From assembly GCF_021917145.1 (NCBI RefSeq), contig NC_061067.1, positions 2,679,224-2,743,223 on the forward strand: a stretch of 64,000 bases of DNA, written 5' to 3'. Both the position numbers and the translations under genes were made by a program. A model generated the notes under the pieces. It worked only from the letters and a program-made list of their open reading frames with translations. It did not search any database and was not told the DNA's origin. Origin of the DNA: Hypomesus transpacificus. Taxonomy: Eukaryota > Chordata > Actinopteri > Osmeriformes > Osmeridae. Of the stretch, positions 1-64,000 are shown one piece after another; position 1 is the first letter of the stretch, and each line of letters begins with the position of its first letter.

Positions 1-26
1 TCCCTGGGGGTAATGGAAGCTGGTAC

Positions 27-181
27 CTTGAGTTCCACTCGACTTTCTGCTTGTCGCTGAGGGCGACGAAGCCCTGGCTGACCTTGGAGGAGATCCTAGG
101 GCTGACCCGGTGGAACAGCCACTGGAAAGTGAAGAAACTGCTGACCGAGATGAGGAGGATCCGCAGGCTGAAGGCTTCCAT
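27..181 (-). CDS. tlcd4: tlcd4 (TMEM56) first coding exon, partial gene
   Basis: This is the first coding exon of a TLC-domain membrane protein; the rest of the gene lies off the left edge. On the minus strand the start codon is at 181-179 and the frame stays open for 51 codons to a donor (AG then gtacca) at 26. The peptide begins MEAFSLRILL, continues SSFFTFQWLFHRVSPRISSK and ends QKVEWNS. This aligns with the N-terminus of TMEM56/TLCD4 as I recall it, including SFFTFQLLF and KKIEWNSR. TLC-domain proteins are multi-pass membrane proteins, several of which act in lipid or ceramide metabolism; the exact role of TLCD4 is not settled. The first ~25 residues include a hydrophobic membrane segment. 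The identification is supported by context: TLCD4 is the neighbour of ALG14 in human, in the same head-to-head arrangement. No upstream coding exon is expected because the ATG is present. Confidence 0.85.
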
Positions 182-1734
182 GACCACCCAACACCACTGA
201 GGGAGGAAGAGGAGGAGGCAGAGGGAGAGGCACAGAGAGAGACACACAGAGTAAGAAACAGAGTCATGGAGACAGAGAAAGAGAGAGACAGACAAAGATA
301 AAGAAGGTGGAGGAGGGGAGAGAGACAGCAAAAATCAGCAAGGAGTCTGACGTCGTCAACTAGCGAATACCAGAAAGCGAATACCAAGAGTGGATGACAG
401 AGATTCCTCACTCTCACAAGACCATTACCACCTTCTTGATTGTCAGAAAAGCTTAATAACAAAAAAGTTAAATTCTCAATCCTTACCTAATCAAGAGGGA
501 CTTGACTGTCAGGTAATCCTTGTCCATTTGAAAGGCAAAAAATATACATTTCCTTTCTGGCACATCAGTGATACCAGCTCCACTACCGCCAACTGTAAAC
601 ATGTTAATGTTTAACTAGCTGAGTCCTTACTCTACTTGGCTGGACTACAATATCTGGTCACTTCTAGATAGTGATCCACAGAAGAACCACTTCTAATTCC
701 ACAGGAGAAGGACAGCAGTCGGCAACAGGAGTTACATATCCTATACTGATATATCTATGTCCAGCGGTTATATTGAGGTTAGTGTCTAAACTGAGTGATT
801 CACAGAGGAAATAATGCAAGGCATTGTAGCCCACTGTATTGGGTAGTAAATATTTGGGCAGTCACACAGGGCAAACATTTCCAGGGATCATGATAGAGGT
901 GTGTAGGTGAAAGTCGTGTGTTTGGGCATTACTGTAACATCCGAGAGAGAGATTGGGCATTGAAAGTGCCTGTAAAAACGTTAATACAATTGATGTCCAC
1001 TGTCCAATGTCCGTTCTTGTGTACAACTTTTGATTTTGCAATTGCCCATGTTACAGACAGCGACCTGTGTTTAAATCTGAAAAACTGCCCTTTAAGTTGT
1101 TAATTAAACAATAAGCTTTATTTATATAACAATATGATATTAAGCCTACAGGTTACACATGCCCACATCTAAAATGAGGTTAAACTCAACACGAGCTTAG
1201 ACAAGTTTCCCCATCTTGCTTCCATCTTGAATTAGCGTGAAAGCGGGAGTCCTGACTGATGGACTTCTTCTTCTGCAGCAAGATTAGCCCTTCTCTCCTG
1301 AAGGACTCATGAGGCACTGATCCATACAGATGAGCCTTTGGTAAAAGCACTACCAAGCACCAGCACAGAACCTGAAGCACAGCCCCAATGGACTGTCTGA
1401 ATCTATGTCAACAGAGGAGATCATCCATTTGAAGTGCTGATTGGAAGAAGCCCTGTTGTCGCTTTCCCTTTCCTTCCTGAATTGGGTTTCTATTTCAGAG
1501 CAACAAGATTCTTCATCATACAAAAATAATCAGGTGGTCATACAGAAATGTTTCCATGCAACGTTATAGGGTTGATAATCCACTCGTATATGATTATTTT
1601 TACACTTGAACGTTGGTTATAGGCTCAAATATGAATTTACAGCGTGAGCCTCCATTGTAGCCGATGCACTGTGGATCCCTCATAGAACAGCCTTGAGGAA
1701 CTTCGGTCAAGTACAATAAGGCCTTGACACTTCC

Positions 1735-1850
1735 AGTGTCAGCAAATCAAATGTTATTTGTACATCCCTTGTCACAAGCTAGGCCACAGAGGGATTCACG
1801 CATGCCCACAGAACTACACCTACACCAACCCAAAACCAAAACAACAAAAC
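1735..1850 (-). repeat. Dispersed fish repeat fragment (same family as 21589-21737)
   Basis: Read on the minus strand, this segment contains AGTTCTGTGGGCATGCGTGA, then a CCCTCTGTG block, then GTACAAATAACATTTGATTT. It aligns by eye with the plus-strand segment 21589-21737 (AGTTCTATGGGCGTATGTGA, CCCTCTGTG, CACAAATACATTTGATTT). The AAATACATTTGATTTGA type of end is the 3' tail of a common teleost retroposon family. I cannot assign the family without a repeat library. Confidence 0.5.
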
Positions 1851-1989
1851 AAGCTGGGCCCTCATGCCACTGCAGTGCAGAGCCACTGAAACAGAAGATT
1901 ACTCTCCCTGACTGGCTGGACCGGCTCAATCACTGCGGTTTAAGATCAAACGGGGGAACAGAAACCACAACTGCTCTAGTCGTGAGGAG

Positions 1990-2043
1990 CTAGAGAGAGA
2001 GAGAGGGAAGGGACGGATATAGAGAGAGGGACAGAGGGAGGGG

Positions 2044-2085
<42 letters not shown>

Positions 2086-2089
2086 AAGG

Positions 2090-2122
<33 letters not shown>

Positions 2123-2150
2123 AGAGAGAGAGAGAGAGGGAAAAGATGGG
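1990..2150. repeat. (GA)n / GGGA purine microsatellite
   Basis: A purine-only stretch on the plus strand, mainly GAGAGA with GGGAGG interruptions. It generates long serine/leucine-rich pseudo open frames on the minus strand, which I do not treat as genes. Confidence 0.9.
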
Positions 2151-4882
2151 GAAGACTGAAAGTGTGAGAGAACAATGGAGGGAGAGAAATAGACAAAAGG
2201 GATATACAAAAGCACGACAGAAAAAGTGAGTGAAAGAAAGAGAGAGGCAGTGTGCATGTGTGCGTGCAGGGGTGTATGTAGGAGGAAAGCCTGCTGGTGT
2301 AACATAGCTGAAGTCTCTTGACACTTGGCCACTGCTTTACAAATCTGTGACAGAAACATAAACGTCTCCTTTGAATTGTAGAGATAGCTATCCCATTCCT
2401 TCATTGATATGTAGGGCAAACTATACCGGAGCAAAATAGGGTGCACTATTGGGAAACAAGCCGGTGACACATAACAACTTGTAGGGTTCAAAGCATTGTT
2501 GTTGTCACGTTGTACTCATGAGGGATGAGCTCGTGTACCCATGCGAGCCGGTCCTACATGAGCAGCATCCTTGTGCGTCGCCAATGACATGCAGTTGCAG
2601 CAGCCCACCACTGCAGCCTGTGTGGGAGTCCCGACCTACTCTGCTGCGCGTCGCACGGGCTATTAGCATAACGGCTGCTGCTGTGACTGAGCTGAGGACA
2701 GCCGCAGGGCCTTCTTATCTGCACTGATAACTCCAAGGACCGACATCATCCAGGGGGGCTGTTGGCGTGTGTAGCCCTTCTCTTCCACCAGATGCTCCAT
2801 CCTCTGATGTCGGTTTAAGCCCCAAGTTTCATGGAATGTCCCTCTTCTTGAGCATCAAGAGGGCTCCACTCACACGTGTGAACACGCTTGTTTTCGAAAC
2901 ACTTTTCAAGCCACTGGGGTTATAACCTCCATGAAGCTTTAATTAAGGTGGGTCTGTCCTTCAGTGTTTGTGGAGAGTGGATATCACTCAGGTGCCCTAA
3001 AACATGGCTACTTGGTAAGATTTGGGAATGTATAAGTTAAACGAATGAAGTATAGAAATAAAATATATTTCATGGCTGAAGAAAACATGTTTCAAATATG
3101 GAACTGTGTATGTATGTATGAAATAGCTTTATTTTTTTTTAACTAACACTGATTTTATTTCACACACGTTCGCAAACACGTGCACAAAAACACAGACAAC
3201 TACACAGATACAGACTTGTTTACAGACAAGTTTGATTCCGTGGTGCCAGAGGACAAGGGCAAAGGACAACACAGGTCAGATATAGAAGAACATATGGAGA
3301 GTAGCTAGAACATTTGTAACCACACCAGTCTAGACAAGAAACCTCTGTTTTGAACTGAGGATCAAATGATTCATCATTATCATTAATCGGATCCCTTCAT
3401 TGTATAAATTTATATCAGAAAAACCCAACTACTAATATAGCAGATGTACTATGTCACCAGATTGGTTGAATATAAATCAATTATTCAACAGCTATGATGT
3501 CTGAAAATAGAATAGGATACACACCTCCCTATACTGCATGTACAGGCACTGCTGACAACACTGGAACCTTGGCACCCGGGGCTCAAACACTGTTCATCTC
3601 AAAACGGATTGATCGAAATGATCGAAATGATCGAAATACTATAGGTTTGTTATATATTCGGAATAATAATCATTAAAAAATGATTTTGAAACTGAGGATT
3701 TGATTATCCAAGCTGCGAACAACGACTATGTTTGTCTAATGTCTAGTTATCAGGTGTTATAATGTATATCTGGTTTGAAACAAATAAATATTGGCTGTAT
3801 ATTGTTTTATTATTTAACTGTTTATAGGACAGGATGGAATTTAAGCATCCTCACTGTAAGTCCTCTACGGGTAAATTAGGCTACTCTACTATCGCAACTT
3901 TTGTCATCAAATGACTATACCTTCAACCCACTACACAATACAGTTATCATAACATATTCTGAATGTGAGATACCAAAACACGCATCAATTTTAGGCCAGC
4001 ACGCGCCGCATTGCATGTGAAAAATAGACGCAGTGGCTTTATATTTTAAATAGGAAAACGACAGTGGTTGGGTCATAATGAGACCAGAAAATGCAAATCC
4101 TTGATATATTCTTACCTTGTGTATTTCATTCAGATCTAAGTTCCGCACTCAACTGGTTTATGGTACGAAGATATGGTCAATTTTGTCGAAAGCCATGTTG
4201 AATTCATTTTTATGAAGACAACGTTCTCAACCACAGCAGTCTTATTCTAACGTATTAAATTTGGTGTGACCGTGATTTTCTAATGCATTTACTGTAAATA
4301 ATTCCTCCCCACAAAACATGCATGTTGGAGGTGGTGAGGGACGCGTAGCGACGCTGATGCTCGATTATGGAAGTGATGAGAGGAGGTTACCGCAGGGCAA
4401 GGCGCTTTCTCGCACTGGGATCGAATGACAGCTACATTCTTAAAGAGATATTCACACAAGCACAATTCACAAACGGTACGTCCACACGCGCGCGCAAACG
4501 CATCAACACACGTGTACACACGCACCTATTTAGACACCAGCACTAATCGACAAGAAAGTCTGTTAGCTGAAACTGAAGCTTGAAATACAATACTTCTTAT
4601 GGGGAGTTGGTGTCATGGCTTTGCGTGGCTTCAGTTGTCGTTGTTCATCAAATAATTGGGCCAGAAGACTACGGTAATCACAAATACAGTGATGGAAATT
4701 AAAAAGACGGCTCTGTAGATGGTTTAATTTCAGATTGCAAAATAAAAATAACTCATTAATCATGTAATGTCCCTCGGTTTCTACAATTTGGCATCACCTG
4801 TTACGTATCCTTCTATGCTAAATAGATCCAAACTCATGCGTCACATAATTTTTGTCTCCTACAGGCCACCGTAGTCGTAATC

Positions 4883-7800
4883 ATGGTACCGATTTTAAGC
4901 GTATTGTTTGGTATTTGTTGTGTAGGGATTGTTATTATTTTGCGGCTGCTGATTGTCATTAGATCCGGTTCAAGATGTAAACCTGGACAAAAAGGCCCAG
5001 TCTGCGTGCTGGTGGTTGCTGGATCAGGTGCTCTGCCGTTTTATCGGTCTTTTTGCATGTCGAGTACCACTAGCAAGCTAGTTAGCCGACTTCCGTGCTG
5101 TGTAGTAGGCTCCTTGACAAGTAGACAAGTTGGTTCCCAATGTTGATTTGTTTCTGATATTTTACTTAGCTGAGATAACTGAGAAAGAATTGCAGGCGGG
5201 GAAGGGTTTCAAGATGGTGGGGAAACATACCAGGGAAAAGGAACGGAAATATGTCTATCCTCGCTGAGACTCCAAAAGACCGAAAAGTTGCTTGTGTTTA
5301 CATTCGGATGCTGGGTGACGAGAGACAGCAGACAACACAAATAGAACAATGAAATCAAAACTTCGCTCTATGAATAGTTTTACTATGCTAATACTTATTG
5401 TTCCTTACTTTTCCTCGGATTTGCGCAGCTCTTCAGACCCAGCAAGGTCAATAAACTCCGACTATCATTTTGCCTTTGGTTGCAGGTGGGCATACAACTG
5501 AAATTCTGCGATTGATGGCAAGCCTCTCCCAGTCTTACAGCCCGCGACACTATGTCATTGCAGACACCGACAAGATGAGCGAGGACAAGATCCGTGCCTA
5601 TGAAAGCTTGGAAAACGGCCAAGAGTCCAAGGTGTTGTAGAGTAATGCCTTCTCAACGTTTTGAAATGCCTCCAGAAGATGGCGCCATATTCTTGTTTTA
5701 TTCACATCTTGTTGTTAGAATCCACATGGTTTGCCCAAAAAACTCTGCTCTGGGTTTATTTACAGACCTGTACACATATGTACAAAACAATAACCCAGGT
5801 GACACACAGGGAGACTCAGGTAATACAGCTAACAATGAATAGCTTGTGAATAGATTGAACCAGTGAAAAAACACTAAACTGCACAAATGACTGTTGGTAG
5901 GCTATATCAATAAATACTGAAGTCCTATAGGGAGAGGTATACCAAGTACTGTGAGATGTACCTAGTGCTGAACAGTACAAACTGAGTTGTGCAAACAATG
6001 CAATGTAAATACAAGAAAGGAATAACACTGTCCTGAATGGAGGTGATTGAGTGGCGCTCCAACAGCACTGCCAGTGTTCCACAGTGAGAATTATAAAGTC
6101 AAAACAAACACTTTTCATGTATTTCCAGTTATGAGTGTATTATTGCCACCATTTGTAAGGTGTTAACCAGACAACTTGGTGTCCCTTTCATTCCCCAGTT
6201 TACGGTTCACCGGATCCCTCGGAGTCGCGAGGTGCGGCAGTCATGGAGTTCCTCAGTGGCCAGCACTTTGAATGCCATCCGCTTTTCCATCCCTCTCATG
6301 TTCCAACTCAGGCCTGACATGGTAGGTTTGCATTCCTGTCTGAAATGAGAATGTTTTTTTGTTCATTCATTTTATTTCAAGCCTGGATCTCTTCCACCAG
6401 TGATTAAAAAATAAATCTAGCCTTCTCCAGGCTTTAAACACTACCATAGTCTTTCAGTGGAAATCTGTCAATCAATCACAAATGTTTTCCTCAATATGTT
6501 GACTCTCACTTGTCATGAATCGCTCCTGGCTGGCGTGTGCGAGAACCTTCCCATATTCTAAAAGTCATCAGGGACTCTCTTGTTATGATTTATGGCTACT
6601 GTGAGCTTTTTAAGGAGGAAACCAAGTCACGTAACTCCCAAGTGCTTCCCTGTGTTGCAGGCCCTCTTGTTGACACTACAAATATTTTGTCAGCCCTCCC
6701 AATTTTCTATAAAATAGTGTTAATGTTGTAATCTTGTGGCACATTCACAACAGGATTATACCCGTTCAAGGTCCTTAAAGTGCATCACAATCACATGTGT
6801 CTCATTGGTATTGGATAACCTTTAGAATGCAATTACTGCTCCAAAGAAACTGTAACAATAAATATCCTGTTTCGATCGAGTTGGCATTGTTTCAGCTAGG
6901 ATGAAGAGAGATAAAATCAAGGCGTTATGCATGACTGTCTCACGCAAACCCTTCTTTTCAAATCCAATTTCGATTTAACCTTCCAAAAACACGTCAAAGT
7001 TTCCAGGGCATTCCAAGATCAAAAGACTCGCTCTCACGTGTCTTCCCACAGTGAAAGACTAGTGCAGACCATTCCGCAACATTCCAGTTTGCACTGAAAT
7101 CACTGTTGGTGTAGGACTTGTGAAAGGCCGAGAGTCACTGCAGTTACCAGAGACAACGATGGAGATATCTTTCACGAGAGCTTCCAAATGTTTTCCAAAT
7201 GATCTCATGAGGAGGCATGGTGTAATTCACTTCCTACGTCTCTTTCGACTGGGAGCTATTATAGGTTTTTGGCCTAATCATTTTTAATTACTCATGAAGC
7301 AGGATATTTCCCTTTGAGAGCCACTGAGTTCACTCTCTGCGAGAAGAAGTACATAGCTTGACAACCCCCCCTTCCCTGTCTCACGCCCCCTCTTTTCTCT
7401 CTCTTCCACCATTCCTCCTCCCTCTTTTCCTCTGCTCTCCCCCTGTCTTCCCTTCCCTCTGTTGTGGAAGGGAGGGGGGGGGGCAGGCAGAAGGCTCTTG
7501 TTCACAGGATGTGGCAGAACCTGACTGGTTACTCAGCCAGCTCAGCGACTCGGCAGCCGGGAGGGAGGGAGGGAGGGGGGGAGAGGGAGGGAGGGGGTGA
7601 GGGAGGGAGAGGGAGGGAGGGAGGGGGGGAGAGGGAGGGAGGGGGTGAGGGAGGGAGAGGGAGGGAGGGGGTGAGGGAGGGAGAGGGAGGGAGGGAGGGG
7701 GGGAGAGGGAGGGAGAGCATCAGGTTTCCCCTTGTCTGTCTCATGGAACAACAGGGAGGGAGGTAAGGAGAGGAGAGGAGGGGGCGGAGTGTGACTGTGC

Positions 7801-10010
7801 AAGCAGACTTGACCACGGCCAGCCGTTGCAGAACTCCTGAGAGATTGAGACATCATTTCTGTGGGATTGGACTGTGACGTGATGTGTGTCTTCCGTCCTC
7901 TCTCTCCTTAATCTCTTCCTCTGTCACCGCCCATTCTCTTTTCCATTATGTAACTCTTTTTCCTCCTAGAATGTTCCATTGTACTGTCATATGTTGGGAG
8001 GGGGGATAAAGGGGAAGGGGGGTTTACTACATAGAATTCAAAATTTCCATCATGGATTCAGTCAATTATTATTATTATTTTTTTTTATCTGTACAGTCAG
8101 TATTTTAACCCTAGTTTCCTTTCTCAATGGAATTCATTAGCTAAGTTTTAAACTTGTTCATTAACAAAAAAACGGTCACCCGAAAGTGCTGGCCCTACCT
8201 CTAACATCTCCCTCCAACTTAATGTCTGCATCTCAGGAATGCTAGATTCCGTTTTCTTATCCTACATAGCTTGTTTTGTCTCCTGCCTGTTGTTGATTTA
8301 CCACGACAGAAGAGCGAGGCTGTGGAAGTTCTAACAGGGCCTTTTAAAAACAACCTGAAAAGCGTGATTTAGTCTTTTCACACAGGTTTAACAGGGTTTT
8401 AGTCCCAAGGTGTCCAACTCACTCGTCAGCATTTTGGAGTTTGCATTCTGACGACGCACGTTTGTTTGTTTTGACCAAACTCGAGCATGTCTCCCTGGTT
8501 GTACTCGCAGCAGCAGGGGGCTGTCGTAATGGAGACGGCGCACATTCCTAGCGGGAATCACAGGAAAGTAAGTGTGTATGTGTGGGGGGGGATTCAGTAT
8601 GGGGGAGTGAAGTGGGCTGTGGAGGAAATGAAGAGAGAGGAAGGGGGGGGGGGGGGTTTAGGGGTTCACCAGCGTATGTTAGCCATAAAAGGGCATTTGT
8701 GAGATCACGCTGTCACTCGCTGCCAGATATGTCAGCACAATCCAACACGTCGAGAGCCTTCTCTTACCCTTTTGAACATTGCTACGTAATGCATTCCACA
8801 AATTTCTTGCCTTACCAATGCTGCTCTGTAGTCTACAGTATACAAACTTACGGATACATGCGTGATATAAAATGTTTTTCCAATCTTGCTTGGTTCGTCG
8901 TATTTCTACCTGTGAGTCTTATCTCAGTCAAACTTCACTTCTTCAGATGATGGGGCGTTTTTGCGAAAAGGGGATTATCCGGTAGCTCACCGGATAAGTG
9001 CGTGTCTGGTTGTTCGCCGGATAAGTGTGTGTACCATGTCGTGTAGGCCTTACGGCAGCGGCCTGGGTTTGAATACAGACATGGCCCTTTGCTGCACATT
9101 TTCCCCTCTCTGTCTCTCTCTCTCTCTCCCTCCCTCTCTCCCTGCCTTTCCTGTCACACTTTGCTTAAAAATGCATCCAATACATGATCCAAATACATCA
9201 ACAACAACAAAAAAGTGCACATTGGAGTTTAGCGAAGGTGAGATGGTTCATCAAATGCTGGTTGAGGCACTCAATGTCTCTAGCTATACAAATGCTCGAT
9301 CCATACGCGTACCTAAAGCCAGCGTTGCTCCTCCAAGTTTCTTCTCCGCTAGCGTTCCTGTGGCGGGGCACCATATGTTCCAGCCTGACCTTATTAGGAA
9401 GCTGGAGGGATGCGGAGCCCTGTAGGGTTGTGCTGAGTGAGATTCCATCCAGGAATACGATCCCGCTTTCTCCCCCTTTCATGTCTCTGTCATGGAAGTC
9501 ACTGACAAGTGAGCGTTCTACGGGCCGCGGGATGGATCGTTAGGCAAACGCGTCAAGATCAGCCCGAAGACACAGGCAACCTTATATCCATATAAGTCCC
9601 TCTGCTAGGTCATATCTAGCTTCGGGCCCCGACGACATAGCAGTCACTCGACAGGTCAAGCTGCTGTGTTTGTTGGAGGCGCCACATGTTTGTTTACAGA
9701 GGCTTGGTCGTTGAGAGTGAAGAAGCAGTGAGGCGGGCACCATATTTTGGACACGGTACATGTTTCACATACAAAAACAAATGATGGGTCCTGACGGTTT
9801 CTTGAATTGGGTCAGGGACACCATAGGCCTATCCAGCATCTGTTTCAACAGAGCCTTAGTGACATCTCCACGGTATCCACACCCCGCCCAATCCTGCCCA
9901 AACGTCTCCCGTTGTCAAAAATAATAATAATAGTAAAGTTGCATCCACAGACGTTTACGTCAAGCAGCTGTGCAAACCCTCGATCCTCCAGAGAGACACT
10001 GGCCTACTGC

Positions 10011-10065
<55 letters not shown>

Positions 10066-12652
10066 CAGAGCTGCATACTGCTTTGTATGTCAGAGTAAGA
10101 GAGTGAGTGAGTGAGTGAGTGAGGGTGAGTGAGGATGGATGAGTGAGGGTGGATGAGTGATGGTGAGTGAGTGAGTGAGTGAGTGAGTGAGTGAGTGAGT
10201 GAGTGAGAGAGAGTGAGTGGGAGTGACACCGGACTACTGCTCAGTCGGAGAGAGAGAAATAGTCAACTCACGGAAAACCTGTCTTGATGAATTGATCAGG
10301 CATTTAATGAGGTTTAGTTTTCCCTTGTATAGCTCTTCAACTGTCATTCAGTGTGTACAACAGACTGACAGTGTTGAACTTGGGAAGTGTAGTTTCCCAG
10401 TGCTAGGCCCACAGTATTCTACATCCCATCCTATCTTCAACCCAAACGTGTGACATCTGTGTGTCCCCTCCTGGGACCCGGTCTACTGAGGTTAGTCAGA
10501 TTCTCACCTACGTCAGACTGTGAGACAACAGACAGACGTGATATCTCTTGTGTGATCACATGACCGGGGCATGGCCGAGTTTGTGTGGATGTCTGAGTGA
10601 TTTTCCTAACCCAACACCTGCAGTCTAGTCTCCACGGTGACTCACCTCACCTGCCTCGATGTGTCAGGGGGTGACAGGCTGATGACAGGCAGACTAACAG
10701 TCGTTTGGCTGGCTGATTGTGCTCAGTGGACTGTATCTAAGTGTGTTGAGTTCTGTATGACATTATGACTGTATGTCTGATTTATTTTCTGAATGTTTGG
10801 TTCAGGCACAGGTGTGCCGGGTGATCACAATAACCTTTGAATCTTTGGTGGGGGATGTCATTATGTTGGAATGATCATATTACTGTGATATATAATAGAT
10901 ATCATTATAATAGATAATCACTTGATTCGATTGGTCGAATGAGGTGTGTGTGCGTGTCACATTAGTGCTTGCGGTTGTCCAGGCATTCCTGGCATCAGCA
11001 GGGCTGGCGGGCTGATTCAAGCGTAGTTAACACACAGTAAATAGAAGAATCCAGAGGGTTAGTCAGTGGGTATTTACTGGAAATGCTGCCCTGCACACTG
11101 CAGGCCAGTGAAAAGCATGCCAGGAATGTTCTAGACAGGTTTGTGAATACAGGGCTACAAAAGAATGGCTTTAGAGGAAAGCCTTCTCGTTCGTGAGGGG
11201 AGAATTATATTTGTGTTTGGTGCCAGTCAAGCTGACTGATTTTCTCCTCAAATTGGCCTTTAGGTTATAATTTCCAATGACGTAAACACTCAGAACAGCA
11301 GAGATTTTTTTGGGGGGTAACAGTTTAGCTCCAAAATCACTTCTAGCTAAATTGTACCTTCAATTCATTTGCATACATCGTCAACTGGTTTCTTGTCAGC
11401 CAGAATGAAACTGTCACAGTGTTAAATATTGTTCAGGGCACAGTGGAGGGATTGGGATGTGTATTTTCAGTGATTCACTTTGTGCTGGCACTCCAAAACC
11501 TCACATTTGCACCTGCGCGATGACAGTTGAGAGCCAGTCGAGAGTTTCGCACTTCTGGATCCACTGGCTTAAAGCCACAACATTTTGCACTGGAATCAGC
11601 TTTTCCCCCTGTTGAAGGTGATGTCAGCTACCAAGGCAGCACAGATTCAATGCCTAGCCTGCCCCGTTCTTGAATGTACAGTTTGTACTGTTATGTGGTT
11701 TCCATGCCTCACAAACACCCATCCTGCTGTTATTAATGATTTCGGAAAGTGTGGCGTGACGCCTTATTCGCGTTACAGATATTTGAATAAGTCTTTAATG
11801 CTTGTGTGAAATGCTAGAAACACCATACTGTACACTGTTGCCTGATGAACTGGGGTGCTTTTCCAGGTGCACATGCTATGGTTTGTAGAGAGGATATTAC
11901 GGACTGGGTGTACATGCCCAGACTGTCTGTGCTCAGGGTTCTCCGTGATGTGTTCTCCAGACCCTCAGGCCCAGCCTCCCCACTGCAGACTGGCTGTCTG
12001 CTTAGAACTGTACTCCCCAACTCTCCTGCTGCCTCCGAGGCATGTAGCCTCCTGCTCTCTCCCTCTCTCCCTCCCACCCTCTCTCTCTGTCTCTCTCTCT
12101 CGCCCTCCCTCCACAACCCTCGCTTTCTCTGTCTGTAGTCTGTACTTTCACCTTTCCTTCTCATCTCTCTATCTTGCCCAGAGTTCTGCTGGGGCATTTC
12201 TCCATCTCTCATGCCCTGTCTGTCTGGAGCTCTCTCTGGTCTCCTCCCTCACGCCACACTGCTTTCAGGGCCAGTAGAGTTCAGCACATTCCATTTCTCT
12301 GAGAGAGACTGGAGGGCCAACTTGCTGTTTTTTTTTGTGTGTTTTTGTGTTTTTAACTTATAGTATCAGGCTGCTGTCTGTGTATGTACTCATCTATGTG
12401 TGTGTGTGTCTATTTTTTCAGGTGCTGTGCAACGGTCCCGGTACCTGTGTCCCCCTTTGCCTGGCGGGACTTCTGCTAGGAACTGTGGGATTGAAGAAGG
12501 TTGTGATTGTCTACGTCGAGAGCATCTGCAGAGTGGAGACCCTGTCGCTTTCTGGAAAGATCCTCTACCATCTCTCAGACTACTTCTTTGTGCAGTGGTC
12601 GACCTTGAAGGACAAATACCCCAAAGCCATCTACCTGGGACGGATAGTCTAA
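4883..12652 (+). CDS. alg14: alg14: UDP-GlcNAc transferase membrane subunit (4 exons)
   Basis: Alg14 is the ER-membrane anchor of the Alg13/Alg14 enzyme. This adds the second N-acetylglucosamine to GlcNAc-PP-dolichol on the cytosolic face of the ER, an early step of N-glycan precursor synthesis; Alg13 supplies the catalytic half. Exons: 4883-5027, 5486-5631, 6199-6321 and 12422-12652; the joined frame is 214 aa (human 216 as I recall). Seen: an N-terminal hydrophobic segment (residues 3-26), the glycine-rich loop VVAGSGGHTTEIL (about 43-57), ADTDKMS, HRIPRSREVRQSW, CNGPGTCVPLC (from 141), and the C-terminus VETLSLSGKILYHLSDYF ending YLGRIV, a family hallmark. Donors and acceptors are all GT-AG; the exon 2 donor (AAG then gtgttg) is weak. 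Intron 3 is 6.1 kb and repeat-filled. The ATG at 4883 was chosen because it starts the membrane anchor. Exon 4 follows a GT-rich then T-rich acceptor tract. An ATTAAA at about 13198 is a possible poly(A) signal. Confidence 0.95.
7559..7717. repeat. Polypurine minisatellite (GGGA-type)
   Basis: The plus strand is almost pure G/A, built from GGGAGGGAGAGGGAGGGAGG-like units with GGGGGTGAGGGAGGGA variants that recur at a spacing of a few tens of bases. It is preceded at about 7363-7455 by a pyrimidine-rich strand (CCTCTTTTC type). Mirror-symmetric purine tracts of this kind can form triplex or quadruplex structures. Confidence 0.9.
8960..9165 (+). repeat. tRNA-derived SINE-like repeat
   Basis: The head contains GGTAGCTCACCGGATAAGTG, resembling a tRNA A box, and GGTTTGAATAC resembling a B box. 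These are followed by CCCTTTGCTGCACATTTTCC, a (CT)n stretch and CTTTCCTGTCACACTTTG. That order (tRNA-like head, CTTTGCTGCA, TC-rich stretch, CTTTCCTGTCA) is a widespread fish SINE pattern. Reverse-oriented relatives occur at about 32477-32575 and 47793-47870. The A-box region is partly duplicated (CCGGATAAGTG appears twice). Confidence 0.55.
10013..10213. repeat. Compound microsatellite (GT)n-(GA)n-(GAGT)n
   Basis: A (GT)n run from about 10013, then a (GA)n run to about 10063, then GAGT tetranucleotide repeats from about 10099 to 10210 interrupted by GGATGAGTGA variants. It lies inside alg14 intron 3. Confidence 0.95.
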
Positions 12653-15200
12653 GCTGTCTGTCAACCAAAGACTGGAACTTTGTGACTGACAGTATTGTTA
12701 TATTATGCTTGAAAGATGAACGTTTTGAACTTGGACAGGTTTTGTTTTGTTGTGTTGTGAAAAAAAAACCTGTTGTTTTCTACACACATGAAAAATGAAA
12801 TCAAAAGACAAGTTATCTGTCAGTGCTGTAAGGTCGAGGTTTGGTCTAGTATGTTTAGAACGCATAACATCATGCTGTTAATCCCCAGAAGTATGAAGAG
12901 AAGGAATACAAGGAATCTCATTGAGGTGTTGAAGAAGCATCGAATAGATGGACAAAGAGATTACCCTAGACTTTCTGTTTTTTTAATAGAACTCTGGAGA
13001 AGAATCCAACATGATTGTGACAGGAACAACAGGAAGGTGAGCTCAGCTGTCACGCTTTCTTCAAAACCTGACAACCGCCATTGTTAGAGAAGAACGCCGT
13101 GATGACAAGGAGGCAAGATGGCACAAGATCACCTCACATCCTCTCACCACTCAATCAGCGGCATGCTTCACACCATGAAAGGTTTTATTGTACATTTAAT
13201 TAAACATTCTGTAGAATGCGAAAAAGCGATGTTCTTCAATGTCATGGAAACATCACTTTTCATCCCACCCACTCTGCTTGACAAGAACTTGTACAACTGC
13301 CCGTAATAACCCCCTTCTCTGTCTCTTGTGGCAGAAAGTGCAAATTAAAAGCATTTTTGTGTGCTTACGTGAAGTCGGGTGGCCTCGGTCTGGTGAAATC
13401 CCGATGTATCAAAGTCGTAACGGGGTAATTCCTCTGAAATGTACCGGCACGTTCGTAGTACACAATGCCTCCCTGAATGTTAATATCAATATCAGTGCCC
13501 CCCCCCCCTTTGAGATGTTCCTTCTCAGTCGTTTGTGTACGCTTTTGTAAACAGATTGTGTGATTGTGTTCGGGGCTGGGGTGCAGTGTTGTGCCTTGTG
13601 TGTTTGCCTTTGCTTTGTGGAAGCTTTCCTGTTGCTGGACGGGGTTCACTCAACAGGAACAGCACTGAGATAATGATGGTTTCGTTTGACGGCATTAGAA
13701 GACGGAACAGAAGGAGAATACAAAAAACGTTTGGTTTGATGCTGACATTTAAGCTAAGCTATTTATACAGAAGTTCTTGTCTCTGTATGTCTATGAGTCG
13801 AATGAAACAGAAAGTACTGAAGGAACACATGCTGTATCGGCATTATATGCATTGGGAGATGAGATCGAAGGTTGAAGCTTGTGCATTTGGACATGTAACA
13901 GGAAACATACATGTTGTTTATTTGCAGATGTTGGGAGGTTGTGTCGTGCGTGTGTAGTGATCACGCTGACGACACTGCAGAATACAGTAGTCCACAGGAC
14001 TGCAGCAGCAAGTCATTTCACAGACCTCCACCATCCCAGAACCCACTGCTAGAACCCACACAGAGTCACAAACCTCCATGCATATACACAACATCTGTTT
14101 CTCCTAGCAAACCTATGTTGTTATTGGCAACCATGAGGTATGAAGTCGGAGGGAATGATACAAGGAGCCCGAGCCAATGTTGTAGAGGAAGGTAGCTGCT
14201 CGTGTCTGTGTTTGCAGTCAGTGATTTGATCGGCAAGTTTCAGTGCTGTAAGAAGTAATGATCATCACAGGAAAACTGTAGAAGACAGACAACACCTTGA
14301 CGAGGGCTCGTAAAGCACTCCCATGACGCACATGCACAAACGTATACACACACACACACACACGAATATTAATCATACTATCCTTGCTGACTGATCCTTT
14401 TTAACAAGCTGACATAACGTATGAGTGAGTAATTGCACCTGGAAACAGCATGACCTAAGGCTAGTATTAAACTTTTGAAGCCAACGATAAACTGCTTCTA
14501 AAAACAATCTAAGACTCACAATGGGCACTATAGCTGCAATTCACTGTGTGGGTATACATTAGAAGAAGGAACCGCTAACAAAGTAAATAATCTGTTTTTG
14601 ATTGTGCTTTCCCTCACTCCACTTTAACCTGGGATTGGGGGCCACTGAGACAATAGACACCACTGCAGACTGCACCTAAGTGTGTGCATCATATTCACGG
14701 ACCGACTTATTACACCTATAAAATACTTGGCACGTGGCCCAGTTCTGATTCATTCAGACTCATGAACAGGAGTTCAACCTGTCTGCATTCTCTGCTGATA
14801 TTAATGTTGTTGTGATAAAAAAAAAATCTTAAATATAATGAATTAAATACCAGATTGGTGTTTTAATAATTTATTTAACTAGAGTCCAGATTTAGGCATA
14901 AAGGGGAGAATGGAGACAGGGAATGTGAAACCGGCGCTTCTGATTGGTTCAAAAGGCTCAATAGTCTTGCAACATTTTTTTTCTGCACAAAATTGGGAAG
15001 TGAAGCGAGAAGTTTCCGAGTTTGTATCGCCACTGCCCTCTCGTACCTTCTCTCACACACACGCACGGATTTTTACTCCCATTTGGACTGTCTGAAAAGG
15101 AACCATACAGAAGACTTGTCTGAAACAATCTTACTCAGGATTTATTTTTGCTACACTGTAGCTTCATTGGGATTGACTGGTTTTAATTTGAAAACGCAAA
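12653..15200. other. alg14 3' end and cnn3 upstream region
   Basis: This 2.5 kb segment carries the alg14 3' UTR and the cnn3 promoter and 5' UTR. A TATAAAAT motif at 14717-14724 and CCAAT-type motifs (ATTGG) near 14864 and 14943 are candidate core promoter elements for cnn3. I cannot place the transcription start. A short (CA)n run lies at about 14346-14362. No other gene is seen. Confidence 0.4.
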
Positions 15201-18200
15201 ATGACTCAATTCAATAAAGGACCTGCCTACGGATTATCGGCTGAGGTGAAAAGTAAAGTGAGTATACTAGCCCATTGTTTAAGAATGTGTTGTTTTTATT
15301 GTTAAACGTGTATAAGGTACACTATCAATCACATCCTAATAAGTTGCGAGCAGCAATCAAGTTTATTGTTGTGAGAGCGGTTTGATTTTTGTTTGGTTTG
15401 ATGTTGCAAATTAGTTAAGACGGTACAAGGCGAAGTATAGGGGCTATTCGGTGTCACATCAGATGTGATTCTGTCCAGGTTTCTCTCTTGGCAATTTCTT
15501 GAAAGACTTATGATATTTCGTTAAATTGCCCACTCCGAAAGTTTTTTCTAAACTTGAAGATACAGAGATGTTGTTTTTACTATTTTTCTCACTTTCGCCT
15601 GATAAACTATAGGCTACACTCCTTAAAAACACAATGTGTAGGCTGCAGTTAAGTCCGGAGACGGATTTTTTCTAGCCGATAGGTTGAGAACGGTAATGAA
15701 ACCTGCTATTCAAAGTAAAATAAACGACGCAGAATTGTTATGTTCATAGAGTTTGAGATTATTGTATTTTATAATATTCTGAAGAGAAAGAAAAACTGGA
15801 TTAAATGAAAGCCAAGTCCAACCCATTGTTCGTACAGCTGGGAGGAGCCCGCTTGAGGACGCTTGTCCTCCACTTTTGGATTTTGGCTTAATTGAAGAGA
15901 AGCTGAATGTCCATTGCGTCGATTTAACAGCAAGCATCATGTTTAAAAAGTAAATGCCTGTATGCAACACAACTGTACAGACGTTCTTGAAAAAAACGTG
16001 GATGTGGTTGGAAGCAAAAGACAAACATCTCTCTGGGTGGGTTTGGGGAGACAACGTGAAAAGGTTATCATCGGCTCTAAACGGACTCCCCTTCGATGGA
16101 AAATCATGAGATCATTGCTGCCCAGTTGAAAAAAGTTTGCTGCCAGGATAATTTTAAATGGTCTGTGACTAATGACCGCATGGCGTCTTACTCCAAATTA
16201 ACCATTGACGTCATGTCTTGTTTACAGTTTGTTATTGTTGTTTACAATGCCCAGTCTCACTTAGAATTTACAAACAAATTGGTAAAATGAAAACCATAAA
16301 GCCTACTTGTCATCAATTAAAGGTGTTTAGATGGATCTTTTAAAATAGTATAGGCATGTTTAAACATTCACCTTGCAGTTGACATTCGGCCTTTTTAACA
16401 ACAGGACTCCTGTGACAATAAGTCTCTGAACTTATTTCTCAATTGAACTTATTTGATATCCAGGAAAATGAAGTTGCAACAGGTTGCAGGTTTATTTAAT
16501 GTGACATTTTCACCATGCTGTTCCAAACTGCATATGCCTAGAATTCTCTATGGAAGTCCCTCTCCACCCCCTACCCCCAGAGGTCTGTGTGTCCCCGACA
16601 CCTGGAGCATACCCTCCTTTTCTCCCTGCTTTCCATCCAAACCAGGTCTCCTTCACGAGATTTCAGACCATTTTTTTTCCTCTAGTCCAGACGTATCCAG
16701 TCATGGAAAGTTCAAATGTAGCCATTTCGCCTTTTTGTCTGCAGTTGGGAAACCCAGTCTGTCCTCAGAGAACTGATGGTTTGCTCTCAGGTCCAGTCAG
16801 TCAGTGATTCAAGCTGTGAAGTTAATGGGTCGTATCTCCTGTTCTTGTTGCTGTTCCAGTCCTGTTTTAAAAGGTTCTCATTTACTTTTGTATTTTTCCT
16901 CACGGTTTTAGTATGAGAAGGCCTCTGTGAGGTAATATGCCATAGCGAGGTCAGATGGATATGCTTGTTCTGCACTGAGCCACAAAAAAATATGAAAAAT
17001 TCAAATATTATCTCTGCTTCCAATGTTTGTGTGCTCTCAGCTATTTTCCAAAATGATTGCCAAGCCACAGGCTGCATTGGCAGCCTGGTGATTATAAATT
17101 CAGTGGTTTCTGACAAGAGTAATGGAAAGCAGCTTCATTTCAGATGTACATACTTGTTAACCACTTGAAGATGACCAGCAACTATCAGTCATCTGCACTC
17201 TTGACTGTTTCCTAACATGATCTATTCGTCCGTTTTGGCCAAGGTGAAGTTGGTTGCCTTGGAATCCAAGGAACAGCAGAATGTTTACACCTGTAGATGT
17301 GTGTGTGTGTGTGTGTGAAACAGACATTCCAGTCAGATTGGATTCTTGGGTGCCAGTCTCAAGTTGGTGTTGCTAAATGTTTGACTGATGCATTTCCTTG
17401 TCCGTTGCTTCTCTGATGTTTATGCCAAACACAGGATTCACCCTGAGCCTCCAAACATCTTTTCATCAGGACAGTACGGGTCATGTACTTTTAAGATGCC
17501 TCATTCATTTAATTAGGTTTGTTTCCTCTTCTAGTTTAGCTAGATATATAGCTGGATCTAGTGTCTTGTTTGGCCTGAAAGTTATGTTGATTCAGAATGC
17601 AATGACTATATTCAAATACTCTCAAACTGACTCTTCGAGTCCTCATAGGAATTATTTCTTGCTTTAGAATTGGATGGAAGATTTAATGAAATCCACAAGT
17701 ATTAGTCAATCACAAGCACCTGTAATTGATATAGCCCCAATAATTACTAACTGGAATTATATTTTTGTATTTCAAACCTTGTTTCAAATTGAATTGTCCC
17801 CCAAATTACTTTGACCCTGTCTCATTAGAAATTTGACCCAAGTCAATTTCAGAAAGAGATGGAGCCACCTAATGATCTCCCTTTTTTGAGATATGAATTG
17901 TGTAGTAAATAATAGATGACTTTTTTATAAGCTGAGTTCCATGGACCCAGATAAAGGGACATAAAATGTCTTTGGTTTGGCGGTCCAACCAGACATAACC
18001 CAAACCAACATTTTAGTCCTGGTGGTTTTCAACCAAACTACAACCTTTTGTATTATTAAAACAAATAATAGAAATGTGTTCAGTTGATGTTGTCCTTTCT
18101 ATGCTTAAATGAGGACATTTCCCTGCTGAAAGGTTAGTGGCCGTTTTACAGATAGCTTCTGATACTCTGCTGGTGGTGACTGGGCCTTTTCATATCTCCT

Positions 18201-21200
18201 TTCCAGTCCTGTGATTCTCTTGTTGATGGAAAGCAGGACATGTCCTAGTGCTGGGGCCTGTTCCTTAAAGTATTTATCAAATAAGACAGGCTTGTGTCAG
18301 GGAAAGTCACATAAGCCTGGTTTATTCGGTAAACTCTCTTTATGGAACAGGCCCCTGGTGGACTCTGGGTCGACCTGAACAAGGGTAGACCAAGAAGTGG
18401 TCATAGCCGTAACCACAGGTATCTGAAGTGGAGATTATGCTGTTGTTTTTACTGCCATGCTCTCATGGACGAGGGCTGGGAAGGGTTGTAATGTTACTCT
18501 GCAATGTCCTGACTGTGGGTATTTTCCCCCGGTTACGCCACGGGGCGTCGTCATGGTAATGCCACGGTTTGCCAGGTTTGGATAAACAGGAAAGGTTGTT
18601 TTCATCCTTTTATTACAGTGTGTCTAATTTGGTTGATCATTTACATTTCGTAGAGGGATCTTCATTTCGAACCTCCGCTTTCAAATTGTTTTGTTTTAAT
18701 GCCAAATCTTACTTGAGATAAGATATAACTCGATATTCCTCGTTAAATATGCATTAGCCTTTACCATTGGACACTTAATTCACATTGTGGTTTGTTAAGC
18801 ATTTTCAGGACTAACGGGTAGTTAAATATTACTCGATATTCCTCGTTAAATATGCATTAGCCTTTTACCATTGGACACTTAATTCACATTGTGGTTTGTT
18901 AAGCATTTTCAGGACTAACGGGTAGTTAAATATTAATGAGTACCAGCTGGAATATTTGTTCAGGTTTGGTTCAATACCTGGTCATGTGTATGATTTGAGC
19001 AAATGGTTCATCGACATGAACTGTGTCCAACAGTCACATTTTTTTAAATATGTTGATCCAGTTTTAAGAGGTTGCTTCAGGGACATTGTCTTACACATGA
19101 AGCCAACCTAACTGATAGTGCTAATACTTTTCTTTCGGTTTTTTTATTTTTATGGGGAAACTTGAAAGGATACTGCATTCTTCACGTGGTATTGATTTGA
19201 AAATGTGCCTCGGGACAATTGTGTAGTTTAGCTTCGAATGTAGTTACACTTTAGGCCTTGTTCTCTCAAACGCCTTTTGTCCAGATGTGTTTCAGTTTGT
19301 TCTGGGGAGGGGATTGTCTGGGGTTCAATTCCGCTGGGGTTTACTTATCCATTGCTTTCCAGATTTTTCCTCCTGAAGCTCACTTTAACAACTTCACCAA
19401 GAAGAGGAGAACTGGATCCCTTTCCGGGACAGCACTTGGCAGTCTTCCCTGAATAACTGCCGGGAGAGGTGAGGAGAGCGAGCGAAATCTCTCCTCTCTA
19501 ATCAGCCGAAGGTTTTCTGCAGGGGTGGTTTCTCTCAGCTGAAAGTCTCTTGCAGTAGCTGCAGAAGAGGCCTCTGATTAATTCCTAAATGATAGCGCTT
19601 TTCAAGCTTGCCGCTACGCATGAAGAAGTTCACTCAGAACTTCGCTCAGAACTTCCGCTGAGTCATAATTTGGAACCCAAACACCATGTTTTTTTTCTCC
19701 CTTTTTTACAAGATGCAGGCTGTTTTGAAGATTTGTCCTTTTGTCTGTGAAAGCCCACATGGATCCTGACCTCAAATTGCACAGAGAGAAATGGACACTC
19801 AGAGGACCCTTTTACTGGTGACTGCCTTTACATTCCAGCTGACAGGCTTAAGTGTGTGATTGACTCCCTTTAAACTAAGACAAGCCCTTCTTCGCTGAAA
19901 AGGGAATAGTAGTAGACTACATCTTTATGGGCCTTGATCTTTTAGTCTCACATTGAGGCTCTGAAGTGCAGTCATTACCCATGTCTGTTTCTTTATGAGT
20001 GGGCCTAGTCACCCGGTCAGTACAATACTAAATGCTACGAGGCTAATATATCGACTGAGAAACTAGGCCACATTTAACAGGGTTATGAAACGGCCAAACA
20101 GAGTGGACTGTGGTGATGAGAGTTAGAGGCCAGATGTTTAGGATCTTCCCTCTCTGACAGAGTAGGCATTAGAGTTGAGTTTGTTCCACTGTGGATGAGA
20201 ACGGGTGTCTGTGATGGTTGTGAAAGACACCGTGTTTACACTGCTCGGCCTGTTCTGCAGTGCTGTTTACAGTGAATGAGCTAATGGCTGTCCACAGCTG
20301 CTTAATCCCCAGTCACGCGTGAGATATACAGCATCCTCTGACAAGCATAGGGGAGGAAAGAAAAGATTGGTAATATTGTGCCAGACCATTTGGTGTCCAT
20401 GCAGAGGATGTTGTCTTTTTGTGTAGGCCTAGAGCAATCAATGTTGCAGTGTGTCTTGAGACTCCTTTCTCACTTGCAATGCATGGCAGGCGTTTTGTTT
20501 TAAGACCATCACATAAATAATATGACACAGTAAGACATTTCTTACTTCCTCTAACATTTCCAAGGCCGTGCTGTCTCCAACCAGGTCACCGTAGAAACGG
20601 AAGCCTGTTGACAGGATTGGGCTGTGATTTAAAGGTGTCTAACTTCCTGTATTTTACCAAGGATCTTGCAGGTCATGAAAAAGCTAAAGCATGTGGATAC
20701 AATCTAACATGATGCTCAGGCGGCTTCATATTCACAACTGCTTCAACTTAGCGTCTCCATGAGGTGGGGAGTATCACATCTGCAGTACATCACTGACCCT
20801 GAAGACATAGGCTGCCCCTTGTCGTCGTTAGCCAGACAGAAATAGACCTGTTTAACAACTGTATCACTGAGAACTGGAACTGTACTGGTTTATGTGTTCT
20901 AGGAAATGATTATCTCGCTTCGGGCAGTAGAGCCTTTCTGGAGAACTGTAATGTCTGGGTCTCTTCTGTCTAGTTTATGAACAGTAAACTACAGTCCTAC
21001 AGCATAGTGATCTCTACAAAGACAAATCATCTCAAGCCCTCACTTAGTAGGGGTAGAAGATGTAAAGTTCAAAGGCCACGCCTGCTTGCTCTGCGTGGTT
21101 GTCTTTGACTGCTGTCGTTGTTTCATCGCTGAGAGTTTTGGAGTCTGAGTTTGAGTGCGTTCCCCGAGGAACCCCAGTCTTCCCTGTGACTATCTCACAC

Positions 21201-23967
21201 GGTAGACTAATTCAAAGCTATGTGGGAATATGAAGGGTGACACGCCAAAGGGCCAGAAGTTTATCGGATTGCTGTGGCCAATTCTCATCACAGGAGTCAC
21301 AAAGAGTATGCAACCAGCGGAACATTGAAGAAATCCAAAGGCAGAGCCGTCAGTCTGTTCAAGACAGTCAACGTTTTGATCTCTCCGACTCTTTGTTGTA
21401 CCTCACATTTGTGATCCATGAATTACGAGGTGATTGCGACCCTGTTGCTGACAGCTGAAGTCTACCTTGTATAACTGGTTGGAAACCATCCTGAGGATAT
21501 GAAGTTAAACTATGCTGCCAATGTAGATCAGACTCACAACAATGGAAATGTGGCAAATCCCCCACCACACACACACACACTTGGTTTCTTCCATTTCTTT
21601 CTCCCATTGGGAGTTTTTCCTTGTCTTCCTTGAGGGTTTAGGTCGGTTGAGGGGCAGTTCTATGGGCGTATGTGAAGCCCTCTGTGACATGCTTTCGTGT
21701 AAAAAGGGCTACACAAATACATTTGATTTGACTTGATATACTTTTTATACTAAATATGAATTATATTTCATGGCCGCATGCTCAGTTTATAAAAAAATAA
21801 ATAAGCTGTCCCACCCACATTTGAAAGCAAACCTACACCTCTGGTTTCGGGTGGAGTTTGACGGATGTTCTGGTATGTTCTCAGATCGCTCAGAAGTATG
21901 ACATTCAGAAGGAGGAGGAGCTGAGGTTCTGGATAGAAGAGGTGACGGGGATGGCTATCGGAGACAGCTTCCAGAAGGGCCTGAAGGACGGAGTCATTCT
22001 GTGCGAGTAAGTGTGCGTCTGTGTTCCCAGGAGACTGACCTTGACCACATGCTGAGCTCGGCAAGCGTGCTGTAAATGCTGATGAAGACTTTGAACATGA
22101 TAGTTATTCCTGTCTCTGCCTGTTATGAGAAAATTAAGGTGACCAGAAAGAGAAGGGGGAACACCCCTAGAAAAATTGTGTGTTTTTATATACGTGTGTA
22201 TTTGTTTATTTGACAGGGTTCAGATGTAAATAGAAAGGCTGGATCATAAAAAAATTGTATGTATTCATTTGTGGTGCTGTGTACTTGACACACTGTCTCT
22301 CTCTCATAGGCTGATAAACAAACTGCAGCCCGGGTCAATAAGGAAGATCAACCAGTCACAGCTGAATTGGCACAAGGTAAAACGGATCTTTGACACCAAC
22401 CCAAGGAGAGGTGTTCACACCCTTCCGGGGCTATATTAACCATCTGAATAGAAAGCCAACAAAGAACTCCAAATCAGGCTTTCGCCTCCTCATTCATTTC
22501 CTGCTGCAGCCTGTCGAACCATGAGAATAAGAAGGGTTATTCATGTAGCTCTCTCTCACCAACAACACTGCCTTTTATTGCGTTACGTTTGGATTTCCTG
22601 GTGGACTGACTCCAATCCCCACCTCTCTTTTTCTTCCAGCTGGAAAATCTGGGGAATTTCATCAAAGCTATCCTGGCCTTTGGCCTGAAGCCAAATGACA
22701 TATTTGAGGCCAATGACCTGTTTGAAAGTGGGAACATGACTCAAGTCCAGACCACACTGCTCGCCCTGGCCAGCATGGTGAGTAGGCCGCCTCACGTTTC
22801 AATTCCTTCTGGTACTTGTAGTCTTTGGATGAAACGGTGAATAAAAAAAAATCTCCCTGCTATGGGTGGTTGTAATGGTTCTCCGTTTAGAATGTTTCAA
22901 GTTTTCTCCCACTTCACAGGGCAAGACCAAAGGCATGGACTCAAAGATCGACATTGGGGTTAAATACGCAGACAAGCAGATGCGGCACTTTGATGACGAT
23001 AAGATTAAAGCTGGCCAGTGTGTGATTGGACTACAGGTAATGCGTGACAACGATGTTCCCAGCAGTCACCATCATCGTATTAAAAAAACTGCTCTTGTAG
23101 GAGGGACTTGTGGTAATGGCTGTGTTTTCATTCAGATGGGGACCAACAAGTGTGCAAGCCAGGCGGGTATGACTGCTTATGGGACTAGGAGACATCTTTA
23201 TGACCCAAAGACCCAGACAGACAAGCCCTATGACCAGACCACCATCAGTCTTCAAATGGGAACCAACAAAGGAGCCAGCCAGGTAGACTAAACACTGATG
23301 AGGTCAGGTCATGTAGAGGCAGTGTCCTGTTTGATGTCCAGATTAAACGGCTTCATCTAGAGTTAAGTTGGGAAAACAAGCGATGTTTGGGGATGTTTTT
23401 GTTTGCGATGTTTCTAGTAACATTTCCCGTTTTTTCTACTATTTAAATTTTACTGATGCTGGGGCACGTGATACGTTGTGTCTCTGTTCCTCACACAACC
23501 TCTAAATGTAAGCTCTCGTCCTCTCCCTCCCTCCTTCCCATCATCCTTCTTTCCCTCCCATCCTCCTTTCTTCTATCCCTTCCTCCTTCCCTCTCCCTTG
23601 TTCCCTCCTGCCCACCATCCTCCAGGCTGGCATGTCAGCCCCGGGCACTCGTCGGGACATCTTCGACCAGAAGGCGGCCGGGCAGTCGGTGGATAACTCC
23701 ACCATCTCCCTCCAGATGGGCACCAACAAGGTGGCGTCCCAGAAGGGCATGAGCGTGTACGGCCTGGGCCGCCAGGTGTACGACCCCAAGTACTGTGCCA
23801 CCCCGACAGAGCCCATCATCCACGCCAACGGCAGCCAGGGCACAGGCCCCAACGGCTCCGAGATCAGCGACAGTGACTATCAGGCCGAGATCCAGGAAGA
23901 GGAGTACCAAGGCAGTTACCAGGACGACTACAGCACCCATTACAACGACCAAGGCATCGACTACTAG
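15201..23967 (+). CDS. cnn3: cnn3: calponin 3, acidic calponin (7 exons)
   Basis: Calponin 3 is an actin-binding protein that stabilises filaments and modulates contractility in non-muscle and neural cells. Exons: 15201-15257, 21885-22006, 22310-22376, 22640-22777, 22920-23036, 23136-23282 and 23626-23967; all junctions are GT-AG and the joined product is 329 aa, the length I recall for human CNN3. Seen: N-terminus [17 protein letters not shown]; calponin-homology domain (about 25-130) with [28 protein letters not shown] and NGNM-like [15 protein letters not shown]; three calponin repeats built on [28 protein letters not shown] and [14 protein letters not shown] (starting about 166, 206 and 245); and an acidic tail (about 285-329) rich in D, E, Y and Q ending DQGIDY. 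The tail and the third repeat ending [12 protein letters not shown] identify CNN3 rather than CNN1 or CNN2. Intron 1 is 6.6 kb. Start chosen by homology and a good upstream context. Confidence 0.97.
18253..18355. mobile_element. Palindromic MITE-like element
   Basis: The left end reads GGGGCCTGTTCCTTAAAG and the right end, reverse-complemented, reads GGGGCCTGTTCCATAAAG: 17 of 18 bases agree. Inside, the left arm (TTTATCAAATAAGACAGGCT) and the right arm (TTTACCGAATAAACCAGGCT) remain complementary, so nearly the whole 103 bp can fold into one hairpin. This is the architecture of a non-autonomous DNA transposon. I could not identify a convincing target-site duplication, so the superfamily is open. 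Confidence 0.65.
18728..18934. repeat. Tandem duplication, two ~103 bp copies
   Basis: The unit starts ACTCGATATTCCTCGTTAAA and ends GGGTAGTTAAATATT. Copy 1 is 18728-18830 and copy 2 is 18831-18934; the only difference I see is one extra T in copy 2 (CCTTTTACC against CCTTTACC). Such near-identity implies a recent event (or an assembly artefact). It lies in cnn3 intron 1. Confidence 0.9.
21589..21737 (+). repeat. Dispersed fish retroposon fragment (3' tail)
   Basis: It contains CCCATTGGGAGTTTTTCCTT, AGTTCTATGGGCGTATGTGA, GTAAAAAGGGCTACACAAAT and ends ACATTTGATTTGACTTGA. A GGGAGTTTTTCCTTG box followed by GGGCTACACAAATA and a TTTGATTTGA tail is a recurrent teleost repeat. A reverse-oriented relative lies at about 1735-1850. 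It sits about 150 bp upstream of cnn3 exon 2. Confidence 0.6.
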
Positions 23968-24800
23968 TACCAGGGCCGATTCGCTACTTAACCGCTAGTC
24001 GGAGCAGTATTAACTCGTTAAATTTTTATCTGGGAAAAACAACAGAGCAAGTCTTTTGCTATTCTCGCTAGCTTTTTTTTGTTTTTGTTTTATTGATGCG
24101 TAAAACGAGAAATGTTGCATTGCTCCTTCACCACCCTAACTCTTCGATTTGAGCGCCAATGGTTTCATGGGTTGTAGTTAATCATAGAAGGGTGAGATAA
24201 TGTTGGAGAATGATCTTGGTTTTTGTTTGAGAACATTCCTTTTTTTAAATCTACTGTTTTAAGTGTTTTTGAAGTATGGTACACTGTGAAGTAGAGATTC
24301 ATTTTTGACCAACTTTGTAGAATCTACTCAATGCTACAACCCCACTTTATGTATTTTTACCCAACAATGTATCACATTTTAAATGAAGTCTTAAAGGTTC
24401 ACTATCGTTTAAATTTCCTACCCTTAAACAAAACATATTTTTATATATGCAGAACATGGGGGAAGTGTGTGGACCAATTACTCTCATCTCACCAGCCTTT
24501 TTTTAAATATATATTTTTAGAAGGTTTTGAATCACTGACACCAGATTATTTTCCCTACTGAGTTCATTCTAATGCCTATTTGTATGACGTAGATGACCAA
24601 ACGAGTTGACAGGATTCTGCTTAGGCCTATTTGTATAGGGCTAGACATCAAGACCTCCCTCATGTTCTTGTAGCGCCCCCCCCCCTTACATCCTCTGTAT
24701 TTATTGCCATATCTCTCATTATAAACCAGTCACCTGTTATACGGTTCTTTTTAATAATAAATTGTACGTTATAAATAAAGCCTTGAATACCTTGGTTTTC
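23968..24800 (+). other. cnn3 3' UTR with poly(A) signal
   Basis: The sequence after the stop codon is AT-rich and free of repeats. AATAAA at 24774-24779 is a good poly(A) signal, giving a 3' UTR of about 0.8 kb. Confidence 0.6.
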
Positions 24801-27800
24801 CAAGCATCTCCTATTGTAGTTCATATTCTCTTGCATTCTGTCATTACTTGGAAAGCATTCTTTTATTACATCTGCAGTTTATTCCAAAACATGATTGACC
24901 TTAATTAAAAGGAATGCGAGCCTCCAGGGGAACGTTTTTCCATCTCGTAATTCTGCCTGGTAACACGGCCATGTGTTGCTGAACTGTGGTCGGTGCGAAG
25001 ACCTCAGATTTCATAAGTCAACGTGCCAGTCCTAAAATCTTCAGTTTTGAGGCTAACCGAACAAGGTTTTGAGGAACCCTGTAAATTTGATCTCCCATTG
25101 CATTCTAGAAACGCATTCCTGTCAAAACTGACCAAGTGGAAGAAACTGTCCTCACAGGAAAAATGAGTAGGCCTGCAATGCGAAGAGAAGAATGGGGCCC
25201 AACATAGTTCAGGAGACCATTTCAATCATTAAAAAGATGCAGTTTGCGTTGTTTGTAAATGCTTGAGTATCCAAAAGGAGGACCCCAGACTTTGCCTCGT
25301 AGGAATGATTTTCTCAATCCAGACACAGTCCAAACTTGAACTGTCACAGTTTGAAGTTCCCAGGCAAGCAGATAGGCTTCTACACAACCGTTGAGTCAAG
25401 ATGAGTTCAGCCAACATCCATGGATCAATCTGGAACATCAAACAGTGTAGAGCATTGAATTACCGCAGCTGCTCTTTCATTCCCCCGAATGAAATAGTCA
25501 GAAGAAAGGCTTCGAAAGCATGTGCGTTTGTATTGATGGAGAAGACTGAGCGTTCCCTTCAAACGGTTGACGGAGTCCGTGAGGAAGGCCATACGTTTAT
25601 GTTGGCCGGGTCTGCAGCGGCATGGTAATTCACTCAAGGTCGCAATCTAGAAAGAATGTCATGAGCTGCAAAAATAGTTTGACTGACTTTGAATGGCCTC
25701 ACGTCTTGTGTTACTTGCCGCATCATTAACATAGGCGTGACATTGGAGTATAAGTTTAGAGACTCAACTGAACATTTCATTTGGGGTCAATGAATGGGCT
25801 GAATTCTGGTTCACGGTAAGGGCTTCATCTTTGATTGCTGTCAACTGAAATTAGCGCTGTGTCATAAGCGCAGCGGTTATTTTAGCTAAACTCTCATTGT
25901 TAAGTGTCGGTATGGCCTGTAATGAGACGATCAAACAAATATTCGGTCAACACCGGTTCGGTCAACACCGGTTCGACCATCGTGGAGTTTAGCAAGGTTG
26001 AGGACAGAGGGTAGCCAATGAGATTCATGAGAATGGCATGGCATTCATTCAAAAGCTGTCAAGCCCCCCTCCCCTCCTTCCTACCGCAGTCCGCTGCTTG
26101 GAAATAATCACTGCTTTGTGCGAGCTGTGGAATCCGGGGCGAAAACGAAAGACGCAATTATAGAGTGAGTCCAAAAAGGCGGTTACCGCAGCAACCGGGC
26201 CCGGCTTGTAAAGCGAAGACAGATTCCAGTCCAGCGAGTCTGGAGTGTAACAAACAGATAGGCCTACTCCTTCAACCTCAACTCTACTGTAGATCACGCT
26301 CAGGGTCAAAGCCGTGACAGCCAGACTGTTTACTGAAGCTCTTGATAAACATAGCTGGTGGAGTTTCAGTAGCCTTGGCCCAATAGTGTTTGAGTAAGCG
26401 TTGTTGGGACCCACCTGATTACATTTCTTTATGTGGTGTTGACAAACTAGGCTACACCAAACCAACAGAAATTCACCTATAGGGTGAAAAGGTAACATCA
26501 AACTCGGGTAGAAAACTGTAATTAGTAGCATCGCCTGCTCAGGTCTGGTGTTACAGCTGTATGGAAAATCGTTTCACAGCTCTCATTAAAGCAGTCATTG
26601 TTTCCATAGACCATCAGCCTACCTTGAAAAACATCTAATCTCAGGTTACCTCAAGCATTCAAAGAAGAATTACAATAACATGCTAAATATAAACACCACA
26701 CATCAACTCATTTTACAGGTGTTTGTCAACTGATATATTTGCTGTGTTTGTCAAGCACCCAGGTTGGAGGAGGAAATGTGATCGAGTCAGGCTGTGGTCC
26801 AGTGACTCGTGATGCCTACTGTCTGCCTCCAAAGACAATAGAGGCAGAATCCGTGGGCCCCCACTGTGAAAACAGTTTCAGGCTCAAGGTCTGGAGTTTA
26901 TTAGACCATAGCTCTTGCTAGCTGCTCCTCGGGCCATAACTCAAAGCACCTCAGCTGGGATAGGAGAATATGTGTGTGTGTGTGCTGTGTGTGTGTGTGC
27001 TGTGTGTGTGTAGCGGAGGGAGGGAGGTTGGCTAGGGAGAGAAAAGTAGGATATATTGGGCTTCTGGCAGACATATGGAGGCGGGGTGGGGGTCGATTTC
27101 CTGCAGCTGACAGGCTGCTGATCATCATGAGATACAGCCCCTGCTGGTGAACGCCGGGCCCTGCTGGGCCCTGGTTCAGAACCAGAGGGAGTTCTGAGAG
27201 GAACGCTCCAGCCCTCATCCTGTCAGACCGGTTGGAGGTGAGCAGCACCCTGACACAAAATGGCCTCCCTGTTTCACCCTCTGCCTTGCAATGTCTGTGA
27301 CCTTGTCATGGGTTAAATGGTGCCTGCAACATTGGTTGGGACTGGACCATGTGTTGTGTGGTTCACTTAGACCTTTTCCTCATCAAATCATCAAGGTGAA
27401 TTTGCTAATGAGCTTGACAACTTTACCTGCGCTGCATGGGCTTGTTTTTTTTCTCCGTTTTCATCTCTGAGCACGCTGTCAAAATAATTGAAACTGTCAA
27501 CCAATTACTACAAAGTGTTCAGTTACACAACTTGAGTACAAAATGCCTGACAAATGTTTGTTTGGCTTTTTACGTTCTGTGGAGGACATTGCGTGACTAC
27601 ACACAGTACAGCTTATACGGCTGGAGAGAGCTTCAAGCCCTATCCTTTTTTCACATGCCACTAGATAACTACTGACAGATAAACTCTCACATTCCCAACA
27701 CTCTGGGAATATGCAGGGTGAAAATGTAACCGCCCCCCCCATCCCCCCCTTCCAAGTCTAAATCGCCCTTGGACGTCCTGGACAGATATTTTAACTACCC

Positions 27801-27840
27801 GTTGACAAGGAGGTAAAACCTGTTCTGGATGCGTCGTGAG

Positions 27841-28274
27841 AGTAGTGTTATGTCCCCGGCCTAATCCGGGCCGGGATTTCTGTTTTCTGGATTTCTGTGC
27901 CGGCTCCAGGTTTCATGCCATACTCCATTCCTCCTGTGTAATTGACACACCTGCAACCCATCCCCTCATCAGCACCACAGTATTTCAACCCCGGTTTTCC
28001 TGTCACTCATCGCCAGTTCAACGCTTCGTCCAGAAGGTAGTATCGGCTCCCAGTACATGGTGCTATATCTAGTCCGTCCTAAGACCTTGTTTCCTCTCTG
28101 CCTGCTACAGACCACATCCTCCGGTTCATCAGCCTGCCTGCCACACCTGCCTGCCCCACCGGATCTCCTTCGCTCTCCTTCACTCAATTCAATAAACCAG
28201 TCAACTTGACCTTCAGTGGAGTCGTGCATTTGGGTCCACACCCCAGTAGCCAGTTGGTCCAACATAACAAGTAG
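27841..28274 (+). mobile_element. Solo LTR with 5 bp target-site duplication
   Basis: A 424 bp element (27846-28269) begins TGTTATGTCCCCGG and ends GTCCAACATAACA, so its ends form the inverted repeat TGTTATG...CATAACA typical of LTRs (TG...CA). It is flanked by identical 5 bp copies AGTAG (27841-27845 and 28270-28274). A retroviral-type AATAAA lies about 80 bp from the 3' end (CAATTCAATAAACCAG near 28188). No internal retroelement coding sequence is adjacent, so this is a solo LTR left by recombination. The pattern fits a Ty3/Gypsy-type LTR retrotransposon, but the family is not certain. Confidence 0.85.
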
Positions 28275-29649
28275 GATACTATATGATATAACGCCTCCCG
28301 GAGTGTCGTCTGTCATGTGGAGGACTCAGCGAATGGTTGAGGCCCATTGAGTCTCTTTGGTGGAGACGACGAGCGTCTAGGGCACTGTGGTGGGCTGATA
28401 ATATGAACCAGCTGGCCCAGGATGAGAGTCATATGCCATTATCGGCAAATGACTTGTTTCTCCGTGCGCAATTAGGACTAATTCCTCCTGCACGTTGGCG
28501 GTGGGTTGAGACAAGGCAACGTTCACCACAATGAAACCAAAAGTGCGAATCTGGTTTCTGTACCAACCAAATGCCACGTTATGAATGTGTGACAGCGGGC
28601 AAACTCGCGAACAATGGATCCAGTATTTCTCCCATGAGATGTTGAGTACCTCAGGTTCAATCTGAGGCAATAAAAGAAGTAAGACTTCCTCTGTTTTACT
28701 GCCAATTAGTGAGTTACTGCTCTGGCCTCTGACATACAAAACTGCACAGCAGGTCCAGTATGTTAGGTATGGAAGGAGCTCTTATTGAAAAATCACCATG
28801 ACCACAAAAACATGACTGATATGGAGACTTCTGTAGTAATTCAGCCAGGGGTTACAAAGTTTGGGAGCCTGAAAGTTTGGATATGCAGGTGTACCGAGTA
28901 TACTGAGGCTAAATAAATACTTGAGAGGTGAAGTTGACCACTTGGTTACAAGAAAGGAATATGGTTTACGAGAGACTGCACTGGAGGTGCCACATTCAGG
29001 AGCCTCGCAGCAGAGAGAGAGACAGAGTATTCAACTCATGCAGAGACTATGGCTGGTGTTTTCAATCTGATCGAGTGAATTCCTAAAGCTAATCTAATAT
29101 AGTAAGACAGCAAACAGTCGATCGGTAGGTTGACCACTGAGGAGAACAAGGCAAGGACCCCCCCCAGCCCAGTCCAGCTCCTGGAGGTAAGAGGGACTTT
29201 GCTGGATTGAATTACCAGACCCTCTGGGTTGTTACCCTGGGCTGGTTGAAGAGACAGGGCAGAGTTATTGAGTTAGTCCTCACATCATACTAAAGTGACT
29301 AACATCTCATTTTTGCTGCTGAATGGATTACTGTTAATCATCATAATGAGTGTGGGTCATGTGTTTCCGGAACGTGGAGTAGAGCTAAATATATCAGGAT
29401 GGGCCGTGAAAAGAAAGGGACTATCTCGCTCTCCATCTCTCTCTAGGTCTTTCCAGTGTTATCGAAAGGTTTGCTTGAGATTACCATACCTGTCAACGTT
29501 TGTGATGTTTTCTGAATGGCATTGAACTCTGTATAACTCGAGACAACTAGCATCTTGGCCTGCCCCTCGTCCATTAATTGTACATTTCAGGACAAGTTAT
29601 CCCTTACTTCTCAGCGTGAGAAATGGTTGAAATGCGTGAGACTTGAAAG

Positions 29650-29807
<158 letters not shown>

Positions 29808-30414
29808 TGCACATAAACGTCTTTTTTCTTGTTTTTGTTTGTATAGTTAGGATCCCTCGAAAATGAGATGGTTCATCTCAAGGGGTTTAATCACGTAAAT
29901 AAACTTGTATCATCATCATTACTGTTCCTTGGTCCTCCTGGTCGACATTAGGATACTCAAGGAAATGTGGCAAATTTGTAACATCTTGAAAGGAAATCAT
30001 TCGTCTCCCTCTAATGTGTGAGCATAGCGACCTCTTGTGGTACAATTAGTGTATCACAGTTTGTCATTCAAATAACTTTTTTTGGTTTGTTTGGTGGCCT
30101 CAAACTAATGAACAAATTAAGATCCGACTTGATAAGATACTCAAAAGTTTGACATTCAAATAATAGAGATGGGTAGGGTGAAGCTATTGAAACACCAGGC
30201 TACACAGAGTGGTGTCAACAAGTAGCCGCAAAAGTGCAAAAGTGCAAAAGTGATCGCTTCTCTAACTCGAGAAGGAATGATACGATTCCCTCCTCCCCGA
30301 ATCATACTTAATTTTTTGAAAACAACTTTTATTTTATTCTGATCGGATAATTATCAAGATCAGCAAGCCCTCTGTAGACTGTTTTTACGTAGCCCTCCCA
30401 AAAAAGATACCATT

Positions 30415-30486
30415 CTCCGATCACGGAGGGCCCCTCTAAGCCCAAGGGCCCCTGGGCACGTGCCCATATGGCAGATCCGGCCTTGA
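30415..30486 (-). mobile_element. Possible DNA-transposon terminal fragment
   Basis: Reverse-complemented, the segment starts CAAGGCCGGATCTGCCATAT and continues with GGGCACGTGCCCAGGGGCCC and a GGCCC-rich stretch. This resembles the ends of fish hAT-type elements. I could not find the partner end, so the call is tentative. Confidence 0.35.
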
Positions 30487-32476
30487 CTAGATGTAATATT
30501 TAATTTGTCTTTCCTGTTTACAAACTATGCAGAATGTCTGGGATTTCTCCACTTGGAAAAAAACGATGAAGCCACCAATACGGTCAACTACACATGTTGA
30601 TTGTTTGGGTCCACAAAGACGTCATGGACTATTTATTTCCAAAGTCCCCCTACTTAGGACATCTGACTGTGCCCTTAGAATACAGACAGCGTGGCGCAGA
30701 GGCCTCTGAGAACATATAAACACAGACAGCAGGCCTACATCCTTGCCAGAATAAACCTGTTTTCCCTTCTTGAGGATAGACCAAAAACTGATTTCAAAAG
30801 TGTCAGATTAATTATTCGATTAGAATTCTGGGGTTGTTGAGAGGTGTGTTTGTAGAAGCAGAAGGGTTAATCATTTGGAGCTGAGGGCAAGTCTTCATGC
30901 AAACCAAGTTCAGCACCCTTTCTCTTTAAAAATGACACTTTATTGTTCTTTATTGAATCACAAACTGTTAAAAAAACAGGAAATCCTGTCTCAGAGCAAG
31001 TTGGCAGTTTGTTTAAAACGTGATTAACATGATTATCCTGATTAATAGCCTCTAGCTTTCAATAATGCAACCCAATCAACAGCTTTTGTTTTCTTTGAAA
31101 ATTCGTTTTTTATTCAACCATTTTCAGGCCTGGATCTTTGGCTTGTATCTATCTGCCTTCTCTGTGCACATGTGGTGTTTTGGCCTTAATGGCCAACTTG
31201 AGTTCACATGGTCAGAACCAGGAGTTATTTCCAAAGTGGCCACATGGCTGCATACTTTTCATGTATGCATGTGATGATCGGGGGATTACGGTAAAAATAA
31301 CAAAACGACAGAACGGAAATGTCCTTAACTGACTTTGGTGCTATTTAACAAATTCAATCCTGAATTGAGCGTGTTGTGTCTTTCACAGTATTTATTAAAA
31401 TATGAACATTTGTGTGGAAAAGGAGCGTGGTTCTATGACCTTCAGACCTTGCAGCTCACAGCAGGACAAGATTTATGGAAGATTGAACCGTCATATACCG
31501 TGAGAGCGACTAGAATAACGCAAAGCTATTTTAAAACACTATGTTTTCACTTTGAAGCTAAGACTTGATCTTTGCATTGAATTCCCTACATACCACATTT
31601 TAGTTTCAAATGAAATACACGATGGATCTTTATGGCCGTTTCTGAAAAATAAATAATGTCCATACAAATGTATGGGTTTGCTCTGTGATATTTCGCTGGC
31701 CGGTGCAGCTTCTCAACTTTTGTGCCAGTGATGTGATATCATCTGTCTCCAAATATTTCATGCTTTCTACGTGATGTTTACATTACAGATCATTCTCAGC
31801 TCCCCCTTCTGAGCCAACCTCACTGTCTCAGAGCAAACATGCAACAGGAAGTTACTGACATGAGGAACAACCTGTTCCTGTTGACAGATTGGAGTAGGTA
31901 CCTGTCTCTGCACCTTGGAGGTAGTGTCATCTTACTTTCACACGCACGCACAAACGCACACACACACACACAATGCAATCGTTGTTCCACAGACCTGGCA
32001 CAGCACAGATACACACAGCAGATTTGTCAACATAACATTGAAAAAACACTCTGTGACCTGAACATGCATTGCAATACAAAACACATGGTTAGAAGCTCCG
32101 TATACTCTGTGACTGTTGCTATCCAGGCTGGGGCCCAGCTAGGGAACGACACGTAGACGTCGGGGTGTCAGACATGGTGGTCTGCCGGCTTCTCCTTGGC
32201 ATTCTCACGGCCATGAGAGGAGGTCACACAGGAGTGAGGAGGGGAGGAGGGGCCGGGCCCATCATGGCACAGTTTCTGCACCTCAGATCAAGATGTGTGA
32301 AAACTGTTCCGTGAGATCGTACGCCACCCCAGGTAGGGCCGGCCCGACCCAATAAACAAACGATTCGTTCGGGGCATCAACTTTGCGCTGACCACCAGAC
32401 ATGAGCGGAAGATGGAAGAAGCCCAACAGAAATGTATCCTTTCCTGATTTTAAAATATATCTTCTTATTCCTTTTG

Positions 32477-32575
32477 ACAATAACAGGAAGAGAGCGACAG
32501 GAAAGGCAGGGAAAGATAGAGAAAGGGGATGACATGCTTGAATCAACCTGGGTCCCAGCAGCAAGGCCTCAGCCT
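32477..32575 (-). repeat. tRNA-SINE fragment (family of 8960-9165)
   Basis: The plus strand carries GACAGGAAAGGCAGGGAAAG, a GA-rich stretch, GATGACATGC and then an AACCTGGGTCCCAGCAGC block. Reversed, this is the CTTTCCTGTC - TC-rich - GCATG - B-box-like order seen at 8960-9165. It is degenerate. Confidence 0.45.
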
Positions 32576-35500
32576 GTGTTGTACACCTTCCACCCTGGGA
32601 ACCACTGCCCTCTTCTTGGTGGATTTATGGTGTTTATTCAAATGTTTGAAGTAAGTGTTTGAGTACTCATAGCAAAAAATGATACAGAGCTCAGCTAGAA
32701 TATTCCCATAACGCCGAGTGAAACATTTGTTAAAAAATGTGAATCAATTGTGGGAAAAGGCTGAGGTTCAATGAATGGAATCTGAAAGGTTGGCCCTTCG
32801 CTGTGTTCTGTCATGTCTCAAAACCTAAAGAGAGAGCAATGAGTCACTCAGTCTCATGAAACCTGTCTTCATGGTCCACACCCCTGTCACCTGCAGGATC
32901 TGGGTCTTGCTCGGAGCACAGAGACCTTTGTTTGGCGTGGGCGGAGTCTATGAGTCTGTGTGGTAGAGGAATGCAGGGCTCTTTGCCAGCACTGCTCCAT
33001 GTGGAAACACTCCACACAGCACTGATAACAGGACCCTGGTACACAAACTCAGGAGCTGAAAGGAGCGCGACATTGGTGTGAGCTTGTGTTTTCGTTTGAA
33101 AGATAACATGACTTCATACATCTTTTGTGTGTTGGTTTCCATCCTGAATATGAGGGAAAAGGAATCATTTCAACCTGATTTATCCTTTGTATAGAGAACA
33201 TGTGTTTCAAGGTTCATGGGGTCACCCAAGAGCACTCGAGTCATTATGTTAACTACGTAAATGGTAGAGTAGGTGTCAGAGATGGTAAGGAAGGCCAGAC
33301 TGACAGTCTGGTTGAGGCTGAAGTGTTGCTTCTCATCTGCTTTCCCTCCACACTGCCAGCGTACTGAAGGAGTCTGGATGATGTTTGGCTTCTGCCGATG
33401 AGAATGAGAGCTCAGCCTCATAACTCACATGCTCTGATAGCTGAGCATGTGTCTGCAGAGAACGGGATCAAAAATAGAGCCAAAAAATGATCCTTTGGTA
33501 TGAAAGCTATGAATGGAATCGGATGGAACCTATTCAAGGAAGAGGCTGTTAGTGTAATTGTATCCCCTCGCTTTGTTTTTTCTTCTGTTTGTAATTAACG
33601 TCGGGGGTTACAGAGAATGTACAGGCCGCTGTTAACAGCCACCTGGAAGTAACTACCCTTGGTCTGAGAGAGAGGAGAAGAAGATCGGAAAGAGGAGAGG
33701 AGGATGTTAGTGATAGAAACATACAAACATACAAATTGTTTAGTAGCAATATTATTCCTGTATCTCCTGTATCCATATCTCCACATATTGACCAGGAGGC
33801 TCTTGTGTTTTCAAATCTCAACGAGCCCCTTCTGGTTTTATGAAGGTTGAATGAATAAAAAATAAAGCAAAAAATAGTTGAGAGAGAAAATAACAATTCT
33901 GAAGTACCTCACAGTGTGCAGTGCATCCTGAGAGAGTTCTAGATAACAAACACGAGGCATTTCTGTTTTCCCAGATGAGCCCCAAGCCATGAGTGGGCGA
34001 GTTGAGGTTAATACAAGTTTAGCTCCCAAAATGCATGGGGACATGTCCTATCTTAATATTGTACCTTTATCTTATCTTTGATCATTCCAGCAAGTGAATT
34101 ATTGTGCTCCTTAAGAGAAAGAAGGTTGTATTTAAATAAATGGCATGACTGATCACGTTATGGTTTGTCTTATGGGGAATTTCCTCAAGGTCCTACAACG
34201 ACTGTGGCACCAAAAAGAAAATGTTATGGACGGAAATGGCAAAATCCCAACTGTCAAACTGTTCTGTCTCTTTGACGCATGTCTTGAGACATGACTTGTG
34301 GTTGTCTCTAAGGTTGTCTGATTCCAGTCTTTCAGTCCACCAGACGTATAACATTGTTCTTCTTTTGAAAAGCCACAGATAAACCCATGACGTGTGCACT
34401 ACGTGACAACAGACAGGAGAAACCTCACATGATAACTGGTTAGTAGCTGATGTCACATGATGTAAGGACCCACACTGTTTCACCAGCAGTGGACGGCCAT
34501 CTTGGACTGTTGATTTGAACCCAGTGGTCAAAATGACTGCGAGATGAGTGTTCCAAAGTTTCCCACACCCAATTGAAGCATTATTCATCACACAAGTTAA
34601 AACATGCTATTTATCATCATGTTCTGCCGGTTTTAATCTATGTTGTGAGAAAATAAATTAAAGCATGGATTTGCCTTCAGGACACAATGATAAAAGTGTC
34701 CTGAAGAAATCTGTGAAGTCAAGAAGGATTTATTTGTTGCAAATCATTTTCCATATGATGTGTAAGTAGTTATCTTCATCATGGGGCTACAGTGTCTGAT
34801 GTCTGGATGTGACCAGATTTCACCCCCTGGTCTCCTCTGCTTCTGTCAGTTTTACAGGAAAATACACCCCCATCCAGACCAAAATACATTCCACATCTGG
34901 AAGTTACTTTACACAGCCAGTGATTTTCGGAATTATATAATCGAATGAAAAACCAAACTAACATCAAATGTAAACCAAAACAAATGATGCTTGCTTTATG
35001 TCTTCAGTCTAATGCTCTTCAGTTTCCGCAATGTTAGATATCTTAGGGGTGAGACACACGGCCCTTTCCACATAGTTGTCCGTCTGGGTGACATCACCTC
35101 AGAAGTGGAAGTTCACACACTGAGCCTTAGACGCTTTCTAGCAGCTGAGCACCGTCTGCTACCACTGTATGTGTTATTTTGGGAGAAAAAACTTTTTCTG
35201 ATTTGGCTGAAGTGGATTCTTTGGATTCATCCATTAAAATGAGTTTAGATAACCACTTGATGACTAATCTGGTTGGTTTAGCAGATCTGGTTTCATTGGG
35301 TGGCTTAGTAGAGTGTTGTAAGGCATTTACAGCATCCAATAAACAACTTCTCATTTCCGTTCTCTTGTTTGGTTCTACATTTTAGATCACAGTTTGAATC
35401 ACAATCATTCACAAAGGCCCTGTACATCAAAGGATTTTTTTTTACAGTTTACAATTGTCTGCTGTCTGGTTAAATGGTGTGTGAAATTATATCTGTACAA

Positions 35501-37529
35501 AACCTGATAGCGCTGTGCCATTACTTCTCGAGGCATTTTAAACTAAGCATCCCATATTTGGTTAGCTGATCGCTCATGACCTTTTGCAAGGTTGGTCCAA
35601 AAAACAGAAACTGAGGTAGGTCTTATTGGGTGAGGGACAGTCTATTACCACAGACGGGGGAGCAAAACAGTTTTCATACTGACTCATTTGAGTCATCGGG
35701 ATCAATGCTAGGAAACTAGGAAATTTGATGAATGAAGTCATGCTGTGTCTGGAATCTAGCAACAGTCAAAATTGTTCGGACCTTAGTGGTGTGAGTCGGA
35801 GATTTTAGCGAGGCCTCCTTAATTATCATCCATCCCCTCTGTATCCAAACGATTGGAATCGTTGACCAGATGTTTAGTCACTGTGCCGTACATTCATGAC
35901 ACAATGGAAGCTAGCCACTGTATCGTGTTACTCACAGGATCTCTGACGAGATATCTTATCTTAGAGCAGTCTAGGGCATTGGAAGGCAGACGACTGTGTC
36001 AAAACACACCCGTATGGCAGGTATGGATCGACCTGTGTCCCTTCGTCTGCTTTCATCCACGTCAGCCAGGCGAGACCTCACATTCTTGGGCAAGCAGGGG
36101 CGACCGGCAATCGTGGGGAGATGCCACACACCCGTTTGCATGCACACACATGTACAGGTCATCTTATTGTTCACGACCCATTATACTGTGTTGGTAATTA
36201 TATTTAAAGGATTTCTTCAATTTCTGGGGTCTAACAGTCATGTTTTTGTTGTGGAAAAATCTGGGACCTAAACCACACACTCAAATTATACTTTCGAAAC
36301 CACTAACATGTGAAAACAAAACATGTTCTTCATAATTCTCTCTGGGCAACAGTTGTCTACACTTTGAATCCATCGGTTTCCGTAGCCCAGCGTCTGGGTG
36401 TTTGCTTAGCGTCTGCCTGGTGAAAGGCCATTAGCTCTGATTACTGTGAGTGGATGTTGGGCCGTCTAGAGTGCCCGGGGCTTTGTTATTCTAGTTCCCA
36501 GTTCTCAGGACTTCAAGAAGCACAGCAGAATAAGAAAACTCTCCCCGCTGCAACCTCGTCCGACCAATAACCAGATAATGACACGTGAACCTCGCTCCCC
36601 TGGACGTGTTGGGTTTGGTACTAGCTGGCCAGACGGGAGGGGGTTGAGGGTTTTGTCCCCTACACGGCCCTTGTTGACACTCCTGCTCTGACTCAGATGG
36701 TTCTGGGAACAGAGGTCTGTCAGGGCTAACTCAGACCTGTTATGGCAGGAAGCTCTCTCTGCCTCCTCACCTGTTTTTGACACTGTTTGCACACTGCCCA
36801 TGTGATGTGTTGTGGGGTCTGTGGATGATGTGTGTCATGACAAAGCAGAGAGAGTTCACCATAGAAACTGCTGAGGCACTCCCTAATGTGTCTCGCCTTA
36901 TCATGTTACACGTCGAATTGGTCGTAGCCAATTCGACCTTCCCCAGATCAAAGCTTATGTTCGTCCAGGCTTTTTCTGAGCAGTGGGTGGATGCTTAAAC
37001 ATGGCAGGAAATGTACTCTGTTCAGTAAACACTCAACCATAACAATGGCTTAAGGGCTTTTTTCTAAATGGTGAGAGTACCACAGTAAAAGAATGTGGTT
37101 GTTGCTTGACATTCAAAGTTGTTGAATTTAAAAGATTGCTGAGAACATGCAGAACAAATGTCTGCTTTTAGGGTTCGGTTTACGATCGCCCCAGATTGCT
37201 TAGACAAGGGACACATTAATAAACTGACAATTGGACTATCTCTTTCTCATTCCCTTGAGTTTCACAAAGAGTTGTTCTCAGTATTGAGTCGGTAATGTGG
37301 TGAGAGGATAGGAAAGTTGTAAGATATCCATTTTCCCCCCCAAAAAATTCAGCTTACTCAGCTGCAGTACATTATGTCCAACGAAAACAAACATGCAGAA
37401 GATTAATTCTGTAATTCTGTATTGCCCGTTATCTACCACTGCAGTGAAGGGGACAGAGGGTCAATTCTTCCCGCCCAAAAATGAAGTGTGGGAAATCTCT
37501 CCCCGTACATCTGGCCATCATTGTAAATA

Positions 37530-37590
37530 AGAATTTGTTCTTCCTGATCTTGCCTGGGTAAATAAAGGTTAAATAAATAAAAAACGAATG
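37530..37590 (+). repeat. Retroposon tail fragment
   Basis: The sequence TGTAAATAAGAATTTGTTCT is followed by TGCCTGGGTAAATAAAGGTT and AAATAAATAAA. This TAAATAAGAATTTGTTCTT...TTAAATAAA ending is the 3' tail of a common euteleost retroposon. The body probably extends upstream to about 37430. Confidence 0.5.
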
Positions 37591-40500
37591 TCGTGGACCT
37601 CCTACATGACTGACCGCTTTCTTCACATAAACCGCTGTAAGTGCCCATCTCTCGCCCGGGTTAATCTCCTCATACTGGGTACAAACAACACAAGACCACA
37701 GACCTTCTGGCACCTCTCCCAGGAAGTTCAAACAGGGCCGGTCTCTTGCCGGGTCCAGTATCATTTATTTTTGCACGGTAACTATTGGCAACCAATCCCT
37801 CTGGGTTCTGACATCTCCGGTCACAGCTGCATGTTCACAAGTCCGTGCGCTCCACAATCTCTGTGGACGGATCCCACCGGCGACGAGAGGAACGGACACT
37901 TGTTGAATGGGGAGTGCACGTGGAAGAGTGGTTTCAAAGGCTGGGCGTCTGCAGGCCTGGATGGCATGTTTAATGAGTGGGACCTCGCTGAAGGGGAAGT
38001 GGTGCGCATGTCTGGTACAAGAAAAAGACAGGAAGGGGTCTTGCCGTGGTAACGGAACCTTGAAGTTAACAATGTAGCCTATCAGAGGAGTGGGCCTGAT
38101 GTGAGGTGACAGCTCAGTCATCGGCATATCGTAACTTACATGGGGCCGTAATCACGGCTTGCACTCGGATAGGCTGTAGATCGTCCTCAGGTCATTGATT
38201 TGAACTGCGGCACAGTCTATCAGTACGAAGGAGCACGTGTGGCTGGTTTGACCAAGGCAAACAAACCTCTGTGACTGAAACTTTTGCATCGCTATCGGTC
38301 ATCTGCGAGCTGAGCGATAAGCCGCTTTTCTGTGGCTCTGTCCCTTGCGTGACCCGCGGTCAGACAATCAGACAGCACACAGGAAAAGCTTTACCTCCGC
38401 CGGCTCTGCAGCACACCAAACACAGCAAAGGCACGTCTGCTTCACTTAGCTTATGCCAAGGAATGCAGGTCAGTGTGTGTTTAGTGTAATGATTGATCAG
38501 GATATTATCCATGCAACGTGTTCTCTTCACCCCAAAAAATCGGAACTGGCTTTGAAAGTTCTGTTGGCTAGTTAATGAAATCCTGGCAATAGTTTGTAAT
38601 GTAGGAGGATCAGTCTGTGTGTCAATATATGGACACACAGACACAGACTTTGTGTCCATATTTCTATAGAATTTTGGAAATTACAGTAATTCTGGAACCC
38701 CCCCAGGTGCTTCTGCAATGAGTGTTCCACTTCTGCTATGTGTGGTTTAGATTCCATTTTCATTCTGACAGGTTCATACTCGTACCGCTGCTTGCCCTAC
38801 CTCGTCCACAGTGTAGCCTATCAGCCCCCATCAGCCTGTTGCATAACATTGTAAACAGGATGTCCGTCCAGTCCCTGCAGCTACACAACCATCAAATCGT
38901 CTCTATGACCCTCCCACTCTGCACCAGAAGATAGAAGGTAAAAGAGTAACTGTTGAGTAGCTAACTAGCTAACAACAACAGGATGCGTGTCTGTTTGCGT
39001 CCTCCCCGAAAAACGGATTCTGAGCTGAACACATCCCTGAAGAACAAAGGCCCCTGTGAAAACATTAGATGTGAGGGGGGGGGGGGGGTCAGCAATTAGG
39101 TACAAGTTCACACCGCTGGGAAACACAAACTGTGTAGTAAAGTCAAATGATATTAATAGAATCACACACAGAGAGACAGAGAGAGAGAGAAAAAGAAAGA
39201 AATAAGGCAATATAGGAAGACAAAGAGAGCAAGAGAGAGAAACGATTAGATCCCCTTGTGGCCCCCCTAAATGTAGAGTCTGAATGATTATAACAGTAAT
39301 AATATTAACAGGAAGAAAGCTATATGACAACATGAATGGGTAATGTAACTGGCCTCTCAAACAGTACAACCCAAGCCGCAGCTTGGCCCCGCCAGTTGGA
39401 ATCTCTCTGAGTGAGAGAGAGAAAGAGAGAGGCCCCATTCAGATTGAATATGAGTTCACTGAGGGACACGGCTAAACTCCTGTGTTAACAAGAGAAACGT
39501 TGTAACAGCAGCTACCAGGGAAGGACCACAGCCTGTTGTGAGACTTCACCAAGAGACAGAGCGATATGAAATAAGGTTTGTCAGTTAGCTCATGAGAATG
39601 TCCAAATCAGCAGTCGAGTGAGGCTGTTCAGCTCCTCTGTAGAATGGAATCACAGTCAAAAAATGTGTTAGGGTTAGACCATCAATTGCATTGGTCTGGT
39701 TTAATCCCTGTGCTTTCACACAGTCCTCCGTTTAAACCTGCGGGGCTGTTTGGTCCAACTGCAGACTACTCCTGAGGTCTAGAGTCTCATTATATAAACT
39801 GACAAAAGTCACATTTCCTGGAAATAGATCCTCGTGACAACACATTAAAGGAATATTTTCGCTAAAGCTTTAAACAGGAACATGAGCAACACTGCCCTCT
39901 TATCTTCTGACACCACCAACAATGGGAGACAAATCTGTTTTTTTGCAATTTGTATAAGATAATTGATAATCTTTCAGGCCATATTCATCAGCTGTTTTTC
40001 CTTATTGTGGCTCACGGAATAACGGTCAAACGCAACAACTACAATAATAGACTTTAAAGCATGACTGGACATCATACAGCAATCTCTGCAAAACTAGACT
40101 ATATTAATAGTTCCATTAGGCATTATGACACAAAATCCGCAGGGATCCATTCACCTAAACCCCACATTGACTGCATTTCTGTGACTCACTTCGAATCTCC
40201 CAAGTATAGAGAAAAGAAATCCCGCTGGATTAAAGTTGGGATTCACCCTTCATTCAGAGCGATCCCTCGTTTGCTCATCCGAAGCCTGTGTGGAGCACAA
40301 TCTTCCCTTGCGTGGGCTTTGGAACGGGTAGACAGAGAGAAGAGCAAGCGTGCAGTTTCCCTCATATACTCACCGAGTATCCTCATGCTTTCCTGACATC
40401 CCCTTGGGACGTGACTGGTAAAGTAATTAGCGCAGTGCAGCGCTACGCTTAGCTGCCTGGGAAAGTGAGTAACAGAGGATTCAATAAGCATGACCATGTT

Positions 40501-42160
40501 CTACATTAAGACAATAGAAAGAGGCCAGGGATGACATTCTAATCTGAAATTCCTGTAGCTAATTGGACCACAATAGTTTTTCATCCACGAATGACCATGT
40601 GTCTGATGTTTGCCGGTCTATGGAAGCTGTAATTAATGCAGGATGATTGGAGATTTAGGCCTACTAGGAACGCTGGTTAGGGTGTTGGCTGTCTGAGTAA
40701 TGGCTCCTTTGAAACTATTATTTGAGGATTATCTGTATTATACTGTACAGTTAATTCCCTTAGCTTTGCTGGGTTTAGTTTGGGAACAAGTCATTTTTGT
40801 ATCAAAAGAAACAGAATTCAATACCCCCCAGCGTCTTGCAAGTGCCGATATGTGTGAATGACTGTGTTATTTTGTCGGATTTCTCAATCCATCAACAGAA
40901 GTGCAAGTCATCCAATATAGTGTCCATAATTATGGTTGCCTAAAATAAATACAAAAAAATCACCACTGAGAAATGCTACTTTCTTATAGTTCAGTGTACA
41001 GTAGTCTATACTTTGTTGTTTTTTAAAGGCTTGGCTACACACATTTAGTTTGGTTTATTTCATTCATGGGACCGTTCACATTTAGCATTAGTCATTGCTA
41101 GTTATGCAGTGGACCACGTGGTCACATATTTAACCTGTTTTAGGGACTTTCTGAGCGTCCTTCAATGAAAAGTGTTCCTCTTAGTTTCAGCCTCTTCAGT
41201 TAGTACTTAAGAAATTTCAGGGCATTCAAAGCCCCAGGCAACCCAAAGTTCTGACTGGGCCTTGATTAGCATATTTTTCTGTTGAAGTAAGATTCGCTTG
41301 GCATGATGTCCCAGTTGAGGTTGCCAGCGGTGCCAAACACATTGGTATTCCATGGTCGCTTTAGACTAGAAAAGACGCAGTTTTCCACTGTCAGGCGACC
41401 ACATGAATGGATGCAACCATGTTGTCATGGCATTTCACTACATATCACACAATATGATTAGGCTGTCATTTGATTGTAAACGTTGGGAAAATATTATTGT
41501 GTGTTTTCCCATAACCTTTAAATAAAAGCAATGTTCTTCTATGCTGAAGGATGTGAAGGGCAGTGCATGAATTCTCTGTTACAAATTATCTTACTTTCCC
41601 GTGATGACATTTGCAGTAGGCCTTTTGTCTGGCTAGTCATGTAAGGGATTTAAAGTCCAGTATTACATCATGCAGTTTTACGCTACATGTGGATATGAGA
41701 CTTACTTACCAATAGCAACATGTCAGCCATTACTGCACAGGCCAAAGATTAGGCTATCGGTTTCCAATTAATGACTAAAGGAGTCGTAGGCCTAAATGTA
41801 GCCTAATATGAAATGGTCGTTGATAAGCTTTCAAGACAGTAAATGCGAGGCAACTGCAACCCAGCACAATACGATGTTTCAACCCTACTTAAATGAGGTT
41901 TGGCTGCATTTTCACTAAATACAAATTGGGCATTTCCGGGCACTTGTCTCACAGGTGTAACGATTCGAAAATGACATGTTTATCTCTTCGACATTTCGAT
42001 GGTGGAGTTGCAGTTGACATGAGTTTAGCGTAACAAGTATGAGCACATACAAGCCTGTGCTGAAAAGCCCATCCCACCAAGCGACACAGAGCGCACCCGA
42101 CGTGCCTTATTTGGCGAGTCGATGCGTCATTTTCATTCCAGACACAAAAGCCTATTCCAC

Positions 42161-42447
42161 AGATTTATAAAGCTGTCCGCAGCAGAACGGAATTCATTTA
42201 CACTAACAAATTTGAATTACTGACCAAAACCAACCTACAGGAGTGGACCGTGTCTGGATTTAATTGGCCCTGCTAAACAAGACGATATAGCCTTCTGTTG
42301 AATGCTCAATTGCAGTGTTACTTCAGAAAGATACCTTTTGGAAAGCTGCTTGCGTTCACCTGGATAAAGCCTCACCCAAATCTATTTTCAACAGTACTTG
42401 CGCCGACGTTTTACATTCCTCAAAGCAAAATTTTGAAAACTGGAAAA
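42161..42447 (+). promoter_or_regulatory. f3 core promoter and 5' UTR candidate
   Basis: A TATAAAG motif lies at about 42166-42172, some 280 bp before the f3 start codon, and a TGCGTCAT (AP-1/CRE-like) motif lies at 42123-42130. Mammalian F3 is controlled through AP-1, NF-kB and EGR/Sp1 sites; I identified no NF-kB site with confidence. An upstream ATG at 42298 is in frame with the f3 start. Confidence 0.4.
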
Positions 42448-45215
42448 ATGGTTTTCCTTATGACATTGTTTATGACCGTCCTCTTAACAGACATAGCTTC
42501 AGGTATGTAACACTCGTGATTTGTCTAGCAGTCCCTCGGTCGGATTAACTCTATTGTTATTTAATTGTGTTCTGCAGCCTTGCGTAGAGTTTAATACATA
42601 ACATTGAGCATTGAAGTTTACTTTTCTTTTGTATCGTTGTAGGAGAGTATCCAAAGGCACAAAACGTCAGTTGGTCGTCTTTCAACTTCAAAACGCTGCT
42701 TATGTGGAGTCCTAAACCCGTTAACTATTCCTACACAGTTGAATATTCAGTGTAAGTATATATTTTCTCATAGTCCTACTCTCCCAATTTGACAATTTTT
42801 CGCAATACAACAAGTGATTGTTAATTATTAAACAGTGCGTGTAGACCTTAGCCTACACATAATTACACAATGCATGTTCACTACTGTCTGAATGCTTCAT
42901 TGACCTTGAGAATGCTTTTGCGTCTATGTAGGTAACTTGACACTGATACGATTTCAATATTGATCCCTTAAAAGTTTTTACTGTAATTGATGCATCTTTG
43001 TCTGGTTTATAGATCAAGGGGATATGAAGCCCTAAAACAGGTGTAATAAATGTCTAGGAACAAGATAAGAGTTCAGGATATGGTCAAGTTAGAGGTGACA
43101 GTTACTTATTCAGGCTTCAAAACCACGCCCAATGAACGAGCCTAAACGTTCAGAAATCCAATAGTCCAACAGTAAGAAACCCTTTCAGAGTGTTAAAATG
43201 AGGATCTTTCTCGTGTCTCAGCCTCGGTCAGGACAGACAGAGGAACCCCCACTGCATCCGAACCACAGAGACCGAGTGTGACCTGACCACGTCTCTGACG
43301 GACCTGAAGGCCACCTACTCAGCCGACGTCCTCTCAGAACCTCCTCTCGGTGGGACCTCTGACATCATCGAGTTCCCGCACACGAGCTCCGAACGCTTCT
43401 GTCCCTACAAAGACAGTAGGTATACGACCGACCCAACGACCGAACGACTCACTCGACCGCATGCCTTTCATCCGGAGCCCCTGCCTGTCTGAGATGCCTG
43501 TGTCCCCAAGTGTGACTGGTGGCAAGCAAGCGTGACAAACTCCTGTTGTTTCCTCCACATCCAGCTCAAATAGGCAGACCGGAGGTGAAGGTGGAGGTCA
43601 GCGAAGACAAGAGGAAAATCACGCTGCACGTCAAAGACCCTCTCACGGCGTTGTTCAGGGACAGCAGAGCTCTGAGCATCAGGGACGTGTTTGCTGAGGA
43701 CCTCCAGTACAGAGTGACCTACAGGAGGGCTCAGAGCACTGGCAAGGTAGGACCAGGAGGGGGAGTCAAAGGAAAGGGACCTGAGAATGTTGAGAATATT
43801 GAGGTCACGTAGTATTTAGAATTGATCTATTAAGAAATTGGACATTGAAAAACCACGCGGGCCTTTTTTCTTGTCTTTGTAGGCGTCAAGAAAACATTTG
43901 AGAGGAGTAGGACCTAGGTTTCCTATGCACCTGTATACCTGTTGTCATTGCTCCGAATAAGTAAACGCATTCGAGACTTGCAAAGTTGAGCTCACCGATA
44001 GAATGTCCACATTAAAGCTAGTGGGAACATCACAATCTGCCCTGTTTTGGATCTCATCGCGCCCTTCAAATACAAACATGGAAAACAGCAAGTAAATCAA
44101 CCACTGTAACTCCCCCCCCCCCCCCCCCCCCCCCACCTTGGTTCCCCGTCCAGAAAGTGACGACGTCGGAGAGCAGTGTGATCGAGTTGACGGACGTGGA
44201 TCGAGGCCAGAGCTACTGCTTCAACGTGCAGGCCTTCATCCCCTCCCGCTCCCCAGACCAGCAGCTGGGGGAACTCAGCCAAACGGTCTGCTCCCAGGAC
44301 GAAGAAGGAAAGCCCTTCTTTGAAGGTAAGGAGGATGAAATCATGTAGAACAATTATAATCACTTTGCCAATGACAGAAAGACCTTCTCTGGAGTTAAGG
44401 AGGATAAAATAAATCACTTGGAACAGTGGTCTTCAACCCAGGTCCTGGTTTCCCTGCTCCAACATACCTAATTCAAATAACGAGCCATTCATTTGAAGGT
44501 GTGTTGAAAGAGGGGATCTAGAACATGCAGGACAGTGGGCCCTGAGTACCAGGGATGAAGACCTCTGACTCAGCAGAGGTTTTCACCCAAAGCGACGTGA
44601 GGGATTTGAACCTGGGATCTCTCAACCTGCACACAAATGTTCTATCGCTGAGCTATGACTTAGCCAACACTTACCAAGATTTGTAGGGGTTTTGTTGATA
44701 GGGGTGCTGTGTCACTGATCATGACATCATTATTGGTAGAGATTTATCTACAGTGTGTTGTAATGCAAGACGAGCTGAATCGGCACACCCAATCAATTAC
44801 GCCACACGAGTATTGCAAAAAATGTGAACTATGTTTCATTTCTGTTGTGCTCTCCCAGTGTTGTAGCCATCTCTAAGATGTTCTGTCCAGTTCTAGTTCT
44901 TCGCTACATCTAGTTTATGTTCTGGACATTGCCTTGTAACCAAGTTGTGCAGTTTAGCACTTTGTAGGTGAAGAACAACATTCTTCATAGAATTTGTTTT
45001 TGTTCTTGAAAGAATGCAGAACAATATTGGATGTTCTCACTTATCCCTATCACTCTTAATTTACAGAGTATGGGATTGGCGTGATCGCATTTGGCCTCCT
45101 GATCATCATGGCAGTCATAGCTGCGGTCATTGCATTCCCCGTGCTGTATTGCAGAAGGAGCAGGAGGAGAGCCAATCAAAGGGAGAAAGAGGGAGTGCCT
45201 CTCCGCGCTGTGTAG
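42448..45215 (+). CDS. f3: f3: tissue factor, coagulation factor III (6 exons)
   Basis: Tissue factor is the cell-surface receptor and cofactor for factor VIIa that starts blood coagulation. Exons: 42448-42502, 42643-42751, 43222-43415, 43565-43746, 44154-44325 and 45067-45215; junctions are GT-AG with phases 1,2,1,0,1 and the product is 286 aa (human 295 as I recall), with the six-exon layout of the human gene. Seen: a signal peptide ([19 protein letters not shown]); two fibronectin-III modules with [46 protein letters not shown] and [12 protein letters not shown]; cysteine pairs C66/C74 and C202/C226, matching the two human disulphides; one membrane helix (about 240-263); and a basic cytosolic tail starting YCRRSRRR, with a potential palmitoylation cysteine. 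An additional cysteine (C115, in RFCPYKD) has no evident partner. NVS and NYS are glycosylation sequons. AATAAA at 45729-45734 ends a ~0.5 kb 3' UTR. An in-frame upstream ATG (42298) would add 50 residues but would bury the signal peptide. Confidence 0.95.
44111..44134 (+). repeat. Poly(C) run before the f3 exon 5 acceptor
   Basis: A run of about 24 cytosines ends roughly 20 bp before the acceptor at 44153 and appears to serve as its pyrimidine tract. Confidence 0.9.
44561..44672 (-). repeat. tRNA-Cys-like SINE, degenerate
   Basis: Read on the minus strand: TCATAGCTCAGCGATAGAAC (A box), an anticodon-loop-like GTGCAGG with GCA at the anticodon position, then CCAGGTTCAAATCCC (B box), followed by the tail GTCGCTTTGGGTGAAAACCT. 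The order matches a tRNA-Cys gene fused to the CTTTGGATAAAAGCGTCTGC tail used by fish SINEs. The acceptor and anticodon stems no longer pair, so it is not a functional tRNA. It lies in f3 intron 5. Confidence 0.6.
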
Positions 45216-45869
45216 GAGTGCATATCTATGACACCCTTTGGAACAGAAGGAGTGGGAGTGTGTACCTAACACACCCTCTGGGACAGAAAAAAATACACCT
45301 GGATAAGATCCGCCTTTCAAAGGAGGTCTTGGTTCACATTCCTTTGTCAAACACTGGAATCCTCCATTTTGTTTCTGTGAAACCGCGAAATGTATATTTG
45401 AATAGTTTTTAAAAATTATTAACACTTAAATGCTGAAAGATATTTTTAGGTGACTGGTACTGTACATTTACTGCTGTAGTGACAACTACCTTTTTATAAA
45501 CACTCCCTATGGTTCTTATTTAATATATTTGCGTTTTATACTTTCTAACTTAAAGATAATTGGGAAATATTACATGGTTTTGGGAGATTGATGAATTGTA
45601 TTGTGGGAAATCTAATTGCATAGTATATTTTATTTTTGTATTAAAAAAGTTGTTATGGACTTTGCTGCCACTAATGTATTTGTACTTTTTGCTCAAAAAG
45701 GTTTCAATGATCAGTATGTTTCCATCAAAATAAACCTTTAAAATCATTGACAAATTAATGTATAGATGTATTTTATGGAAATATTGAAAAATCTAGGCAA
45801 AGTCATGTGTTGCTTTGTAATGCTGGTCAGAAAGTGGTACTACCCTGGAACATAAACTGGGCTTTCTTG

Positions 45870-46545
45870 TCAGGTTTTGAGGGGTGACCTAGTGGTCACT
45901 CTGTTCACTCTGTGCTCACCTGAAGCGCATCTTTCTATCAGCACTTTTTTCCGTCTTCTCACCACCTGTTCCCTGTTGTGCCCTGATTACACACCTTATC
46001 AGGGGCAAATCTAGGTTCCCACTTTTGAGGGGGCTAAGCGGCCTAGATAAAACCTATTATTTTTCCTGTGACCCAGAAAAACTAGAGGGGTCTGGGGGCA
46101 TGTTCCCCCAGAAGAAATAGTGGGTTTTAGGAAGAGAAATTAACAAATGTATATTTAAAATATGTTTATTTTTTTTGGGGGGGGGCTTATGAAACTTTTG
46201 GGGGGGGGCTCCAAAATAGGGCTAGATACGTCCATGCACCTTATGCATGTCCTGTTTTTCCTCCTTCTTTGCTGAAGAGTTTTGTGGTGTTGATGTGTTT
46301 CATGTCGTGCAATATATTTTCTGTTCCAGCCACGGTGAGACGCATTCCTACCCTTCCCTGGATTTTATGGAAGGCCTTACCGATCCCGGACTTTGCCTGA
46401 ACTGATGACGTTTAACGGATCACCCTTCGGAGTTACCTGCTACGGCTTACTTGTCGTTTTGTTTCCCGAGCCTTCTGCATGTGATTTTCAGTTGTCCATT
46501 AATAAACTTTCCGTTCTGCACTCCTAATTTGGGTTATTTTGTATT
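45870..46545 (+). mobile_element. Retroelement-like segment interrupted by a hAT MITE
   Basis: Sequence on both sides of the hAT insertion (46000-46236) reads as one element once the insertion and one CACCTTAT copy are removed: ...CCCTGATTACACACCTTAT then GCATGTCCTGTTTTTCC... Its 3' part contains CATTAATAAACTTTCC (AATAAA near 46500) and TTGGGTTATTTTG, reminiscent of the R-U5 end of a fish LTR element. I found no clean TG...CA ends or target duplication, so the class is uncertain. It lies between the f3 poly(A) site and the 3' end of the acp5-like gene. Confidence 0.4.
45992..46244. mobile_element. hAT-type MITE with 8 bp target-site duplication
   Basis: A 237 bp element (46000-46236) begins CAGGGGCAAATCTAGG and ends CTAGATACGTCCATG. 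The reverse complement of the right end (CATGGACGTATCTAG) matches the left end at 11 of 15 positions, including ATCTAG. It is flanked by identical 8 bp copies CACCTTAT at 45992-45999 and 46237-46244, the duplication length of hAT elements. There is no transposase frame; two G-runs and the phrase GGGTCTGGGGGCATG occur inside. Confidence 0.85.
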
Positions 46546-46718
46546 TGACCACCCTCTGGTGGTCAAATTACATACGTAAAAAAAGATAGTTCTATCACTT
46601 CGAACATTTTCAATTCATACTTGAAATGTACAATCAAGTGGTTCACAGTTTAAAACATAAAACACCATAATTGACGTGTTTATAATAAAAAAAATGACAA
46701 GTCACAATAACATTCACA

Positions 46719-46932
46719 TACAGTACGTACAGGTCTGTCCAAAAGTCTTAGGCACCTAATTTTACATAAATATTATCTTACATATTCATGCTTTGTCTTC
46801 TGAATCACTACCGTAAAGTATAAAGTGCAACGTTGAGAACCTTTTTGTTTCGTTTCATTATTTCCCAAAGTATTTTTGTTTTACTTCAAGTATTTAATTT
46901 GTATTTGTGCCTAAGACATTTGCACAGTACAA
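46719..46932. mobile_element. Tc1/mariner-like MITE
   Basis: The left end includes CTGTCCAAAAGTCTTAGGCAC and the right end, reversed, GTACTGTGCAAATGTCTTAG; both are versions of the fish terminal repeat ACTGTGCAAAAGTCTTAGGCA. The ~210 bp interior is AT-rich and non-coding. It lies just past the stop codon of the acp5-like gene, so its 3' UTR may run into or end before it. A relative sits in abcd3 intron 17 (53943-54121). Confidence 0.65.
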
Positions 46933-46984
46933 TATATGCAACACTGGAAACACAGCTGACTACCCACTCAGGCCTCTTAATTGT

Positions 46985-49956
46985 TCACAGTTTACGCTTA
47001 TCCATTTTTGTTTGATACACACATTTCCCATCGTTCTGAATGTAGCTGACCGTCATCTCCGTCTCTGTGACTTCAAAGAAAGCGAATCCTCCAGACGTTT
47101 GATTGACAGCGCTGGAGAACCGTTGCCAGGACAACGGGATGCTCCGTTGGTGGGAGGAGTCATGGTCGTCGAAATTCCCGCTCCCGCTGACCACGTAGGA
47201 ACTCCCATCATCCTCTCTGATAAACTGATGCAACAGTCTGAATCAACTTTACTGGTCAGGGATATGTACACACACGAGGAATCTGACTCAGGTTTTTACA
47301 CTGCTTTCAAAGTACTCCCAAAGAAGTAGACATAAAACTAAAAAAACAAGGGCAACTAGGTTGAGCAAATAAAGGTAAAAACGACAAGCAAATTCAGGTT
47401 ATCGAAAGCATAACGTCAACAGAGATGAACTCAGATGAACCGTACATGCTGTAAGCTCGTATTCCCTTGACAAGATGAAGAAGATGACGAGACGGTGTTA
47501 GGATGTCTTCCTCCTGCTCACCTGGATGTCGTGGTCGTGTCCGCACAGGTACACTGTCACAGCGTACTTCTTCAGCAGCGGTCTCAGCCGGTCCACGAGG
47601 CACGCTGTGGGGCCGTGGTGACCGATGGACCAGATGGGATAGTGCCCTGCCACCACCACGAACTCTGACCTGTGGGAGGGGGGGGCAGAGCTAGGAGGAT
47701 GTTTCTGTAGGCACCGCGGTGAAGCGATGAGGGGTTTCGAATGTTTTTGTTTTGCATTTGTCATGCTCCATTGGACGGTTTGAAGTGAAGTGTGACAGGA
47801 AAGGCAGGGAGAGAGAGACCGAGAGGAGAAGGCAGCAGCAAAAGGTCCAAGCTAGATTCGAACCCAGGCCTTGATTCGATGACAACATGTCTTATTTGGC
47901 GTTATACGGAATTTGTTTTAACCATGAACCCAGAACAGGTCCAAAAGTCGCTATCAACCCAAAGTCGGGTTTGAAGTGCGGAGATACATAGTCAGACCAA
48001 CCTAGATAAACACTGTCAAAAATCTGGATTTTCACATTGACCGGTGTGAGGGAGTGAGCCAACATAATCACGTGGCAGGAATGTGTGTTGGTAGCCTATC
48101 GAAGGACAGCTCAGCACTAGATACTTCAGACTGGAGGAGTGAGAGAGGGGAGAGAGGCTTTCTGAGAACAAGGCCTACTGTTATTACATTCCTGTTCTAA
48201 GGCCAGGACAATAAGCAGGTCACTTACTCCTTATGGGATCTTCAATCATCCGTATTTACACACGCCCTAATTGGCTTGTTTTTTCAACTTTGCCAAAAGG
48301 GAGGCTTTGTGGAGCACGACTGTTGGCAGTGGCTTGTATTGCACGATACGGGAACTCAACTCACCCCATTTCTGCAGATAACATTTGGGACGGAACACAA
48401 ATTTCGTCCACGCGGCTCTGACGCGTGGGAAATCACGTCTACGTTTGATCTCCAATGCCAAACGTGGGTGAGTTATCTCAAAAACACAACCGAGAGCCCT
48501 GTATCGTACTTGCTGTTGGCCAGTCGAGAGTTGATCCAGCTAAACTGCAGGTCGGCAGCGTGGGGGTCCTGGCTGCCCCTGGGGTGGAGGCGGTCGTAGG
48601 TGTTCCCACACAGCACCACCGTGTCTATCATCAGGACCGTCACCGACACGTTCGTGTGGGGAACCTGGAAGTTCAGCTCGTAGTACAGCTCTGGGTAATT
48701 CCTGCAGAGTTCCACACAATCATCATTGCAAGGGTTAGTGGGAATATGATCCTGTGTCAAATCAATCGATAAAATATGAACGTTCTTATAGATATCACTT
48801 GAACTACATATATACATATTTAAAAACAATTTCACTGGAAGAATTCCAAGCAGGGAGCCCACCATCTCTCTGATCGGTTGGAATAGGCGATTTGGGCGTA
48901 CACGTTTCCACGGTGATCGTGGTTCCCCGCCACGAGGTACCAGGGGATGCCCCGCAGGGAGGGCAGGGAGAACACGTTCTCAAAGGTGTGCTGCAAGACA
49001 GACAAACACACGACATCTAAACGAACACGACAGACATGGATGCAGGTTGCTGCTGCTGACTCGTGCATCAGGCTTCATGTTTACACCTGCTACGAGAGGC
49101 CACTAGAGGGCCCCTGCCTCACTCTTCAGACAGGAAGCCCGCACAAAATGTTATTCGGAGGTAAGAAGCAGTCATTGAGCCGCAGTACTGGGTTCCCTAT
49201 TCTCCATCAGTTCCCCTTAAATGCCCAATCGAAACCCATGACAGATACGGTTATTGCTCTGAGCGGCAAGAAAGAAGGAAGTGACAGTTTAAAACAACGG
49301 TGGCAACACACCTTCTACCAACCGTGTCATAAAACCAGACACCTCAACCCTCTCTCCTCACAGCTAACTCTGTGCATGAATCACAATGGGACATGTTGGT
49401 GTGCTGTGTTAACCCCGCAACGCAGACGGTGTGTTCAGACTGTGAACTGGCCTTGAAGCGATGGTCATCCACGCTTTTCACCCCGTCGAAGTAGAAGTGG
49501 TCTCCCAGGCTGAGGATCAGGTCGAGGCCCGTGGTCTGGGCCACCGCCCCCACACTGGCGGCGATGGCGCTCTCGTGAGGGGTGTGGTAGGGGGGCAGGG
49601 GGATGCCGCCCCAGTCCCCCAGGCCCACGAAGCGCAGGGCGGCTGTGGAGAGGTGGAACACAACCACGCTTAAACACAAACACGAAACAACCATGCTTAG
49701 CCCCAAACCCACTGCACAGACATAACCCGCTCCTTCTCCCATCCACCCTCTCTCTCTCTCTGGTGGCACCTGGGCTGGCCTGACTGCATATCGGATGACG
49801 GTACACGATATTCTGAATTCAAGTCGCCATGGTGAAAGCATTTCCAAAGCAATCGGGGCGATACCTTGAGGAATTGCAACAGACTGTACCTTGCTCGGAG
49901 GAGTGACTCAGCGGCCATATGCAGGTGAGCAACAGCAGCAGGTGCTGTCCAGCCAT
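46985..49956 (-). CDS. acp5: acp5-like tartrate-resistant acid phosphatase (6 exons)
   Basis: TRAP (purple acid phosphatase, type 5) is a secreted or lysosomal di-metal phosphatase best known from osteoclasts and macrophages. Minus-strand exons: 49956-49890, 49642-49452, 48990-48863, 48701-48510, 47669-47522 and 47224-46985; joined product 321 aa (human 325 as I recall). Seen: signal peptide ([19 protein letters not shown]); the five metallophosphatase motifs in order: GDWGG (D32), GDHFY (D70, Y73), GNHDH (N109, H110), [10 protein letters not shown] and YLCGHDHD; also [19 protein letters not shown] and, at the end, [19 protein letters not shown]. All metal-binding positions are present. Oddity: intron 2 must use a GC donor (AAG then gccagt at 49451); every GT alternative I tried breaks the frame, while GC-AG restores it exactly. 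Paralogue identity (acp5a or acp5b) is not resolved. A MITE lies immediately downstream. Confidence 0.92.
47793..47870 (-). repeat. tRNA-SINE fragment in acp5-like intron 4
   Basis: The plus strand reads TGACAGGAAAGGCAGGGAGA, a GA-rich block, GGCAGCAGCAAAAGG, then AGATTCGAACCCAGG. Reversed, this is a B box (CCTGGGTTCGAATCT), the CTTTTGCTGC motif and the CTTTCCTGTCA end of the family at 8960-9165. Confidence 0.55.
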
Positions 49957-52359
49957 GGTGGAACACCTGTCCTGGTGCTGTCGAGGAACCAAGCGAGCCC
50001 AGAACAATCCCTGAACAGTCAGCGTTGACACAGGCAGACAAGATCTCTAATGAGCCCTGACTTTCGCTTACTCTTTTGTCAAAGCTGAAATGGTGGAACG
50101 TGTTGTGGTTTCAGTATAACTTCCTGCTTAGGGTTAGGCATCAGCTGACACTGTCAAACGTTAACATCCCAGTCAACAACAGTCGTGCACCTGGCCTCTT
50201 TATGACTGGCTGCGAGTTGCTGACATCATCCTCACAAAACTGACTAGCAGCACAGAGACCAAGAATCAAGAGTTTATTACAGTTTAATGAGCACTATATA
50301 GATACTAAAACCTAGTTTCAAGTGACAAAATTAGTCATCTAACCCTGCTGTGTGTCGCTTATGTCATGTCACACGTTAACAAACTGTAGAGACTAAACCG
50401 GCACATGCGCACTGCGTTTCCTCAAAGCCGGCGACAGTCGACAGGTTCATTGTTTCTTAAGACAGCCCTTGACCTCTCCCCCAGTAAGACGGAGGCGTTA
50501 CAGGTATGGAGCCTGACACTCGAGAAACTTCCTCGTCTGCCTCACCTGAGCCTGGGGGAGGGGGGGGGGGGGAGAGACAGCCTGTCACTGCTAGAGAATA
50601 GGAACACCGGAGCTGACAGCAGTCTGTGTCACAACCCTTTCAAGGTAAAGGAATTTCTAGGGATGGGTTAGATAAGGCTTCCTGAACACTTGACAGTGAA
50701 ATGATGCTCTGTACTCGGGGAGCAATGACTCTGTGATGTGCTTACATTAATAACAATCAGCACATCAGCTATTTCCTTTGATCTGATCCTGTATTCCGTC
50801 TTATTAGTCATTCATATCCTACAGTAACCTACTCTGTTCTGATGACGTATCACGGGTCTGTAACGTAGTATTTGCATGATTGACTAACGCCTCGCGGCCG
50901 TTTGTTATCTTTGCATTTCCCTTTCTGCTCTAAAATCGTTCCTCTGACCTTCATGCCTCAGAGAGACTTTGCTAGTACAGCTGTGTGTCTGAACTCGTTC
51001 CACGTTGAAGTCACTTCAGTCTCCCACTCCAGTCAGACGGGTGTCTGGTACGTCTAGTCCAGGACCTAGCCACACCCACATTCAGCTCAGTTGGAGACCC
51101 AGCTCTTCTTCCAGTCGTCCGAGTGTCACCTCTCACCCAGCTATGCAGGACACGTCCTCCTCTGTTGTTTTCATGGTGGCACATTCTCGCCACTTTCGAC
51201 ATCTCACAGGGTGCACTTTAAGGACACAAGCAGCTCTGCAGTACACACTGACTCAAACTCTCCCCCCCCAAATGAATCAAAACAAACCACGGACAAACAT
51301 TTGACAAACGTTTTTTAATGAAAATGCATTTGTCATACAGTTTAATGCAGGTCAATGCACTTCTTGTGCCTATTACCCTGGCTACATTGGTTTCAGATAA
51401 TAAAACCAATCCGGGGGCATGATTTTAAAGTTGCAAAATATGATTTTACATCCGACTTGTAAGTACTATTATTATCATCGTCATCGAGAACAAACGGGAA
51501 ACCGTCAGGCAGCTAGGCAACATGGGACAAGGTCAAAAGTGGAGAATGAAGGCTTCTAGGATATTGTGTTCTGTGCACCATCGTAAGCCAAGACAGTCCT
51601 TGTCGGTGCTTTAATACAACCCTCCCAAACACTTTACTGTTCATGATTCGCTAAGTGGTTCAATCACTTTAAGCCCACCCTGAAGCGAACCCTCCCATGC
51701 TCAACAACCTCCCTCACACACCGTCAACACTCAGACTGGGCAGCTGCAGACGGGATGGGCCTGAACTGGACTAGAGCTCCTCCCCCTTCCGTTGACATCA
51801 CCACAGCCAGGAGGGTCATTCCAACCGTACGAGCGACGCTTCAGGTAAGAGGAGACAGAAGTCTCTCAGCGTCGAGGCATCAGCACTCCCCACCACAGGC
51901 TAGATTACATTAAAGGCAACCAGGAGCTCCACTTGAATACTTGGATATCGCTCGTAAAAAAAAAAGGCCGATGCATATACTGACGCTCAGGCAGACACTT
52001 AGAGGACCATTGGCTTTAGCTCTCTGGGTTAATCCGTTGGGATATAGTGACTGAAATCATTTCAAAACATAATTTTGCTTGCAGGCATATAATGCAAACT
52101 TCAGCTCATCTGGATTTGCCCATTAATCTCAAAGTTTTGGCCCAATGTCAACAGTGGATTGGACCTTAAATTACAAGTTATTTACAATCACCTTGGACAA
52201 ATAATGAATTAGAACAAATACAGCTTTGTCAAAAAACAAAACAAACGGATATCACATTGATTAAAAACAATATTGTCTAGCTTTAGTTTACAACTTGTCT
52301 CTAGTGCATAATTAATGTGTGTGTGTGTGTGTGTGAGAGAGTTACTGTCTGACATTCGT
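49957..52359. other. Region between the acp5-like gene and abcd3
   Basis: Both flanking genes are on the minus strand, so this holds the acp5-like promoter and 5' UTR and the abcd3 3' UTR. I see a G-run near 50560-50573 and a TATATAGATAC-type AT-rich stretch near 50295 on the plus strand. No other exons or clear repeats are visible, and I did not find a confident abcd3 poly(A) signal. Confidence 0.4.
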
Positions 52360-53430
52360 CTAGGAACCAAACTCCACCGTTTCCTCGGTGATGGGTTTGA
52401 ATTCGTAGTTCCCTCTTCCGTCCATGTGGAGGTAGTACTAGAGACGGGGTCAGAAACACGCCGTGAGTGACACACCCTGTTACCATAGTGACACGTCCCC
52501 TGCCCTAGCAACCCCCCCTGCTGCCATGGCAACCCCCCCTCCCCCTAATCCACTACCCTAGCAACCCCCCTTGCTCCAGTCAGAGCCCCAGAGGCTGCAG
52601 TTCTTACCTCATGATGCTTCCACAAGGACTTCCTGTGTGACACGGTGAACAGGCTGATGCCCACCTGCAACAGAGGAGCCCCGGTCAGCAGAGCCAGGGG
52701 AACACACACACACGAAAATGAATACACACTAAATATTGTGGTAGACATGGTGGTAGTATGCTATGGAGAGTTAGTAGGCTACTGAGACACAGAGTGAGTA
52801 CACTACTGAGACACAGAGTGAGTACACTACTGAGACACAGAGTGAGTACACTACTGAGACAGAGCTAGTATGCGTGTTGGGTCTGTACCATTCTACAATG
52901 GCTGTAGATGTAGTCCTCCACATCCACGCTGACAGCACTGGTACACTCATCCAGGATGGCAAACTGGGGCTTGTGGTAGAACAGCCTGGCCATCTGGAGA
53001 GAGAGACAGCAGGGCTCAGTCAAGCACTCACCACTAACCCCTAAGGTGTGTTGACTCCTTAAGCACCACCCGTTTCAAACAGTAACAGCTGGCTGGCCCC
53101 TCCCTGTAGATAGATGTACAGGATCGCGTGTAGACAGAGTGTTACAACCCTATCTCAGGGGTTTATTTATCAAGGGAGAGAGAGAGAGGGCGAAACAACC
53201 AAACGCCGTGCTTAGCGATGTGAAAAGCGACGAGACAATGGTTCTCAGGAGAGAGGAACGAAATGATTGGTTCTCTGCAAGCATGTGTGGCGGGTTCTTC
53301 CTGGTCTCACCGCCATTCTCTGCTTCTCTCCTCCGCTCAGGACGTCCATCCAGTCCTGGACCGTGTCCCAGGACGCCTCCCTGTCCAGGATGTGGCCCAG
53401 CTGCACGTTGTCCAGGTACTCTTTCAGCAC

Positions 53431-53467
<37 letters not shown>

Positions 53468-56400
53468 GTGACTGCTTCAAGAGGGCTGTGTGGAGGCAAG
53501 GCAGAGGTCTGTGTGGCTGTCTGGCGTACCAGGTCAGAGATGCCCTTTCTCTTCTGGTCGTCGTAGGTGTCTGGGTAGATCACCTGGTCCCTCAGGGTCC
53601 CCAGGGTCATGTACGGCCTCTACAATCACACAGGCTGGGTTACACATCCAACATGGCCGCTGACAGACAAACGGAGCCACCATAACACTTCCTGTGACAC
53701 GGACACCTGTCTGAATATCATCCAGGTGAACTTGATCATGTATTTGAGTTTTAGGTTCAGGGGGGAGTGGGGGTGGTTACCTGGGGAACGTAGAACAACT
53801 TTCCTCTCTCGGGTTTGGTCAGCTGACCCCCGAACAGTGGCCACAGCTGAAACATGGTGCAAAGTCTGAGGTCAAAACATGCTAGAACTGCGTGATCTAG
53901 AAAGATATGTTCTAGAATGGGATCTAGAAAAACACACATTTGGTACTGTACAAAAGTCTTAGGCATCCCAAAAAATATTGTCTTAAATCTTTTTTGTGTT
54001 CTATATATTTGTTAGGCAGGATAAGAGTGTAATGTGGAGAAAAATAGTTATGTCTTTTCATTTCGTAATTTTTTTAAAGCATTGTTGGTGATTTCTGAAG
54101 ACTTCTGCACAGTGCTGTGTATATATATATATATAATTTTGTGTTTAATTCAGTGTGTGTGTGTCACAATTCCAAACTCCAAGGTGACAGTAATCAGGTC
54201 TGACCTCTCCCAGCACTCTGAAGAGAGAGCTCTTTCCACAGCCGTTGGGCCCACACACCAGCACGTTGGCGCCCGACCTCACCTGCAGAGAGACAGGCAC
54301 ACCCCCGTTACCTTTTGCAGGTGTGGACTTTGAACGCAAACAACACAACCAGATCAACAGCCACCCCGAAAGCTGCTGGTTCCACTCCAAAATGTCCAGG
54401 TTGTCAGACATGGGAAGTTCAGGAGTACTCAAGTCAAATTAGCTGAACTAAGGTACTTACATTTACATTTAGTCATTTGGCAGACGCTCTTATCCAGAGA
54501 GACTTACAGTAAGTACAGGGGCATTCCCCCCGAGGCAAGTAGGGTGAAGTGCCTTGCCCAAGGACACAACATCATGTGGCACGGCGGGGAATCGATCCGG
54601 CAACCTTCTGATTACTAGCCCGACTCCCTCACCGCTCAGCCATCTGACTCCCTACCTGTACTTGTCTCAAACCTTAACGAGGATACACACCTCAAAGTTG
54701 AATGAGTATATCTACCTCACACTTGAACTGGTTTACCTACCTCAAAGTTGAGGTCTTTGATAAGTACATCTCCATTGGGCGTGGCTAAAGGAGTGTGCTC
54801 AAACCTGCAACCCAAAACACTGTAAAAAACTGCTCTTGATGACCACATATTACATGATACCAAATGTTGAGTGTTTCAGGGGAGGGAAACATAGTTAGAC
54901 ACTCACATGAATAGTTGAGATTTAAATTCCAACTCACTTGATGATGTTGTCCATGTTGACAATCTGTCCACCTCCAGGGATCAAGGTGACCTTTTCTTCA
55001 GCCTCCAGCTCTCCTGGGAACATGGACACCACAACACAGGTTCAACTCTGACACGACCCCAGAGTCACGGCCTCAACACAAGTTAACCTCTGACCCTCTG
55101 GACCTTGTCTGGACATGACCCCAGAGTCTGTTTGTTTACCGCTGTTGGGCTGGTTGACCATGGTGCGTTCGTACGTCCCAGAATTCAGTTCTTTAAGGAC
55201 CTTCATCAGCTCTGTGATACGAGAGGTGAACCTGCAAGAGACGTGATGTACTAGAGTTACAACTCCCAACTAGATCTCAAACTCATGTACTAGATACAGT
55301 GCCCTCCAAAAGTATTGGAACAGTGAGGCCAATTCCTTTATTTTTGCTGTAGACTGAAAACATTTGGGCTTGACATCAAACGATGAATGTGAAACCAGAG
55401 ATCAACGTTTCAGCTTTTATTTCCAGGTATTTACATCAGGATCTGATGCACAAATTAGAAAATATCACCTTTTTGTTCGAACCCACCCATTTTTCACGTG
55501 AGCAAAAGTATTGGAACATGTGACTGACAGGTGTGTTTTGTTGCCCAGGTGTGTCCTATTACATACATTATTCAATCAATAAATACCACTGAATGTCTAC
55601 ACTCAGGTTCAGATTGGGTAAGATAGGTTTTGTCTATGCAGACTGTATTCAGAGGTGAAAACAACATGAAAACCAGAGCGCTGTCTTTGGGTGAAAAACA
55701 AGCAATTGTGAGTCTTAGAGAAGATGGAAAATCAATCAGAGCCATTGCAGAAACATTGGCCATAGCCAGTACAACCATTTGGAATGTCCTGAAGAAGAAG
55801 AAAACTACTGGTGTACTAAGTAACAGACGTCGAACAGGTAGACCAAGGAAAACATCAGCAGTTGATGACAGAAACATTGTGAGAGCTGTAAAGAAAGACC
55901 CTAAAACAACTGTTAGTGAGATCAGCAACAACCTCCAGATGGCAGGAGTGAAGGTATCACTATCTACTGTTCGCAGAAGACTTCATGAACAAAAGTACAA
56001 GGGCTACACCAGAAGATGCAAACCACTCATTAGCAAGAAGAATAGGAAGGCCAGGCTGGAATTTGCCAAAAAGTACAGAGATGAACCTCAAAAATTCTGG
56101 GACAAAGTTTTATGGACTGATGAGACAAAGATTAACTTTTACCAAAGTGATGGAAAGGCTAAAGTTTGGAGAAAGAAAGGAACTGCTCATGATCCCAAAC
56201 ACACAAGCTCATCTGTGAAACACGGTGGAGGTAATGTCATGGCTTGGGCTTGCATGGCTTCTTCTGGGACGGGCTCATTAATCTTCATTGAGGATGTAAC
56301 ACATGATGGCAGCAGCAAAATGAACTCGGAAGTCTACAGAAACATTTTGTCTGCCAATTTAAGGAAAGATGCAACCAAACTGATTGGCAGAGCCTTCATC

Positions 56401-59400
56401 ATGCAGCAAGATAACGACCCAAAACACACTGCCAAAACAACAAAGGAGTTCATCAGGGGCAAGAAATGGAAGGTATTAGACTGGCCAAGTCAATCTCCAG
56501 ACTTAAACCCTATAGAGCATGCATTTTACCTGCTTAAGAGGAGACTGAAGGGAGGAACCCCACAAAACAAACAACAACTGAAAGAGGCTGCAGTGAAAGC
56601 CTGGGAAAGCATCAAAAAGGAAGAATGCAAAAGTTTGGTGACGTCAATGGGTCACAGACTTGCTGCAGTTATTGAAAGCAAAGGATTTGCAACTAAATAT
56701 TAAGTCTTATTCACTTAAATATGTTTTAAGTATATCTGTTCCAATACTTTTGATCACATGACAAATGGGTGGATTCAAACAAAATGTGATATTTTCTTAG
56801 TTGTGCATCAGATCCTGATGTAAATACCTGGAAATAAAAGCTGAAACGTTGATCTCTGGTCTCACGTTCATTATTTGATGTCAAGCCCAAATGTTTTCAG
56901 TCTACAGCAAAAATAAAGGAATTCGCCTCACTGTTCCAATACTTTTGGAGGGCACTGTATATACAACTGATATACTAGATTTACACCATTCATATTTCCA
57001 TGTGCATTATTTGTACTTTGCTTTGGATAAAAGATTCTGCTGAATGAATGTAAATGTGATAATTGGAGCAGAGGTGGTACCCTGAGAGGCGGGACATCTC
57101 ACGGCCGGCCAATACGATCCTCCCAAGAGCCTGTGACATCCTGAGCAGCATCCTGCCGCTCTGGTAGTAGTCCTACAGAGCAGACACACACAGGTTATCT
57201 CTGGTAGTAGTCCTACAGAGCACACACACAGGTTATCTCTGGTAGTAGTCCTACAGAGCAGACACACACAGGTTATCTCTGGTAGTAGTCCTACAGAGCA
57301 GACACACACACACACAGGTTGTCTCTAGTGGTCTCACCTCCAGGAGCTCCGAGTGTGTGCTGGTCAGGTGGCGGGTGTCGGAGGGGTTGAGGAAGGGCCG
57401 GCTCACCACCAGGTAACCCACCACTGTGGCCAGGTCTGGGGGTGAGGGGGCAAAGGTCAGCACACCGACTCAGCAATGGGGGGCGGGGGGGGGGGGGGGG
57501 GGGGGGGGGTGGAGTTGATAGAATGATGAAGCTGAGAACTTAAGGAAATGATGCCCCGTCTTCACAGCGTGGCACAGTAAGATTCTCTACAATTACAGCA
57601 TTTTTCTATTACAGTACAATTCAGCTGTTGACCCCCCCCCACAAACAGTCCCATAATGACACATGCAGTCTGTTAACCTTATGACGCCACGCACCCCTCC
57701 ACACACACACACTTACACTTGGCGATCAAACTGTCCACAAAGCCCATGGAGAAACGGAAGAAGATGAAGTTGTGCAGGTGGTCGACCTGGGGAGGAGGAA
57801 CAGGTGAGCTTCCAGACATCGCTCCCCGCCCGTAATGACAACACCCACACGTTCAGGCCCTCCTCTGCCACCGAGTGTTCCCCACCACATTTGAAAATGG
57901 ACGCACCAGTTTGTTGAATGTCGCGTGAATGGTCTGTTTCTCCCTCAAGTTGCCATTGTAGAAGGCGATCTCTTCACTGAAACGAAACAAACATGTTTAT
58001 TTGACACAACCCAACTGTGTTTTGCTTTGTGCTATTTCCCCCCCCCCCCCTCTACCCCTGTGACAGTCACTGTGTAGAGATGGTTACCTGTTGGTGATGA
58101 GGCGGGAGTTGACGTATCGGTACTCCCCCTCAAAGCGCTGCTCGGTGACGGTCATCTTCCCAATGGGCCTCCTCAGTCTGGTCAGGAACAGGCCTGAGAC
58201 CAGCAGGTAGGCCATCATGCTGGCTGGGCCCTGAGGGGTCAGAGCGTGTTATTGCCAAACACACAAGTGTATGTTCAGTGTTTCCCATTCATTGGCTTAA
58301 CCGGGGCATCCCACCTAATTTGTCCTGCCATTGTTTCATAACGTTTAAAAATGAAAGTATTGATACACTTCTCATTCCCTAAAATAGCTCAATGTTGGGT
58401 TTGTCGCCGTTGCTTCAGCAAAGCATCTCTCACTCCCACTGACAACTGGGGTTGAGTGACTACTCATCCACATCTCCACTGGCACTGCGCTTGCACGCTC
58501 ACTCAGTCAGTCACGTGTTATTTTCTGTGTTCTTTTTGTCACAATGAACAACCTGAGATAATATGGAGATGTCTGCTCTTTTCTAGCAAACATCTCTAAT
58601 TTTACCACCACATCCCTGCTCACACATACATACTGGAATGTTCCGGGTGTCACACTGAGGTATGGGAAGTTACACTGACCTGCGCACCGATGGCACTAGT
58701 TAGCTTGAAGATGTACAGGCCGATATCCAGGAGGGGCTGAAGAAGAAGGAAACAGAGAGCGTGTGATTAGGATCGTGTGTGGTCCATGGTGGAAAAACAG
58801 CTTGCTCTTAACAAATGATGGAGTTGGCTGCATTTCTTTGATTCATTTTGGCAGATGCTTTGATCCAAAGCGACATCCAAATGGTGTGTATAGTACCACC
58901 AAGATGAAGACCCAGCAGTTCTGAGGGTAATTCAGGTCTACCTTGGAGAGGTTGGAGTACAGGTCCACCACACTGTTGCAGAACTTCTCCACATCCTGCG
59001 TGAGAAGCTGGTCAGCGTTGGCTATGCGGTTATCCAAGTTGCCCATCTTGTAATACGTGTAGCCCCTAAAGCAGTGACAGCCAAATACTCCATTAAAGAC
59101 TTGAAATACAGCGAATCCTGTAAAAAGGGATATCGTGTCAAATCCCCTCATGGTACTTTAAAGACAGCATGTTCTCCAGGCGGTGGTGTGGAGGCGGGGC
59201 TTACTTGAGGTACTCGTCATACAGGTGCTTGGTGAGCTTCTCTCGAAACCTGAGCTTTAGCTTGTTCAGACCCAGCTTCAGGAAGTTGTTCACCAGGGCA
59301 ATCTGTCACACAAACAAGCACCCCATGGCTCCTAATCCCAATATATGTCTCCTGAATACCGTTTTCAAAACGTCTTGTGATCAAATCTGGATGTGTGGCC

Positions 59401-62163
59401 GTGCAACTGAATTTCATCTGCGCATTTGTTGCCAAGGTTGCCATGCAGAGCAACCAGTGAAATGGAGCATGCAGCAATAAAACTATTCAGCAGAAAAGGT
59501 GTAACTACAAGCTTTTTATATCAAACCGACATGTTCCATGGACAGTTTAGTGTAGCCTTTATCTAACACTATTCAGTAATCATGCAGTTATTTTATTAGC
59601 TTAGCGAAAAATGATGTGTTGAACCGTTATAAATGTATTAGTATCAATATTATGGTGTAAATATCAGGCCCCCTCTGATAATATATATATATAAGAAATG
59701 ACAGCCAGTATACATGGCTTCAGTAGCACATCCTACCAAACGACCACAAGACTTCCCACTGTCTGAAGAGAATTAACTCTGAATCAGCAACTCATAAACG
59801 ACTGATGCGATTGGACAAAATGGATAAAAAAAACACACTTACAAGTGGCATGAATTTGATAAAGCTGAACAAGCAGGTCTTGAAATCTGTAGTGGAGCGG
59901 CCGATAATTGCACTGCAAACCACAACATACACAGGTATGAGCCGGGGCGTCTGGCTCAGACGGCCAGGAGATCAGCGGATCCTTGTGACCTGGAGTTCAT
60001 GCGGGGGAGGGGAACCTGGATCCTAGAGATACCTGATACCGAGTGCTCTCTTCATATAGGACATAGCAGCAGAGGAGCTCTGATGTGTTTATTATTATTA
60101 TTATTATTATTATTATGATGGTGTCATGACTGGCTTGTTTACTATAGACTGGAGCTACAGGAAGGCCCCTGACGCTCACAGTCCCGCCATATTGGTCAGC
60201 GTGCAGTTTGTAACACGTTATTATTCTTTGTACGTGTAAGAACCAGCTTGTTCACTACAGACTGGAGCTACAGGAGGCCCACCGGCACTCACAGCCCCAC
60301 CGTGTTGGTCAGTGTGCAGTGTGTAAGCGTTATGGATTTAGACATGTGACGACACAGTTATGGATTCCACTTCTACAAAAACCAGGTGACGGACAGTTAC
60401 CCCAGGTATGGCAGCAATGTAGAAATAAAAGTGCTTCTTGAATAAATTGATATCTCTGCCTATGATACCACTGTGGAAAATTGAAACAAAATATCAATAC
60501 TGGAGTGGGTTTAGGTACATACATTGAAAATGGGATGCTCTAAAGATTCTAATGGCGTCATCTTTCCAACATTAAAGCCACGGTGTGCCAACATTTCAGC
60601 GCTAGGGACAAGGTCCAGGATGGTAGAGTCTGCCTTTAAGATATTCATCAAAGCCACTAAAACGTTCCACTCACAGGGCATCAAACAACAACATGGATCC
60701 AGGGTCATTTCACTGTCACCACCGTAATCAGGCCACACAGTCAAAACACAAGCAGCATTCACAGACCTTTCTATCATGGTGCCATTCTGGATCATCCACA
60801 CGTCGCAGTAGGTTCTGGTGACCAGCATGGCGGCAATGAGCAACAGGTACCCGGTCTGTAAAGAGGACAACCAGGATAACAGAGTTAGCACAGCAGGCTA
60901 GTTCTTATGGCTTTAATGGAAATAATACCCAAGACAGCAACACGAAACACATCAGTTCAAAAGTGTTAAAGTGCATTTCAACAGCAAATCCATTCGAATG
61001 GATTTGTGAATAATTGTATTGGTCTGTTCAGGTCCATGTACTGAGATTAGGCAGGACTTAAAAGTGTAAACTGTAAAGTGAAGCAACAAAGGCTGTATGA
61101 ACTCTAGACTACTAGCACCACAGGCCCTGTTGCGTTTTATCAGTGAAGCTAATTACTTCAAGGTTCAAATTCATCATGACGCAACACCGGAAAATTGAGC
61201 CAAGTCTCAACCTGGGCATGTCAAGGACCTCCACATGGATGCACACAGTGGTTCAGACTTCAATTTGAAAATGCAACCTTGTTCTTGTCAATTTTATAAA
61301 ATCATATGAAAATATATAGGTTTATTCATTTTTCGTGTTAAGGGAAACAATATTGTTTGTCTAATGCGACCAGACCAACCTCTTTGCAGAAAAACCGTGG
61401 CACCATAATCCGCAAAATACGAAAGATTCTGAGGACGAAGTCTTTATCCACCGCGGCGCGGTCTTTCTTGCTGTCTTTCTACAAAACCAAATACATTCTC
61501 TGAAATGGAGTTTTGTGACAGCTGACAGTGGTTGTGTATTAGAAACTTGATTTGAACACTTACTTCATTGTTCAACAATACTTCGGAGCTTCCCTTTTTA
61601 CTGTAAACAAACAAATAACTTTAGTGGATATTAGTGTCAGCTATACAGTTGCATGCATTGAGGAATAGCCAAATCATCTGTGCATTCATGAACAAATAAC
61701 AGCCAATAATACTGTTCTTGCAACAAATGTACGTAGGCTAACTAATCTAGCATTTGCACGATTAAACCCTGTAACCCGTTTATAAAGACTTTCATTGTTA
61801 GAAGATAATAGAATAGGCGTCACACCAGTAATTCACGTACAGTACATGCCAATACGAACCGACAAACTACCTTAACGCAGTAGAGTTGGAAACTTAGAAA
61901 ATCACCCCCTGTTCTATATTGCAATGTTAGACCTAGTTGGCTGTCGCCCAAGGCAATTTTCTAACGAGGGTGTCAGACACTTGGCTGGGGCCAGTTAACC
62001 TGCTACATCACAGCCAACAGCTAAACGAATCACAGTTTTGATCTGCGTCTTACCCTTTTAACTTGGCCGCTCGTCTTCTTTGCTTCAATATGTATAAAAC
62101 TAGAAGGACACCGCCAGCTATGGAGGAGTTTTTAGCTGTCAGGTATTTACTGACGGCCGCCAT
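52360..62163 (-). CDS. abcd3: abcd3: peroxisomal ABC half-transporter PMP70 (23 exons per transcript)
   Basis: ABCD3 imports long- and branched-chain acyl-CoAs and bile-acid precursors into peroxisomes as a dimer of half-transporters. Minus-strand exons: 62163-62054, 61600-61564, 61478-61380, 60855-60767, exon 5 (60470-60401 or 59912-59843), 59302-59205, 59065-58942, 58736-58680, 58230-58088, 57976-57907, 57786-57717, 57435-57338, 57172-57081, 55231-55140, 55013-54938, 54804-54741, 54282-54205, 53846-53781, 53619-53530, 53430-53311, 52993-52889, 52664-52608 and 52437-52360. The joined frame is 660 aa (human 659 as I recall). Seen: [17 protein letters not shown] peroxisomal-targeting N-terminus; membrane helices from about 84 to 340; EAA-like [16 protein letters not shown]; Walker A GPNGCGKS (474-481); Q-loop FYVPQ; signature LSGGEKQRM (572-580); Walker B FAILDE (592-597); H-loop SHR (H626); C-terminus TVEFGS. 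Introns carry a SINE (16), a Tc1-like element (13) and a MITE (17). Confidence 0.97.
52796..52858. repeat. Short minisatellite in abcd3 intron 21
   Basis: A 21 bp unit, CTGAGACACAGAGTGAGTAC-like, is repeated about three and a half times with near identity (ACTACTGAGACACAGAGTGA recurs). It lies between exons 21 and 22. Confidence 0.85.
53434..53463 (-). repeat. (TG)15 tract abutting the abcd3 exon 20 acceptor
   Basis: On the transcribed strand the 3' end of intron 19 is a pure TG repeat of about 15 units, followed directly by CAG and exon 20 ([10 protein letters not shown], with the LSGGE motif). There is almost no conventional pyrimidine tract. UG repeats at this position bind splicing regulators in other genes (TDP-43 and CELF proteins at CFTR exon 9). 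Confidence 0.9.
53943..54121. mobile_element. Tc1/mariner-like MITE in abcd3 intron 17
   Basis: The left end GTACTGTACAAAAGTCTTAG and the right end (reversed) CACAGCACTGTGCAGAAGTC are diverged versions of the fish repeat ACTGTGCAAAAGTCTTAGGC. The ~180 bp interior is AT-rich and non-coding. Same family as 46719-46932. Confidence 0.65.
54460..54656 (-). repeat. Full-length tRNA-derived SINE in abcd3 intron 16
   Basis: On the minus strand it starts GGGAGTCAGATGGCTGAGCG (A box TGGCTGAGCGG), has GGTTGCCGGATCGATTCCCC (B box GGATCGATTCC), a body with TTGTGTCCTTGGGCAAGGCA, and a tail GGATAAGAGCGTCTGCCAAA followed by AAATGTAAATGTAA. Head, body and tail are all present over about 195 bp. It lies in the same orientation as abcd3. 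Tail fragments related to it occur at about 57018-57058, 58846-58890 and 63900-63990. Confidence 0.8.
55295..56959 (+). mobile_element. Tc1-like DNA transposon, complete, IR/DR type
   Basis: The 1661 bp element (55297-56957) is flanked by TA dinucleotides (55295-55296 and 56958-56959), the Tc1/mariner target duplication. Terminal inverted repeats of about 224 bp start CAGTGCCCTCCAAAAGTATT. Each repeat has an outer and an inner copy of AAAAGTATTGGAACA, the IR/DR arrangement of Sleeping Beauty-like elements. The two repeats differ at roughly 15 positions by eye. It lies in abcd3 intron 13, antisense to the gene, about 65 bp upstream of the exon 14 acceptor. It carries one intact transposase frame. 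Confidence 0.97.
55666..56703 (+). CDS. Tc1-like DD34E transposase, intact
   Basis: The transposase cuts and pastes its own element by binding the terminal repeats and catalysing DNA cleavage and strand transfer in the nucleus. The frame is uninterrupted and gives 345 aa from the ATG at 55666, the usual length for the family. An in-frame ATG at 55630 would add 12 residues but is less likely because Tc1-type proteins begin MKT followed by LS/EL. Seen: a paired-like DNA-binding region with two helix-turn-helix parts ([20 protein letters not shown] and a second near residues 70-110) joined by an AT-hook-like linker RRTGRPRKT; the catalytic triad in [20 protein letters not shown] and SPDLNPIEH, with exactly 34 residues between the second D and the E; and the glycine-rich box [13 protein letters not shown]. 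No stop or frameshift is present, so activity cannot be excluded. Confidence 0.96.
   Translation: MKTRALSLGEKQAIVSLREDGKSIRAIAETLAIASTTIWNVLKKKKTTGVLSNRRRTGRPRKTSAVDDRNIVRAVKKDPKTTVSEISNNLQMAGVKVSLSTVRRRLHEQKYKGYTRRCKPLISKKNRKARLEFAKKYRDEPQKFWDKVLWTDETKINFYQSDGKAKVWRKKGTAHDPKHTSSSVKHGGGNVMAWACMASSGTGSLIFIEDVTHDGSSKMNSEVYRNILSANLRKDATKLIGRAFIMQQDNDPKHTAKTTKEFIRGKKWKVLDWPSQSPDLNPIEHAFYLLKRRLKGGTPQNKQQLKEAAVKAWESIKKEECKSLVTSMGHRLAAVIESKGFATKY
57018..57058 (+). repeat. SINE tail fragment in abcd3 intron 13
   Basis: The sequence CTTTGGATAAAAGATTCTGC followed by TGAATGAATGTAAATG is the 3' tail shared by several fish SINEs. No tRNA-like head is attached. It lies about 20 bp downstream of the exon 13 donor. 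Confidence 0.6.
57161..57310 (-). repeat. Tandem repeat containing copies of the abcd3 exon 13 acceptor
   Basis: A unit of about 40 bp is repeated four times, with CTGGTAGTAGTCCTACAGAG beginning at 57161, 57201, 57239 and 57279. On the gene strand each unit reads CTCTGTAG then GACTACTACCAG, i.e. the splice acceptor and first four codons (DYYQ) of exon 13. Only the copy at 57161-57180 continues into the real exon; the three others continue AGATAACCTGTGTGTG and hit a stop after DYYQR. Confidence 0.9.
57478..57509. repeat. G-run (about 30 bp) in abcd3 intron 11
   Basis: A nearly pure G homopolymer on the plus strand (C on the gene strand), about 45 bp upstream of the exon 12 acceptor. It is a candidate quadruplex and a likely sequencing-error hotspot. 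Confidence 0.9.
58846..58890 (-). repeat. SINE tail fragment next to the abcd3 exon 7 donor
   Basis: The plus strand TTTTGGCAGATGCTTTGATC followed by CAAAGCGACATCCAAATGG is the reversed CTTTGGATCAAAGCATCTGC tail. It lies about 50 bp from the exon 7 donor at 58941. Confidence 0.6.
59843..59912 (-). CDS. abcd3: abcd3 exon 5b, alternative to exon 5a
   Basis: A 70 nt exon with acceptor GGTTTGCAG and donor CTT then gtaagt (a consensus donor). It completes the split serine codon from exon 4 and encodes 23 residues beginning [13 protein letters not shown] and ending FIKFMPL, ending in phase 0 so it joins exon 6 (IALVNNFLK). It aligns with human residues about 113-135 (GIIGRSRKDFKRY...MPL as I recall), sharing IIGRS, DFK and MPL. 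Exon 5a encodes a different version of the same segment. This is the copy nearer exon 6. Confidence 0.85.
60088..60119. repeat. (TTA)n microsatellite between abcd3 exons 5a and 5b
   Basis: About ten TTA/ATT trinucleotide repeats, in the intron separating the two alternative exons. Confidence 0.9.
60133..60330. repeat. Diverged 113 bp tandem repeat between abcd3 exons 5a and 5b
   Basis: Copy A (from 60133) and copy B (from 60246) share GCTTGTTTACTATAGACTGG / GCTTGTTCACTACAGACTGG, AGCTACAGGA, CTCACAG, CCGCCATATTGGTCAGCGTG / CCACCGTGTTGGTCAGTGTG and GTGTAA blocks. The period is 113 bp, with scattered substitutions. No open frame with splice signals spans it. Confidence 0.75.
60401..60470 (-). 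CDS. abcd3: abcd3 exon 5a, alternative to exon 5b
   Basis: A 70 nt exon with acceptor CAATTTTCCACAG (good pyrimidine tract) and donor GGG then gtaact. Like 5b it completes the serine codon of exon 4, encodes 23 residues (beginning [13 protein letters not shown] and ending YIAAIPG) and ends in phase 0. It shares GIIGR, FK and IAA-P with human ABCD3 as I recall it. Compared with 5b, 8 of 23 residues are identical (I, I, G, R, F, K, I, P). Including both or neither shifts the frame of exon 6, so the pair is expected to be mutually exclusive. It is the copy nearer exon 4. Confidence 0.8.
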
Positions 62164-63253
62164 GTTTCCCAGCTACAACCTGACTGGTCAACGAACAACG
62201 CCGAGCATGCTGGGAAGTGGAGAGTGAATGGCAGCAGCGCCTCTCAGTGTAGAAATCACGCAACCTGAACGATAAGAACAGTAATTCAATAACTAACCTT
62301 GGAATTTGGAAAGTTTGAAACGGCAGTTTACTTGAGTCAAATAAAGTACAATGAGACGAGGCCCAATCCAAGCTGACTAACATCCACAACACCTGCAGTT
62401 AGTTTAATTAACCATTCAATTAATTAGGGACATCCACGTGTAGGAGCAATACCTACTGTAGGCCTACTGTTGTGTAAGTAAAATCATCAATGTGCATGGA
62501 TCGGGGCTTTGCATTCAACCAAAGAAATATCCTTAACTGCCTATGTTGGCAAAGACTGTCACACTTGCGCATGTTCATACATTTGACCACTAGATGGATT
62601 AATGTGCTATGAGCTCTTCTGCCTCGATGTAGTAGTTCATTATGAGTGAATGTACGACATTTTCTTTTTACTATCAGTAGGTGGCAGTGGCAGACAGACG
62701 CTGCGTTCGAAACAGATTTTAAATGTGTGGTTGATACAGTGTAGGCATAGGCCTATGCTTTAAAATGTTATATAGCCTTAAGATGGTGTAGTAAAGTGGT
62801 CAAAATTCCGGTGTAAGGAGCGTGTCACCAGACATGGACACAATAGAAGAAAAATGTTTGCTCTATCCTGCACCTTCAAGGGAATTTGCAGTTTACGCCT
62901 ACATTTTACAAATAAACGGATTTTAGAAGTGAACACAAGTACAAGACCAACAACCGACTGTCCCGAAAACAAACACTTGAAATGGACCGAAACACGGGAC
63001 ACCTGTTGTTAGGGGGAGGGGGTCTAAATCTCCTCCACAGTTGCCTTAAAAAGGGCCAATCACAAGTTACCTTTTTAATCACGTGAGTTGAGGGGGAGAT
63101 CGCAGAGCAGACAGTGCTGAACAGCAGTCCCACAGTTCCAGCGCCACAAAGTTTTTGGGGGGTATGGAGCATTGATGGGTATTGATGTGGCGGATTTAAT
63201 ACTGACGCTGTTCACTTCACGACACAGTTACAACGGGATTTTCTTAAGCTGCA
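62164..63253. promoter_or_regulatory. Bidirectional promoter region, abcd3 / next gene
   Basis: About 1.1 kb separates the abcd3 start (minus strand) from the next start on the plus strand. A CCAAT box (GGGCCAATCAC near 63054) and an E-box (CACGTG near 63081) lie about 170-200 bp upstream of the rightward ATG. No transcription start can be fixed from sequence. Confidence 0.4.
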
Positions 63254-63275
63254 ATGTTTCAGGACTCTACGGCAG
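63254..63275 (+). CDS. Candidate first coding exon of the next gene
   Basis: ATGTTTCAGGACTCTACGG is followed by CAG and a strong donor gtgagt at 63276. It would encode MFQDSTA plus a split glycine codon, with the rest beyond the window. The exon follows a promoter-like segment. By synteny the next gene could be arhgap29, which neighbours ABCD3 in human, but eight residues are too few to confirm this and the ATG could equally lie in a 5' UTR. Confidence 0.4.
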
Positions 63276-64000
63276 GTGAGTATGTGTGTGCTGCGATACG
63301 GTATCTGAACGTTTTGCGGACTTACTGCGGTTAAGGATGAGTAGCCTACGCTCTCTATATAATAATAGTGAAATGTATTCACGCCGAAAGCAATTCAATA
63401 GATAAATAAAGTCTAAATAAAATCTAAGTTTAGCTATGTTACGCAAGGCTTGTCTCAGTTATGTTTTTTGTGTGTAAAGGCAGCTGGTAATGAACTGATG
63501 GAATAATTATTTGTAATGTAGGACTTTCTGTTTGTGTCGTCTTTACCCAATTAAATAAATAATGTTTGGCTGGGAAAGTTGTTGTGTGAGACCCAGATTG
63601 AGCTACAATGGAGGGATGTAATTTCTTGGTGATGGAGCCCAATACGTTGACTGGTCTGTCCATTCTCTAAAAAGTGCCTTAACCACGTTGGCTATTATGC
63701 CTAAAATCCTTTTCACATATATGCTTGTGAACAGCTTAGTTAACGTTACTAAAATAAGCAAAGCAGTTTTATGCTGAAGTCAGTCTACTATTGTCATCTA
63801 ACAGCCAAACTCGTTGGACTGAGTAAACATAATAAACTGAATGAACAAGGGATTGTTGGCATCGTTGTTGACTCCCAAATTCAGGTACTTTGAAATATAT
63901 AAATGTATTCATTTAGCAGACGCTTCCATCCAAAGCGACATCAAGGTGTGTAGTGATGGGCGGGCGGGGGATGTTGAACCTACATCCTGTTGATGAACTA
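63276..64000 (+). other. Intron-like sequence to the window edge
   Basis: No exon is recognised. At 63900-63990 the plus strand reads ATTCATTTAGCAGACGCTTC followed by CATCCAAAGCGACATCAAGG, a reversed SINE tail, so a SINE probably continues across the right edge. Confidence 0.5.

Follow-up and report, generated by a model that had tools for sequence, protein, structure and literature searches.

Two homologous, probably mutually exclusive versions of exon 5 in the peroxisomal transporter gene abcd3 of Hypomesus transpacificus and other bony vertebrates

The abcd3 gene of the smelt Hypomesus transpacificus, which encodes the peroxisomal ABC half-transporter ABCD3 (PMP70), contains two adjacent exons of equal length and equal phases at the place of its fifth exon. 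This raises the question of whether both are used, how they would be kept apart in the mRNA and what the choice would do to the protein. We analyzed a 64-kb stretch of DNA, hereafter the window, in which an earlier reading of the letters (the original prediction) had proposed that exons 5a and 5b are alternatives to each other. The features concerned are the following:

52360..62163, minus strand: abcd3 (abcd3a) coding region, complete; 23 exons, 5a and 5b being counted as one, and a product of 660 aa.
60767..60855, minus strand: exon 4, constant; its 3' end lies within the S112 codon.
60401..60470, minus strand: exon 5a, 70 nt, encoding 23 residues after the shared S; a member of the conserved 5a clade described below.
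59913..60400, minus strand: intron between 5a and 5b, 488 nt.
59843..59912, minus strand: exon 5b, 70 nt, encoding 23 residues after the shared S.
59205..59302, minus strand: exon 6, constant.

Re-derivation of the two exons returned exactly the coordinates, 70-nt lengths and phases given by the original prediction. Both exons are bounded by AG and GT, enter after two codon bases (AG|T) and leave at a codon end, and their products share the 8 of 23 residues that had been reported (9 of 24 when the shared first S is counted). The description of the splice sites as good is slightly generous for the donor of 5a (GGG|gtaact), which is only moderate and has an off-consensus +5 base; at 1.2 on a rough matrix, it nevertheless falls within the span of the other abcd3 donors (-2.9 to 6.0). 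Translation of the spliced exons gave a full protein of 660 aa with 5a alone or with 5b alone, and, in agreement with the frame logic of the original prediction, premature stop codons within exon 6 when the two exons were joined or both were skipped, a break of frame that mutually exclusive pairs often show but need not have. RefSeq isoform X1 of Hypomesus transpacificus (P0106, an ABCD3a record) agrees with the 5b protein at all 660 residues, and the best PDB match of the first 209 residues of the 5b form is ABCD3 (E 1.5e-94). We then scored against human exon 5 (the sequence from the PDB alignment, which is the same in Homo sapiens record P0193) all 176 open AG|70 nt|GT stretches of the same phase that the whole window contains on its two strands, using BLOSUM62. 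Exon 5b scored 67 and exon 5a scored 52, the next best stretch scored 8, and the 174 stretches other than 5a and 5b had a mean of -21.8 (SD 10.6). This indicates that the homology of 5a and 5b exceeds chance.

Relatives were collected by three protein searches, made with the 5a region (best 120 of 741 matches), the coelacanth 5a isoform (best 120 of 669) and the dog 5a form (best 120 of 175). The exon 5 segment was extracted from 196 of the 198 protein ids; the two left out were P0001, a wrong-frame fragment, and P0175, a 3b protein whose flank varies and whose segment is 5b-like on reading. Classified by a teleost-consensus score, 113 of the segments among the matches listed (59 distinct) were of the 5a type and 83 (32 distinct) of the 5b type, counts that depend on the queries and on the best 120 of each search. 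In a tree of 94 distinct segments, four of them from the smelt genome, 5a and 5b segments were separated with a support of 0.999, a split that rests on few sites since the segment has 24 residues. Among the matches listed, the 5a clade contained many teleosts together with gar (P0070), coelacanth (P0109), a caecilian (P0181), the frogs Pelobates (P0169), Ascaphus (P0173), Pseudophryne (P0190) and Bombina (P0191), and the mammals goat (P0126-P0128) and dog (P0129), the goat and dog segments being identical over 24 residues. I114, R117 and F122 are kept in both forms; Ser116 and Phe126 are the conserved residues specific to 5a, with Phe126 present in all 59 distinct retrieved 5a segments from fish to dog, and Gly116, Leu126 and Met133 are those specific to 5b. 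The seven cartilaginous-fish records among the matches listed (P0147, P0166, P0168, P0170, P0171, P0183 and P0187) were all of the 5b type, and no 5a segment was found in them. Among the mammal records listed, 5a was found only in dog and goat, the others, including human and mouse, being of the 5b type; these records are cluster representatives, of clusters with up to 701 members, and each may hide other isoforms. Altogether, the pair reads as dating back at least to the divergence of ray-finned and lobe-finned fishes.

The isoform records also bear on whether the two exons replace each other. In six pairs of isoforms of equal length, taken from five species (Latimeria, Lepisosteus, Denticeps, Pseudorasbora, with two pairs, and Aplochiton), all differences fall within the exon 5 segment, and in the pairs from Myripristis and Scleropages the segment differs together with further insertions or deletions. 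When retrieved proteins were scanned over their whole length, 196 of 197 contained one copy only, the records being mostly predicted proteins and not counted transcripts; the exception was the model P0043 (Tachysurus), in which both copies are joined via extra residues. The likely mutual exclusion put forward in the original prediction is supported, isoforms of both types being annotated in other species. Most isoform records are predictions of annotation pipelines. P0028 is a 615-aa 5a protein on a contig of 2,958 bases with the source tag 'lgn', which we take to denote read assemblies. Because a gene with introns, some 10 kb long, would not fit into 2,958 bases, this contig is probably an assembled transcript, and its size suggests that 5a is probably spliced into mRNA.

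The smelt genome contains a second copy of the gene:

Contig C10, 12,895,143-12,904,898: abcd3b, exon matches across residues 1 to 660, with gaps.

This copy keeps 5a and 5b, each of 70 nt, in the same order and 463 nt apart, and its donors (5a GGG|gtaaac, 5b TTT|gtaagt) show the same contrast as those of abcd3a. Segments of the same type are identical between abcd3a and abcd3b at 18/24 and 16/24 residues, and segments of different types at only 9-10/24, which indicates that the exon duplication predates the gene duplication. Between the two copies, dN/dS was 0.16/0.93 for 5a and 0.17/1.11 for 5b (a ratio of about 0.15-0.17), compared with 0.10/2.46 for exon 4, 0.14/0.72 for exon 6 and 0.06/1.02 for exon 7, each value being rough because an exon offers only about 15 synonymous sites. 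By these figures, 5a and 5b are constrained about as strongly as exon 6, whereas exons 4 and 7 are under stronger constraint. Comparison of the introns yielded four significant matches, which correspond to exons 4, 5a, 5b and 6 with short edges, the edge at 5b reaching about 22 nt upstream of the exon; no further conserved intronic block stood out between abcd3a and abcd3b in the exon 4-6 interval. Beyond what the original prediction had claimed, the origin of the pair long precedes the teleosts, both gene copies have retained it, and RefSeq and UniProt isoforms already include its two forms.

We consider it highly probable that 5a and 5b form a mutually exclusive homologous pair, which goes back to an ancient event in which an abcd3 exon was duplicated in tandem. 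The original prediction had named beforehand, as the mark of a dead duplicate, that one copy be lost from every related species; what we found is that relatives show both types. One copy could still be a decaying duplicate that gene predictors translate since it is open, as the moderate donor of 5a and the mostly predicted nature of the records would allow, but both exons are retained with low dN/dS in both smelt gene copies, 5a residues such as Phe126 are constant from fish to dog, and 5a occurs in a transcript-sized contig, all of which makes this explanation very improbable. Equally improbable is that exon 5 was duplicated in tandem separately in each lineage and that the copies became alike by convergence. 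The tetrapod and coelacanth 5a segments do sit closest to the class boundary by the teleost-consensus score, as convergence might produce, but all 61 segments with F126 group together in the tree (support 0.999), and residues 116 and 126 go together, Ser116 being present in 56 of these 61 segments and Gly116 in all 33 that have Leu126. A third possibility grants that both exons are used and holds that the choice is noise, or a switch between productive and unproductive transcripts in which the proteins are equivalent and decay lowers abcd3 expression. The stop in exon 6 when both or neither are included fits such a switch, as do the mean hydropathy and the charged-residue counts, which are alike in the 5a and 5b segments. 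However, the clade-specific residues at 116 and 126 have been fixed or nearly fixed for very long, which a pure switch does not need, and we regard this possibility as unlikely.

For a mutually exclusive pair, the isoform records and the reading frame suggest that one of 5a and 5b would enter each mature mRNA, and transcripts with both or neither would be expected to undergo nonsense-mediated decay. Steric exclusion was rejected as the cause, as the introns of 296, 488 and 540 nt are long enough for splicing. Incompatibility of U2 and U12 sites was likewise rejected, both donors being plain GT and not U12-like when compared with the U12 donor consensus. Since 5a and 5b are plain GT-AG exons 488 nt apart, a regulatory choice is likelier than crowding or incompatible sites, and the choice is probably set by regulatory proteins. 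The frame together with regulated recognition would be the simplest account of the exclusion. The intron between 5b and 6 contains three UGCAUG motifs, a number reached in 31 of 3,000 shuffles, which pointed to RBFOX control; we retain this as a lead only, because the corresponding intron of abcd3b is devoid of UGCAUG and one instead lies 17 nt before 5b.

In human ABCD3, Glu111 and Lys144 belong to TM2 and contact CoA, the change of Glu111 to alanine lowers substrate-stimulated ATPase activity, and TM2 tilts away from the cavity upon ATP binding (PMC11369193). In ABCD1, TM1-2 and TM4-6 bend, opening the peroxisomal exit (PMC9683791). The swapped residues are 113-135 in human numbering and lie between Glu111 and Lys144 in sequence; they probably make up that portion of TM2 and its lead-in which is closest to the peroxisomal side. 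The place of the swapped stretch between the two CoA-contacting residues suggests that the swap may tune peroxisomal exit or substrate choice, and the 5a and 5b forms could differ in their exit gates or in the surfaces by which CoA enters. The most likely effect, with about an even chance of being correct, seems to us to be a tuning of the exit gate or of the acyl-CoA preference that depends on tissue or stage. More tentatively, ABCD3 of bony vertebrates, mammals included, might comprise two transporters made from one gene under tissue regulation, in which the 5a form would have a different TM2 entrance, acyl-CoA preference or gate and would have been overlooked by surveys that take lists of human genes as their starting point. 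All five distinct ABCD3 sequences to which the PDB search matched are of the 5b segment type, a warning for the use of structures, as these PDB-matched sequences represent one of two conserved segment forms only.

Comparable arrangements exist elsewhere. The duplicated exons of SNAP25 go by the names 5a and 5b. As proposed here for abcd3, this gene has in vertebrates an ancient duplicated exon 5, and the two splice variants that result are mutually exclusive (PMC2581893). It differs from abcd3 in encoding another protein, the swap in the peroxisomal ABC half-transporter ABCD3 falling in the membrane domain. Drosophila MRP, which has alternative exons 4 and 8, resembles abcd3 in that it encodes an ABC transporter and offers variants of its alternative exons; it differs in being an insect member of the ABCC family with the variation at another position, and we draw the likeness without claiming a homologous event. 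An '8a 4b isoform' of Drosophila MRP is named in PMC6185855. Mutually exclusive homologous exon pairs of the same kind have been surveyed in vertebrates starting from human genes (Abascal et al. 2015, PMC4465641; Martinez-Gomez et al. 2022, PMC9741552; Hatje et al. 2017, PMC5740500). In the main texts, no word beginning with 'ABC' occurs in PMC4465641 and none beginning with 'ABCD' in PMC9741552 or PMC5740500. We found no published account of a 5a/5b switch in ABCD3 in a search of mainly open literature, and supplementary tables could mention it; both forms are already within RefSeq and UniProt records, and the switch itself appears undescribed in print.

ABCD3 imports branched-chain acyl-CoAs and, it is suggested, bile-acid intermediates into peroxisomes, and its dysfunction is linked with severe liver disease (PMC11369193, PMC8919083). 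The basis of the substrate differences among ABCD1-3 is described as a hypothesis awaiting more structures (PMC11369193), and a long-conserved natural swap of 23 residues between CoA contacts is a ready experiment on substrate choice in these transporters. The smelt genome also contains ABCD1/2-like loci. In the C18 locus a break falls within the exon 5 stretch, and in that on contig C7 a 327-aa open frame spans query residues 55-285 unbroken.

Among the 197 retrieved protein models, the two alternative versions of exon 5, 5a and 5b, were found together only in P0043, a predicted protein of Tachysurus ichikawai in which both are present with eight extra residues between them. This model is either a prediction artefact or a rare case of in-frame double inclusion. 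At two ABCD1/2-like loci, the matching region sits within a single 327-aa open frame in L004 (contig C7) and is broken within the exon-5 stretch in L005 (contig C18).

The intron between exons 5b and 6 of abcd3a (59303-59842) contains 3 copies of UGCAUG, an RBFOX-like motif; this count was reached in 31 of 3,000 shuffles. The 5a-5b intron carries a pair of direct repeats at 60121-60326 (93 nt per copy, 80% identity, 113 nt from start to start), and the comparison of abcd3a with abcd3b returned no significant match for this repeat region. The same intron also contains a microsatellite:

60089-60116, TTA microsatellite, 9.3 copies, 5a-5b intron of abcd3

After abcd3, open frames were observed on the minus strand at 47000-49900, resembling a tartrate-resistant acid phosphatase gene.
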